Positions 1 to 45,248 of a stretch of 45,248 bases of DNA are shown in pieces; position 1 is the first letter of the stretch; each line of letters begins with the position of its first letter. The translations under genes and the position numbers were made by a program. The notes beneath the pieces are model-generated. The model did no database searches. It saw only the letters and a program-made list of their open reading frames with translations, and was not told the origin of the DNA. The stretch is from Chitinophaga pinensis (GTDB lineage: Bacteria > Bacteroidota > Bacteroidia > UBA4408). The stretch spans positions 1 through 45,248 of the forward strand of contig CAMBZU010000020.1 in the NCBI GenBank assembly GCA_945872355.1, in the 5' to 3' direction.

Positions 1-413
1 AGTTCAGTAAATTTAACATCAAGTTATATAGGAGGCAATACATGGTCAAACACTGCAACCACCGATGCAATTACAATTAACGCTGTAGGTGTTTATGCTG
101 TTGATGTAACTGAGACGGATGTTAATGGCTGTTCATCAACATCATTGCCAATTACAGTTACAGTAAATGCATTACCCGCGCAACCAGTAATCACAGCTAG
201 TGGAGCAACTACCTTTTGCTTTGGCAGTTCAGTAAATTTAACATCAAGTTATGCAGGAGGCAATACATGGTCAACCACTGCCATCACCGATGCAATTACA
301 ATTAACACTGTAGGTGTTTATGCTGTTGATGTAACTGAGACAGATGTTAATGGCTGTTCATCAACATCATTACCTATTACAGTTACAGTAAATGCATTAC
401 CCGCGCAACCAAT
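1..413 (+). repeat. Near-identical 225-bp direct tandem repeat inside the surface-protein gene
   Basis: The block starting at base 1 recurs at base 226 with about a dozen or fewer mismatches through about 413, a period of 225 bp or exactly 75 codons. The repeats keep the frame, so copy-number change would lengthen or shorten the protein without a frameshift. The array probably continues left of the window. Confidence 0.85.
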
Positions 414-3400
414 AATTTCTGCTTTTGGGTCCCTTGTAATTTGCAATGGCTCTTCGGTAACATTAGCTTCCAATGAGCCTAGCGGAAACACTTGGAGCAA
501 TAGTGAGATTTCTCAATCTATTACAGTTGTATCACCAGGTAATTATGATGTTACCTATATTGATGGAAATGGTTGTAGTCAAACATCAGATATAGTTCAA
601 GTAATAGTGAATACACCAATCCCAGCAACATTTAATTTAATAAATAATGTTGCTTGCGAAGGAAGCGCATCAGTTATTTTAAGTGGGGGCTTGCCTTTAG
701 GAGGCAATTACAGCGGCGCTGGTATTATTAATAACGTTTTATATCCAACATTGCTTCCAGGAGGAATTTACAATATTGATTATATCGTTAATGATATCAA
801 TGGTTGTGCATCAATAGCATCTCAAAACTATATTATCAACTCAGCACCAATAGTTTCTGCTGCTGCAACTCAACCTGTAATTTGTTTAAATGATGCACCT
901 ACATTATTAACAGGAACTCCAGCAGGAGGAATATTTATTGGAAGTGGAATTGTTGGCAGTAGCTTTGATCCTATTGTTGCTGGCGCAGGAATTCATACCA
1001 TTACTTATTTGTATTCAGATTTGAATACATGCTCAACTGCAGCCACTTTTGATATTATTGTAAATCCATTGCCTCAACTTACGCTGTTACCTGTAACAAA
1101 CCTTTGCGTAAATAGTGGGGTGTATAGTTTAAACAATGGATTCCCAACCGGTGGAACTTATTTAATTGATGGTATCCTTGTGTCAGAAATCAATACAAAT
1201 ATACTTGGTGTTGGTATACACACTTTAACATACAATTACAATCCTTCAAGTGGCTGTGGCAATAGCATTTCCTCACAATTCACTATTAATGCGCTTCCAA
1301 ATGTTAGCTTGCCAGCCTATGCCGATATTTGTCAAACGGCCGCCCCTTTGATTTTATCGGGTGGTCTTCCTGGAGGCGGTAATTACACTGGTTCAGGGGT
1401 TTTAGGGGATGTGTTTTATCCTAATTTGGCAAATCCAGTAAATGCAATTACATATACTTATATTGATGCGAATGGCTGTACTGCTTCACTTTCACAAAAT
1501 ATTAATGTGTTAGCACCTCAATCTGTAAACTTTTCGCCACTATCACCTATTTGTTTAAACTCACCTCCTTTTGCTTTAAACGCTGCAATCCCTTTAGGAG
1601 GCACATACAGTGGCTTAGGCATTGTTTCAAACACCTTCAATCCAGCTGTTGCTGGAGTTGGTATACATACTGTTAACTATGCAGTGTCTGATATTAACGG
1701 TTGTTTATCGATAGCAAATCAAACAATTACAGTAAATGCATTGCCAATTATTATTAGTGTTGCTGTCCCTGCCTTATGTAGCAATAATAGTGCTTATGCA
1801 TTAAACTTTGCACAACCAGTGGGAGGTATTTACAGTGGTACAGGAGTTAGCAATGGTTTATTTGATCCTGCTATATCTGGCAATGGAATATTTAATCTAT
1901 TGTATGTTTATACTGATAATAATGGCTGTGCCGATAGTGCAAATCAAATTATTACTGTTAATGCAGCACCAATAGTTACCCAGCCAAACTATACTAACAT
2001 ATGCGGCAATTCAGGCTTAATTGCATTAAATAATGGATTGCCAGTAGGTGGTATTTATGTTGGCAATTTTGTGAACACTGGATTTTTTGATAGCGATTTA
2101 AGTGGCGATGGAACCTTTGCAATTAACTATTCATTCACTGATGTAAATGGCTGTAGCAACAGTGCAAGTGCCAATATTATTGTGAATGCTTTGCCAACCT
2201 TAGCCTTATCGTCATTAGGAAATATTTGTGCTGGTGCTGGCAATATAACACTCAGCAATGGATTGCCAACAGGAGGAAACTATTATGGACTTGGCGTGAA
2301 TAACGGTGTTTTAGATCCAACTGTACTTCCAAATGGCACCCAAAGTTTAGGTTATACTTTTACTGATAGCAATGGATGTCTTGATTCTACATCAATAAGT
2401 TACAACATTTACAATTTACAAGCCAATGCAGGCAGCGATCAAAGTATCACTTGTACCACATCGGCATTGTTGCAAGGGCAAAGTAACTATTCGGGAATAG
2501 GCGCATTAACCTATACTTGGAGTCCATCCATAGGCTTAAGCAGCACAAATACTCAAAATACTATTGCAACACCTTCATCCGCTACAAACTATATACTCAC
2601 TGTTAGCGATGGTGTTTGTATTTCTTACGATACAGTATTAGTAGTAGTAGCACAACCCAATTTCAATTTGGCGGTAACACCAAGCGCTCAAATTTTGAAC
2701 GCTGCACCTTTTATTGTGTTCTTCACCAATAATACTCCAAGTCCATCCAATTATTCGTTTGTGTGGGATTTTGGAGATGGAACAACCTACAATGGTTTCC
2801 AACCAGTGTATCATAACTACACAAGCAACGGAAGCTTTAATGTAACACTCATTGCAACTGCACTTGGCAGTGGATGCACAGATACCTTAATAATGTCAAA
2901 CTTGATTACTTGTAACAATGGTATTTTTTGTAATGACAGTGCTAATATTGTTATAGATGGCGTGTTAATTCCAAACAATAGTAACTACAGCACTTCAATT
3001 TGTGCTAACCAAAACTTTGTGCTTGGTTGCAATACAGGGAATTATTCCTATCAATGGTATTTTAATGGCATACCACTGCAATCAGCTTTAGGAAGTATGT
3101 ATGCCCCAACAGTTTCAGGTTATTATAGTGTTGGTGTTGAAGATAGCAGCTGTATAAATCTTTCGAGCCCCGTATATATTACTATACTGCCTCTACCTGC
3201 GGTTCCTTACATAACTAGCGCTGGCACTAATAATTTTTGTGGAGGAGGATTATTAACATTAACTACAAATGCAGGTTATACTTCCTATTTGTGGTCCAAT
3301 GGTGCCACACAAAGCACTATTACAATCAATACTTCTGGCAACTATTGGGTACAGGGCTTCGATACTAATGGTTGTTATTCTCAATCAATAGATTTTGCAG

Positions 3401-4284
3401 TCAATGGAAGTAATATGTTGCCTCAATACATTTGCGTTGCTACGGTGGATACGCTATTAAATAAGAACAGAATAATTTGGGAGAAGCCAATTACAACTTC
3501 AATTGATTCATTTGTAGTTTATAAAGAATCAACTATTGCTGGTGTGTTTAATGAAATAGGAAGGGTTGACTACCAAGACAACAGTGAGTTTTTAGATACT
3601 GCTTCATTGCCTTCAGTAAATAATAACAGATATAGATTAGCTATTAAAGATAGTTGTGGAAATATGACAACTCAAGGAGATTTGCATGGTACTATTAAAA
3701 CCTGGATAACGCCGCTTGGAAGTGGTGATAGTCTTGAGGTATTCTTTACTAAATATATTGGCATTGACTCATTAACATATACACTTTATAGAGGCGCTTC
3801 TGCTGCAACTTTAAGCCCAGTTGGTAGTTCATATATATTCAACAATAACAATGCTAACTTTTACTCCATAAAAGATCTGTCGCCACCTGCCTATTCATCT
3901 GGTTATGTATACTATCAAATTAGGGCAAATCTTTTATATTTATGTAACAGCGATAGCAATATGTATCAACAGTCAATTTCAAATACAGTAAGCTATGGCA
4001 ATGCACTTGGAATTGAAGAAGGAAGCCAACTTTTCGAAGTTAATGCTTTTCCCAATCCTAACAATGGAACATTTAATATTAGTATAACAACTGGTTTAGT
4101 AGAAGATATAAACCTTGCTATTTACAATCAAATCGGTGAGCTTGTTTGGTTCAAAAAACTCGAAAAAACGCATGGTAAAAACAACTTATTTGTTCCACTT
4201 GAACATGCGGCACAAGGAGTATACCTGCTGAAAGTAACTAGCAGTAAAAAAGTAATCAATAAGAGATTAATTATCAATAAATAA
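1..4284 (+). CDS. Giant T9SS-exported repeat surface protein, 3' part (5' end outside window)
   Basis: The reading frame is open from base 1, so the N-terminus lies left of the window; the first ATG inside (145) is only an internal codon. In order, the product shows two near-identical 75-residue Ig-like units, a related shorter unit, and eight units of about 75 residues (about 616-2415), each with a conserved Cys, a central GG-x-Y-x-G-x-G segment and a YxDxNGC motif. Then come a divergent Ig-like domain, a PKD domain (WDFGDGTT near 2765), further Ig-like modules, a fibronectin-like region, and a type A T9SS C-terminal sorting domain (FPNPNNGTF near 4050). Such proteins are exported across the outer membrane and fixed to or released from the surface. 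Adhesion is a family-level guess and the ligand is unknown. The paired Cys residues fit oxidative folding in the envelope. A full paralogue follows after 25 bp. Confidence 0.9.
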   Translation, partial: SSVNLTSSYIGGNTWSNTATTDAITINAVGVYAVDVTETDVNGCSSTSLPITVTVNALPAQPVITASGATTFCFGSSVNLTSSYAGGNTWSTTAITDAITINTVGVYAVDVTETDVNGCSSTSLPITVTVNALPAQPIISAFGSLVICNGSSVTLASNEPSGNTWSNSEISQSITVVSPGNYDVTYIDGNGCSQTSDIVQVIVNTPIPATFNLINNVACEGSASVILSGGLPLGGNYSGAGIINNVLYPTLLPGGIYNIDYIVNDINGCASIASQNYIINSAPIVSAAATQPVICLNDAPTLLTGTPAGGIFIGSGIVGSSFDPIVAGAGIHTITYLYSDLNTCSTAATFDIIVNPLPQLTLLPVTNLCVNSGVYSLNNGFPTGGTYLIDGILVSEINTNILGVGIHTLTYNYNPSSGCGNSISSQFTINALPNVSLPAYADICQTAAPLILSGGLPGGGNYTGSGVLGDVFYPNLANPVNAITYTYIDANGCTASLSQNINVLAPQSVNFSPLSPICLNSPPFALNAAIPLGGTYSGLGIVSNTFNPAVAGVGIHTVNYAVSDINGCLSIANQTITVNALPIIISVAVPALCSNNSAYALNFAQPVGGIYSGTGVSNGLFDPAISGNGIFNLLYVYTDNNGCADSANQIITVNAAPIVTQPNYTNICGNSGLIALNNGLPVGGIYVGNFVNTGFFDSDLSGDGTFAINYSFTDVNGCSNSASANIIVNALPTLALSSLGNICAGAGNITLSNGLPTGGNYYGLGVNNGVLDPTVLPNGTQSLGYTFTDSNGCLDSTSISYNIYNLQANAGSDQSITCTTSALLQGQSNYSGIGALTYTWSPSIGLSSTNTQNTIATPSSATNYILTVSDGVCISYDTVLVVVAQPNFNLAVTPSAQILNAAPFIVFFTNNTPSPSNYSFVWDFGDGTTYNGFQPVYHNYTSNGSFNVTLIATALGSGCTDTLIMSNLITCNNGIFCNDSANIVIDGVLIPNNSNYSTSICANQNFVLGCNTGNYSYQWYFNGIPLQSALGSMYAPTVSGYYSVGVEDSSCINLSSPVYITILPLPAVPYITSAGTNNFCGGGLLTLTTNAGYTSYLWSNGATQSTITINTSGNYWVQGFDTNGCYSQSIDFAVNGSNMLPQYICVATVDTLLNKNRIIWEKPITTSIDSFVVYKESTIAGVFNEIGRVDYQDNSEFLDTASLPSVNNNRYRLAIKDSCGNMTTQGDLHGTIKTWITPLGSGDSLEVFFTKYIGIDSLTYTLYRGASAATLSPVGSSYIFNNNNANFYSIKDLSPPAYSSGYVYYQIRANLLYLCNSDSNMYQQSISNTVSYGNALGIEEGSQLFEVNAFPNPNNGTFNISITTGLVEDINLAIYNQIGELVWFKKLEKTHGKNNLFVPLEHAAQGVYLLKVTSSKKVINKRLIINK

Positions 4285-4309
4285 GCAAGATAATTTTAGA
4301 ATTAATAAC

Positions 4310-7300
4310 ATGAAGAAAATAATTGTTTTTGGGTTAGTATTATTAGGTTTTGTAGTATCAAAATCGGAGGCACAAACAATAAGTACCTTGCCATTAATTA
4401 ATAACACAGTTTGCGAAGGTGATTTGTTTAATATTTCATATTCAGTAAATGGAGTTTTTAATGCTGGAAATACCTTTATTGCTGAGCTTAGCGACAATGC
4501 AGGCAGTTTTGCATTGCCTACAACAATTGGCGCTGTTTTGTCATTAAACTCAGGCAATATTAGCGCAACTATTCCTCTTGGTACAATCGCAGGTAACGCC
4601 TATCGTATAAGGGTTAAAGGGACCAATCCAATAGTAATAGGCGATAACAATGGGAGTGACATCACTATCAATTCTTTGCCCTCAGTTACTTTTATTGCTC
4701 CTGCTGATTTATGCGTCAATGCTGCTGCTGTTGCGCTTAATGGAGGTGCTGGATTTCCAGCAGGAGGCAGTGGCATATATACCGGACAAGGTGTTTTTGG
4801 AGGAAGCTTTTTTCCAAATTTAGCTGGCGAAGGAACTTTTAATTTGAATTACAATTATGTTGGATCAAATGGTTGTGCTGCAAGCGCAACAGATAATATA
4901 ACTGTTAATGCATTGCCTTTAGTAACCTTAACTCCATTTTCATCTCTTTGTTTAAATGATGCTTCATTCAGCTTAAATGGAGGCTCGCCTGTGGGGGGAA
5001 CTTATACTGTTGATGGTATTTCAAGCATTCAATTTAATCCCGCCAATGCAGGACCAGGTAACCACCAAGTTGTATATAGCTATACCGATGCAAATGGATG
5101 TAGCGCTTCTGCAGTAGAATTTATTTTTGTAAATCAGCCTCCAATTGTTTCATTTAATATTCCAACCAATGTATGTGTAGGAGCAACATTGAATCTCTTG
5201 TTTTCTCCTTCGGGCGGAACATTATTGGTAGATGGACTGCCTAGTGCAAGTGTAATTACAGCGAATAGCCCAGGAGTTATTAATGTAAGTTATTCCTATA
5301 CGGATGTTAACACAGGATGTACAACTTTTTCATCTAATAATATTACTGTAAATGCACTTCCAAATGTGAGTATTCCTGCAGCTGCTAGTTATTGTGCAAA
5401 TCAAGGTAACATTTTACTTTCTGGAGGATCGCCCGCAGGAGGCAATTACACTGGTTTAGGGGTATTAAATAATGCAATTTTCTATCCTTCGTTAATCTCT
5501 GGAAATTCTACAACTATTCAATATAATTATACCGATATTAATGGCTGTGTTGGATCTGCTTCGCAAAATATTACACTTACGGCTCCACCTGTTGTTTCTG
5601 CAATTATACCTAACGCTGTATGCATAGATGGCGGTTTGGTTAATTTATTAGGAACACCTTCTGGCGGAAGCTTTACAGGAACTGGCATTGTGGGAAATAC
5701 CTTTGATCCTAATACATCGGGTTTGGGAACATTTAATGTTACTTATTCCTATTCAGATATTAATGGTTGTAGCGCCTCGATAACACAAAATATAAATGTG
5801 TTTTCAGGTTCAGCGCCAATATTACAAGCAGTTTCGCCGCTATGTATCAATAGTAACTCCATTACATTCGTTTATTCACCCATTGGTGGTTCATTTAGTG
5901 GAAATGGTGTAAACGGCAACAGCTTTAATCCAACAATTGCAGGCGTAGGAAATCATCAAGTTGTTTATACAGTAAGCTTTGCAAATGGATGTGTTGGTTA
6001 TGATACAATTACAATTGTGGTTAATGATTTACCACAAATTATTTTCACAGCACCTCCTCAAGCATGTATTAACGGTACGCCTGTTAATTTAAATGGCGGT
6101 CTGCCAATAGGTGGAAGTTACAGTGGATTTGGTGTAAGTGGTAATGTGTTTTCACCATTAACTGCTGGCGCAGGAATTCAAATTTTAACCTATACATATA
6201 CAGATGTAAATAGTTGTACTAATTCATCAACTTCCTCAATTGAAGTGTTTTCATTACCAACAGTTACCTTAGATAACTTTGCTACCGTTTGTAATGGATT
6301 GCAAACTTTCAGTTTAACAGGCGGTAATCCAATTGGTGGAACATATGTAGGAAGCGGAGTTGTTGGCGGTAATCAATTTGATCCAACTTTAAATGGAGCG
6401 GGAAATTTTCAGATTACATACAGCTATAATGATGCAAATAATTGTACCAATACAGCCAGTCAAAATCTATCAGTAGTTAATTTGTCTGTAAATGCAGGTT
6501 CAGATCAAACCATTACTTGTGGAAATACAGCTCAATTGAATACATCGGTAAATTATACTGGAGCAGGAACTGTTACTTATAGTTGGTCGCCAGCGCAAGG
6601 TTTAAGCAATACAACAATCGCAAATCCTGTAGCTTCACCAGGTGTAAATACCACCTACATTGTGCAAGTAAGTGATGCTTTGTGCAGCGATGCCGATACA
6701 GTTAACGTAATTTACAATCCTATTTCATTTGGAATTAGTTTTACGGCAAGTCCTATTACTTTTAGTCAATTGCCTCCTTATGTAGTTAATTTCACAAATC
6801 CATATGCTGCTCTTGGCCAATATAATTTCACATGGATATTTGGTGATGGGTTTACTCAATTTAATAATGCACAGAACTTTTCACATACCTATTTCAACAA
6901 TGGGGTCTATACAGTATTTTTAGTTGCACAAGATATTATTACTGGTTGTATTGATACCATACCAGCCGCTTTTTCAATTAATATTTCTGGAAATAATTGC
7001 ACCAACCAAGCTTCAATAAATGAAGTAGGTCCAATTATTGGTTGCGCTGGATCCCCAGTATTATTAACAACTACAGCTATTCCAAGCACAAGTTACCAAT
7101 GGTATTTTAATGGTTTAGTAATAGGCGGTGCTAATACTTCAAATTATAATTGCTTTTACAACGGCACTCAATTGAGTTATTCGGGCTTTTACAGTGTTTT
7201 GGTTAATGATACTGCCAACAACTGTGTAAGTATGTCAAATGTGGTTCAAGTAGTGTTTAACCAACCTCCTGCGCCACCAACAATTACCATAATAGATCCA

Positions 7301-8404
7301 TTTGATCCTTGTACACCAAATAACACAGCTACACTTCAAGCCAATGCAGGTTATACTTCCTATACTTGGCAACGATTAATCGAACCAACAATCCTTGGCG
7401 CTCAACAAACAATTACCATTACACAAACAGGTGTTTACAGTGTTATAGTTTCTGATAATAATGGCTGTACTAATTCATCTATTTTACCAATTGCTAATTT
7501 TGGACCTGATCCAAGTGCAATATGCTTTGTAACGGTTGACAAACCAAGCCAAAGAAATTTTATTTATTGGGAAAACCCGCAAACGACTGTTCAACTAGAG
7601 AGTTTTATTTTATTAAGAAAGTCTGATATTCAATTTGGGTTCGATACAATTGCTATAATTCCATATGATGCTTTAGCAACCTATTATACTTTTCAAGATG
7701 TTGATACGATTAACATACCTACCTGGGGCGTACTTAATGACACTGTAAATACGGCAGCTCATTTTTACACCTATGGTTTAGCCTTAAAAGATGTTTGTGG
7801 TGGCACTTCCATCCCTACTGCCTATCATACCACAATAAATATAAAAGTAAACACTTCAAACAATGGGCTTAGCTTTGATTTAACTTGGAATCCATATGGC
7901 GGCTTACCTTTTAATGTGTTCGAGTTGCATAAAGAAACAAGCACTAACCCAGATATTATTTTTGATCAAGTTTCAAGTAATATTTTTAATTATACGGATG
8001 TAAATACGGGCCCCGACACTGTATTTGCTTATTGGATAACTGTTCCACTTGAAACATGTGATACATCAAGGGCAGCAATACCCAAGTGCAGATCTAATAT
8101 TGTTAGAAATGGAGGTGGATTAGCCTTTGGAATAGACGATATAAATGGTTTTGACTTTTTAAACTTTGATGTTTTGCCAAACCCTAACAGTGGAAGATTT
8201 AACCTAAAATTGAAAACTGAAAATAAAGGGCAAGTTACAGTGGAGATTATTAATGTTGTTGGAGCTTCGGTTTGGACGAGCAATTTAAGTGCTGAAAAAA
8301 ACAATTTAACAATTGATTTGCCTAATATAGAGCAGGGTGTGTATTTAATTCAAGTAAGCGAGCAAAATAAAAAGCACTACAAAAAAATGGTAATCAGCAA
8401 GTAA
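4310..8404 (+). CDS. Giant T9SS-exported repeat surface protein, complete
   Basis: This 1364-residue protein has an N-terminal signal peptide (MKKIIVFGLVLLGFVVS, cleavage likely after SEA). After an Ig-like N-terminal domain come eight Cys-containing units of about 75 residues (about 4675-6480), an Ig-like domain beginning SDQTITC, a PKD domain (WIFGDG near 6835), two more Ig-like modules, a fibronectin-like region and a type A T9SS sorting domain (LPNPNSGRF near 8170). The order and unit number match the preceding gene, so the two are tandem paralogues, and with a 25-bp gap they are probably co-transcribed. It should reach the cell surface or medium. Adhesion or matrix function is inferred from architecture; no catalytic domain was recognised. 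A strong hairpin follows the stop. Confidence 0.92.
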   Translation: MKKIIVFGLVLLGFVVSKSEAQTISTLPLINNTVCEGDLFNISYSVNGVFNAGNTFIAELSDNAGSFALPTTIGAVLSLNSGNISATIPLGTIAGNAYRIRVKGTNPIVIGDNNGSDITINSLPSVTFIAPADLCVNAAAVALNGGAGFPAGGSGIYTGQGVFGGSFFPNLAGEGTFNLNYNYVGSNGCAASATDNITVNALPLVTLTPFSSLCLNDASFSLNGGSPVGGTYTVDGISSIQFNPANAGPGNHQVVYSYTDANGCSASAVEFIFVNQPPIVSFNIPTNVCVGATLNLLFSPSGGTLLVDGLPSASVITANSPGVINVSYSYTDVNTGCTTFSSNNITVNALPNVSIPAAASYCANQGNILLSGGSPAGGNYTGLGVLNNAIFYPSLISGNSTTIQYNYTDINGCVGSASQNITLTAPPVVSAIIPNAVCIDGGLVNLLGTPSGGSFTGTGIVGNTFDPNTSGLGTFNVTYSYSDINGCSASITQNINVFSGSAPILQAVSPLCINSNSITFVYSPIGGSFSGNGVNGNSFNPTIAGVGNHQVVYTVSFANGCVGYDTITIVVNDLPQIIFTAPPQACINGTPVNLNGGLPIGGSYSGFGVSGNVFSPLTAGAGIQILTYTYTDVNSCTNSSTSSIEVFSLPTVTLDNFATVCNGLQTFSLTGGNPIGGTYVGSGVVGGNQFDPTLNGAGNFQITYSYNDANNCTNTASQNLSVVNLSVNAGSDQTITCGNTAQLNTSVNYTGAGTVTYSWSPAQGLSNTTIANPVASPGVNTTYIVQVSDALCSDADTVNVIYNPISFGISFTASPITFSQLPPYVVNFTNPYAALGQYNFTWIFGDGFTQFNNAQNFSHTYFNNGVYTVFLVAQDIITGCIDTIPAAFSINISGNNCTNQASINEVGPIIGCAGSPVLLTTTAIPSTSYQWYFNGLVIGGANTSNYNCFYNGTQLSYSGFYSVLVNDTANNCVSMSNVVQVVFNQPPAPPTITIIDPFDPCTPNNTATLQANAGYTSYTWQRLIEPTILGAQQTITITQTGVYSVIVSDNNGCTNSSILPIANFGPDPSAICFVTVDKPSQRNFIYWENPQTTVQLESFILLRKSDIQFGFDTIAIIPYDALATYYTFQDVDTINIPTWGVLNDTVNTAAHFYTYGLALKDVCGGTSIPTAYHTTINIKVNTSNNGLSFDLTWNPYGGLPFNVFELHKETSTNPDIIFDQVSSNIFNYTDVNTGPDTVFAYWITVPLETCDTSRAAIPKCRSNIVRNGGGLAFGIDDINGFDFLNFDVLPNPNSGRFNLKLKTENKGQVTVEIINVVGASVWTSNLSAEKNNLTIDLPNIEQGVYLIQVSEQNKKHYKKMVISK

Positions 8405-8424
8405 ATTCAAAAATACGTATTATT

Positions 8425-8460
8425 AAGAAGCCGCAGTTAGTTTATTAACTGCGGCTTCTT
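8425..8460 (+). terminator. Rho-independent-type terminator after the surface-protein pair
   Basis: A perfect 15-bp stem (AAGAAGCCGCAGTTA pairing with TAACTGCGGCTTCTT) with a 6-nt loop lies 20 bases after the stop codon and is followed by a T-rich stretch. It separates the surface-protein pair from ribD. Confidence 0.85.
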
Positions 8461-8467
8461 ACTTTTG
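8460..8467 (+). promoter_or_regulatory. Candidate -7 element (TACTTTTG) for the ribD operon
   Basis: TACTTTTG fits the Bacteroidota sigma-factor -7 consensus TAnnTTTG and ends 4 bases before the ribD ATG. It overlaps the last base of the terminator. If used, the transcript would be leaderless or nearly so. No clear -33 TTG was seen at the expected distance. Confidence 0.4.
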
Positions 8468-8471
8468 CAAA

Positions 8472-9512
8472 ATGAATAAGCACGAATTATTTATGCAACG
8501 CTGTTTGCAATTGGCAGCTATTGGCCAACAATGGGTGGCTCCAAACCCTATGGTAGGAGCCGTTGTGGTTAATAATGGAAAAATAATAGGTGAAGGTTAT
8601 CATAAAAACCACGGTGGGCCTCATGCAGAAGTAAATGCAATTCAGCAAACACATAATAAATCAGAATTAGAAGGCGCTACGCTATATGTAAGCCTCGAAC
8701 CATGTGCGCATTTTGGAAAAACGCCACCATGCACCAATTTAATTATTGAACATAAAATCGCAAAGGTTTATGTGGCTTGCTTAGATCCTAATCCATTGGT
8801 GGCAGGCAAAGGAGTAAGCCAATTAAAAAATGCAGGTATCGAAGTTGTGGTTGGCGTATTAGCGCATGAAGCTAAAGAATTGAACAAAAGATTTATAAAC
8901 TATCACACCAACAAAAAACCATATGTAGTTTTAAAGTGGGCGCAAACTGCCAATGGATATTGTGGAAGATTGCCAGCCTCGCAATTATCGCCTAAAATAA
9001 CTAATTGGTTTTCCGATATCAACGTCCATCAATTAAGGGCTTGTCAATCTGCTATTCTTATTGGATATAATACAGCAAAATACGATAATCCATCACTTAC
9101 CACTAGAAAGTGGTTTGGCAAAAATCCAATTCGAGTTATTATTGATTTAGAAGGGCAGTTGGCTCAAAATTTAAATGTATTTACTGACAATAACCCAACA
9201 ATAGTTTTTACATTAAATCCACAACAATCAACAAATGCCGTTAGCTTCGTGCAAATAAACAAGCAACACAATTTGCTTAATGAAATATTAACTTATTTGT
9301 ATGAGCAAAACATTCAATCTTTGTTGGTTGAGGGTGGCCCCAAAACCTTACAGTTGTTTATTGATCATAAAGTATGGAATGAGGCACATGTTTTTACATC
9401 TTCAAATCAATGGGAGCAAGGAGTAAAAGCACCTCAACTCAATTACGGAAAGGAAGTGCAAAACAGAACAGTATTAGGCGACAATTATAAAATTATAAAC
9501 TCTGAAGATTAA
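8472..9512 (+). CDS. ribD: RibD: riboflavin-specific deaminase/reductase
   Basis: This bifunctional cytosolic enzyme carries out the second and third steps of riboflavin synthesis from GTP: deamination of the diaminopyrimidine ribosylphosphate, then NADPH-dependent reduction of the ribose. The N-terminal cytidine-deaminase-like domain has the zinc and catalytic motif HAE (H51, E53) and the second zinc motif PCAHFGKTPPC (C78, C87). The C-terminal part, from about residue 145, fits the RibD reductase domain (VLKWAQTANG). At 346 residues it has normal length. It is first in a tight run; the downstream transporter starts 3 bp after its stop. No FMN riboswitch is possible in the few bases upstream. 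Confidence 0.95.
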   Translation: MNKHELFMQRCLQLAAIGQQWVAPNPMVGAVVVNNGKIIGEGYHKNHGGPHAEVNAIQQTHNKSELEGATLYVSLEPCAHFGKTPPCTNLIIEHKIAKVYVACLDPNPLVAGKGVSQLKNAGIEVVVGVLAHEAKELNKRFINYHTNKKPYVVLKWAQTANGYCGRLPASQLSPKITNWFSDINVHQLRACQSAILIGYNTAKYDNPSLTTRKWFGKNPIRVIIDLEGQLAQNLNVFTDNNPTIVFTLNPQQSTNAVSFVQINKQHNLLNEILTYLYEQNIQSLLVEGGPKTLQLFIDHKVWNEAHVFTSSNQWEQGVKAPQLNYGKEVQNRTVLGDNYKIINSED

Positions 9513-9515
9513 CCA

Positions 9516-10391
9516 ATGATATATATCATACTTTGCATATTAGTAAACACAGGATTAATTTTAGCATTTAGATTGTTTCCTAAATTCGGAATTGACAGTT
9601 TTCAGGCCATAGTGGCCAATTATTTTGTAGCTGCTTTTTTAGGTTTTCAAATTGCTGCACAGCCATTTAATTTGGGATTTATTTTTCATCAGCATTGGAT
9701 ATATTATGCCATGATGCTGGGTTTGCTTTTTGTAAGTTTATTTTATTTAATTTCTGTAACTACTGTTGTTTTTGGTGTTTCTGTAGCTTCAGTAGCCAAT
9801 AAAATGTCTATTGTAATCCCTGTTACTTTAGCGGTTTACTTGTATCATGAATCAATAAGTACATTGCAAATTATAGGCATTGTTTTAGCCATGGTTGCAG
9901 TGGTTATGGTCAGTTTTAAAAAGTCAGATCAATCAGTTAAAATTACAACACAGTGGCATTTTCTTTTGCCTTTAATATTGTTTTTAGGATGCGGTAGTAT
10001 TGATGCATTAATAAACTATTTACAAAGAAAATTTACAAGTCCAGAAATTAGTAACGAATATATTTTATCTACTGCTTTTATGTTTGCTGCTATTGGTGGT
10101 TTATTTTCATTTATATCATTATTGATAATGAAAAAAACAACCATGCACTCAAAAAGTATTCTTGTTGGATTGGTATTGGGAGTTCCTAATTTTTTCTCTA
10201 TGTTTTTTGTGATGAAATCTCTTGAAAGTAATTATCTAAATGCATCCACATTTTTTCCTGTGAACAATATGTCAATAGTGGTTTTGAGCACTGTGGTAAG
10301 TATAATTGCCTTTAAAGAAAAATTAAGTCGTCTCAATTTAATTGGCATTTTGTTAAGTATTTTTGCTATCGCTTTAATTGCTTTAATGTAA
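9516..10391 (+). CDS. EamA/DMT-family transporter
   Basis: This 291-residue, very hydrophobic protein has about ten membrane segments in two similar halves, the layout of the drug/metabolite transporter superfamily. The first-half segment ending ANKMSIVIPV and the last-half segment ending in a short tail at the C-terminus resemble EamA repeats. The substrate cannot be read from sequence. Its position 3 bp after ribD allows, but does not show, a link to riboflavin or another metabolite. It may simply share the transcript. Confidence 0.85.
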   Translation: MIYIILCILVNTGLILAFRLFPKFGIDSFQAIVANYFVAAFLGFQIAAQPFNLGFIFHQHWIYYAMMLGLLFVSLFYLISVTTVVFGVSVASVANKMSIVIPVTLAVYLYHESISTLQIIGIVLAMVAVVMVSFKKSDQSVKITTQWHFLLPLILFLGCGSIDALINYLQRKFTSPEISNEYILSTAFMFAAIGGLFSFISLLIMKKTTMHSKSILVGLVLGVPNFFSMFFVMKSLESNYLNASTFFPVNNMSIVVLSTVVSIIAFKEKLSRLNLIGILLSIFAIALIALM

Positions 10392-10396
10392 TTAGC

Positions 10397-11005
10397 GTGA
10401 ACGATTTGTATTGCACAATCAATCAAAGCTACCAGGCGCTTTATAAAGACAAAGGGAGTAGATTTCTTGCCTTTGCGCATCCTATTAAAACTGCCGAAGA
10501 AGCAAAAATTTTAGTAGATAAATACAGAAAAGATGCGCAGTTTAAAGGAGCTTGTCATTTTTGTTTTGCTTATAAACTAGGCGCAAACAATAACAATTAC
10601 AGAAGTAGCGATGATGGTGAGCCTTCTGGAACGGCTGGTAAACCTATACTTAATCAAATCGAATCTTTTAAATTAAGCGATATTTTAGTGATTGTTGTTC
10701 GCTTTTTTGGAGGCACATTGCTTGGCACATCTGGGCTAATTCAAGCATATAAACAAGCGGCAATTGATTGTTTAAGTTTGGCAAAACCAATTGAAGTTAT
10801 TATAAGAAGCAATATTTGTATTACCTTTAGCTACAATTTACAATCCGAAATAGATAGATTGATTAAAGGTTTTAACATTGAATTTGAGGAAAGAAATTTT
10901 GCAGAGCACATCAGCTATAAATTAAAAATAAAATCTGGGGAGTTAAATTTACTTGAAGATACCCTAAAAAAATCAGCTTTTTCAAATAAAATTACAATAG
11001 AATAA
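10397..11005 (+). CDS. yigZ: YigZ/IMPACT-family protein
   Basis: This 202-residue protein belongs to the UPF0029/IMPACT family. The family signature SSDDGEPSGTAGKPIL is present near residue 75, followed by RFFGGTLLGTSGL. The C-terminal about 65 residues form the small DUF1949-like ferredoxin-fold domain. Eukaryotic IMPACT modulates Gcn2; the bacterial role is not settled and may involve translation. The start is GTG at 10397, 5 bp after the previous stop. The stop is immediately followed by the rluD ATG, which suggests coupled translation. Confidence 0.9.
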   Translation: MNDLYCTINQSYQALYKDKGSRFLAFAHPIKTAEEAKILVDKYRKDAQFKGACHFCFAYKLGANNNNYRSSDDGEPSGTAGKPILNQIESFKLSDILVIVVRFFGGTLLGTSGLIQAYKQAAIDCLSLAKPIEVIIRSNICITFSYNLQSEIDRLIKGFNIEFEERNFAEHISYKLKIKSGELNLLEDTLKKSAFSNKITIE

Positions 11006-12049
11006 ATGAGCGAAAACGAAGAGCCAGATACCGAAGAACAAGATTTATTTGAGCATCATAGATTAGTGATGACCAAAGGTCAGCAATTATTAAGAATAGA
11101 TAAATTTTTAATGACCCGCATCGAAAATGCTACAAGAACTAAAATTCAACAAGCAGCAGAAGCGGGCAATATCTTAGTAAATGATAAACCTGTTAAATCA
11201 AATTATAAGGTAAAGCCTTTTGATGTTATAAGCATTTTAATGGCACACCCACCAAGGGAAACAGAAATTCAACCCGAGAATATTCCGTTAACAATTGTGT
11301 ATGAAGATGATCAATTAGTAGTGCTTAATAAGCAAGCTGGTTTGGTTGTTCATCCTGGCTTTGGCAATTACTCGGGCACGCTGGTAAATGCGTTAATGTA
11401 TCACTTTCAAGATCTTCCTTTATTCAATGAAAATAGCCCACGACCCGGATTGGTGCATCGTTTAGATAAAGACACTACAGGAATTATGGTTGTGGCTAAA
11501 AATGAAGTTGCACTCGCCAAATTGGCTAAACAGTTTTTCGACCGCACTACCAAAAGAAGATACATTGCGCTAGTGTGGGGCGATTTTTCTGAAGATTCAG
11601 GCAGAATAGAAGGCTTTATTGGCCGCAATATTCGAGATCGTAAACAAATGGATGTGTTTGATACTGAAGATTTAGGAAAATATGCTGTTACGCATTATAA
11701 GGTTTTAGAAAGGTTTGGCTACGTAACCTTAGTAGAATGTAAACTCGAAACAGGCAGAACGCACCAAATTAGAGTGCATTTTAAATCTATAGGCCATCCA
11801 CTTTTTTGTGATGAATTGTATGGTGGAAAAAAAATCTTAAAAGGAACAACCTTTAGTAAATACAAACAATTTATAGAGAATAATTTTGACCTTTTAAATC
11901 GCCAAGCATTGCATGCAAAATCACTTGGATTTGTGCACCCAGTTACTGGAGAAGATTTATTCTTTGACTCAAAAATAGCTACCGACATGCAAAAAGTATT
12001 AGAAAAATGGAGAACTTACAGTAATTTTAAAGATACTTTTACAGAATAA
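11006..12049 (+). CDS. rluD: RluD-like 23S rRNA pseudouridine synthase
   Basis: The product converts uridines in RNA to pseudouridine; RluD members act on helix 69 of 23S rRNA. An S4 RNA-binding domain (about residues 25-85, LLRIDKFLM) precedes the catalytic domain with the RluA-family motif HRLDKDTTGIMVVAKN, containing the catalytic Asp. GRTHQIRVHF follows later. At 347 residues it has family length. The ATG directly abuts the yigZ TAA. RluD rather than RluC is favoured by similarity to Bacteroidota RluA-family members, but exact target uridines are not certain. Confidence 0.9.
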   Translation: MSENEEPDTEEQDLFEHHRLVMTKGQQLLRIDKFLMTRIENATRTKIQQAAEAGNILVNDKPVKSNYKVKPFDVISILMAHPPRETEIQPENIPLTIVYEDDQLVVLNKQAGLVVHPGFGNYSGTLVNALMYHFQDLPLFNENSPRPGLVHRLDKDTTGIMVVAKNEVALAKLAKQFFDRTTKRRYIALVWGDFSEDSGRIEGFIGRNIRDRKQMDVFDTEDLGKYAVTHYKVLERFGYVTLVECKLETGRTHQIRVHFKSIGHPLFCDELYGGKKILKGTTFSKYKQFIENNFDLLNRQALHAKSLGFVHPVTGEDLFFDSKIATDMQKVLEKWRTYSNFKDTFTE

Positions 12050-12137
12050 TAAAACTGATACGCTGCTTCACAATGCGAAATATGAGTTTAATACATTGAA
12101 TGGAAATTGAATTATATGTTTGTTTAAAAGTAAATTA

Positions 12138-12145
12138 TATATTTG
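12138..12145 (+). promoter_or_regulatory. Candidate -7 element (TATATTTG) for the TPR/PD40 gene
   Basis: TATATTTG matches TAnnTTTG and lies 33 bases before the ATG at 12179. No well-spaced -33 TTG was found. The 129-bp gap after rluD supports a separate promoter. Confidence 0.4.
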
Positions 12146-12178
12146 TGAAGCGCGTTTACAAATTTTATTTTATAGCTT

Positions 12179-13888
12179 ATGATGTCAAAGTATATTTACA
12201 AGGTATTTACATTGCTTTTCATTTTCATGTTTGCCAACACTGTGTTTGCACAAGAAAAAATAGACCCCGTTGAAAATGCTTCAGGGCAATTTAATGCTAA
12301 AAACTATAAAAGCGCGCTCCGGAGTTATTCGCAACTCGTTAAAACGGATGATAAAAATCCAGAATTTAACTTTCGCTTAGCAATTTGTATGCTAAGAACC
12401 AATGTTGTTAAAGACAGTGCTTACATATACCTAGAAAAATATTTTAATTCTGAAAAGGCCAATAATGAGCACTATTATGATTTAGGAATGGCCTATCATT
12501 TTGCGTTAAAATTTGATGAAGCAATTACCGCATTCAATAAATTTATTGAGTTAAATCCAAGGAAAAAAAATGAAATAGCATTGTGCAATTTGCAAATAGA
12601 ACAATGCAAGAATGCCAAAGAAATCATCAAAAATCCAGCAAATGTTACTTTCGAGAACTTAGGAAGGAAAGTTAATTCTGAATTTGCCGACTATTATCCC
12701 TTCCTCCCAACCAACGAGTCTTTTGTTGTTTTTACAACCAGAAGACCAGGAAATACAGGCGGTGTGATCGATCCTGATGGCTATTATACTTCAGAAATGT
12801 ATATTTCTGAATGGAAAAATTCATCTTGGTCAAAATCTAAAGGCGTTAATGCAAAATTAAATACAGAGTACGACGAAGAAGTAGTTGGATTGAGCGCTGA
12901 TGGAAAGCAAATGTTAGTTTATATTGATCATGAAGATACCTATGGCGATATTTTTATTTCTGAATTTGAAAAAAGCGGTTTCGGCTTGGCCGCCGACCTT
13001 GGAAGCGTTATAAATACAAATAAAGTAGAATCTGCTGCGTCAATTAGCCCAGATGGAAATACATTGGTTTACGCTAGCTTCAGGGCCGATGGTAAAGGCA
13101 GCTCAGATCTTTGGATTTCAAAAAAATTACCCGACGGAACTTGGGGTAAACCAGTAAATATTGAAGAGTTAAATACACCTTACGGTGAAGATTTTCCAAG
13201 AATTACAGCTGATGGAAATTCAATCTTATTTGCATCGCAAGGTTTCAATAGCATGGGTGGTTTTGATATTTTTAGGGCAGACTGGGACAATGCTGCGGAA
13301 AAATACAAAGAGCCCGTAAACGTTGGTTACCCAATCAACACACCAGAAGATAACATGACTATTTGTTATATGGAAAATGGCAGAAGCGCTTATGTTTCAT
13401 CAGTTAGACATGATGGTTTTGGTGACTTTGATTTGTACCGTGTAGTTTTTGAAGATGTTGAACCTAAACTTACAGTGATTACTGCAAATATTATTGCAAC
13501 TCCTGATTCAGGAAGTACTGGAATTAACGCTGAGGTTATAATCAATTATCTGCCAACAGGAAATAAACAAGGAGAATACAAAACATACCGAAACGGAAAA
13601 GTTGCAATTGCACTTGATGCAGGTAAATATGAATTGGTTGTAAATTGCAAAGGTTATAAAACCTTTGCTAAAGATATCAACGTTGACAATCGCAAAAAAT
13701 ATACTGAGGTTATTCCAATGGAAATTAACCTTGTGCCTTTGTTTACGGCGCCACCTGTAAAACCTAGTGGTAAAACCAAAGGCAATACTAATCCTAAAGC
13801 AAAAAGCAAAGAAGGAGCTGCTGAAACTCCAACAAAATCAAAGTCAGCAAATCCAAAAAAATCTGATGCAACTGTTAAACCTAAATAA
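12179..13888 (+). CDS. Envelope TPR/PD40 (beta-propeller) protein, PorE-like without OmpA
   Basis: This 569-residue protein has a signal peptide (hydrophobic 9-20, cleavage likely after VFA24). TPR-like helices follow (about 30-140), then WD40-like PD40 beta-propeller repeats (about 165-420; repeated SPDGNTLVYAS, TADGNSILFAS), a carboxypeptidase-regulatory-like beta domain (about 430-520), and a Lys/Pro/Ser-rich tail (about 525-569). This order matches the T9SS accessory protein PorE and relatives, except that PorE ends in an OmpA peptidoglycan-binding domain. Here the basic tail takes that place. A scaffolding role in the periplasm or at the outer membrane is inferred. Two adjacent ATGs start the frame; either could be used. 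Confidence 0.8.
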   Translation: MMSKYIYKVFTLLFIFMFANTVFAQEKIDPVENASGQFNAKNYKSALRSYSQLVKTDDKNPEFNFRLAICMLRTNVVKDSAYIYLEKYFNSEKANNEHYYDLGMAYHFALKFDEAITAFNKFIELNPRKKNEIALCNLQIEQCKNAKEIIKNPANVTFENLGRKVNSEFADYYPFLPTNESFVVFTTRRPGNTGGVIDPDGYYTSEMYISEWKNSSWSKSKGVNAKLNTEYDEEVVGLSADGKQMLVYIDHEDTYGDIFISEFEKSGFGLAADLGSVINTNKVESAASISPDGNTLVYASFRADGKGSSDLWISKKLPDGTWGKPVNIEELNTPYGEDFPRITADGNSILFASQGFNSMGGFDIFRADWDNAAEKYKEPVNVGYPINTPEDNMTICYMENGRSAYVSSVRHDGFGDFDLYRVVFEDVEPKLTVITANIIATPDSGSTGINAEVIINYLPTGNKQGEYKTYRNGKVAIALDAGKYELVVNCKGYKTFAKDINVDNRKKYTEVIPMEINLVPLFTAPPVKPSGKTKGNTNPKAKSKEGAAETPTKSKSANPKKSDATVKPK

Positions 13889-13919
13889 ATGATGGATTTA
13901 ATACTATAACAAAACATTA

Positions 13920-14726
13920 ATGCAACTCAAACTTACTAAACCATTAGCAATCTTCGATCTTGAAACCACGGGCGTTAACGTAGCCTCCGACAGAATTGTA
14001 GAGATTTGTATCATCAAAATTATGCCCGATGGTAGTCAGGAAAAATATACCCAACGCATTAATCCCGAAATGCCTATTCCATTGGTTTCTTCGCTCATAC
14101 ATGGGATATATGATGCTGATATAGCCGACATGCCTTCTTTTAAAAAATTGGCAAAGTCAATTGCTAATTTTATTGGGAATAGCGATTTGGCGGGATTTAA
14201 TTCTAATAAATTTGATATACCTGTTTTGGTAGAAGAGTTTTTGCGTGCCGAGGTTGATTTCGATTTAGAGAATAGAAAAACTGTTGATGTGCAAAATATT
14301 TTTCATTTAATGGAACAACGAACACTTAAGGCAGCCTATAAATTTTATTGCAATAAAGAAATCATCAATGCCCACTCTGCAGAAGCTGACGTGCAAGCCA
14401 CCTATGAGGTGCTTTTAGCACAAATCGAAAAATATAAAGATGCCGAGTTTGAAGATAAAAATGGGCTAAAGTCTAAACCCGTTCAAAACGATGTAAAAAC
14501 CTTACACGAGTTTACAAATATCAATAAAAATGTAGACCTTGCTGGTAGAATCATATACAACGACAAAGGTGTTGAGGTTTTTAACTTTGGCAAGCATGCC
14601 GGTAAACCTGTGATCGAAGTGCTTAAAAATGAACCTTCTTACTTTGCCTGGATGCTAAACGGTGATTTTCCTTTGTACACAAAAAAGGTGCTCACAGCCT
14701 TAAAACTAAGAGGTTTTAATAAGTAA
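13920..14726 (+). CDS. DnaQ-like 3'-5' exonuclease with C-terminal FGKHAGK domain
   Basis: This 268-residue protein has a DEDDh exonuclease domain: DLETTG near residue 13 (D13, E15), NSNKFDIPVL in the middle, and HSAEADVQATYEVL for the His/Asp pair. This is the fold of the proofreading subunit of DNA polymerase III and of RNase T. A short C-terminal region (about 215-268, NFGKHAGKPVIEVL then SYFAWML) resembles small DUF3820-type domains often attached to exonucleases in Bacteroidota. It may act in repair or nucleic-acid turnover; the replicative epsilon role is not implied. It lies 31 bp after the PD40 gene. Confidence 0.85.
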   Translation: MQLKLTKPLAIFDLETTGVNVASDRIVEICIIKIMPDGSQEKYTQRINPEMPIPLVSSLIHGIYDADIADMPSFKKLAKSIANFIGNSDLAGFNSNKFDIPVLVEEFLRAEVDFDLENRKTVDVQNIFHLMEQRTLKAAYKFYCNKEIINAHSAEADVQATYEVLLAQIEKYKDAEFEDKNGLKSKPVQNDVKTLHEFTNINKNVDLAGRIIYNDKGVEVFNFGKHAGKPVIEVLKNEPSYFAWMLNGDFPLYTKKVLTALKLRGFNK

Positions 14727-14753
14727 TATCCATTTTAATTTAAAAATTTATCA

Positions 14754-15884
14754 TTGAAAGTTATTATTGTCGGTCCTGCTTTTCCTTTACGCGGTGGTAT
14801 TGCCAATTTTAATGAATCCCTTTGCCGAGAGTTTATTAAAGCGGGCAATGAAGCTCAAATTTACTCGTTTTCGCTGCAATACCCGTCTTTTCTATTTCCG
14901 GGCACCTCACAATATGATTCAGGGAAAGCACCTGCCGATATCAGCATAAAAACATGTATTAATTCCATTAATCCATTTAACTGGATAAATACTGCTTTAA
15001 AAATAAAAAAAGAAAAGCCCGATTTGGTAATTGTAAGGTTTTGGATTCCATTTATGGGACCATGTTTGGGAACTATGATGCGCATCATTAAATTAAATTC
15101 ATCAATAAAAGTGATTGCCATTACCGATAATGTTATACCTCATGAAAAACGTTTCGGAGATCATTTTCTTACTAAATATTTTGTAAAATCTTGTCAGGGT
15201 TTTGTGGCCATGTCAAAGTCAGTATTAAACGACTTAAACACCTTTACTGATAACCAAAATAAAGCCTTTATCCCTCATCCAATTTATGATACTTTCGGAG
15301 AAAAAGTGTTGAAAGAAGTTGCATTGCAAAAACTTAAACTAGATCCTACCAAACATTATATATTATTTTTTGGGTTTATAAGACATTACAAAGGCTTGGA
15401 TTTGTTGCTAAAAGCCATGGCCGATGAGCAAATTAAAAAATTAAACATTACACTAATTGTAGCTGGCGAGTTTTATGAAAGTCCTGAACCCTATTTGCAA
15501 CTTATTCAAGAAGGTAAATTAGAGCAGCATTTAATTTTAAACACACATTATATTCATAGCGATTTGGTTAAATACTATTTCTGTGCTTCCGATTTAGTAG
15601 TGCAGCCCTACCATACTGCCACTCAAAGTGGCGTTACGCAAATAGCTTATCACTTCGAAAGGCCAATGCTAGTAACTAATGTAGGAGGTTTGGCCGAAAT
15701 GGTGCAACACCAATTATGTGGTTATGTTGCAGAAAGAGATCCGCAAAAAATTGCTAATTATATTAAAGATTTTTATTTAGAAAGTAGGGAAGAGGAAATG
15801 GTTAAAAATACAGTAGAAGCAAAAAAGAATTTTTCTTGGAAAGCTATGATCGATGGTATCTTAGAATTATACCAAAAGCTCTAA
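14754..15884 (+). CDS. Glycosyltransferase family 4 protein
   Basis: This 376-residue GT-B-fold glycosyltransferase has the N-terminal motif GPAFPLRGGIANF, which contacts the acceptor side, and a C-terminal nucleotide-sugar half with QSGVTQIAYHF and GGLAEMV. Donor and acceptor cannot be read from sequence; cell-surface polysaccharide or lipid glycosylation is likely. The start is TTG at 14754. No in-frame ATG precedes it, and the frame from TTG begins MKVIIVGPAF, exactly at the expected first beta strand. It sits 27 bp after the exonuclease and faces the minus-strand thioredoxin gene. Confidence 0.88.
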   Translation: MKVIIVGPAFPLRGGIANFNESLCREFIKAGNEAQIYSFSLQYPSFLFPGTSQYDSGKAPADISIKTCINSINPFNWINTALKIKKEKPDLVIVRFWIPFMGPCLGTMMRIIKLNSSIKVIAITDNVIPHEKRFGDHFLTKYFVKSCQGFVAMSKSVLNDLNTFTDNQNKAFIPHPIYDTFGEKVLKEVALQKLKLDPTKHYILFFGFIRHYKGLDLLLKAMADEQIKKLNITLIVAGEFYESPEPYLQLIQEGKLEQHLILNTHYIHSDLVKYYFCASDLVVQPYHTATQSGVTQIAYHFERPMLVTNVGGLAEMVQHQLCGYVAERDPQKIANYIKDFYLESREEEMVKNTVEAKKNFSWKAMIDGILELYQKL

Positions 15885-16002
15885 AATTCGCAGCTGATTT
15901 AGCCAAAATTAGGTTATTATAATTGCCAATAGTTATAACAATTTACAATTGCTGTAATAATAACGAACAGCTAAGGCTTAAATTGAGCGTATTCTTCAAA
16001 CT

Positions 16003-16542
16003 TTATTTTACGTATTTCGCTAATTCAGTCTCAAGCGCAGCTCCTCTTAATCCTCTTGCAACAATAATTCCATTGGGATCAACCAACCAATTTGCCGGTA
16101 TAGATTGAATTTGATATTTCTTTGCTGCCTCTGATTGCCACCACAATAAATCAGAAACATGGTTCGCCCAAATTAAACCATCTTTCTCAATCGCTAATTT
16201 CCAAGGCTCTATTACCCTATCAAGTGAAACACTGTAAATGGTAAATCCCTTGTTTGCTCCTTTAAGTTTTTTATCTTTGAAATTGTTGTACGCCCTAACC
16301 ACAGCTGGATTTTCCATTCTACAAGGACCACACCATGAAGCCCAAAAATCAATTAACACATAGCGACCTTTGTTAACTTCACTAAGCGCTATTTCTTTTC
16401 CTTCAGGATTTTTAAATTTTAACTCAGGCGCTTTATTGCCAATATTTATTCCCACTTGAGTGTCTTGTTTCCTGTTGCTGATAAAACCGTATGTTACAAG
16501 GCTTATCGCCACAAGCGCTATAAGGAAATTTAATTTTTTCAT
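16003..16542 (-). CDS. TlpA-like membrane-anchored or periplasmic thioredoxin
   Basis: This 179-residue protein has an N-terminal membrane anchor or signal (about 5-22) and a TlpA/ResA-type thioredoxin fold with active site WCGPC (C71, C74) and cis-Pro segment SIPANWLV. Such proteins usually reduce disulfides outside the cytoplasm, for example in cytochrome c maturation, or act as thiol oxidoreductases for exported proteins. An insert between active site and cis-Pro (SLDRVIEPWKLAIEKDGLIW) is usual for AhpC/TSA-Redoxin relatives. It lies 66 bp downstream of ubiX on the same strand and converges with the glycosyltransferase gene. Confidence 0.88.
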   Translation of the reverse strand: MKKLNFLIALVAISLVTYGFISNRKQDTQVGINIGNKAPELKFKNPEGKEIALSEVNKGRYVLIDFWASWCGPCRMENPAVVRAYNNFKDKKLKGANKGFTIYSVSLDRVIEPWKLAIEKDGLIWANHVSDLLWWQSEAAKKYQIQSIPANWLVDPNGIIVARGLRGAALETELAKYVK

Positions 16543-16608
16543 GCTTTTATTTTTAATATGGTTTAAAGATAAATATTTTTTTTGAAATGCAATTTTGTAA
16601 AATTCAAA

Positions 16609-17187
16609 CTATTTTTGAGCATCGCCCCAACGATAGGCATCAACATTTAAACCTGCTAAATCTAAAGCCCGATCTACAACTGTTGCAGCAAGATCTTCAA
16701 AGCTTTGGGGTTTGCTGTAAAAAGATGGACTTGCCGGACAAATAATCCCACCAGCTTCAGTAATAGTTTTCATATTGTTGAGGTGTATTAAACTATAAGG
16801 CGTATCTCTAACCATTAATATCAACTTTCGTCTTTCTTTAAGTATAACATCAGCAGCACGGGTGGTTAAATCATTGGAAATTCCTGCGGCAATTCTCGCT
16901 AAGGTCCCCATAGAGCATGGACAAATAATCATGATATTAAACTTGGCCGAACCACTAGCAAAGGGAGCAAAAAAATCATCTTTTTGATAGGTTTTGAAAG
17001 GAACATTTTCATAATCACTATTCCCTAATTCAAACCGCCAAACATCCTTAGCATTGTTGCTCATCACCAAGCCAACTTCTTTTACTTGATCATTCAGTTG
17101 CGCTAATTTTTGTAACAAAACTTTGGCATAAATAGACCCGCTTGCTCCTGTTACTGCTACAACAACTTTGTTTATTTGGTTTTGCAT
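16609..17187 (-). CDS. ubiX: UbiX-family flavin prenyltransferase
   Basis: UbiX joins dimethylallyl phosphate to FMN, making the prenylated flavin cofactor of UbiD-type decarboxylases. The 192-residue protein shows the N-terminal FMN-binding motif VAVTGASGSIYAKVLL, the central CPCSMGTLARIAAGISNDL segment and the C-terminal region ending in RWG. The length is typical. No ubiD is in the window. It begins 30 bp after the PorT-like gene and could be read through from the redox/barrel operon. Confidence 0.93.
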   Translation of the reverse strand: MQNQINKVVVAVTGASGSIYAKVLLQKLAQLNDQVKEVGLVMSNNAKDVWRFELGNSDYENVPFKTYQKDDFFAPFASGSAKFNIMIICPCSMGTLARIAAGISNDLTTRAADVILKERRKLILMVRDTPYSLIHLNNMKTITEAGGIICPASPSFYSKPQSFEDLAATVVDRALDLAGLNVDAYRWGDAQK

Positions 17188-17217
17188 ATGTTTTAAACAG
17201 AATTGGCCTTTATTAGT

Positions 17218-17841
17218 TTATTTAAAACGATATTTTAAAGAAAAAGCCAACACACTGTTCAATTGACCAAAGTTTAATCTAAAAGATGCGCCACTTGCGT
17301 GCGGCCTTACTGGCAATAATGGAAAAGTATCCGCAGATTTTAGCTCAATTTCCCAATGTTCGGCAAAGGGGAGAGCTACGCCCAATTGCGTGCAAACTTC
17401 ATATTTTTTGAAGGCTCTGTTTTCAATACTATTTTCAGGAAATGGTCCCGATTCATTTTCAATAGAAGAATTAATAAGATAACCGCCTGATAAACCAACC
17501 ATCAACCAAAGCATTTTATATTTGTATCTATATAAAATAGGAACTTCTATGTAATTTAATCGCATGTAATAAGCTGTGTACTTTCCTTTATCAGGATTAG
17601 GAACATCTCTACTGCCTTTTGCAGAATAGGTTATGCGCATCTCCAATTCGCTTTTTTCTGTAAGCTCTTTAGTCACAAAAAAACCACCTGAAATGCCCGC
17701 TTTATTATAGCCTCCATAATTATCCCCCGAAACTTGACTGGCATTAAAACCTAATAAAACACCACCAGAAAAGTTTTGTGCAACCGCGTTTTCTAAAGAA
17801 AAGCAAATAACAATAATTAGGAGTAAGAGTGAATGTTTCAA
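17218..17841 (-). CDS. PorT-family outer-membrane beta-barrel protein
   Basis: This 207-residue protein has a signal peptide (cleavage likely after AVA21, just before QNFSGG) and alternating hydrophobic beta strands ending in ALSFKYRFK, a typical outer-membrane barrel C-terminus. It resembles the PorT-like outer membrane protein family (GGVLLGFNASQVSG at the N-terminus). The start is TTG, one base after the Omp28-like stop, so translational coupling is likely. Function is not known; small barrels of this family accompany many Bacteroidota envelope systems. Confidence 0.8.
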   Translation of the reverse strand: MKHSLLLLIIVICFSLENAVAQNFSGGVLLGFNASQVSGDNYGGYNKAGISGGFFVTKELTEKSELEMRITYSAKGSRDVPNPDKGKYTAYYMRLNYIEVPILYRYKYKMLWLMVGLSGGYLINSSIENESGPFPENSIENRAFKKYEVCTQLGVALPFAEHWEIELKSADTFPLLPVRPHASGASFRLNFGQLNSVLAFSLKYRFK

Positions 17842-17842
17842 T

Positions 17843-18718
17843 TTATTTTACTTGTTTTTCTTGTACTTGAATCACTTCAAAATTACTTACTTTGTATATA
17901 TAAGCAATTATTTTGCAATGTTCAGGCAGCCATTCTGGTAACATTACCAATGAATATGTTTTGGCAATTACGGGGCTTGATGCAGTAGGATTTATTACAA
18001 TTGACTCTCCAAAAGCAGGTGTTAAACCTTTGCGTAACATGTGTTTGTGCACATAGTCTATGATCTTTCCACCGGGAGCACTGGCATCTTTTTGAGGAGA
18101 TATTATACTGTCTTGTACTAAAAACACACAAAGTTTAATTTCATCAGTAATACTGCTTTCAAAATCAATTTTTAAATTAGTGGTAACTTTGTTAAGCTGC
18201 GCATCAAATGTATTGTCCATACTTATCCATGCATCTAATGGCGTATTTATAATGCTACTTACTTCTGAGCTCCATGATTGATAGGGAATAATGTGATTGC
18301 CTTGATAGCCTCTTCTGTTGATCATCCCTTTTGGCAAACCTGCTGCAGAAATCTTAAAAAAGTTATCAATTTCAGTCCCTTCTGTTGTTCTGTAATCTGC
18401 TGGAAAGGTTGGCGGAACAGGCTCGGCAAATGTAGTTGAAACATGCAAAGCCATAGCAACAACTTTATCGCCATACAATTCTTCTAAAACGTTAATTTCA
18501 TCTGCTGCTTTCGGGCAATTAGGACACTGATGCCCAGTAAAATCTTCAATCAATACTTTTCTAATCCTAGTTTCAACACTATCAGCACCGCCAGTTGTGT
18601 CAGGCGCGGCGGTGTCTTCTTTTCCATAATTGGCCACAACATCTCTGTCAACATAGTCACAAGCATTTAAAAAACTTATTAATAAAACTAAAAAAACTGA
18701 TTTAAAAATTGTTTTCAT
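17843..18718 (-). CDS. Omp28-like lipoprotein with thioredoxin-like CPNC motif
   Basis: This 291-residue lipoprotein has a lipobox ending FLNAC20. A DFTGHQCPNCPKAADEI segment (C65, C68) is the thioredoxin-like signature of the Omp28-related family. The Cys pair suggests a thiol-redox or thiol-sensing role at the periplasmic face or surface, but no activity has been established that I can cite. The C-terminal half is beta-rich (QLNKVTTNLKIDF). It lies between the DUF6029 barrel (17 bp upstream) and the PorT-like barrel (1 bp downstream) in one operon with a TlpA-like thioredoxin. Confidence 0.82.
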   Translation of the reverse strand: MKTIFKSVFLVLLISFLNACDYVDRDVVANYGKEDTAAPDTTGGADSVETRIRKVLIEDFTGHQCPNCPKAADEINVLEELYGDKVVAMALHVSTTFAEPVPPTFPADYRTTEGTEIDNFFKISAAGLPKGMINRRGYQGNHIIPYQSWSSEVSSIINTPLDAWISMDNTFDAQLNKVTTNLKIDFESSITDEIKLCVFLVQDSIISPQKDASAPGGKIIDYVHKHMLRKGLTPAFGESIVINPTASSPVIAKTYSLVMLPEWLPEHCKIIAYIYKVSNFEVIQVQEKQVK

Positions 18719-18735
18719 GATTGCAATTTTATGTA

Positions 18736-20376
18736 TTAGAAACTACTTGAAATTGATATGCTTGCGCCGTTTGATGCGGGTACCACTCTGCAAATGCCAC
18801 CAATGCAAAATATACCAGCTCTTTGTCGACCATAACTTAATGTAACCCTGGTTGAATTTTTAATAAAGCCAATTTGACCAATTGGATAAAACAATCGTTC
18901 CGCTTTAATGTAATTTCCGTAATTATATTGATTAACAGTCGAAAAAAACCATTTTGGTGAAATTGTGTATTCAGCCACTACAGTTGCCCAGTCTCCAAGA
19001 TCTTGCTTAGTTTGTAATCCTTGAAACTCCATTCTTAAGGCATGCTTGTCGTTAAACTTATAAGTAAATTCTAGTACTTCAATATTGGCATATACCATGC
19101 CTTCGCCAACTTTTCCTTGCGCCACATCTTTGTTATATACAAAGTTAGCATAGAAAAGTGTAAACTTTAATGGCTTACTAATTTTTTTCTGTAATTCAAT
19201 ATTAAAATCCTTGTAATACACATCGCCCAGCTTAAAATAATCGGGCTTGTAGCCTAAACCACTTGCTACAGGCGCTGTATTTAAACCATTAGCTGAAGCA
19301 TAGTTCACTAAAATAGTGGTTCCATATTTTCCACCCAATTTAGAACCCTTTTTTAAACTATAAGTTATATCAGCCTGGTAGGCCATTTCACCATTGGGCT
19401 GCGTTGCATAAGGGTAAATAGTAGCCGCTAAATTATAAGTATGCTGCCGGGTAAGGGCAGGCAAATAATTAATTAATAAGTCATTATTTTGTGCAGTGCG
19501 ATCACTTCTAAAATTCATATTGTCAATTACTTTTCCCGACAAGTTAATGCCTAAACCCTTTTGCGAATAACTTGTGTTAAACAGCAGTCCACCACCTTTT
19601 TTGTAAATAAAATTATTTACACTTGAGGGGTCATTGATTTTGCCAGCACATTCGCTATAAAAAGCCCAACCTCCGCGATTAACTTTCAATCTTGCAGCCC
19701 AAGCTCCAACATTCTCAGGTAACACATAAATAGGGTCTTGATCAACCTGGTATTTACTCACAAAACTACCACCTAGGTAAATTTTTGTTTTCTTTTCTTG
19801 AAAGGCAGGTAACAGTTCATTCAATGCAACTTCTCCATCAAAACCTCTAACTATACCCGGTCCTTCGGCAAAGTAATATCTTTGTTTGCCAACCAAAGCT
19901 TTTAAATGAATGCCCTTGAGCAAGGTATATTTTACTCTTACTCCATCCATAGCATTATCATACCCTAATCCGCGCTCTTCATAGCTTCTAAAAATTATTC
20001 CACTTCCAAACTGCTCATAATAACTACCAACTGTAATTGAAAAATTATCATGATTAAAACTTGCATACCTAAAGGGAATACCATTTCCTGCGTAGCGTGG
20101 GTCAAAGCCTTGCATAGTATTTAAGTAACTTTCAAATCTTACACCTGCAGAAAATTCACCATTGGTATAAATCAAATTAGTAAAGCTGTTCATTAATACC
20201 TTTTCTGGCACTATTGGCGCACCAATGGCACTGTCAGGGTTGTAATACTGTGCGTCTAATTGAAAATTACCATGTATTTCTCCTGCATTTAAACCTTGCG
20301 AAAAAACAAGCTTATTAAGACAACTCAACAAGAGAATAAAGAAAAGTATTGAACAGTTTTTTGGGTTAAATTTCAT
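18736..20376 (-). CDS. DUF6029-type outer-membrane beta-barrel protein
   Basis: This 546-residue protein has a signal peptide (cleavage likely after VFS, before QGLNAG) and then almost entirely amphipathic beta strands ending SISISSSF, a barrel C-terminus. Family-like landmarks are GNFQLDAQYYNPDSAIGAP, GSYYEQFGSGIIFRSYEERG and DNAMDGVRVKY. Near the end is a CX4C pair (C524, C529 in FCIGGICRVVPASNG). The size suggests roughly 16-20 strands. The role is unknown. The gene lies 22 bp after a TlpA-like thioredoxin and 17 bp before a CPNC lipoprotein. Confidence 0.8.
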   Translation of the reverse strand: MKFNPKNCSILFFILLLSCLNKLVFSQGLNAGEIHGNFQLDAQYYNPDSAIGAPIVPEKVLMNSFTNLIYTNGEFSAGVRFESYLNTMQGFDPRYAGNGIPFRYASFNHDNFSITVGSYYEQFGSGIIFRSYEERGLGYDNAMDGVRVKYTLLKGIHLKALVGKQRYYFAEGPGIVRGFDGEVALNELLPAFQEKKTKIYLGGSFVSKYQVDQDPIYVLPENVGAWAARLKVNRGGWAFYSECAGKINDPSSVNNFIYKKGGGLLFNTSYSQKGLGINLSGKVIDNMNFRSDRTAQNNDLLINYLPALTRQHTYNLAATIYPYATQPNGEMAYQADITYSLKKGSKLGGKYGTTILVNYASANGLNTAPVASGLGYKPDYFKLGDVYYKDFNIELQKKISKPLKFTLFYANFVYNKDVAQGKVGEGMVYANIEVLEFTYKFNDKHALRMEFQGLQTKQDLGDWATVVAEYTISPKWFFSTVNQYNYGNYIKAERLFYPIGQIGFIKNSTRVTLSYGRQRAGIFCIGGICRVVPASNGASISISSSF

Positions 20377-20398
20377 TGCTATTTTTGGTAATAAAAAC

Positions 20399-20914
20399 TT
20401 AATTGATTTTCTCTCCTTTAGCTAATTTTTTAACAATCTCATAAAGTTTTTTATCATCTCCTGGCGCTGCTGAGTTTTGTTGGTATACAATTTCTCTATT
20501 TCCATTGATTACAAAAACATGTGGAACATTATTTACATTCATGGCTCTTTTAAAGTCACCATTAACGTCTGATAATACTTCATATTCCCAACCTTTCCCA
20601 TTTACATAGGGCGCAACTTTATCTACATTTCTTGCATCATCAATAGATACTGCATAAAGTTTTACACCAGTTTCTGCTTGCCAATCTGCATAATCTTCAG
20701 CAATAGCATTTAACTCTGCTTTGCAAGGACTGCACCATGTAGCCCAAAAGTCAATTATCATTGGCTTGCCATCATTTTTAATATTGTCAGTTTTAAATGA
20801 TGAACCATCTAATTTTTTAATTTCCACAGAGGGGATAATACGATCGTGATTTTGGGCTATTGAAATTTTTGAAACACTTAGAAGTGTTAATAAAACGAAT
20901 GCTAATTTTTTCAT
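20399..20914 (-). CDS. TlpA-like periplasmic thioredoxin, first gene of the barrel operon
   Basis: This 171-residue protein has a signal peptide (cleavage likely after SIA20, before QNHDR) and a TlpA-like thioredoxin fold with FWATWCSPCKAEL (C61, C64) and cis-Pro segment NVPHVFVI. WCSPC with Lys after it is typical of reductants acting on exported proteins. It is the first gene of a minus-strand run (thioredoxin, DUF6029, Omp28-like, PorT-like) with gaps of 22, 17 and 1 bp. Partner proteins are likely the operon products. No clear -7 element was seen in the 108 bp upstream. Confidence 0.9.
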   Translation of the reverse strand: MKKLAFVLLTLLSVSKISIAQNHDRIIPSVEIKKLDGSSFKTDNIKNDGKPMIIDFWATWCSPCKAELNAIAEDYADWQAETGVKLYAVSIDDARNVDKVAPYVNGKGWEYEVLSDVNGDFKRAMNVNNVPHVFVINGNREIVYQQNSAAPGDDKKLYEIVKKLAKGEKIN

Positions 20915-21022
20915 TTGAAAAGTTTGTGTGGTGTAAAATTAAAAAAGTTTTGATTTAATTAATAAGGCATTGATTAATTACATTTATTATGCCATAAACA
21001 TCCAAAATAAGGAATTTAATTT

Positions 21023-21682
21023 CTAGGCAAAGCTTGCCAAGCAAGTACTTCCACCTTTTACAACTTGGTTAAGCTGAACGTCAATTTTTGTTCCTATGGG
21101 CACAAAAACATCCACTCTTGATCCAAATTTAATGAAACCAAACTCTTCTCCTTGCTGCAATTCTTCACCTTCTTTGCAATAGTAAACAATCCTGCGGGCT
21201 AAGGCACCAGCGATCTGACGCATTAAAATAGATTTTCCGTTTTTATGCTCCATTACAATGCTAGTTCTTTCATTTTCTGTTGAAGATTTAGGATGCCATG
21301 CAACTAAATAAAGGCCAGCATGATATTTTACAAACTTTACAATCCCATTGATAGGAGCTCTATTTACATGCACATTTATAGGCGACATAAATACAGAAAT
21401 CTGAATTCTTTTATCTTTAAAATATTCGGTTTCTTCAACTTCCTCTATCACCACAACTTTTCCATCTGCTGGGCTTAAAATATGATTGATATTTCTTGCA
21501 ATTTTGCGATTTGGGTGACGAAAAAATTGCAAAACAGTAATCAATGAAAAAGCACTGAGCGCAAGAAAAAAATTCTGCATCCAAGGCATATCAGCAAATA
21601 TAAAACCAAACACCCCATTGACCATAAAAATGAGCATAAGCGTTATAAGTAGTGTTGGCAGGCCTTCGCGGTGAAATTTCAT
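21023..21682 (-). CDS. psd: Phosphatidylserine decarboxylase proenzyme (short type)
   Basis: The enzyme makes phosphatidylethanolamine at the inner membrane. The 219-residue protein is of the short, archaeal-type family: two N-terminal membrane segments (about 8-45), HILSPADGKVVVIEEV, MSPINVHVNRAPI with the active His, and the C-terminal self-cleavage site GGST (G211-S212), whose Ser becomes the pyruvoyl group. The tail after the cleavage site is 8 residues, as is usual in this class. It sits after the glutamate dehydrogenase terminator, so it likely has its own promoter or reads from leak-through. Confidence 0.93.
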   Translation of the reverse strand: MKFHREGLPTLLITLMLIFMVNGVFGFIFADMPWMQNFFLALSAFSLITVLQFFRHPNRKIARNINHILSPADGKVVVIEEVEETEYFKDKRIQISVFMSPINVHVNRAPINGIVKFVKYHAGLYLVAWHPKSSTENERTSIVMEHKNGKSILMRQIAGALARRIVYYCKEGEELQQGEEFGFIKFGSRVDVFVPIGTKIDVQLNQVVKGGSTCLASFA

Positions 21683-21710
21683 AGTTTAATTTAGAGAGGA
21701 GTAAAAAATA

Positions 21711-21747
21711 AAAAAGTGAGGTTGAATAGCTTCAGTCCTCACTTTTT
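21711..21747 (-). terminator. Rho-independent terminator of glutamate dehydrogenase
   Basis: A perfect 11-bp stem (AAAAAGTGAGG with CCTCACTTTTT) and 15-nt loop lie 16 bases past the glutamate dehydrogenase stop. On the minus strand the hairpin runs into a T-tract. Confidence 0.88.
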
Positions 21748-21763
21748 CTTAGTTGTTTATTGA

Positions 21764-23086
21764 TTAATAATTGCCACGATATGCAACAGCTTTTTCAAGC
21801 TTTTTTAGCGCTGTAATATAAGCACCTGTGCGTAAATTGGTTTTAAACTGTTTAGAATTAAACCAAACATTTTCAAATGCAGCCGACATAGATGCATCAT
21901 GTTTAGTATTTACTTCATCTTCTGTCCAATAATGACCATATTTATTTTGTACCCACTCAAAGTAGGATACTGTAACTCCACCACCATTCGCTAAAATGTC
22001 TGGAACAACGGTAATACCTCTTTCAAATAAAATGGCATCTGCTTCTGATAATGTGGGGCCATTGGCTCCTTCAATTACCAATTTAGCTTTCATGTTTTTT
22101 GCAATATGCTCAGTAATTACGTTTTGCACAGCAGCAGGCACTAGCACATCAACATCTGCTAAAAGCAATTCTTCATTGCTAATGTTTTCTCCTCCCGGGA
22201 AGCCTTTTAACATACCACCATTTTCTTTAGCATATTCTAAAGCAGCATCTATATCAATTCCTTTAGGATTAAAAATTCCAGCTGTATGATCGCTTATTGC
22301 AAGCACTTTAATTCCTTTTCCATTTAGCAATTTGGCTGCATTAGAGCCAACATTTCCAAATCCTTGAATGGCACATGTTGCATTTTTGCGATCCATTCCA
22401 ATTTTTTTCATTGCTTCTAAGCATGAAATCATAACTCCTCTGCCAGTAGCTGCTTCACGGCCTTTCGAACCTCCTAAGGTTAATGGTTTACCTGTTACAA
22501 CACCTGGTGCATCAACTCTGTGTATTTTCGAATAAGTATCAACTATCCAAGCCATTTCACGTTTGCCTGTTCCCATATCCGGAGCAGGAATATCTTTATC
22601 AACACCAAACACATCCGCCATAGCTGCAGTATAAGCTCTTGTTAAACGCTCTAATTCACCAACAGAAAGTTTTCTAGGGTCGCACTGAATACCACCTTTT
22701 GCACCTCCATAAGGAATGTTTGCAATGGCACACTTAAAAGTCATCCATGCTGCAAGTGCTTTAACTTCGTCAATATCAACATCCATAGCGTATCTAATAC
22801 CACCTTTAGATGGGCCTAAGGCCGTGCTGTGTATTACCCTATAGCCTTGAAAAACCTGTAATTTACCACTGTCCATCATCACTGGTAAACTCACAAGAAC
22901 TTGCTTTTGAGGGCTTTTAATAACTTGTTGAAAATTAAAAGAGGGATTTAGCTTAGAAAAGGCCATATCCAATCTTGAAAGTACGGCATCAAACATGCCT
23001 TGGTGGGGATTAGCTACCTGCTTTAATTCAGTAGCATCTTTGTTGTATTCCGAAGCAGGTGCTCCTACTTCTTTTTTGTTTGCCAT
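21764..23086 (-). CDS. Glu/Leu/Phe/Val-type glutamate dehydrogenase
   Basis: The product interconverts glutamate with 2-oxoglutarate and ammonia using NAD(P)H. The start is ATG at 23086 (MANKKEVG); the longer frame to 23167 runs through the likely promoter and is rejected. The 440-residue enzyme shows the catalytic-Lys motif PYGGAKGGIQ, DIPAPDMGTGKREMAW, and the Rossmann motif GFGNVGSNAAK. The length fits the small hexameric class (RocG/GudB-like). Whether the coenzyme is NAD or NADP cannot be settled by eye. It has its own terminator and a well-formed promoter candidate. Confidence 0.93.
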   Translation of the reverse strand: MANKKEVGAPASEYNKDATELKQVANPHQGMFDAVLSRLDMAFSKLNPSFNFQQVIKSPQKQVLVSLPVMMDSGKLQVFQGYRVIHSTALGPSKGGIRYAMDVDIDEVKALAAWMTFKCAIANIPYGGAKGGIQCDPRKLSVGELERLTRAYTAAMADVFGVDKDIPAPDMGTGKREMAWIVDTYSKIHRVDAPGVVTGKPLTLGGSKGREAATGRGVMISCLEAMKKIGMDRKNATCAIQGFGNVGSNAAKLLNGKGIKVLAISDHTAGIFNPKGIDIDAALEYAKENGGMLKGFPGGENISNEELLLADVDVLVPAAVQNVITEHIAKNMKAKLVIEGANGPTLSEADAILFERGITVVPDILANGGGVTVSYFEWVQNKYGHYWTEDEVNTKHDASMSAAFENVWFNSKQFKTNLRTGAYITALKKLEKAVAYRGNY

Positions 23087-23123
23087 GGGTTTTAAATTAG
23101 TTATTTTCTGTTTTAAGAGGTCA

Positions 23124-23153
23124 CAAAAATATAAAAAGTTAATTGCACAGCAA
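23124..23153 (-). promoter_or_regulatory. Candidate Bacteroidota promoter of glutamate dehydrogenase
   Basis: On the minus strand, TTG (23153-23151) is followed after 19 bases by TATTTTTG (23131-23124). Both elements and the spacing match the Bacteroidota TTG/TAnnTTTG promoter form. The leader to the ATG at 23086 would be about 30 nt. Confidence 0.55.
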
Positions 23154-23347
23154 GAAAACTTATCCATTTATTGTGAAAGCCCAATATTTTACTGTTTTTA
23201 CTTCGTACTTCAACACAAAGAATAAAATATCAATGTTGTTTATTGTTTAATGATCTTGTGCACCTTTTTCATTTTAAAGAAGTGCATTTTTTTAAAGAGA
23301 AAATTCATAATAAATGCCAAATGGAAATTAAAAATAATCTATTATAC

Positions 23348-23355
23348 TACTTTTG
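23348..23355 (+). promoter_or_regulatory. Candidate -7 element (TACTTTTG) for the J-domain/KTSC gene
   Basis: TACTTTTG matches TAnnTTTG and lies 65 bases before the ATG at 23421. No TTG at the -33 distance was found. Confidence 0.4.
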
Positions 23356-23420
23356 TAGAAAATTGAAAATATTTAATTCTTTACGTCCTTAATTGGCCTT
23401 AATCAATAAAAAAGCAACGC

Positions 23421-23870
23421 ATGAAACGTATTATTGAATCACGAAAATTATTTAACATCACTAAAGATGCCAATTTAGCTGAATTAAAAAGCCTTTACAG
23501 AAACTTGATGAAGGAATGGCATCCAGATAAGTTTGTGAACGATGAAGAACGCAAAGAAGAAGCCGCTTTGAGAAGTAAAGAAATTATTGAAGCATACCAT
23601 TTTTTAATCAGTATTTCTCCTGAAACGCATTTAAATAACAAAGAAGAATATCAAGATATTATTACCAATAGCGGTATTGATGATTTTGTTTATAAAGGAC
23701 AAACACTTAAAGTTACTTTTCAAAATGGAAGTGTTTATGAATATTTTGGTGTGCAAAAAAACATGTATAACAAACTTATCAATTCTTCTACAATAACTCG
23801 CTTTGCCCGCAGGCATATTTTCGAAACTCATGTTTATAGGAAAGTGAGTAACCAAACTGTAACTAATTAA
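23421..23870 (+). CDS. J-domain protein with C-terminal KTSC domain
   Basis: This 149-residue protein has an N-terminal DnaJ-like J domain (residues about 5-65) with the HPD motif in MKEWHPDKF, needed to stimulate Hsp70 ATPase. The C-terminal half (about 85-145) fits the KTSC domain (LKVTFQNGSVYEYFGV, then FARRHIF), a small domain linked to nucleic-acid-associated proteins. No Gly/Phe or zinc region is present, so it is not general DnaJ. A client-specific co-chaperone of DnaK is inferred. It is monocistronic: the neighbour upstream is divergent and a 512-bp gap follows. Confidence 0.85.
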   Translation: MKRIIESRKLFNITKDANLAELKSLYRNLMKEWHPDKFVNDEERKEEAALRSKEIIEAYHFLISISPETHLNNKEEYQDIITNSGIDDFVYKGQTLKVTFQNGSVYEYFGVQKNMYNKLINSSTITRFARRHIFETHVYRKVSNQTVTN

Positions 23871-24160
23871 AAGAACTGTTATTCCCAGTAGTCGCTAAAC
23901 TGACGCCCAGCCAAGTGTGCAGGGCTTAGTGGTGGTATTATTATTCCCACTAGAAGCAGGTTTTGCGAATGAACCATACGAATGGAGATTGAGCAGCGTT
24001 AATCCGAATTTCGAAATTCAACTTTCTTTATTGTGAAGCCGAGCGCTAACAATTAAAAAAACACGAAACAAAGCTTAGCGTTTACATCGAAGCAAAGCAA
24101 TAAACAAGCGTAATAGCCTGCTCTATTTTGACAACAACAGCGTATCAATTTCAATTTTTT

Positions 24161-24202
24161 TTACCAACTACCACCAGCGCCACCGCTTACTCCGTGCAGG
24201 TG
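24161..24202 (-). pseudogene. Remnant resembling the 3' end of a TPM gene
   Basis: Read on the minus strand, the codons before the TAA at 24163-24161 give GVSGGAGGSW, matching the C-terminus GGGAGGSW of the intact TPM gene ending at 24383. The nucleotides ACCA-CTACCACCAGCGCCACC are shared. A stop at 24205-24203 closes the frame upstream, leaving 13 codons. It may be the scar of a lost paralogue. Confidence 0.4.
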
Positions 24203-24249
24203 TTATCACCTGCGTGTTTTTACTGAATACAGCTGTTATCAACTGCATG
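24196..24249. repeat. Pair of related 21-bp palindromic elements
   Basis: 24196-24216 holds a perfect 7-bp stem (GCAGGTG, loop TTAT, CACCTGC) followed by a T-run. 24229-24249 repeats the same 21 bases with four differences, leaving an imperfect palindrome around TGTTATCA. The first copy could act as a plus-strand terminator. The pair also looks like a dispersed REP-type element. Confidence 0.5.
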
Positions 24250-24382
24250 CTATACCGATGTGAAATAAGTAATGGCCCAAATTTGTTTCACGGCATTTGT
24301 CCCAAACTTTTTTCCGATGGGCATTTACCAATGTAAGATTTTAAATTATTGGCATAATTTATAAATCACATTGGTATTACCT

Positions 24383-25168
24383 CTACCAGCTACCACCAGC
24401 GCCACCACCACCAAAACTGCCACCACCAAAACCACCAAAGCCTCCGCCGCCACCTCCTCCAAATCCACTACTTGAGCCGCCACCAAAGCCTCTTCCAAAA
24501 CCACCCATGCCACCCCAAAAAATAGGACCGCTGCTATTGAACGTACGGCCACCACCGCGGTTGCCACCACCAAAAACTTTAATCAATAAAATAAGGATAG
24601 CAAGTATAATGATGATTCTAATAAAAGAGCCTTTACCTTTTTTACCAAACTGCTGAGGTTCGGCTTTATATTTACCTGTAAGCAAATCAATAATAGCATT
24701 GGTGCCATCTTCTAATCCTTGGTAGAAATTATTATTTTTAAAAGCTGGTTTAAACTTTTCTTCAATAATCCTGCGCGACATAGCATCTGTAACATACTCC
24801 TCATTACCATAGCCTGTGGCTATAAAAACCTTTCTGTCATTAGGCGCTATTAAAACCAGTATGCCATTGTCTTTCTCCTTTTGTCCAATGCCCCACTTTT
24901 TACCCAGTTTAAAAGCATAATCAGCTATGTCGTAGCCTTCAATACTCTTAAGGGTAACAATGGCTATTTGGGTCGAATTGCTGTCGTTAAACGCAACTAA
25001 TTTTTGTTCTAGTGCATTTACTTCACCTGATGTCATTACACCTGCAAAATCATTTACCAACTTGGGCGGATTTGACCTTTCAGGAAAATCTTGTGCAAAT
25101 GCAGCCGTAAAGACAATTAAAAAGAGCCCAACAAATAATAATAAATAGGTTAAGATCTTTTTTTGCAC
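24383..25168 (-). CDS. TPM-domain protein with signal peptide and Gly-rich tail (YgcG-like)
   Basis: This 261-residue protein has a signal peptide (cleavage after AFA, before QDFPERS), a TPM domain (about 38-165, VNDFAGVMTSGEVNAL, STQIAIVTL, KDNGILVLIAPNDRKVFIATG), a membrane segment (about 183-198), and a C-terminal extremely Gly-rich tail ending AGGSW. TPM proteins (YgcG/Psb32-like) face the periplasm; phosphatase activity is reported for plant relatives only. The start is GTG, 4 bp after the preceding gene. It is the last gene of the lemA-TPM-TPM cluster found in many bacteria. Confidence 0.88.
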   Translation of the reverse strand: MQKKILTYLLLFVGLFLIVFTAAFAQDFPERSNPPKLVNDFAGVMTSGEVNALEQKLVAFNDSNSTQIAIVTLKSIEGYDIADYAFKLGKKWGIGQKEKDNGILVLIAPNDRKVFIATGYGNEEYVTDAMSRRIIEEKFKPAFKNNNFYQGLEDGTNAIIDLLTGKYKAEPQQFGKKGKGSFIRIIIILAILILLIKVFGGGNRGGGRTFNSSGPIFWGGMGGFGRGFGGGSSSGFGGGGGGGFGGFGGGSFGGGGAGGSW

Positions 25169-25172
25169 AGGC

Positions 25173-25604
25173 TTAGTTATCGTAAGAAATTTCGTTTGAA
25201 AGCTCGTTTGAGTCGTTTTGTTGAAATGGAAAATGCATTTTTAAAGCATCTCCACATGATAATACGGCTGCTTTAATACCAATTACAAATTCACCTTTTT
25301 TAAAATGGTTCAACAGCAGGTTTTTACTTGCATCCCAAAAATCATTACCCACTTTTTCATGAATGCCAGCGTCGCCAATAATGGCAAATTTCTTAGCTTC
25401 TTCAGCAATATAAATGAGTACACCATTTCTGGCTTCAGTAGCTGTCATACCTAGTTTTTCAAAAACCTCTTTAGCGCGTTCAAGTACATCGCCTTGGCAA
25501 GCCTTTTCAATATGCACCCTAATTTCCCCGGAGGTGTTTTTTTCGGCTAATGCTATAGCATCTACCAAAATTTTTTCTTCGGCACTATTGAGTATTTTAC
25601 CCAT
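25173..25604 (-). CDS. Second TPM-domain protein, no signal peptide
   Basis: This 143-residue protein consists of a TPM domain (NTSGEIRVHIEKAC, RNGVLIYIAEEAKKFAIIGD) followed by a short polar tail. It lacks an obvious signal peptide, membrane segment and Gly-rich tail, so it differs from its downstream neighbour in likely location. The stop is followed 4 bp later by the GTG of the larger TPM gene. A joint role with LemA at the envelope is suggested by conserved linkage; no catalytic function is assigned. Confidence 0.88.
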   Translation of the reverse strand: MGKILNSAEEKILVDAIALAEKNTSGEIRVHIEKACQGDVLERAKEVFEKLGMTATEARNGVLIYIAEEAKKFAIIGDAGIHEKVGNDFWDASKNLLLNHFKKGEFVIGIKAAVLSCGDALKMHFPFQQNDSNELSNEISYDN

Positions 25605-25605
25605 T

Positions 25606-26196
25606 TTAGAATTTTACTTCTGGTGCTTTTTCAGCTCCAGCTACAGCTTGAAAATATCCTTTTTGTGCAAAACCATATAAGCCTGCAAAAATGTTATTTG
25701 GGAAACTTCTGATGTATTTATTATAATCTTGAACAACTTCATTAAAATTCATTCTTGCAACGCTAATTCTATTCTCCATTCCTTCATATTGGGATTGAAA
25801 TTCTTTGAATGATTCTGTTGCTTTTAATTCGGGATATTGCTCAGCAACAACTAATAATCTTGAAAGTGATGAACTAAATCCCTCTTGTGCTTTTTGAAAT
25901 GCAGCAACATTTTCAGGACTTAAATTATTGGCATCAATTTTAGCACTTGTAGCGCTGGCTCTAGCTTGTATTACCTCTGTTAAAGTAGATTTTTCAAAAT
26001 TAGCTGCCCCCTTTACTGTTTCAACTAAAACTTTTGTCTTATCCATACGAGATTGATATGAATTTTCAACTTGTGCCCACTTGCTTTTTACATTTTCTTC
26101 TTTATCAACCATGCCATTAAAAGAACCAATAAATAAACGGTATATGATAAATACCAGTAAAAGAATAACACCGATTATAATCAAAGATTTTTTCAT
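25606..26196 (-). CDS. lemA: LemA family protein
   Basis: This 196-residue protein has an N-terminal membrane helix (about 4-22) followed by the long helical LemA domain (NGMVDKEENVKSKWAQVENSYQSR at the start, later NIFAGLYGFAQKGYFQA near the C-terminus). The typical LemA topology has the helical domain outside the cytoplasm. Its function is not known; it is conserved beside TPM proteins. The gene begins 33 bp after the small orphan gene and ends 1 bp before the TPM gene start codon, so the four genes may be one operon. Confidence 0.93.
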   Translation of the reverse strand: MKKSLIIIGVILLLVFIIYRLFIGSFNGMVDKEENVKSKWAQVENSYQSRMDKTKVLVETVKGAANFEKSTLTEVIQARASATSAKIDANNLSPENVAAFQKAQEGFSSSLSRLLVVAEQYPELKATESFKEFQSQYEGMENRISVARMNFNEVVQDYNKYIRSFPNNIFAGLYGFAQKGYFQAVAGAEKAPEVKF

Positions 26197-26229
26197 AGTT
26201 TTTTTAATATTTAATTGTGAAAATAATAG

Positions 26230-26526
26230 CTATATAATTTTTACTTCATGAATCCTAATGATAGGAATAACAACCCCGCCTTTTAAAATAATTCTTTTAT
26301 CGGTTGTGGCCCAAATAGTGGTTTCTACTTGTTTTAATCCTTCACTATCTTCAAAAGTTATTTTTATTTTATTGTGCTCTACATTACCCAGTGCAGTGGC
26401 TCTTTCAAGGTCCAACATTCTGCTGGCAATAGCTTCTTTTAATTTAAGCACTTCAGTAGTTGGAAAAGTTAAATTCGAGATACTTTCTTTACTCACTATA
26501 ATGGCATGTTGTAATTGATTGCTCAT
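26230..26526 (-). CDS. Small conserved-looking protein of unknown function
   Basis: The chosen start is ATG at 26526 (MSNQLQHAIIVS), giving 98 residues; the longer frame to 26583 adds a hydrophobic N-terminal stretch that looks like read-through of noncoding DNA. The C-terminal half is beta-strand rich and ends ATTDKRIILKGGVVIPIIRIHEVKI, a regular amphipathic pattern. The middle is a predicted helix (TEVLKLKEAIASRMLDLERA). I do not recognise a domain. It lies just upstream of lemA on the same strand. Confidence 0.65.
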   Translation of the reverse strand: MSNQLQHAIIVSKESISNLTFPTTEVLKLKEAIASRMLDLERATALGNVEHNKIKITFEDSEGLKQVETTIWATTDKRIILKGGVVIPIIRIHEVKII

Positions 26527-26641
26527 ATAAAATCTAAATTTAAGATAAATAAAACTGAGTTGAATGCTTATTTTGCTTGACAATAATTATGCCCAAAGAA
26601 AACGGTAGCTTATACAAGATGTTTTTAACGAAAATATGGCA

Positions 26642-27133
26642 TTAAAGGTTGCGCAGCATGACAAAATCGTTCATAAAGTAATTGTTGCCTATAGCAATAT
26701 CAACTTCTTCGATGATTTTAAAGCTTTGTTTTTGATAAAAAAACTGTGCTTTATTATATCTGTTTACATTTAAAATAAGTGCTTTGCCTCCCTTTTTTTT
26801 AATGTATGAAATCACTTCATCTAAAAGCATCTTACCCAATTTCTTTCCTTGTTCACTTGGCAATACATACAGCTTTTGTAGTTTAAAAATTTCTTCATTT
26901 TCTTTTGAAATAGCGGCAAATCCAAGTTCCAGCTTGCCTTCATTCACTAGTATATAAAATTGATGTCCTTTTGTCAGTATTTGATCTTTTAATGCTTCTT
27001 CGCTATAAAATTTATTGAGCATATAATTTAATTGCGCTTCCGATAATATTTCGCGGTAAGCTACAGGCCAAATTTGTGCGGCTAATCTTTGTATTGCGTC
27101 AATATCATTGATTGTTGCTTTTTTTACTTCCAT
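26642..27133 (-). CDS. GNAT-family N-acetyltransferase
   Basis: The product transfers an acetyl group from acetyl-CoA to an amine; the substrate is unknown. The 163-residue protein from ATG 27133 (MEVKKATIND) shows the GNAT acetyl-CoA loop EQGKKLGKMLLDEV, preceded by a strand LYVLPS. ALILNVNRYNKAQFFYQKQSF is the usual beta4-alpha4 ending. The longer frame to 27166 is rejected because it begins inside the recQ terminator hairpin. Confidence 0.9.
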   Translation of the reverse strand: MEVKKATINDIDAIQRLAAQIWPVAYREILSEAQLNYMLNKFYSEEALKDQILTKGHQFYILVNEGKLELGFAAISKENEEIFKLQKLYVLPSEQGKKLGKMLLDEVISYIKKKGGKALILNVNRYNKAQFFYQKQSFKIIEEVDIAIGNNYFMNDFVMLRNL

Positions 27134-27147
27134 ATTAACACATAAAA

Positions 27148-27183
27148 AAGTGCAGTACACTAACAATTAGATATACTGCACTT
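27148..27183 (-). terminator. Rho-independent terminator of recQ
   Basis: A 10-bp stem (AAGTGCAGTA with TACTGCACTT) and 16-nt loop lie about 24 bases beyond the recQ stop. The hairpin runs into TTTTTTATG on the minus strand. It also argues against an upstream start for the GNAT gene. Confidence 0.85.
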
Positions 27184-27206
27184 GATTTTAAAAGGGATTG
27201 ACTTTT

Positions 27207-29408
27207 TTAATGACCAAATTCGGCAATAAACTTAATTCGTATCAAACGAATTTCCTCCTCTGTATAGTCTTCTTCTCCTAGTTCTTTAAGCGCTTCTAAT
27301 ACACTGTCAGTTTCCGACTCCTTAAAGTACTCGTAAATTTCTTCTTGCTTATCTTCATCAATAATACTATTAATGTAGTAATTGATATTTACTTTAGTGC
27401 CCGAAGAAACGATGCTTTCAATTTCGCTAATCACTTCATCCATGCTCATTCCTTTCGCATTGCCAATATCACCTAAAGATAATTTGCGGTCAATACTTTG
27501 AATAATATATACCTTAGCCCCACTTTTATTGACTACAGATTTTACCACCATATCCATAGGTCGAGTGATATCGTTTTCCTCTACATATTGGGCTATCAGA
27601 TCAACAAACTCCTTTCCAAAGCGAAGCGCCTTACCAGAACCAACGCCAGTAATTTGTTTCATCTCTTCCATATTGATAGGGTATTGAATTGCCATATCTT
27701 CTAAAGATGGATCTTGGAAAACGACATAAGGCGGCACGCCTTTTTGCTTTGCTATTTTCTTACGTAAATCTTTAAGTAATGCAAACAAGGTTTCATCAGA
27801 AGCTCCACCTCTTTGTCCACCACCATTGGCCGCCATATCATCATCATCGCCAGCTGCATCATAGTCAATATCTCTTGTAAATAAAATGCTGTGCGGTTTT
27901 TCTAAAAAGTTTTTACCCTTTTCTGTTAGCCCAAGCAAGCCATAGTTTTCAATATCTTTTTCTAAATAATTATTCACCAATCCCTGACGAATAATTGCCA
28001 TCCAATATTTTTCTGTTTCAAATGAACCCTTCCCAAAAATCTCTAATGATTCATGTTTGTATGATTTGGTTGCAGCCGTTTTAATACCCATAATCACCTG
28101 CACAACATGCTTTGCTTTGAACTTTTCTTTAACATCTAAAACAGCTTCTAAAACAGAGGATAAACTTTCTTCAGCTTCAAATTTTTGTTTAGGATGACGG
28201 CAATTATCACACATGGCATTGCATTTTGCATCATCATATTCTTCGCCAAAGTAATGTAATAGCGTTTTTCTGCGACATACTGATGTTTCGGCATAGCCAA
28301 CTGTTTCTTGCAATAGTTGCTTTCCAATTTCTTGCTCAGCAACAGGCTTGCCTTTCATAAACTTTTCAAGTTTTACAATATCATCATAATGGTAAAATGA
28401 AATACAATTTCCTTCACCACCATCACGACCTGCACGACCTGTTTCTTGATAATATCCTTCCAAAGATTTTGGCACATCATGATGAATAACATAACGCACA
28501 TCCGGTTTATCTATTCCCATTCCAAATGCAATTGTTGCAACAATTACATCTGACTCTTCCATCAAAAACATATCTTGATGTTGTGCACGCATGTTGGCTT
28601 CTAAACCTGCATGATATGGCAATGCTTTAATTCCATTTACTTTTAAAGTTTCGGCAATTTCTTCTACTTTTTTACGGCTTAAGCAATATACAATCCCCGA
28701 TTTTCCTGTATTTTGTTTAATGTATTTGATGATTTCTTTTACCACATTTTGTTTTGGCCTCACATCATAATACAAATTAGGTCGATTAAACGAAGATTTA
28801 TAAACTTTTGCCTCATTCATAGCTAAAGTTTTGATGATGTCTTGCTGTACTTTGGGAGTGGCGGTAGCTGTTAATGCAATAATGGGCACGGTTCCTATTT
28901 GTTCAATAATGGGACGTAATCTGCGGTATTCTGGTCTAAAATCATGTCCCCATTCAGAAATACAATGTGCCTCATCAATTGCAAAAAATGAAATTGGAAT
29001 ATCTCTTAAAAAAGTTACGTTCTCTTCTTTGTTAAGCGACTCAGGCGCTACATACAAAAGTTTTGTTTTACCATCTGTAATGTCTTTTTTTACTTTGGTG
29101 ATTTCGGCTTTACTCAATGAAGAATTCATAAAATGAGCAATTCCATCATCTGTTCCAAAGTTCCTGATGGCATCAACTTGGTTTTTCATTAAAGCAATAA
29201 GTGGAGAAATTATAATTGCTGTTCCCTCACTCATCAATGCTGGTAATTGATAACACATACTTTTCCCCCCTCCTGTTGGCATAATTACAAAAGTGTCGTT
29301 ACCAGCTAACAAATTCATAATAATTGCTTCCTGATCACCTTTGAAGCTGTCAAATCCAAAATATTTGTTCAGCGACTCGTGTAGTGATGCAGTTTCTACT
29401 TCTGTCAT
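27207..29408 (-). CDS. recQ: RecQ ATP-dependent DNA helicase with C-terminal extension
   Basis: This 733-residue 3'-5' DNA helicase of superfamily 2 acts in recombination repair. Seen in order: Q motif (YFGFDSFKGDQ, about 16-26), Walker A GGGKS (46-50), DEAH (145-148), ATGRAGRDG-type motif VI (QETGRAGRDGG), a zinc-binding Cys set (C-RRKTLL, CNAMCDNC), the RQC winged-helix region, and an HRDC domain (about 560-630, ETLFALLKDLR). A further about 100 residues, rich in Glu and ending KFIAEFGH, fit the helical HTH-40-like extension common in Bacteroidota RecQ. It is 100 residues or more longer than E. coli RecQ for this reason. Its own terminator is downstream. Confidence 0.95.
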   Translation of the reverse strand: MTEVETASLHESLNKYFGFDSFKGDQEAIIMNLLAGNDTFVIMPTGGGKSMCYQLPALMSEGTAIIISPLIALMKNQVDAIRNFGTDDGIAHFMNSSLSKAEITKVKKDITDGKTKLLYVAPESLNKEENVTFLRDIPISFFAIDEAHCISEWGHDFRPEYRRLRPIIEQIGTVPIIALTATATPKVQQDIIKTLAMNEAKVYKSSFNRPNLYYDVRPKQNVVKEIIKYIKQNTGKSGIVYCLSRKKVEEIAETLKVNGIKALPYHAGLEANMRAQHQDMFLMEESDVIVATIAFGMGIDKPDVRYVIHHDVPKSLEGYYQETGRAGRDGGEGNCISFYHYDDIVKLEKFMKGKPVAEQEIGKQLLQETVGYAETSVCRRKTLLHYFGEEYDDAKCNAMCDNCRHPKQKFEAEESLSSVLEAVLDVKEKFKAKHVVQVIMGIKTAATKSYKHESLEIFGKGSFETEKYWMAIIRQGLVNNYLEKDIENYGLLGLTEKGKNFLEKPHSILFTRDIDYDAAGDDDDMAANGGGQRGGASDETLFALLKDLRKKIAKQKGVPPYVVFQDPSLEDMAIQYPINMEEMKQITGVGSGKALRFGKEFVDLIAQYVEENDITRPMDMVVKSVVNKSGAKVYIIQSIDRKLSLGDIGNAKGMSMDEVISEIESIVSSGTKVNINYYINSIIDEDKQEEIYEYFKESETDSVLEALKELGEEDYTEEEIRLIRIKFIAEFGH

Positions 29409-29443
29409 TTTCTTCTTGAAATTTAGTTATGTGAATTAATAAA

Positions 29444-29451
29444 TATTTTTG
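29444..29451 (+). promoter_or_regulatory. Weak candidate -7 element (TATTTTTG) for kdsD
   Basis: TATTTTTG fits TAnnTTTG and lies 86 bases before the kdsD start in the 129-bp divergent space to recQ. The position would give a long leader and no -33 element was identified. Confidence 0.25.
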
Positions 29452-29537
29452 CGCTAATTTGCAGTTGTAAAGATATAATAAATCGTACTGAAGCAAAGCA
29501 AAAAAAAACATAATTTTATTTCTAAATCTATAAATAA

Positions 29538-30503
29538 TTGAAAACACCCGACCAAATACGCGCAATAGCCAAAGCAACTTTAGAAATTGAAGCGCAAAGC
29601 ATTTCTGCCTTGATTAATTTTGTTGATCAAAGTTTTGCTTTGGCAGTATCAGAAATATTTCAGTCCAAAGGACGTGTAATAGTTACTGGTGTTGGAAAAA
29701 GTGCCATCATTGCACAAAAAATAACGGCTACTTTTAACTCTACAGGCACACCTGCTGTATTTATGCATGCTGCCGATGCTGTGCATGGCGATTTAGGAAT
29801 TATTCAGCAAGCGGATATTATTATTTGCATTTCTAAAAGTGGAAATACACCCGAAATAAAAGTATTACTACCATTATTAAAAGCCGCAGGCAATAAATTA
29901 ATTGCTATGGTTGGTAACATTGATTCATACCTTGCTAAGCAAGCCGATTATATTATTAATTGTACTGTTTTAAAAGAAGCGTGCCCTAATAATTTGGCTC
30001 CTACAAGCAGCACTACTGCTCAATTAGCAATGGGCGATGCGCTTGCTGTGTGTTTGCTCGAATGTAGGGATTTTAAAAGTGAGGATTTCGCAAAATTTCA
30101 TCCAGGTGGTGCATTAGGAAAGAGATTGTACCTTAAAGCTGGCGATTTAGCAACGCAAAATCAAAAACCGCAAGTAAAGAAAACAGATGCTGTAAGAAAT
30201 GTAATTATAGAAATTTCATCTAAAAGAATTGGTGCAGCAGCAGTGATAGAAAATGATACACTAATAGGTATTGTTACCGATGGTGATATTAGAAGAATGA
30301 TGGAGAAATATGAATTAATTAATGATCTAACTGCCGCTGATATTATGAGTTATACACCAAAAACCATTGAGGCAGATGAACTGGCTGTAAATGCATTGAT
30401 GGTGATGCAGCAAAAAAATATTTCTCAAATAATTGTTACCAAACAAAATCATTTTTTTGGATTTATACATTTACATGATTTAATAAAAGAAGGAATTATA
30501 TAA
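29538..30503 (+). CDS. kdsD: KdsD/KpsF-type D-arabinose-5-phosphate isomerase
   Basis: The enzyme converts ribulose-5-phosphate to arabinose-5-phosphate, the first step to Kdo in lipopolysaccharide. An SIS sugar-isomerase domain (about 30-180; GRVIVTGVGKSAIIAQK, SKSGNTPE, PTSSTTAQLAMGDALA) is followed by two CBS domains (about 205-320). The length (321) is normal for the family. The start is TTG at 29538 (MKTPDQIRAIA); no upstream in-frame ATG exists nearby. Divergent from recQ; the MBL gene follows after 7 bp. Confidence 0.92.
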   Translation: MKTPDQIRAIAKATLEIEAQSISALINFVDQSFALAVSEIFQSKGRVIVTGVGKSAIIAQKITATFNSTGTPAVFMHAADAVHGDLGIIQQADIIICISKSGNTPEIKVLLPLLKAAGNKLIAMVGNIDSYLAKQADYIINCTVLKEACPNNLAPTSSTTAQLAMGDALAVCLLECRDFKSEDFAKFHPGGALGKRLYLKAGDLATQNQKPQVKKTDAVRNVIIEISSKRIGAAAVIENDTLIGIVTDGDIRRMMEKYELINDLTAADIMSYTPKTIEADELAVNALMVMQQKNISQIIVTKQNHFFGFIHLHDLIKEGII

Positions 30504-30510
30504 CAAACAT

Positions 30511-31155
30511 ATGGCATTACATTTAAAGTGGTTTACCTTTAACCCATTTAGCGAAAATACTTACCTATTATATGGAGATAACAAGGATTGCATTATTTTA
30601 GATCCAGGTTGCGCTAACGAAAGTGAAGAAAATACAATACTTAAGTTTATTGAAGAAAAGCAACTTCATGTTTCAAGGTTGATCTTAACGCATGCACACA
30701 TTGATCATGTATTAGGTGTGCGCTTTATAACAAGTAAATTTAAATTAAAACTTGAAATGCATAAAGCCGATTTACCTGTTTATGCCACTGCAGGTAATAT
30801 TGCTAAAATGTATGGTATTCCTTTTAATCAAGGTCCAGAACCAGAGATTTTTTTAGATGAAAATACAAAAATTGAAATTGATGGACAAACCTTAGATATA
30901 TTTCATACACCAGGTCATTCGCCCGGCAGCATCTGTATTTATAGTAAAAGCAACAGTTTTATAATTAGTGGTGATGTATTGTTTAATGGAAGTATAGGGC
31001 GCACCGATTTGCCAGGAGGAGATTTTGATACCTTAAGTAATAGTATAAAAACTAAATTGTACCTATTACCCGATAACACACGTGTTTTTTCTGGGCATGG
31101 TGAAAGTACACTCATTGGGAATGAAAAAATAAATAATCCATTTGTAACAGCATGA
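30511..31155 (+). CDS. MBL-fold metallo-hydrolase (glyoxalase II-like)
   Basis: This 214-residue cytosolic metallo-beta-lactamase-fold hydrolase has the metal motif THAHIDHVLG (HxHxDH), a second His in HTPGHSPGS, an Asp in SGDVLFNGSIGRTD, and a last His in FSGHGESTLIG. It is closest to the short YcbL/glyoxalase-II-like group. Thioester hydrolysis is the family-level expectation; the physiological substrate is unknown. Its stop overlaps the pth start by 4 bases (ATGA), indicating coupled translation. Confidence 0.9.
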   Translation: MALHLKWFTFNPFSENTYLLYGDNKDCIILDPGCANESEENTILKFIEEKQLHVSRLILTHAHIDHVLGVRFITSKFKLKLEMHKADLPVYATAGNIAKMYGIPFNQGPEPEIFLDENTKIEIDGQTLDIFHTPGHSPGSICIYSKSNSFIISGDVLFNGSIGRTDLPGGDFDTLSNSIKTKLYLLPDNTRVFSGHGESTLIGNEKINNPFVTA

Positions 31156-31718
31156 GCAAGTTTTTAATAGCATGTTTAGGAAATATTGGTAGTGAGTACG
31201 AACAAACACGCCACAATATTGGCTTTAAGATAGCCGATGAGCTAGCATTAGCCGCAGAAACTCAATTTACACAAGATAGATTAGCCTTTAGGTGTGAGCT
31301 AAAAGTAAAAGGTAGAGTTATTGTGGTTATTAAACCAACTACCTATATGAACCTAAGTGGTAAAGCCTTAAATTATTGGATGCAGGCTGAAAAAATTAAA
31401 ACCGAACATGTTTTAATAGTAACTGATGATATTGCCCTACCCTTTGGAACTTTGCGGATTAAGCCAAAAGGAAGTGATGGCGGACATAATGGATTAAAAA
31501 GTATTCAAGAAACTTTAGGGACAGACATATACGCACGTTTGCGTTTTGGAGTAGGAAGTAATTTCTCAAAAGGGAGGCAAGTAGATTATGTGTTAGGGCA
31601 ATGGAATGCCGATGAGCTAACTACGCTAAATGAAAGAATTAAACTTGCCTCCGAAATGGCGAAAGCATTTTGCAGTATTGGCTTGCAATTAACTATGACA
31701 AATTACAACAACAAATAA
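31152..31718 (+). CDS. pth: Peptidyl-tRNA hydrolase
   Basis: The enzyme cleaves peptidyl-tRNA released prematurely from ribosomes, recycling tRNA. The 188-residue protein shows GNIGSEYEQTRHNIGF with the catalytic His, KPTTYMNLSGKAL and DDIALPFGTLRIKPKGSDGGHNGLKS. Length is normal. It overlaps the preceding gene by 4 bases; a candidate hairpin follows the stop directly. Confidence 0.95.
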   Translation: MSKFLIACLGNIGSEYEQTRHNIGFKIADELALAAETQFTQDRLAFRCELKVKGRVIVVIKPTTYMNLSGKALNYWMQAEKIKTEHVLIVTDDIALPFGTLRIKPKGSDGGHNGLKSIQETLGTDIYARLRFGVGSNFSKGRQVDYVLGQWNADELTTLNERIKLASEMAKAFCSIGLQLTMTNYNNK

Positions 31719-31719
31719 A

Positions 31720-31753
31720 AAACACCTCTCAGTAATGATACAAAAAGGTGTTT
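31720..31753 (+). terminator. Candidate terminator after pth
   Basis: AAACACCT pairs with AGGTGTTT around an 18-nt interior. The stem is short (8 bp) and the following T-run is weak, but the position between convergent genes fits. Confidence 0.45.
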
Positions 31754-31831
31754 ATATAAGTCATCTTTAAGATATGATCTTAAAGCTAAATTTGAAAAAG
31801 ATTACAGCGGCTTTATTTTAGCATAAGATGA

Positions 31832-32059
31832 TTAAAAGTCATCATCATCATCTAAATCTAAAGTTCCAAAATCATCGAGGCCTGTTAAATCGCCCTCAAA
31901 AAGTTCTTCATCGTCATCTTCAAACACACTTGGGTTCTTAGAGCGTTTAACTTCTTTTGATTTTATAGGCTTAAGCTTTAACGCTTTTTTGCCCTCTAAC
32001 TCGCCACCAGTGCCCTTTTTGGCAGGTGTGGCTTTTTTCGAATTGTTTGGTTTTTTCAT
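31832..32059 (-). CDS. Small bipolar-charge protein of unknown function
   Basis: This 75-residue protein has a Lys-rich N-terminal half (KKATPAKKGTGG, KVKRSK-like stretches) and an acidic C-terminal half ending LDLDDDDDF. No fold is expected for most of it. Short proteins of this build occur in Bacteroidota and could be chaperones for, or tails interacting with, basic nucleic-acid proteins; that is speculation. A TATTTTTG at 32191-32184 on the minus strand is a weak promoter candidate. I do not recognise the family. Confidence 0.6.
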   Translation of the reverse strand: MKKPNNSKKATPAKKGTGGELEGKKALKLKPIKSKEVKRSKNPSVFEDDDEELFEGDLTGLDDFGTLDLDDDDDF

Positions 32060-32446
32060 GACAAACTTGGTGAAACAAAAAATTTATGCCACAATTATAC
32101 ATTTTTTTGAAAAACAAGTTTCGTTTTAGTTCATTTTTTTTTCGTTATTGCTATGGATTCTAAATAAGGATTTAACTTTTTATCAAAAATAAACCTTAAA
32201 ATAAACTAAAAACCAAATTCATCATTGCCAAGTAACAAAGTCTTCAACTGTTGATTTTAAGAGGCTAATCTTACCTTTTCAAATGTTTACATGCTTATTT
32301 TCATTTAGTAAATTACAATTGGTGGAGCTATTTCGCAGGCCGAATTAAGGAATAAGGGTTATCATACTATGGTGTTGGGTTAATTCATTTTAGGATATGT
32401 TTTATTTATCAAATGCAAAAAAATACCTTTGTGCAAAATTATATGT
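32060..32446. other. 387-bp divergent intergenic region
   Basis: No coding-quality ORF, tRNA or repeat was seen. It separates the minus-strand small protein from the plus-strand crotonase gene. The only recognised item of good quality is TACCTTTG at 32424-32431. Confidence 0.6.
32424..32431 (+). promoter_or_regulatory. Candidate -7 element (TACCTTTG) of the crotonase/rlmN operon
   Basis: TACCTTTG matches TAnnTTTG and lies 15 bases before ATG 32447. This also rules out the upstream TTG at 32429 as start codon, because it would overlap the promoter. Confidence 0.55.
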
Positions 32447-33205
32447 ATGGAAAACGGAACTGTAACTCTTAACATTAGCAATGGTATTGGAACAATAGCA
32501 TTTTTTCATCCTCAAAGCAATAGTTTACCTGGCGCTTTGCTGAATAAATTAGCTGAAACAATTACTGCTGCCGGAGAAAATGAAGATATTAAAGTAATAG
32601 TGATTAAAAGTACAGGAGTGAAAGCTTTTTGTGCAGGCGCAAGTTTCGATGAACTTATTAGCATTAAAGATTTTGAAACAGGCCAACGCTTTTTCTCTGG
32701 GTTTGCAAAAGTAATTAATGCCATGCGCAAGGCCCCAAAGTTTATAATTGCACGTGTTCAAAATAAAGCTGTAGGCGGTGGAGTAGGTATTGCTGCTTCA
32801 GCTGATTATACCTTTGCTGTAAAAGATGCTTCAATAAAATTAAGTGAATTGGCTGTTGGCATTGGTCCATTTGTGGTTGGACCCGCGGTTGAAAGAAAAC
32901 TGGGCACTTCGGCTTTTACTGCTTTAGCGATTAATGCAAGTGAGTGGCGCACTGCGCAATGGGCTTTTGAAAAAGGACTGTATGCCGATATTTTTGATAA
33001 TGAAGCCGAAATGGATCAAGCCATTGAAGCATTAGCAAATAAGCTCAGTAAAAGCAATCCTGAAGCCATGATGATGTTAAAGAAAATATTTTGGGAAGGT
33101 ACAGCACATTGGGACACATTATTAAGCGACAGAGCAGGCATGAGTGGGAAATTAGTTTTAAGCGATTTTACAGTAAATGCCATCAATTCATTTAAAACCA
33201 AATAG
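32447..33205 (+). CDS. Enoyl-CoA hydratase/isomerase (crotonase) family protein
   Basis: The start is ATG 32447 (MENGTVTLNI), giving 252 residues; the earlier TTG is inside the promoter. The crotonase fold is shown by CAGASFDELI and the oxyanion-hole segment NKAVGGGVGIAASADYTFA. An EL-x-x-GIGP loop (SELAVGIGPF) follows. Crotonases act on CoA thioesters by hydration, isomerisation or ring opening; the substrate here is unknown. The rlmN ATG follows 3 bp after the stop, so they share a transcript. Confidence 0.9.
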   Translation: MENGTVTLNISNGIGTIAFFHPQSNSLPGALLNKLAETITAAGENEDIKVIVIKSTGVKAFCAGASFDELISIKDFETGQRFFSGFAKVINAMRKAPKFIIARVQNKAVGGGVGIAASADYTFAVKDASIKLSELAVGIGPFVVGPAVERKLGTSAFTALAINASEWRTAQWAFEKGLYADIFDNEAEMDQAIEALANKLSKSNPEAMMMLKKIFWEGTAHWDTLLSDRAGMSGKLVLSDFTVNAINSFKTK

Positions 33206-33208
33206 TAA

Positions 33209-34279
33209 ATGAGCGAAAAGCTGATTGATATTAGAAGTTTAAATATTGAGGAGTTGATTGCTTTTTTTGAAAGAGAAGGGGAGAAGGCATATCGCGCAAA
33301 GCAAGTTTATGAATGGCTTTGGAAAAAGCAAGCTGTTTCTTTTGATGAAATGACCAATTTATCGCTACCACTCCGTGAGATGTTGCAGCAAAATTTTATA
33401 ATTAGAGCTGTTATTGTTTCTGATCAGCAAATAAGCAATGATAAAACTATTAAAAATGCATTTAAATTATACGATGGAAGTATTGTAGAGGGTGTGCTTA
33501 TTCCTACTTCTAGTGGAAGAATGACTGCGTGTATTTCTTCTCAAGTGGGTTGTTCTCTTACCTGTAAGTTTTGCGGTACTGGCCGCTTAAAGCTGATGCG
33601 TAATATTAATGCCGATGAAATTTTTGATCAAGTTAAACTTATAAGAGATCAGAGCATGCAACATTATGGCATGCCTATTTCAAATGTGGTATATATGGGC
33701 ATGGGCGAGCCTTTGTTAAATTATAAAAATGTAATAAAATCGGTTGAATTGCTTACTTCTCACCAAGGTTTAGGTTTAGCACCTAGACGTATTACAGTTT
33801 CTACAGCAGGAATAGCCAAAATGATTAAAAAATTAGGTGATGATGAAGTAAAGTTTCATTTGGCATTATCGCTACACGCAGCTAATGATGAAAAGCGAAA
33901 TAAAATTATGCCAATTAATGAGCAAAATACATTGGAATCATTAATTGAAGCGTTGAATTATTTTTACGATAAAACGGGCGAGCGTGTAACCTTAGAGTAT
34001 ATTGTATTTAAAGACTTTAATGACTCATTGAAAGATGCAGCTGAGCTTGCAGATTTTTGTTATAAAGTTAAAAGCAAAGTAAATATTATTGAATATAACC
34101 CCATTGAAGCAGGCGAGTTTGAGCAAACTACCCCAGAGCGCTTAGAAGCTTTTGCAGGCTATTTGCAAAGCAGAAAAGTAATTGTAAATATTAGAAGAAG
34201 CAGAGGTAAAGATATTGACGCTGCTTGTGGGCAATTAGCCAACAAAAACGGAGCTGTGGTAAATAGGGTGTTAAAGTAA
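33209..34279 (+). CDS. rlmN: RlmN: dual-specificity rRNA/tRNA adenine-C2 methyltransferase
   Basis: This radical-SAM enzyme methylates C2 of A2503 in 23S rRNA and A37 in some tRNAs. The 356-residue protein has the [4Fe-4S]-binding CxxxCxxC (C115, C119, C122), YMGMGEPLLNYKNV, LSLHAANDEKRNKIMPIN and a C-terminal RRSRGKDIDAACGQL with the methyl-carrier Cys. The N-terminal about 80 residues form the RNA-binding helical domain. Normal length. Confidence 0.95.
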   Translation: MSEKLIDIRSLNIEELIAFFEREGEKAYRAKQVYEWLWKKQAVSFDEMTNLSLPLREMLQQNFIIRAVIVSDQQISNDKTIKNAFKLYDGSIVEGVLIPTSSGRMTACISSQVGCSLTCKFCGTGRLKLMRNINADEIFDQVKLIRDQSMQHYGMPISNVVYMGMGEPLLNYKNVIKSVELLTSHQGLGLAPRRITVSTAGIAKMIKKLGDDEVKFHLALSLHAANDEKRNKIMPINEQNTLESLIEALNYFYDKTGERVTLEYIVFKDFNDSLKDAAELADFCYKVKSKVNIIEYNPIEAGEFEQTTPERLEAFAGYLQSRKVIVNIRRSRGKDIDAACGQLANKNGAVVNRVLK

Positions 34280-34312
34280 TTTTAACCAAGTTCATTACAA
34301 AAATCGACCTTT

Positions 34313-35635
34313 TTAATTCAAGCTAGTCACCTCTTTTTTACCCCAAATTAAATAGATAACAATCCCAGAGGCAGCAGTTAAAAGACCGAAAATACTTTCT
34401 TTGAGGTTAGACATTAAGCCAATGTACATTAACCAACCTGTGATTAATAAAAATAATAATGGAACAATTGGATAGCCCCATGTTTTATAAGGTCGTTCCA
34501 AATTTGGGTGCTTAATACGCATAACAATAATGCCCAAAACAGCTAAAAATGTAAACAAATTAAGCGTAAATGAAATGTAAATAACCACCTGCGAAAAGGA
34601 AGCAGAAAAAATAAAAAACAAACTAATCAGGCATTGTGTAACTATAGCTATTGCGGGCACGCCTTTGGAAGTGGTTTTACTGAATAATTTAAAAACAGGA
34701 TGATCATTGCCTATGCTTTGTGTTACTCTTGGGCCAGCAATAATCATGGCGCTTATTGTAGAAATCAATAAAAAAGCAATAATACTACTCATAATTTTAC
34801 CTCCTGCATTGCCAAAAATATGTTTCGCTGCAACACCTGCAATGTCAACTATTGGGCCATGTTCATTCCTCATTTCGGCCAGAGGTGTTACATACATGAA
34901 AACAAAATTGATGGCTACATACAAAATGGTTACTAATATGGTACCGTATAAAAGCGCTTTAGGTAAATTGCGTTGAGGTGATTCCATATCTGATGCTATA
35001 TAGCCGGCAGCATTCCATCCGGAGTAAGCTAAGGATACAAAAAAGAAAGACGTGGCAAAAGATGAACTAAAAACTTCATCACCAACTGATGTATGATAAC
35101 TAAATACTAAATCACCAGTTTGCGGGCTTGTTAATCCAAAAGCTATAATTACAAGCACTGCAAGCACCTTAAAGCTAGTGGTATAGTTCTGAAAATAACT
35201 TCCTGCTTTTAAACTATTGGCATGAATAAAACTGATAAGTATCACCACAATTGCTGCTAAGTAAAGTGGATTTATTGAAGAGGAAGCACCTTTAGCATAG
35301 GCTCCTAAAGCCATGGCCGCCGCTGCTACAGGCGCTGCAAATCCAACTGTAACCGAAACCCAGCCTGCTGCAAAACCCAAGGCTGGATGATATATTTTAC
35401 TTAAATAATTGTATTCTCCACCCGATTGTGGGAACATACTTCCCAACTCACCATAGCAAAGTGCACCTGTAAATGCAACAATACCGCCAGTAATCCAAAG
35501 CAACATAATGGTAAATCCACTTTGCAAGCCTGCCACTTGAAATCCCAGGCTTGTAAATACACCAGTACCGACCATATTAGCCACCACTATTGCAGTTGCA
35601 GTAAATAAACCTATTTTTTGTTTACCGATAACCAT
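34313..35635 (-). CDS. APC-superfamily amino-acid permease
   Basis: This 440-residue protein has about 12 membrane helices. The first helix carries the APC motif NMVGTGVFTSLGFQV (residues about 19-33), with GSMFPQSGGEYNYLSKIYHP after helix 2. It imports or exchanges an amino acid or related solute; specificity is not readable. Its ATG lies 1 base after the rnpA stop, so translation may be coupled. That adjacency is unusual for rnpA, whose better-known neighbour is rpmH. It converges with rlmN. Confidence 0.92.
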   Translation of the reverse strand: MVIGKQKIGLFTATAIVVANMVGTGVFTSLGFQVAGLQSGFTIMLLWITGGIVAFTGALCYGELGSMFPQSGGEYNYLSKIYHPALGFAAGWVSVTVGFAAPVAAAAMALGAYAKGASSSINPLYLAAIVVILISFIHANSLKAGSYFQNYTTSFKVLAVLVIIAFGLTSPQTGDLVFSYHTSVGDEVFSSSFATSFFFVSLAYSGWNAAGYIASDMESPQRNLPKALLYGTILVTILYVAINFVFMYVTPLAEMRNEHGPIVDIAGVAAKHIFGNAGGKIMSSIIAFLLISTISAMIIAGPRVTQSIGNDHPVFKLFSKTTSKGVPAIAIVTQCLISLFFIFSASFSQVVIYISFTLNLFTFLAVLGIIVMRIKHPNLERPYKTWGYPIVPLLFLLITGWLMYIGLMSNLKESIFGLLTAASGIVIYLIWGKKEVTSLN

Positions 35636-35636
35636 T

Positions 35637-36035
35637 TTATATGTTTGAACTAGGTTTTATCATGAGCGTTTCAATTTTATGTAAAGCCTTAATCATACTG
35701 GCCTCTATAGCAATAGAAGGTTCAATTTTTTTATTGGCATATTGAAATGAAATAAAAAATTTTACTTGCTGATCAACACACTTTTCTAATAAACTATGTT
35801 TGTTTTTTCGGTAAGATTCCCTCAATCTTCTTTTAGTAAGATTACGATCATGGGCATGCTTAAAAAGATGTTTCGGCGATGAAACCATTATCACCACAGG
35901 AAATTCTGTAGAATATGAATGAGGCAGTAGCGTAATTTTTAAAGGATAAATTTTAAAAGATGTACCCTTTTTGTAGAGTTCTTCTATCCATTTTTTGCTG
36001 CATAATCTTTCAGCTTTGGAAAAGGTATTTTTCAT
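35637..36035 (-). CDS. rnpA: Ribonuclease P protein component
   Basis: RnpA is the small basic protein that helps the catalytic RNA of RNase P remove 5' leaders of pre-tRNAs. The 132-residue protein has the N-terminal SKAERLCSKKWIEELYK and the signature RNLTKRRLRESYRKN in which the conserved Arg/Lys residues lie. rpmH is not next to it; hemD ends 25 bp upstream. The family is unmistakable. Confidence 0.93.
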   Translation of the reverse strand: MKNTFSKAERLCSKKWIEELYKKGTSFKIYPLKITLLPHSYSTEFPVVIMVSSPKHLFKHAHDRNLTKRRLRESYRKNKHSLLEKCVDQQVKFFISFQYANKKIEPSIAIEASMIKALHKIETLMIKPSSNI

Positions 36036-36060
36036 TTCCGCTTACGGCCGAACCCAAGTC

Positions 36061-37257
36061 TTACTTGCCTTTATTTACCGATGTAATATATTGTTCCAAG
36101 GCCATAGTCATGCTTGGTGCCTGTGGATTTGGTGCTTTAATATCAACATGTAAATTGGCATCTTCAACTGCTTTTGAAGTAGTAGCTCCAAATGCTGCAA
36201 TTCGCGTTAAGTTTTGTTTAAAGTCAGGGAAGTTTTGAAACAACGACTTAACTCCCGCCGGACTAAAAAATACAATTACATCGTAATTTACATTGGCTAA
36301 ATCGCTCAAATCGCTACACACAGTTTTATAAATTACTGCTTTGGCATATCTAATTTTGGCTTTTTCAAGTAACTCAGAACCTTCCACATTTGCAATATCA
36401 GTACAAGGCAATAAAAATTTATCATCTTTATGCTTTTTAATTACATCCATCATATCAGCAAAGGTTTGCTTGCCATGAAAAATTTTACGCTTACGGAAAA
36501 TAACATATTTCTGAAGGTAATAAGCTGTAGATTCTGAAATGCAGAAATATTTCATGCTTTCCGGCACGGTAATTCTCATTTCTTGACACATTCTGAAATA
36601 ATGATCAGCAGCGTTGCGACTTGTGAAAATTACAGCACTATAATCTAAAATGTTAATTCTATCACGTCTAAAATCACTTGCTGAAATTCCTTCAACATGT
36701 ATAAACTCTCTAAAATCAACTTTTATATTGCATTTTTTTGCCAAGTCAAAGTAGGGCGATTTTTCACTTTCCGGCTTTGGTTGTGTAACTAAAATGCTTT
36801 TAACCTTATTTCTTGGAGTTGGTGGTATTAAGCTTACTGGCTCTGGTACAACCTCCGCAATTACAGTGTTTGAATGCTTTGCTGAAACTACTTTAACGGT
36901 TTTTTTAACTGTTGTAGTTTTTGCCTTTGCTACTGGTTTTGCATTGTTTTTTACAGGTGCTTTTTCAACTACCGCTTTTTCAACGATAACTTTTTTTGTA
37001 GGTGCCTTTTTAGCTGCTGCTTTTGTAACGATAACTTTTTTTGCAGGTGCCTTTTTAGCTGCTACTTTTGTAACGTTCAGCTTTTTTGTAGGTGCTTTTT
37101 TAGCTGCTGCTTTTGTAACGTTCACCTTTTTTGCAGGTGCTTTTTTAGCTGCTGCTTTTGCAACGTTCACCTTTGCTGCTGACTTTTTAGCAGGAGCTAC
37201 CTTTGTGTTCTTTTTCTCAGCGCCTTTTTTGGCTACCAATATATTTTTCGCCTTCAA
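36061..37257 (-). CDS. hemD: Uroporphyrinogen-III synthase with N-terminal histone-like repeat tail
   Basis: The C-terminal domain (about 150-398, NKVKSILVTQP to NKGK) fits the two-lobed HemD enzyme, which closes hydroxymethylbilane to uroporphyrinogen III in heme synthesis. Landmarks are VIFTSRNAADHYFR, CISESTAYYL, FFSPAGVKSLF and AAFGATTSKAVEDA. The N-terminal about 150 residues are low-complexity Lys/Ala/Pro/Val, with four or five tandem copies of a 15-residue unit like AAAKKAPAKKVNVTK (residues 35-103). The same frame is unbroken and no Met occurs before the enzyme domain, so the tail appears to be part of the protein. The start is TTG at 37257. It follows the DUF4271 gene by 57 bp and precedes rnpA by 25 bp. 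Confidence 0.88.
   Translation of the reverse strand: MKAKNILVAKKGAEKKNTKVAPAKKSAAKVNVAKAAAKKAPAKKVNVTKAAAKKAPTKKLNVTKVAAKKAPAKKVIVTKAAAKKAPTKKVIVEKAVVEKAPVKNNAKPVAKAKTTTVKKTVKVVSAKHSNTVIAEVVPEPVSLIPPTPRNKVKSILVTQPKPESEKSPYFDLAKKCNIKVDFREFIHVEGISASDFRRDRINILDYSAVIFTSRNAADHYFRMCQEMRITVPESMKYFCISESTAYYLQKYVIFRKRKIFHGKQTFADMMDVIKKHKDDKFLLPCTDIANVEGSELLEKAKIRYAKAVIYKTVCSDLSDLANVNYDVIVFFSPAGVKSLFQNFPDFKQNLTRIAAFGATTSKAVEDANLHVDIKAPNPQAPSMTMALEQYITSVNKGK
36949..37155 (-). repeat. 45-bp in-frame tandem repeat encoding the AKKAP tail of HemD
   Basis: Four to five adjacent 45-bp units encode the 15-residue repeat in HemD residues 35-103. Units differ by few substitutions (VNV/LNV/VIV, APA/APT). Period and frame are preserved. 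Confidence 0.85.
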
Positions 37258-37314
37258 ATTTCGTTTTTAATTAATTAAATTAATATTCAACAGATATATC
37301 GGTAATTAAATTAC

Positions 37315-38406
37315 CTAAATAATTAGCTTTACGACAATTATTAATGGTAAAATTTCAAGAGTGCAAAGATATAAAAAAATATAAACAGTAGAATAGGTAT
37401 TCATGTTTGGTATACCCAAACTTTTAATCATCCTAATAATAAACCCTATTCCTAGGGATGCAAAGCCAAAATAAATAATTAAATCTTTGTTAATACCCAC
37501 GCTGTAACAAAGCAAAATACATAAGGCCAAGAGCACTATCCCAAGTATTTGAAGCACCAAAAACTGATTAAATATATATTCATCTGTTTCTTTGTATGCC
37601 TTAAAAAGATATCCCCCAAATTTATTAGCTAAAAACTTTAAAAGGTAAAAAACCACACATGCCAATAAAATGGATAAGAACTTTTGCCAGCCAATTTCGC
37701 CCATTAAGTTGAGATGAAAGTGTTGATTTACTAAATAAAAAAACAATGAAATTGACACTAAAAAAACAGCTGATAAAGCCACTGATGTGCTTTGAGTTAG
37801 CGCATTTTCTTCCCTGGTTATTTGATTAGAGAACCTCTTACTTAGGAAAGCATTCAAAAACAATGAGAATTTTTTTTGATAAAAAACGCGCAAAATGGCA
37901 ATTGTAAAAAGCAATCCTAAAAAAGTAAAGGCTAACCAATTTTGATGATAGCTAATCTTTGGTTTTAATTCAAAACGATGCGTTGAAAGTAAATGTTGTG
38001 CAAACATACTTTCCGAAAACATTATGGGTTTTAATTGGGCAGTATCTTTAAATTCCTTTGAAACTATTAAATTTAAACCTTTCGGTAGGGTGTCTATTTC
38101 GAGCACTACTTTTCTTGATACTGCTTTTAAAGAATCTCTGTTGAGGGTGCATCGGTAAGGCACCTTAAACAATACATTTTCGCTGGTGGCTATTGAAGTG
38201 TCTTTTGCATCTTCAGCAACACCTGTAAGTTGCAAATTGTTATTGGCATTGGTATTTCTAATTGCGACAGTATTTGGAATAACTGCTGTAACGTTATTAT
38301 TGCTTATTGTTAAAGCAGCATCTGAATTATTTTGCCGAGTTTGTGGGAACACTTTTAAAAAAATAGTGCACAAATTTAGTGATATTTCAATGGATAAAAA
38401 TTCCAA
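37315..38406 (-). CDS. DUF4271-like membrane protein
   Basis: This protein of up to 363 residues has six or more membrane segments in its C-terminal half (from about residue 160) and a polar N-terminal region of about 150 residues. The C-terminal core (EYIFNQFLVLQILGIVLLAL, LGIGFIIRMIKSL, LYLCTLEILPLIIVVKL) fits the DUF4271 family, which neighbours hemD in many Bacteroidota. The start is uncertain: the longest frame begins with TTG 38406, and the hydrophobic stretch LNLCTIFLKVFP just after could be a signal segment. No function is known. It is first in the run DUF4271, hemD, rnpA, APC. Confidence 0.78.
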   Translation of the reverse strand: MEFLSIEISLNLCTIFLKVFPQTRQNNSDAALTISNNNVTAVIPNTVAIRNTNANNNLQLTGVAEDAKDTSIATSENVLFKVPYRCTLNRDSLKAVSRKVVLEIDTLPKGLNLIVSKEFKDTAQLKPIMFSESMFAQHLLSTHRFELKPKISYHQNWLAFTFLGLLFTIAILRVFYQKKFSLFLNAFLSKRFSNQITREENALTQSTSVALSAVFLVSISLFFYLVNQHFHLNLMGEIGWQKFLSILLACVVFYLLKFLANKFGGYLFKAYKETDEYIFNQFLVLQILGIVLLALCILLCYSVGINKDLIIYFGFASLGIGFIIRMIKSLGIPNMNTYSTVYIFLYLCTLEILPLIIVVKLII

Positions 38407-38441
38407 AAGAGAAATAGCTGTAAAATTTTAAATTTATAGTT

Positions 38442-38449
38442 TAATTTCG
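38442..38449 (+). promoter_or_regulatory. Weak candidate -7 element (TAATTTCG) of aspS
   Basis: TAATTTCG differs from TAnnTTTG at one position and lies 43 bases before the aspS ATG, in the 86-bp divergent space to DUF4271. Confidence 0.3.
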
Positions 38450-38492
38450 CAGCCTAATTTGATTATTAACCAATTCCTGAATACCTAATATT

Positions 38493-40241
38493 ATGTTGCG
38501 TACACACACTTGCGGAGAACTTAGAATAAAACATGTGAATGAAGTTGTAACCCTTAGCGGCTGGGTGCAAGGTGTGCGCGACAAAGGTTCATTGGTATGG
38601 ATTGATCTTCGTGATCGATATGGAATTACACAAATTACTATTGAAACAGAGAACGCTTCTCCTGAAGTTATTGAAATGGCAAGAAGTCTTGGGAGAGAAT
38701 TTGTAATTAGCGTTACAGGTAAAGTGGTTGAACGCTATTCTAAATCAGATAAGCTTGATACTGGTGATATTGAAATTAATCCAAGTGGGCTTATATTGCT
38801 CAATGCAGCTATCACACCTCCTTTCACTATTGAAGATGAAACTGATGGTGGCGATGAGTTAAGAATGAAATACAGATATCTTGATTTACGAAGAAATCCT
38901 GTGCGTAAAAACCTAGAATTGCGCCACAGATTAGCGATTGAAACACGTAATTTTTTAGATAAACTAAATTTTTTAGAAGTAGAAACACCTGTTTTAATTA
39001 AATCAACACCTGAAGGAGCGCGCGATTTTGTGGTGCCTTCGCGCATGAACCAAGGCGAGTTTTATGCTTTGCCACAATCGCCACAAACATTTAAGCAATT
39101 ATTAATGGTGGGTGGTTTCGATCGTTATTATCAAATTGTAAAATGCTTTCGCGATGAGGATTTACGTGCCGATCGCCAACCCGAATTTACACAAATAGAT
39201 TGCGAAATGGCCTTTGTAGAGCAAGAAGACATTTTAAATACCTTCGAAGCTTTAGTGCGTCATTTATTTAAATCGGTAAAAAGTGTTGACATTCCCACAT
39301 TGAGCAGAATGACCTATGCCGATGCCATGAAGTACTATGGCAATGATAAACCAGATATTCGTTTCGAAATGAAATTAACGGAATTGAACGATTTGGTTAA
39401 AAACAAAGGTTTTAAAGTGTTTGATGACGCTCAATTGGTAGTGGGTATTTGTGCCAAAGGAGCTGCCGAATATACACGCAAGCAATTAGATGAATTGACA
39501 GATTTTGTAAAACGCCCGCAAATTGGCGCTACAGGTCTAGTTTACGCCCGTTATAATGCAGATGGAACCATTAAATCATCGGTAGATAAATTTTACAATG
39601 AAGCAGAATTAGCAAAATGGGCAGCTGCCATGAATGCGCAGCCTGGCGATTTAATTTTAATTTTAGCCGGTGATGAAAACAAAACCCGCAAAGCCATGTC
39701 GGAGTTACGTTTAGAGATGGGCAACCGTTTAGGCTTAAGAGATAAAAATAAATTCGCCTGTCATTGGGTAGTCGATTTTCCTTTGTTAGAATGGAGCGAA
39801 GAAACTGCGCGCTGGCATGCCATGCATCATCCTTTTACCTCGCCAAAACCAGAGGATATCGAGTTGTTAGAAGTTAATCCTGGTGCCGTGCGTGCCAATG
39901 CTTATGATATGGTAATTAACGGCGTTGAAGTAGGTGGTGGCTCCATCAGAATTTTTAATAAAGAACTGCAAGCTAAAATGTTTGGGTTACTTGGTTTTAG
40001 TAAAGAAGAAGCGCAGGATCAATTTGGATTTTTAATGAATGCCTTCGAATTTGGTGCGCCTCCACATGGTGGTATCGCCTTTGGATTTGATCGTTTGTGT
40101 TCTTTATTTGGCGGTGCCGAAGTAATCAGAGATTTTATTGCCTTCCCTAAAAATAATTCAGGTAGAGATATGATGATTGATAGCCCATCGGTAATTGCAC
40201 AAGCGCAATTGAATGAATTGGGGATTGGGTTGAAGAAGTAA
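38493..40241 (+). CDS. aspS: Aspartyl-tRNA synthetase
   Basis: This class II synthetase charges tRNA-Asp. The 582-residue protein has the N-terminal OB-fold anticodon-binding domain (about 1-105, [21 protein letters not shown]), motif 2 [18 protein letters not shown] (219-236), an inserted GAD domain (about 290-415) as in bacterial AspRS, and motif 3 AFGFDRL near residue 530. Length is normal for the bacterial type. Whether it is discriminating or also charges tRNA-Asn was not determined. Its 3' side opens into a tandem-repeat block. Confidence 0.97.
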
Positions 40242-40260
40242 AAACATAATTGATTGATAT

Positions 40261-40905
40261 ATTGCCACAGATTCACAGATTTTTAAACGCAAAGAGCACA
40301 AAGCAGGCGCAGAGTGCGCAGAAAAATCAATGTACTCGCAATTGCACATTTTCAAATTAAAAATGGCACATTGATAAATTTTTCCCATTAGCTAATCCGC
40401 TAATCGATTCATCAGCTAATTAAACATTGCCACAGATTCTCAGATTTTATAACTGCAAAGCACGCAATGAAGTTATAGAGTTCGCAAAGTAATAATAACA
40501 TCCATTTTCAAATTAAAAATGGCACATTGATAAATTTTTCCCATTAGCTAATCAGCTAATCGATTCATCAGCTAATTAAACATTGCCACAGATTCACAGA
40601 TTTTAAACGCAAAGAGCGCAAAGCAGGCGCAGAGTGCGCAGAAAGATAAAGCGACTCGCAATTGCACATTTTCAAATTAAAAATGGCACATTGATAAATT
40701 TTTCCCATCAGCTAATTCGCTAATCGATTCATCAGCTAATTAAACATTGCCACAGATTCACAGATTTTTAAACGCAAAGAGCGCAAAGCAGGCGCAGAGT
40801 GCGCAGAAAGATCAATCTACTCGCAATTGCACATTTTCAAATTAAAAATGGCACATTGATAAATTTTTCCCATCAGCTAATCCGCTCATTCGCTAATTAG
40901 CTAAT
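40261..40905. repeat. Four-copy noncoding tandem repeat, period about 160 bp
   Basis: Copies start at 40261, 40426, 40582 and 40746, each opening ATTGCCACAGATTC. Each has three parts: A, a CGCAAAGAGCGCAAAGCAGG-type run; B, a conserved segment around ATGGCACATTGATAAAT; C, GCTAAT words ending CAGCTAATTAAAC. Copy 2 has a divergent part A (GCAAAGCACGCAATG), so the array is mosaic. Parts B and C are nearly identical in all copies. Short reading frames crossing it are not coding. The block fills the space between aspS and the convergent surface-protein gene. Confidence 0.9.
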
Positions 40906-40928
40906 CAAATTGCCTCCATTTAAAAAGG

Positions 40929-43900
40929 CTAATTCTTAATATACCTCACTGTTTCCAACTTTCCATCAACCTGCATTTTTATAAAATACAAACCATTTGC
41001 AAATTCAGATAAATCAATAATACTGTTCGTGTTTGATAATATTAAGGACTTAACACTCATTCCTGCTGCATTGTATATCTCACATGGGATAAGATTTAGC
41101 TTCCCATCAACAACAATATTAAGCAACCCATTTCCAGGATTGGGATAAGCCTTCATACTTGTATTTGCAATTTCGTCAACACCAATACAAACATCCACCA
41201 TGATGGTATCATAAGCAAAGGCACTACATGCATTAGCATCAACAAAAGAATACTGGATGATATGATTTCCAACACCAGCTAAGCTTGGATTAAATATTCC
41301 TCCACCAACGCTACTTCCTGCATACACACCGCCTGCTGGCGTTCCTCCAACCAAAGTCACAGCTGTTTCACTAGAACATTGTATGGCAATAGGTGTTAAA
41401 TCTAATATTACATTTGGTACAGCATTAATAGTTACAGCAAGGGTTTGTGGCACTGAGTTGCCGCAGCCATTCACAGCCGAAACTTGTATTGTTCCCGTAC
41501 CCGCTGAAGTTGTAACATCTATACTATTTGTAGTACTTGTTCCTGTCCAACCAATTGGCAAATTCCATTCATAAGATGCTGCGCCTGCCATTATAGGAAC
41601 TGCATACGTTGTTGTGCCAGCACATAGTGCTGTACTTCCAATAATAGGATCTAAAGTTGGAGGTACGTTTGTTACCGATATAGATAAAGTTTGTGTTGGC
41701 GAAACTCCACAGCTATTGCTTGCAGTAACACTAATAGCTCCACCAACGGTATTTGCGCTTACTAATATTGTTGGGCTATTGCTTGTGCCTGTCCATCCGT
41801 TAGGCAATGCCCAGCTATAAATTGTTGCGTTTGGATCTGGATTTACACTATATGTTTCTGTAGCATTCTCACAAATGGTTGTTGAACCGTTAATAATAGA
41901 TGGTATTGCTGGTGCATTGTTGGTTGTAACCGTTAGTGTTTGAGGTATAGATGAACCACAGGTATTATTTGCGGTAACACTTATATTTCCACTGCTACTT
42001 CCTGCCAATGCATTAATTGAATTACTATTTGATGTGCCAGTCCAATCACTCGGCAATGTCCATGTATAACTGCTGGCAGTTGACACAGAAGCAATACTGT
42101 AGTTGTTATTACTTCCACCGCACAATGTTGTATTTCCCGAAATTTGACTTGGCTGAGTAGGTACAGTTGATACATTAATGTTTAATGTAAGCGTATTTGA
42201 GATCCCACATCCATTTTCAACTGCAATTGTAACACTGCCAGAAGTGCTTCCAACATTCATATTTACACTATTGGAGTTACTTGTGTAGGACCAATCATTT
42301 GGCGCATTCCAAATATAATTGGAGGCTCCGCTTATAGGTGAAATACTATAGTTTGATAGACTTCCTTCACAAACATTATTATTACCTGTAATGCTGCCAG
42401 TAAGTACTGGCGTATTTTGAACTGCTACTGATAATGTTTGTGGCAATGAAGTTCCACAAGCAAAGCTAGCTGTAACTGCAATGTTACCACCAACACTGCC
42501 AGCTGTAATATTAATACTATTATTATTACTAGTGCCCGTCCAACCATTTGGTAATGTCCAGTTGTAGCCAGTTGCGCCAGCAATTTGATTCACAGTATAA
42601 GTTTGATTAGCACCGGCACAAATGGTTGTTAATCCAGCAATTGGACCTGGTGCACTTGGAACATTATTTATTGTAATTGAAATGGTTTGAGGGTTAGAAT
42701 TGCCACAACTGCTGTTAGCTGTTACTGTAATGTTTCCGCCATTTACTCCTGATGTAACATTGATAGAATTGGTAGTTGAACTACCTGTCCAACCATTAGG
42801 TAAAGTCCATGTGTAGCTTGTTGCTCCAACAATTGGGTTTACACTATAAGTTTGCAAACTTGAGGCGCAAATGGTGGTGTTTCCAAGAATTGATGTTGGT
42901 GTAATAGGTGTGCTGTTTACATTTACTGATAAAGTTTGAACGCCACCATTACCACAGGTATTTACACCATTTACCGAAATATTTCCTCCGTTTGGTCCAA
43001 CAGTTACGCTAATCGTATTTGTTGTTGAAGTGCCTGTCCAGCCATTAGGTAAAGTCCATTGATAAGATGTAGCGCCAACTATACTTGGAACGCTATAACT
43101 AACAATTTGTCCAGCGCATTGATTTGCACTTCCTACAATGGCACCTGGCGTAGATGGTAATGCATTTACTGTGATAACTGTATTAGCTGATGTTGCAGTT
43201 GGCTGCGTTGCACAGCCTGAATTAGCTGTGATTTCTACAGTAATAATATCTCCATTATTTAAACCTGCATTTGAATAGGTTAATCCTCCAGATCCAACAT
43301 TGGCACCATTTAATTTCCATTGATAAACTGGATTTACACCACCATTTACTGGGATGGCTGTAAATGTTACATTAACACCTTGGCAAATGGCTGTTGCTGG
43401 TGTGGTTTGAATTGAAACGCTTGGATTAGCAATAGGGCTCACCGACATAGTTATACCATTCGATGTAGCCGGACTACCCGCCACACATGGCAAATTAGAG
43501 GTCATTACGCAAGTAACAATATCATTGTTATTTAAAGTTGTTGATGTGTAAGTGGTACTATTAGTTCCTACAGTAATTCCATTCACTTTCCAAACATACA
43601 CAGGCGTAGTTCCGCCATTTTGTGGAGTGGCTGTAAATGTTACCGATGTACCAGCACAAATGCTTCCTGTTGGTATAGATGTAATAGCTACTGAAGCTGT
43701 AGTTCCTCCTGTGGTAACCTGAACAACAACCGTATCGGAAAGCACACAACTTCCGTTCGTAGATTGGACGATATAAGTAGTGTTTGAAGAAGGTGTAGCT
43801 ATTGGATTTGCAATATTTGGATTATTCAATCCCGCGGTTGGTGACCAACTATAATTGCTGCCGCCAGTTGCATTTAATTGCACAGGAATGCTTGTACATA

Positions 43901-45248
43901 CGCTTGTAAATGCCGGTGTAGCCACTAAACTACCATTTAAAATAGTAAAATAAGCATCACTTAAGTCAAAAACAGTAGTTGGATTGGTAGCGGACTGCAC
44001 TCTTAATAACACAGTACTTGAATTGATGGTATTTGGTACAATCCAATTGTAGCTGTTTCCTGTTGTCGCGTAATTGGTCACAATGTTTGTCCATGATGCA
44101 CCTGCATTAAGCGAATAAGCAATATTATAGGTGCTAATGGCACTTGTTTGATTCCATGTAATTGTTTTTGTTTGGCAACCATAGAGTGTATCTGCAATTC
44201 CATTAGGACTTGTTAAAGTTATTGATGCTGCAGTTGGGCTGATGATAAAAGCAATATCACTTGTATCTGCCTTACAAAAGTTAATGTTATCTCTTACCAG
44301 AATTCTACAATTGTTTGATGCTGCAGCAGGCACTAACCAAGGATAAGTATTATTTGAAGTGTTATAACCTGTAACAATATTTGTAAAACTTGTACCTCCA
44401 TTAACTGAATAAAAAATGTCATATAAGTTAGAAATACCATCGCTCGACCATTGAATATTGTATGTAGTGCCAATTTGCATAATACCGCCAAAATTAGGTT
44501 GTATGATAGTTACAGGTTTTGTGATCGTAAAAACATTGTCGCTCGCATCGCTAAAAGAAGTAGAAGATGGTGTAACTCTAACCAAAGCTTGTGTTGTAGG
44601 TGTATTTGGAATACTCCAATTATATGTTGCTGGATTACTGCTTGTGCTCCATGAATTGGTAATGGTGGTCCATGTTGTACCATTATTTAATGAATATTCA
44701 ATAACATAATTTGTCCATGCTGGTGACCTATCAAAAGTAATTGACGTAACTGTACAACCTCCCCAAATGGTTACACCATTATTTCCATTTGGTGTGATAA
44801 TAGTTACTGCAGGTTTAATGGTAAAATTGGCATTACTTACATCAAACACATTTAAATCGGCTGTGTTGCTCACTCTAATTAAACAGTTAGTAGATGAAAC
44901 GTTTGGCACAGTCCAGTTTTGTGATCCATCATTGGTAGTGCTGGTTGTAATGTTTATCCAGGTTACCCCATTATCAATAGAGTAATCTAATCTAACTGTA
45001 GAAAAATAAGTAGCAGCATTCCATGTAATTGCATTTACTGTTCCTGCATAATAAGTTTCGCCACCATTTGGAGTTAATACAATTGGAGTAGCAGGAGAAA
45101 TTGTAAACACCGCATTGCTCACATCAAACTTACATATATTTACAAAATCGATTACTTTAATTAAACAGTTAGTGCTAGGAGAGTTAGGCACATTCCAGTT
45201 GTAAGAGTTTCCAGTAACATTGCTTGCAATAGTAGTCCAATTTGTTCC
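40929..45248 (-). CDS. Giant T9SS-exported repeat surface protein, 3' part (5' end outside window)
   Basis: The frame stays open through base 45248, so the N-terminus lies right of the window; the GTG at 45191 is internal. From the N-terminal side: one partial and four complete Kre9/KNH-like Ig-type units of about 90 residues (PNGGETYYAG, then YSIDNGVTW, WTVPNVSSTNC), a divergent Ig-like domain, two 95-residue Ig-like units, seven PKD-like units of about 83 residues with WTLPNGWTGTS (about 41420-43170), one unit of the 75-residue type seen in the two proteins at the left end, and a type A T9SS sorting domain (YPNPGNG near 41145). It should be surface-exposed or released. Ligand unknown. Confidence 0.92.
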   Translation of the reverse strand, partial: GTNWTTIASNVTGNSYNWNVPNSPSTNCLIKVIDFVNICKFDVSNAVFTISPATPIVLTPNGGETYYAGTVNAITWNAATYFSTVRLDYSIDNGVTWINITTSTTNDGSQNWTVPNVSSTNCLIRVSNTADLNVFDVSNANFTIKPAVTIITPNGNNGVTIWGGCTVTSITFDRSPAWTNYVIEYSLNNGTTWTTITNSWSTSSNPATYNWSIPNTPTTQALVRVTPSSTSFSDASDNVFTITKPVTIIQPNFGGIMQIGTTYNIQWSSDGISNLYDIFYSVNGGTSFTNIVTGYNTSNNTYPWLVPAAASNNCRILVRDNINFCKADTSDIAFIISPTAASITLTSPNGIADTLYGCQTKTITWNQTSAISTYNIAYSLNAGASWTNIVTNYATTGNSYNWIVPNTINSSTVLLRVQSATNPTTVFDLSDAYFTILNGSLVATPAFTSVCTSIPVQLNATGGSNYSWSPTAGLNNPNIANPIATPSSNTTYIVQSTNGSCVLSDTVVVQVTTGGTTASVAITSIPTGSICAGTSVTFTATPQNGGTTPVYVWKVNGITVGTNSTTYTSTTLNNNDIVTCVMTSNLPCVAGSPATSNGITMSVSPIANPSVSIQTTPATAICQGVNVTFTAIPVNGGVNPVYQWKLNGANVGSGGLTYSNAGLNNGDIITVEITANSGCATQPTATSANTVITVNALPSTPGAIVGSANQCAGQIVSYSVPSIVGATSYQWTLPNGWTGTSTTNTISVTVGPNGGNISVNGVNTCGNGGVQTLSVNVNSTPITPTSILGNTTICASSLQTYSVNPIVGATSYTWTLPNGWTGSSTTNSINVTSGVNGGNITVTANSSCGNSNPQTISITINNVPSAPGPIAGLTTICAGANQTYTVNQIAGATGYNWTLPNGWTGTSNNNSINITAGSVGGNIAVTASFACGTSLPQTLSVAVQNTPVLTGSITGNNNVCEGSLSNYSISPISGASNYIWNAPNDWSYTSNSNSVNMNVGSTSGSVTIAVENGCGISNTLTLNINVSTVPTQPSQISGNTTLCGGSNNNYSIASVSTASSYTWTLPSDWTGTSNSNSINALAGSSSGNISVTANNTCGSSIPQTLTVTTNNAPAIPSIINGSTTICENATETYSVNPDPNATIYSWALPNGWTGTSNSPTILVSANTVGGAISVTASNSCGVSPTQTLSISVTNVPPTLDPIIGSTALCAGTTTYAVPIMAGAASYEWNLPIGWTGTSTTNSIDVTTSAGTGTIQVSAVNGCGNSVPQTLAVTINAVPNVILDLTPIAIQCSSETAVTLVGGTPAGGVYAGSSVGGGIFNPSLAGVGNHIIQYSFVDANACSAFAYDTIMVDVCIGVDEIANTSMKAYPNPGNGLLNIVVDGKLNLIPCEIYNAAGMSVKSLILSNTNSIIDLSEFANGLYFIKMQVDGKLETVRYIKN
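41420..43170 (-). repeat. Seven in-frame PKD-like units of about 249 bp
   Basis: Seven consecutive units share ICxG near the start, ATSYxWTLPNGWTGTS in the centre and a CG-x-S-x-PQTLS close. Each carries two Cys residues. Unit identity is moderate, so the array is older than the near-identical repeat at base 1. Confidence 0.85.

Follow-up and report, generated by a model that had tools for sequence, protein, structure and literature searches.

What is a HemD-like protein doing with a long tail of the histone H1 type? The question is raised by a single ORF of 398 codons with a TTG start on the minus strand (36061-37257) of a 45,248-nt stretch of DNA from Chitinophaga pinensis (contig CAMBZU010000020.1); in the following, this whole stretch is called the window. 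Three points are considered: whether the tail is part of the protein, whether the folded part is a heme enzyme and which role the tail might play.

Domain architecture of the window protein

Residues 150-398 (36061..36810, minus strand) form a HEM4 domain with HemD fold. It belongs to a Bacteroidota clade encoded next to DUF4271 and rnpA, designated A-type below. Residues 1-149 (36811..37257, minus strand) constitute an N-terminal tail rich in Lys, Ala, Pro, Val and Thr, which is disordered according to its composition and to AlphaFold2. Hence, the roughly 150 extra residues on a HemD-fold domain announced in a preliminary description are indeed encoded. The Pfam HEM4 model (PF02602) matches residues 197-384 of the ORF with 110.7 bits. 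AlphaFold2 predicts the domain with pLDDT values mostly above 90, and its top 13 Foldseek matches are all U3 synthases, so the U3 synthase (U3S) fold is present. The equivalent of the active-site Tyr (Y158 in E. coli) is Y161 of the domain and is found in 92% within the A-type clade. Tyr161 and Thr211 are retained by nearly all A-type members; Phe replaces Tyr in two tailed lineages.

The tail contains 40 Lys, 32 Ala, 24 Val, 12 Pro and 12 Thr next to 1 Arg and 5 Asp plus Glu, resulting in a net charge of +36. Its pLDDT is about 43-61, and AlphaFold2 predicts no secondary structure. It thus displays the traits of the histone H1-like class (disordered, Lys/Ala/Pro-rich, very basic), in agreement with the composition first reported. 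A tandem array was detected by TRF at 36947-37174 (minus strand) with a period of 45 bp (15 codons), 5.1 copies and 88% match; its units read e.g. VNVTKAAAKKAPTKK. The 15-residue repeats of the preliminary description therefore exist, but roughly the other half of the tail is free of them, and the tails of three sister species, whose composition is alike, lack them altogether. On this comparison, the array is a recent expansion in the window's species.

Other features of the window were noted. An antisense open frame of 158 aa (36794..37270, plus strand) overlaps the tail; it has no family match and was rejected as a gene, since it is a by-product of the Lys/Ala/Pro codons. In each of the four species of the genus, one reverse frame has hardly any stops (0-1). 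A 225-bp tandem repeat at positions 1-416 (1.8 copies, 94%) overlaps the start of a very large ORF (145-4284, plus strand). Rfam elements were not found in the window.

Start codon and translation of the tail

Upstream of the HEM4 domain, the frame of the window gene contains no ATG. TTG or GTG starts at frame residues 3, 9, 32 and 47 would all leave at least about 100 tail residues, and the next start after the latest upstream GTG falls inside the domain. A start codon at the domain boundary is present in none of the four species of the genus. The tail frame in the window has no stop codon, whereas the two remaining forward frames have 14 and 10; across the four species, 0 stops in the tail frame contrast with 4-14 in the other forward frames. 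Both the unbroken frame and the lack of an alternative Met that could yield a bare enzyme, as originally claimed, were thereby corroborated.

Two short motifs mark the ends of the tail. At its beginning (37234..37257, minus strand), a TTG start is followed by KAKNILV. This resembles TTG-KVKSILV, the start of several tail-less relatives, with 5/7 identities between KAKNILV and the canonical KVKSILV; at least 4 matches to KVKSILV were found at none of 290 ORF starts in a sample of the genome. KAKNILV is likely a remnant or a duplicate of the ancestral HemD-like start. At its end, the junction (I)PPTPRNKVKSILV (36790..36825, minus strand) occurs genus-wide as PTP(R/A)NKVKS(I/V)LVTQPKPE. As judged from sequence, the tail is very probably translated.

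A-type and HemC-linked HEM4 proteins

Is the domain a heme enzyme? The genome from which the window originates encodes a second HEM4 domain as part of a fusion of HemC and HemD, which measures 527 aa if counted from its first start. The fusion gene is located elsewhere in the genome (G000:C2) in the order hemA, hemCD fusion, hemB. A-type and HemC-linked HemD proteins of the same genomes form separate clades with an SH-aLRT of 98 in a quick tree with long branches. Conservation is stronger among the A-type proteins than among the HemC-linked HemDs, and Y88, C90, Y98, R106, R108, P227 and S233 (domain numbering) are near-invariant in the A-type only.

The A-type is almost ubiquitous in its class: 393 of 396 Bacteroidia genomes and 369 of the 370 of good quality contain one, counted as matches to the window domain and not by tree placement of every match. 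By contrast, HemC was detected in 230 of the 370 good-quality genomes and is missing in 140. HemC was scored by a single Pfam model at the cut-off of that model, and in 60 genomes the HemB result backs the call. Among these 60, which were checked for both, the 15 without HemC also lack HemB, and all 15 keep the A-type (G009, G014, G015, G017, G020, G021, G023, G024, G029, G032, G034, G038, G040, G049 and G059). One of them, G032, is a genome of only 0.5 Mb; there, the A-type gene overlaps a class II (D/K/N) tRNA-synthetase gene. Likewise, in Bacteroides ihuae, used as a named control, HEM4 is present and HemC and HemB are absent. Since the protein is kept by relatives without heme synthesis and a separate heme version is encoded in the same genome, the label probably is mistaken or tells only part of the story.

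Three genomes point in the other direction. In G054 (locus L181), the sole HEM4 protein is of the A-type and is encoded directly beside hemC. G033 and G045 both have HemC and HemB, yet no HEM4 protein other than the A-type was detected in them. Therefore, the A-type can perhaps still be HemD, and in the lineage of G054 it may be the working one. All of these observations agree with a HemD, bifunctional or ancestral, to which a second role independent of heme was added. Taken over the clade, sequence and distribution suggest that the A-type probably has a non-heme role, and the window protein probably either is no heme enzyme or does more than act as one. Of the assignment of the fusion partner to the heme pathway, the HemD fold and the catalytic Tyr stand; the separate clade, the hemCD fusion of the same genome and the 140 of 370 genomes without HemC speak against the rest.

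Gene neighbourhood

The gene is flanked on the same strand by a DUF4271 gene directly upstream (37315..38406, minus strand; Pfam 116.5 bits) and by rnpA, encoding the RNase P protein, directly downstream (35637..36035, minus strand; Pfam 46.2 bits). At 115 of 120 testable loci, the gene directly upstream of the A-type one is DUF4271, and rnpA follows the A-type gene in 86 of the surveyed loci. In five genomes without HemC (L213, L215, L216, L222, L223), a PorP/SprF-like gene replaces rnpA after the A-type gene. A membership in type IX secretion via PorP/SprF was set aside because only these 5 surveyed loci show it downstream; in the 0.5-Mb genome, no PorP/SprF gene was found beside the A-type gene, yet the protein is kept. 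Elsewhere in the window, an intergenic array of 165-bp units (40261-40886; 3.9 copies, 86% match, 'TTGCCACAGATTCACAGATTTTTAAACGCAAAGAGCGCAAAGCAGGCGCAGAG...') lies between an aspartyl-tRNA synthetase-like gene and the gene of a PKD/Por-secretion-tail protein.

Distribution of the tail

Within the genus, represented by the window and three further genomes (two of them JALRAS010000023.1 and JADLFI010000035.1), all four proteins carry a tail of 109-149 aa with 27-32% Lys. They share the start TTGAA(G/A)GC and the junction. As the tail is present in all four, the fusion is real, as had been proposed. Other genera of the window's family (G004-G007) have no tail. Outside this family, N-terminal Lys-rich tails were found in all 31 inspected proteins of family f41 (G047 and relatives; K 24-34%). 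Most of them begin at an ATG, and many end in a motif like PxPxIEVSNxPKxK; the remaining f41 loci have open frames of similar length. C-terminal tails occur in f45 (7 of 8 proteins with complete end), f6 (5/6), f29 and f39. The C-terminal tail of L037 (G045) is Lys/Glu-rich and not H1-like and was scored as a weak case only. The long frames that precede the domain in genomes of f9 (L031, L032) turned out to be spurious: They contain no lysine, and the canonical TTG is located at the domain.

Parsimony requires at least 6 changes of the tail state on the domain tree. Support for the deep branches is weak, which makes this number a parsimony count and not proof; about two changes follow from the starred branches alone. 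Judged from this distribution, the tail arose several times, at either end, within one protein family. Most Bacteroidia members of the A-type family are tail-less, so the tail is dispensable for the core function. Tail-less relatives had been named beforehand as an argument against the fusion. This argument holds for the other genera of its own family but not for the genus, which is tailed throughout, or for the unrelated families that gained a tail independently.

Is such a tail a property of these genomes? Baselines were taken from genome samples amounting to about 845 kb. When 445 kb of the window's genome were scanned for Lys-rich segments, one ORF of 326 had such a tail. Four further proteins matched weakly: one lipoprotein-like, one secreted, one of TPR/PD40 type and one pseudouridine-synthase-like. 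The last of these (L140:8184-9095) has a Lys-rich C-terminal tail and comes closest among the other sampled ORFs. In G047, G012, G035 and G051, with 300 ORFs scanned in the same way, the HemD-like protein of G047 was the sole match. Thus, no comparable Lys/Ala/Pro tail exists among the 624 other sampled ORFs (325 of the own genome plus 299) of the five tailed genomes, and the tail, when searched against its own genome, retrieved nothing but itself. This means, the tail is a habit of the family, not of the genomes.

These data bear on the strongest alternative, according to which the tail is a near-neutral disordered expansion of slippage-prone, A-rich codons at a tolerant terminus and has no dedicated function. 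Beyond charge, composition and junction, the tail sequence is indeed little conserved, and its length varies between species as well; the 45-bp array is limited to the window's species, and the sister genera lack any tail. Against this explanation, the tail recurs in one family and is found in none of the 624 other ORFs. Moreover, the Lys content (about 0.25-0.34) and the low acidity are held across f41 and the genus, and a junction motif is kept in f41 and in genus g1, each with its own. We regard this explanation as unlikely, albeit worth serious consideration.

Proposed role and remaining alternatives

We tentatively favour the following reading, although we would not put it quite at even chances: The window protein is an A-type HemD-fold protein that is not the dedicated heme HemD of its genome, has a non-tetrapyrrole role and carries a real tail tethering it to a polyanion. 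The A-type protein would fulfil a housekeeping role tied to DUF4271 and rnpA, the genes next to it. With a charge of about +30 and independent of position and sequence, the tail would act as an electrostatic tether that concentrates the protein on a polyanion. By analogy to the KPAA tails of AlgP and PhaF, this would most likely be nucleic acid, either RNA and ribosomes or the nucleoid. Nucleic acid is considered the likeliest partner due to DNA binding by AlgP peptides, the adjacency of rnpA and expression links in Porphyromonas gingivalis: KPAA-repeat peptides of AlgP bind DNA in vitro (PMC9239181). PG_0202, the P. gingivalis HemD-like gene, is co-induced with rnpA (PG_0201) and yidD (PG_0200) (PMC10101095). 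The uroporphyrinogen-III synthase gene PGN_0310 is tabulated together with ribosomal-protein genes altered in a ppGpp-null mutant (PMC6994654). DNA or RNA binding by the tail would be plausible.

For its origin, motifs and array suggest a path. The 5' end of the gene would have been duplicated, A-rich codons would then have expanded in the interval that separates TTG-KAKNILV, the old start, from KVKSILV, the second copy, and recent 45-bp slippage would have lengthened the tail in the window's species. That 5'-end duplication and A-rich codon expansion gave rise to the tail is probable.

A related proposal assigns the tail to a granule or nucleoid organiser: It would bind DNA or polyphosphate and position a complex in the manner of the KPAA tails of AlgP and PhaF. 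The tails of these proteins belong to the same composition class and are, in function, the nearest precedent (PMC9239181). As neither a granule nor a nucleoid protein was found in the neighbourhood and no role in granules is known for the HEM4 domain, this proposal appears improbable. Slightly more doubtful still is a working U3S, the tail of which captures the octacarboxylate hydroxymethylbilane or docks on HemC and so limits formation of the dead-end isomer I. The HemD fold with its active-site Tyr and Thr, the presence of HemC in all tailed genomes checked except the 85%-complete G060 and the adjacency to hemC in G054 would suit it. It is weakened by the HemC-HemD fusion of the same genome, which by itself favours channelling; in addition, the family persists in 140 good genomes without HemC, and the gene neighbours are not heme genes. 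Finally, a mis-annotated start, with the tail as untranslated leader and the enzyme beginning at the domain, can be dismissed as highly improbable: TTG/GTG starts without ATG are in its favour, but the missing boundary start in four species, the stop-free frame and the ATG at the tail start in most f41 members oppose it.

A wider reading is conceivable and is stated with a little more reserve than the one favoured above: The near-universal DUF4271-adjacent 'HemD' of Bacteroidia would not be a heme enzyme in the first place but a phylum-specific housekeeping protein built on the HemD fold, with RNA, ribosomes or the envelope of the cell as examples of what it might act on. About six lineages would independently have added an H1-like tail, at either end, by which the protein is kept on nucleic acid. 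The annotation 'uroporphyrinogen-III synthase', found in essentially every Bacteroidia genome and usually beside rnpA, is probably misleading. It would make heme auxotrophs appear to own a step of the pathway and hides a conserved protein. The repeated gain of the tail represents a natural experiment pointing to a polyanion partner. In the open-access literature, no account was found of the function of this HemD-like protein, of DUF4271, of Lys-rich HemD tails or of the mismatch with HemC.

Comparison with known systems

Canonical HemD proteins (1JR2, 3MW8, E. coli HemD) share the fold of the domain (TM-score to target 0.69-0.71) and the Tyr and Ser positions, with 13-19% identity in structural alignments. 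Unlike them, the A-type forms a separate clade, is usually unlinked to hemC, is kept in genomes without HemC and can carry a tail.

Chlamydial HctB/HC2 (PF07382) and the Burkholderia histone H1-like proteins (NF038053) share their composition with the tail. The profile matches to the window protein are partial: HC2 scores 23.5 bits at a curated cut-off of 40, NF038053 37 bits at a cut-off of 80. In contrast to the window fusion, these are stand-alone nucleoproteins. Closer in design are AlgP and PhaF, in which a disordered Lys/Ala/Pro repeat tail of ~150 residues is attached to a small folded protein and the repeat number varies, as in the window gene (PMC9239181). The folded part of AlgP is helical, PhaF is a granule-associated phasin and the tail is C-terminal (PMC9239181); the window family has a HEM4 partner, which places it outside this group, and its tail is N- or C-terminal depending on the lineage.

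Within the Bacteroidetes, Fur/Har resembles the window protein by a Lys-rich C-terminal tail reportedly confined to Bacteroidetes homologues. It differs in that this tail comprises 20 residues and is attached to a DNA-binding regulator (PMC4222909). The counterpart in P. gingivalis, PG0202 ('HemD, putative'; COG1587, pfam02602), appeared in 2007 in a list of Bacteroidetes-specific signatures (PMC1887533). It was called A-type by its annotation, its adjacency to rnpA and this listing, not by sequence. In the part of that study concerned with it, no tail is described for PG0202 and its occurrence without HemC is not discussed (PMC1887533). P. gingivalis is a heme auxotroph that cannot make protoporphyrin IX (PMC4222909). 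By annotation and by its place beside rnpA, PG0202 is the same DUF4271/rnpA-adjacent HEM4 protein as that of the window, listed as specific to the phylum (PMC1887533) and here present in a heme auxotroph.
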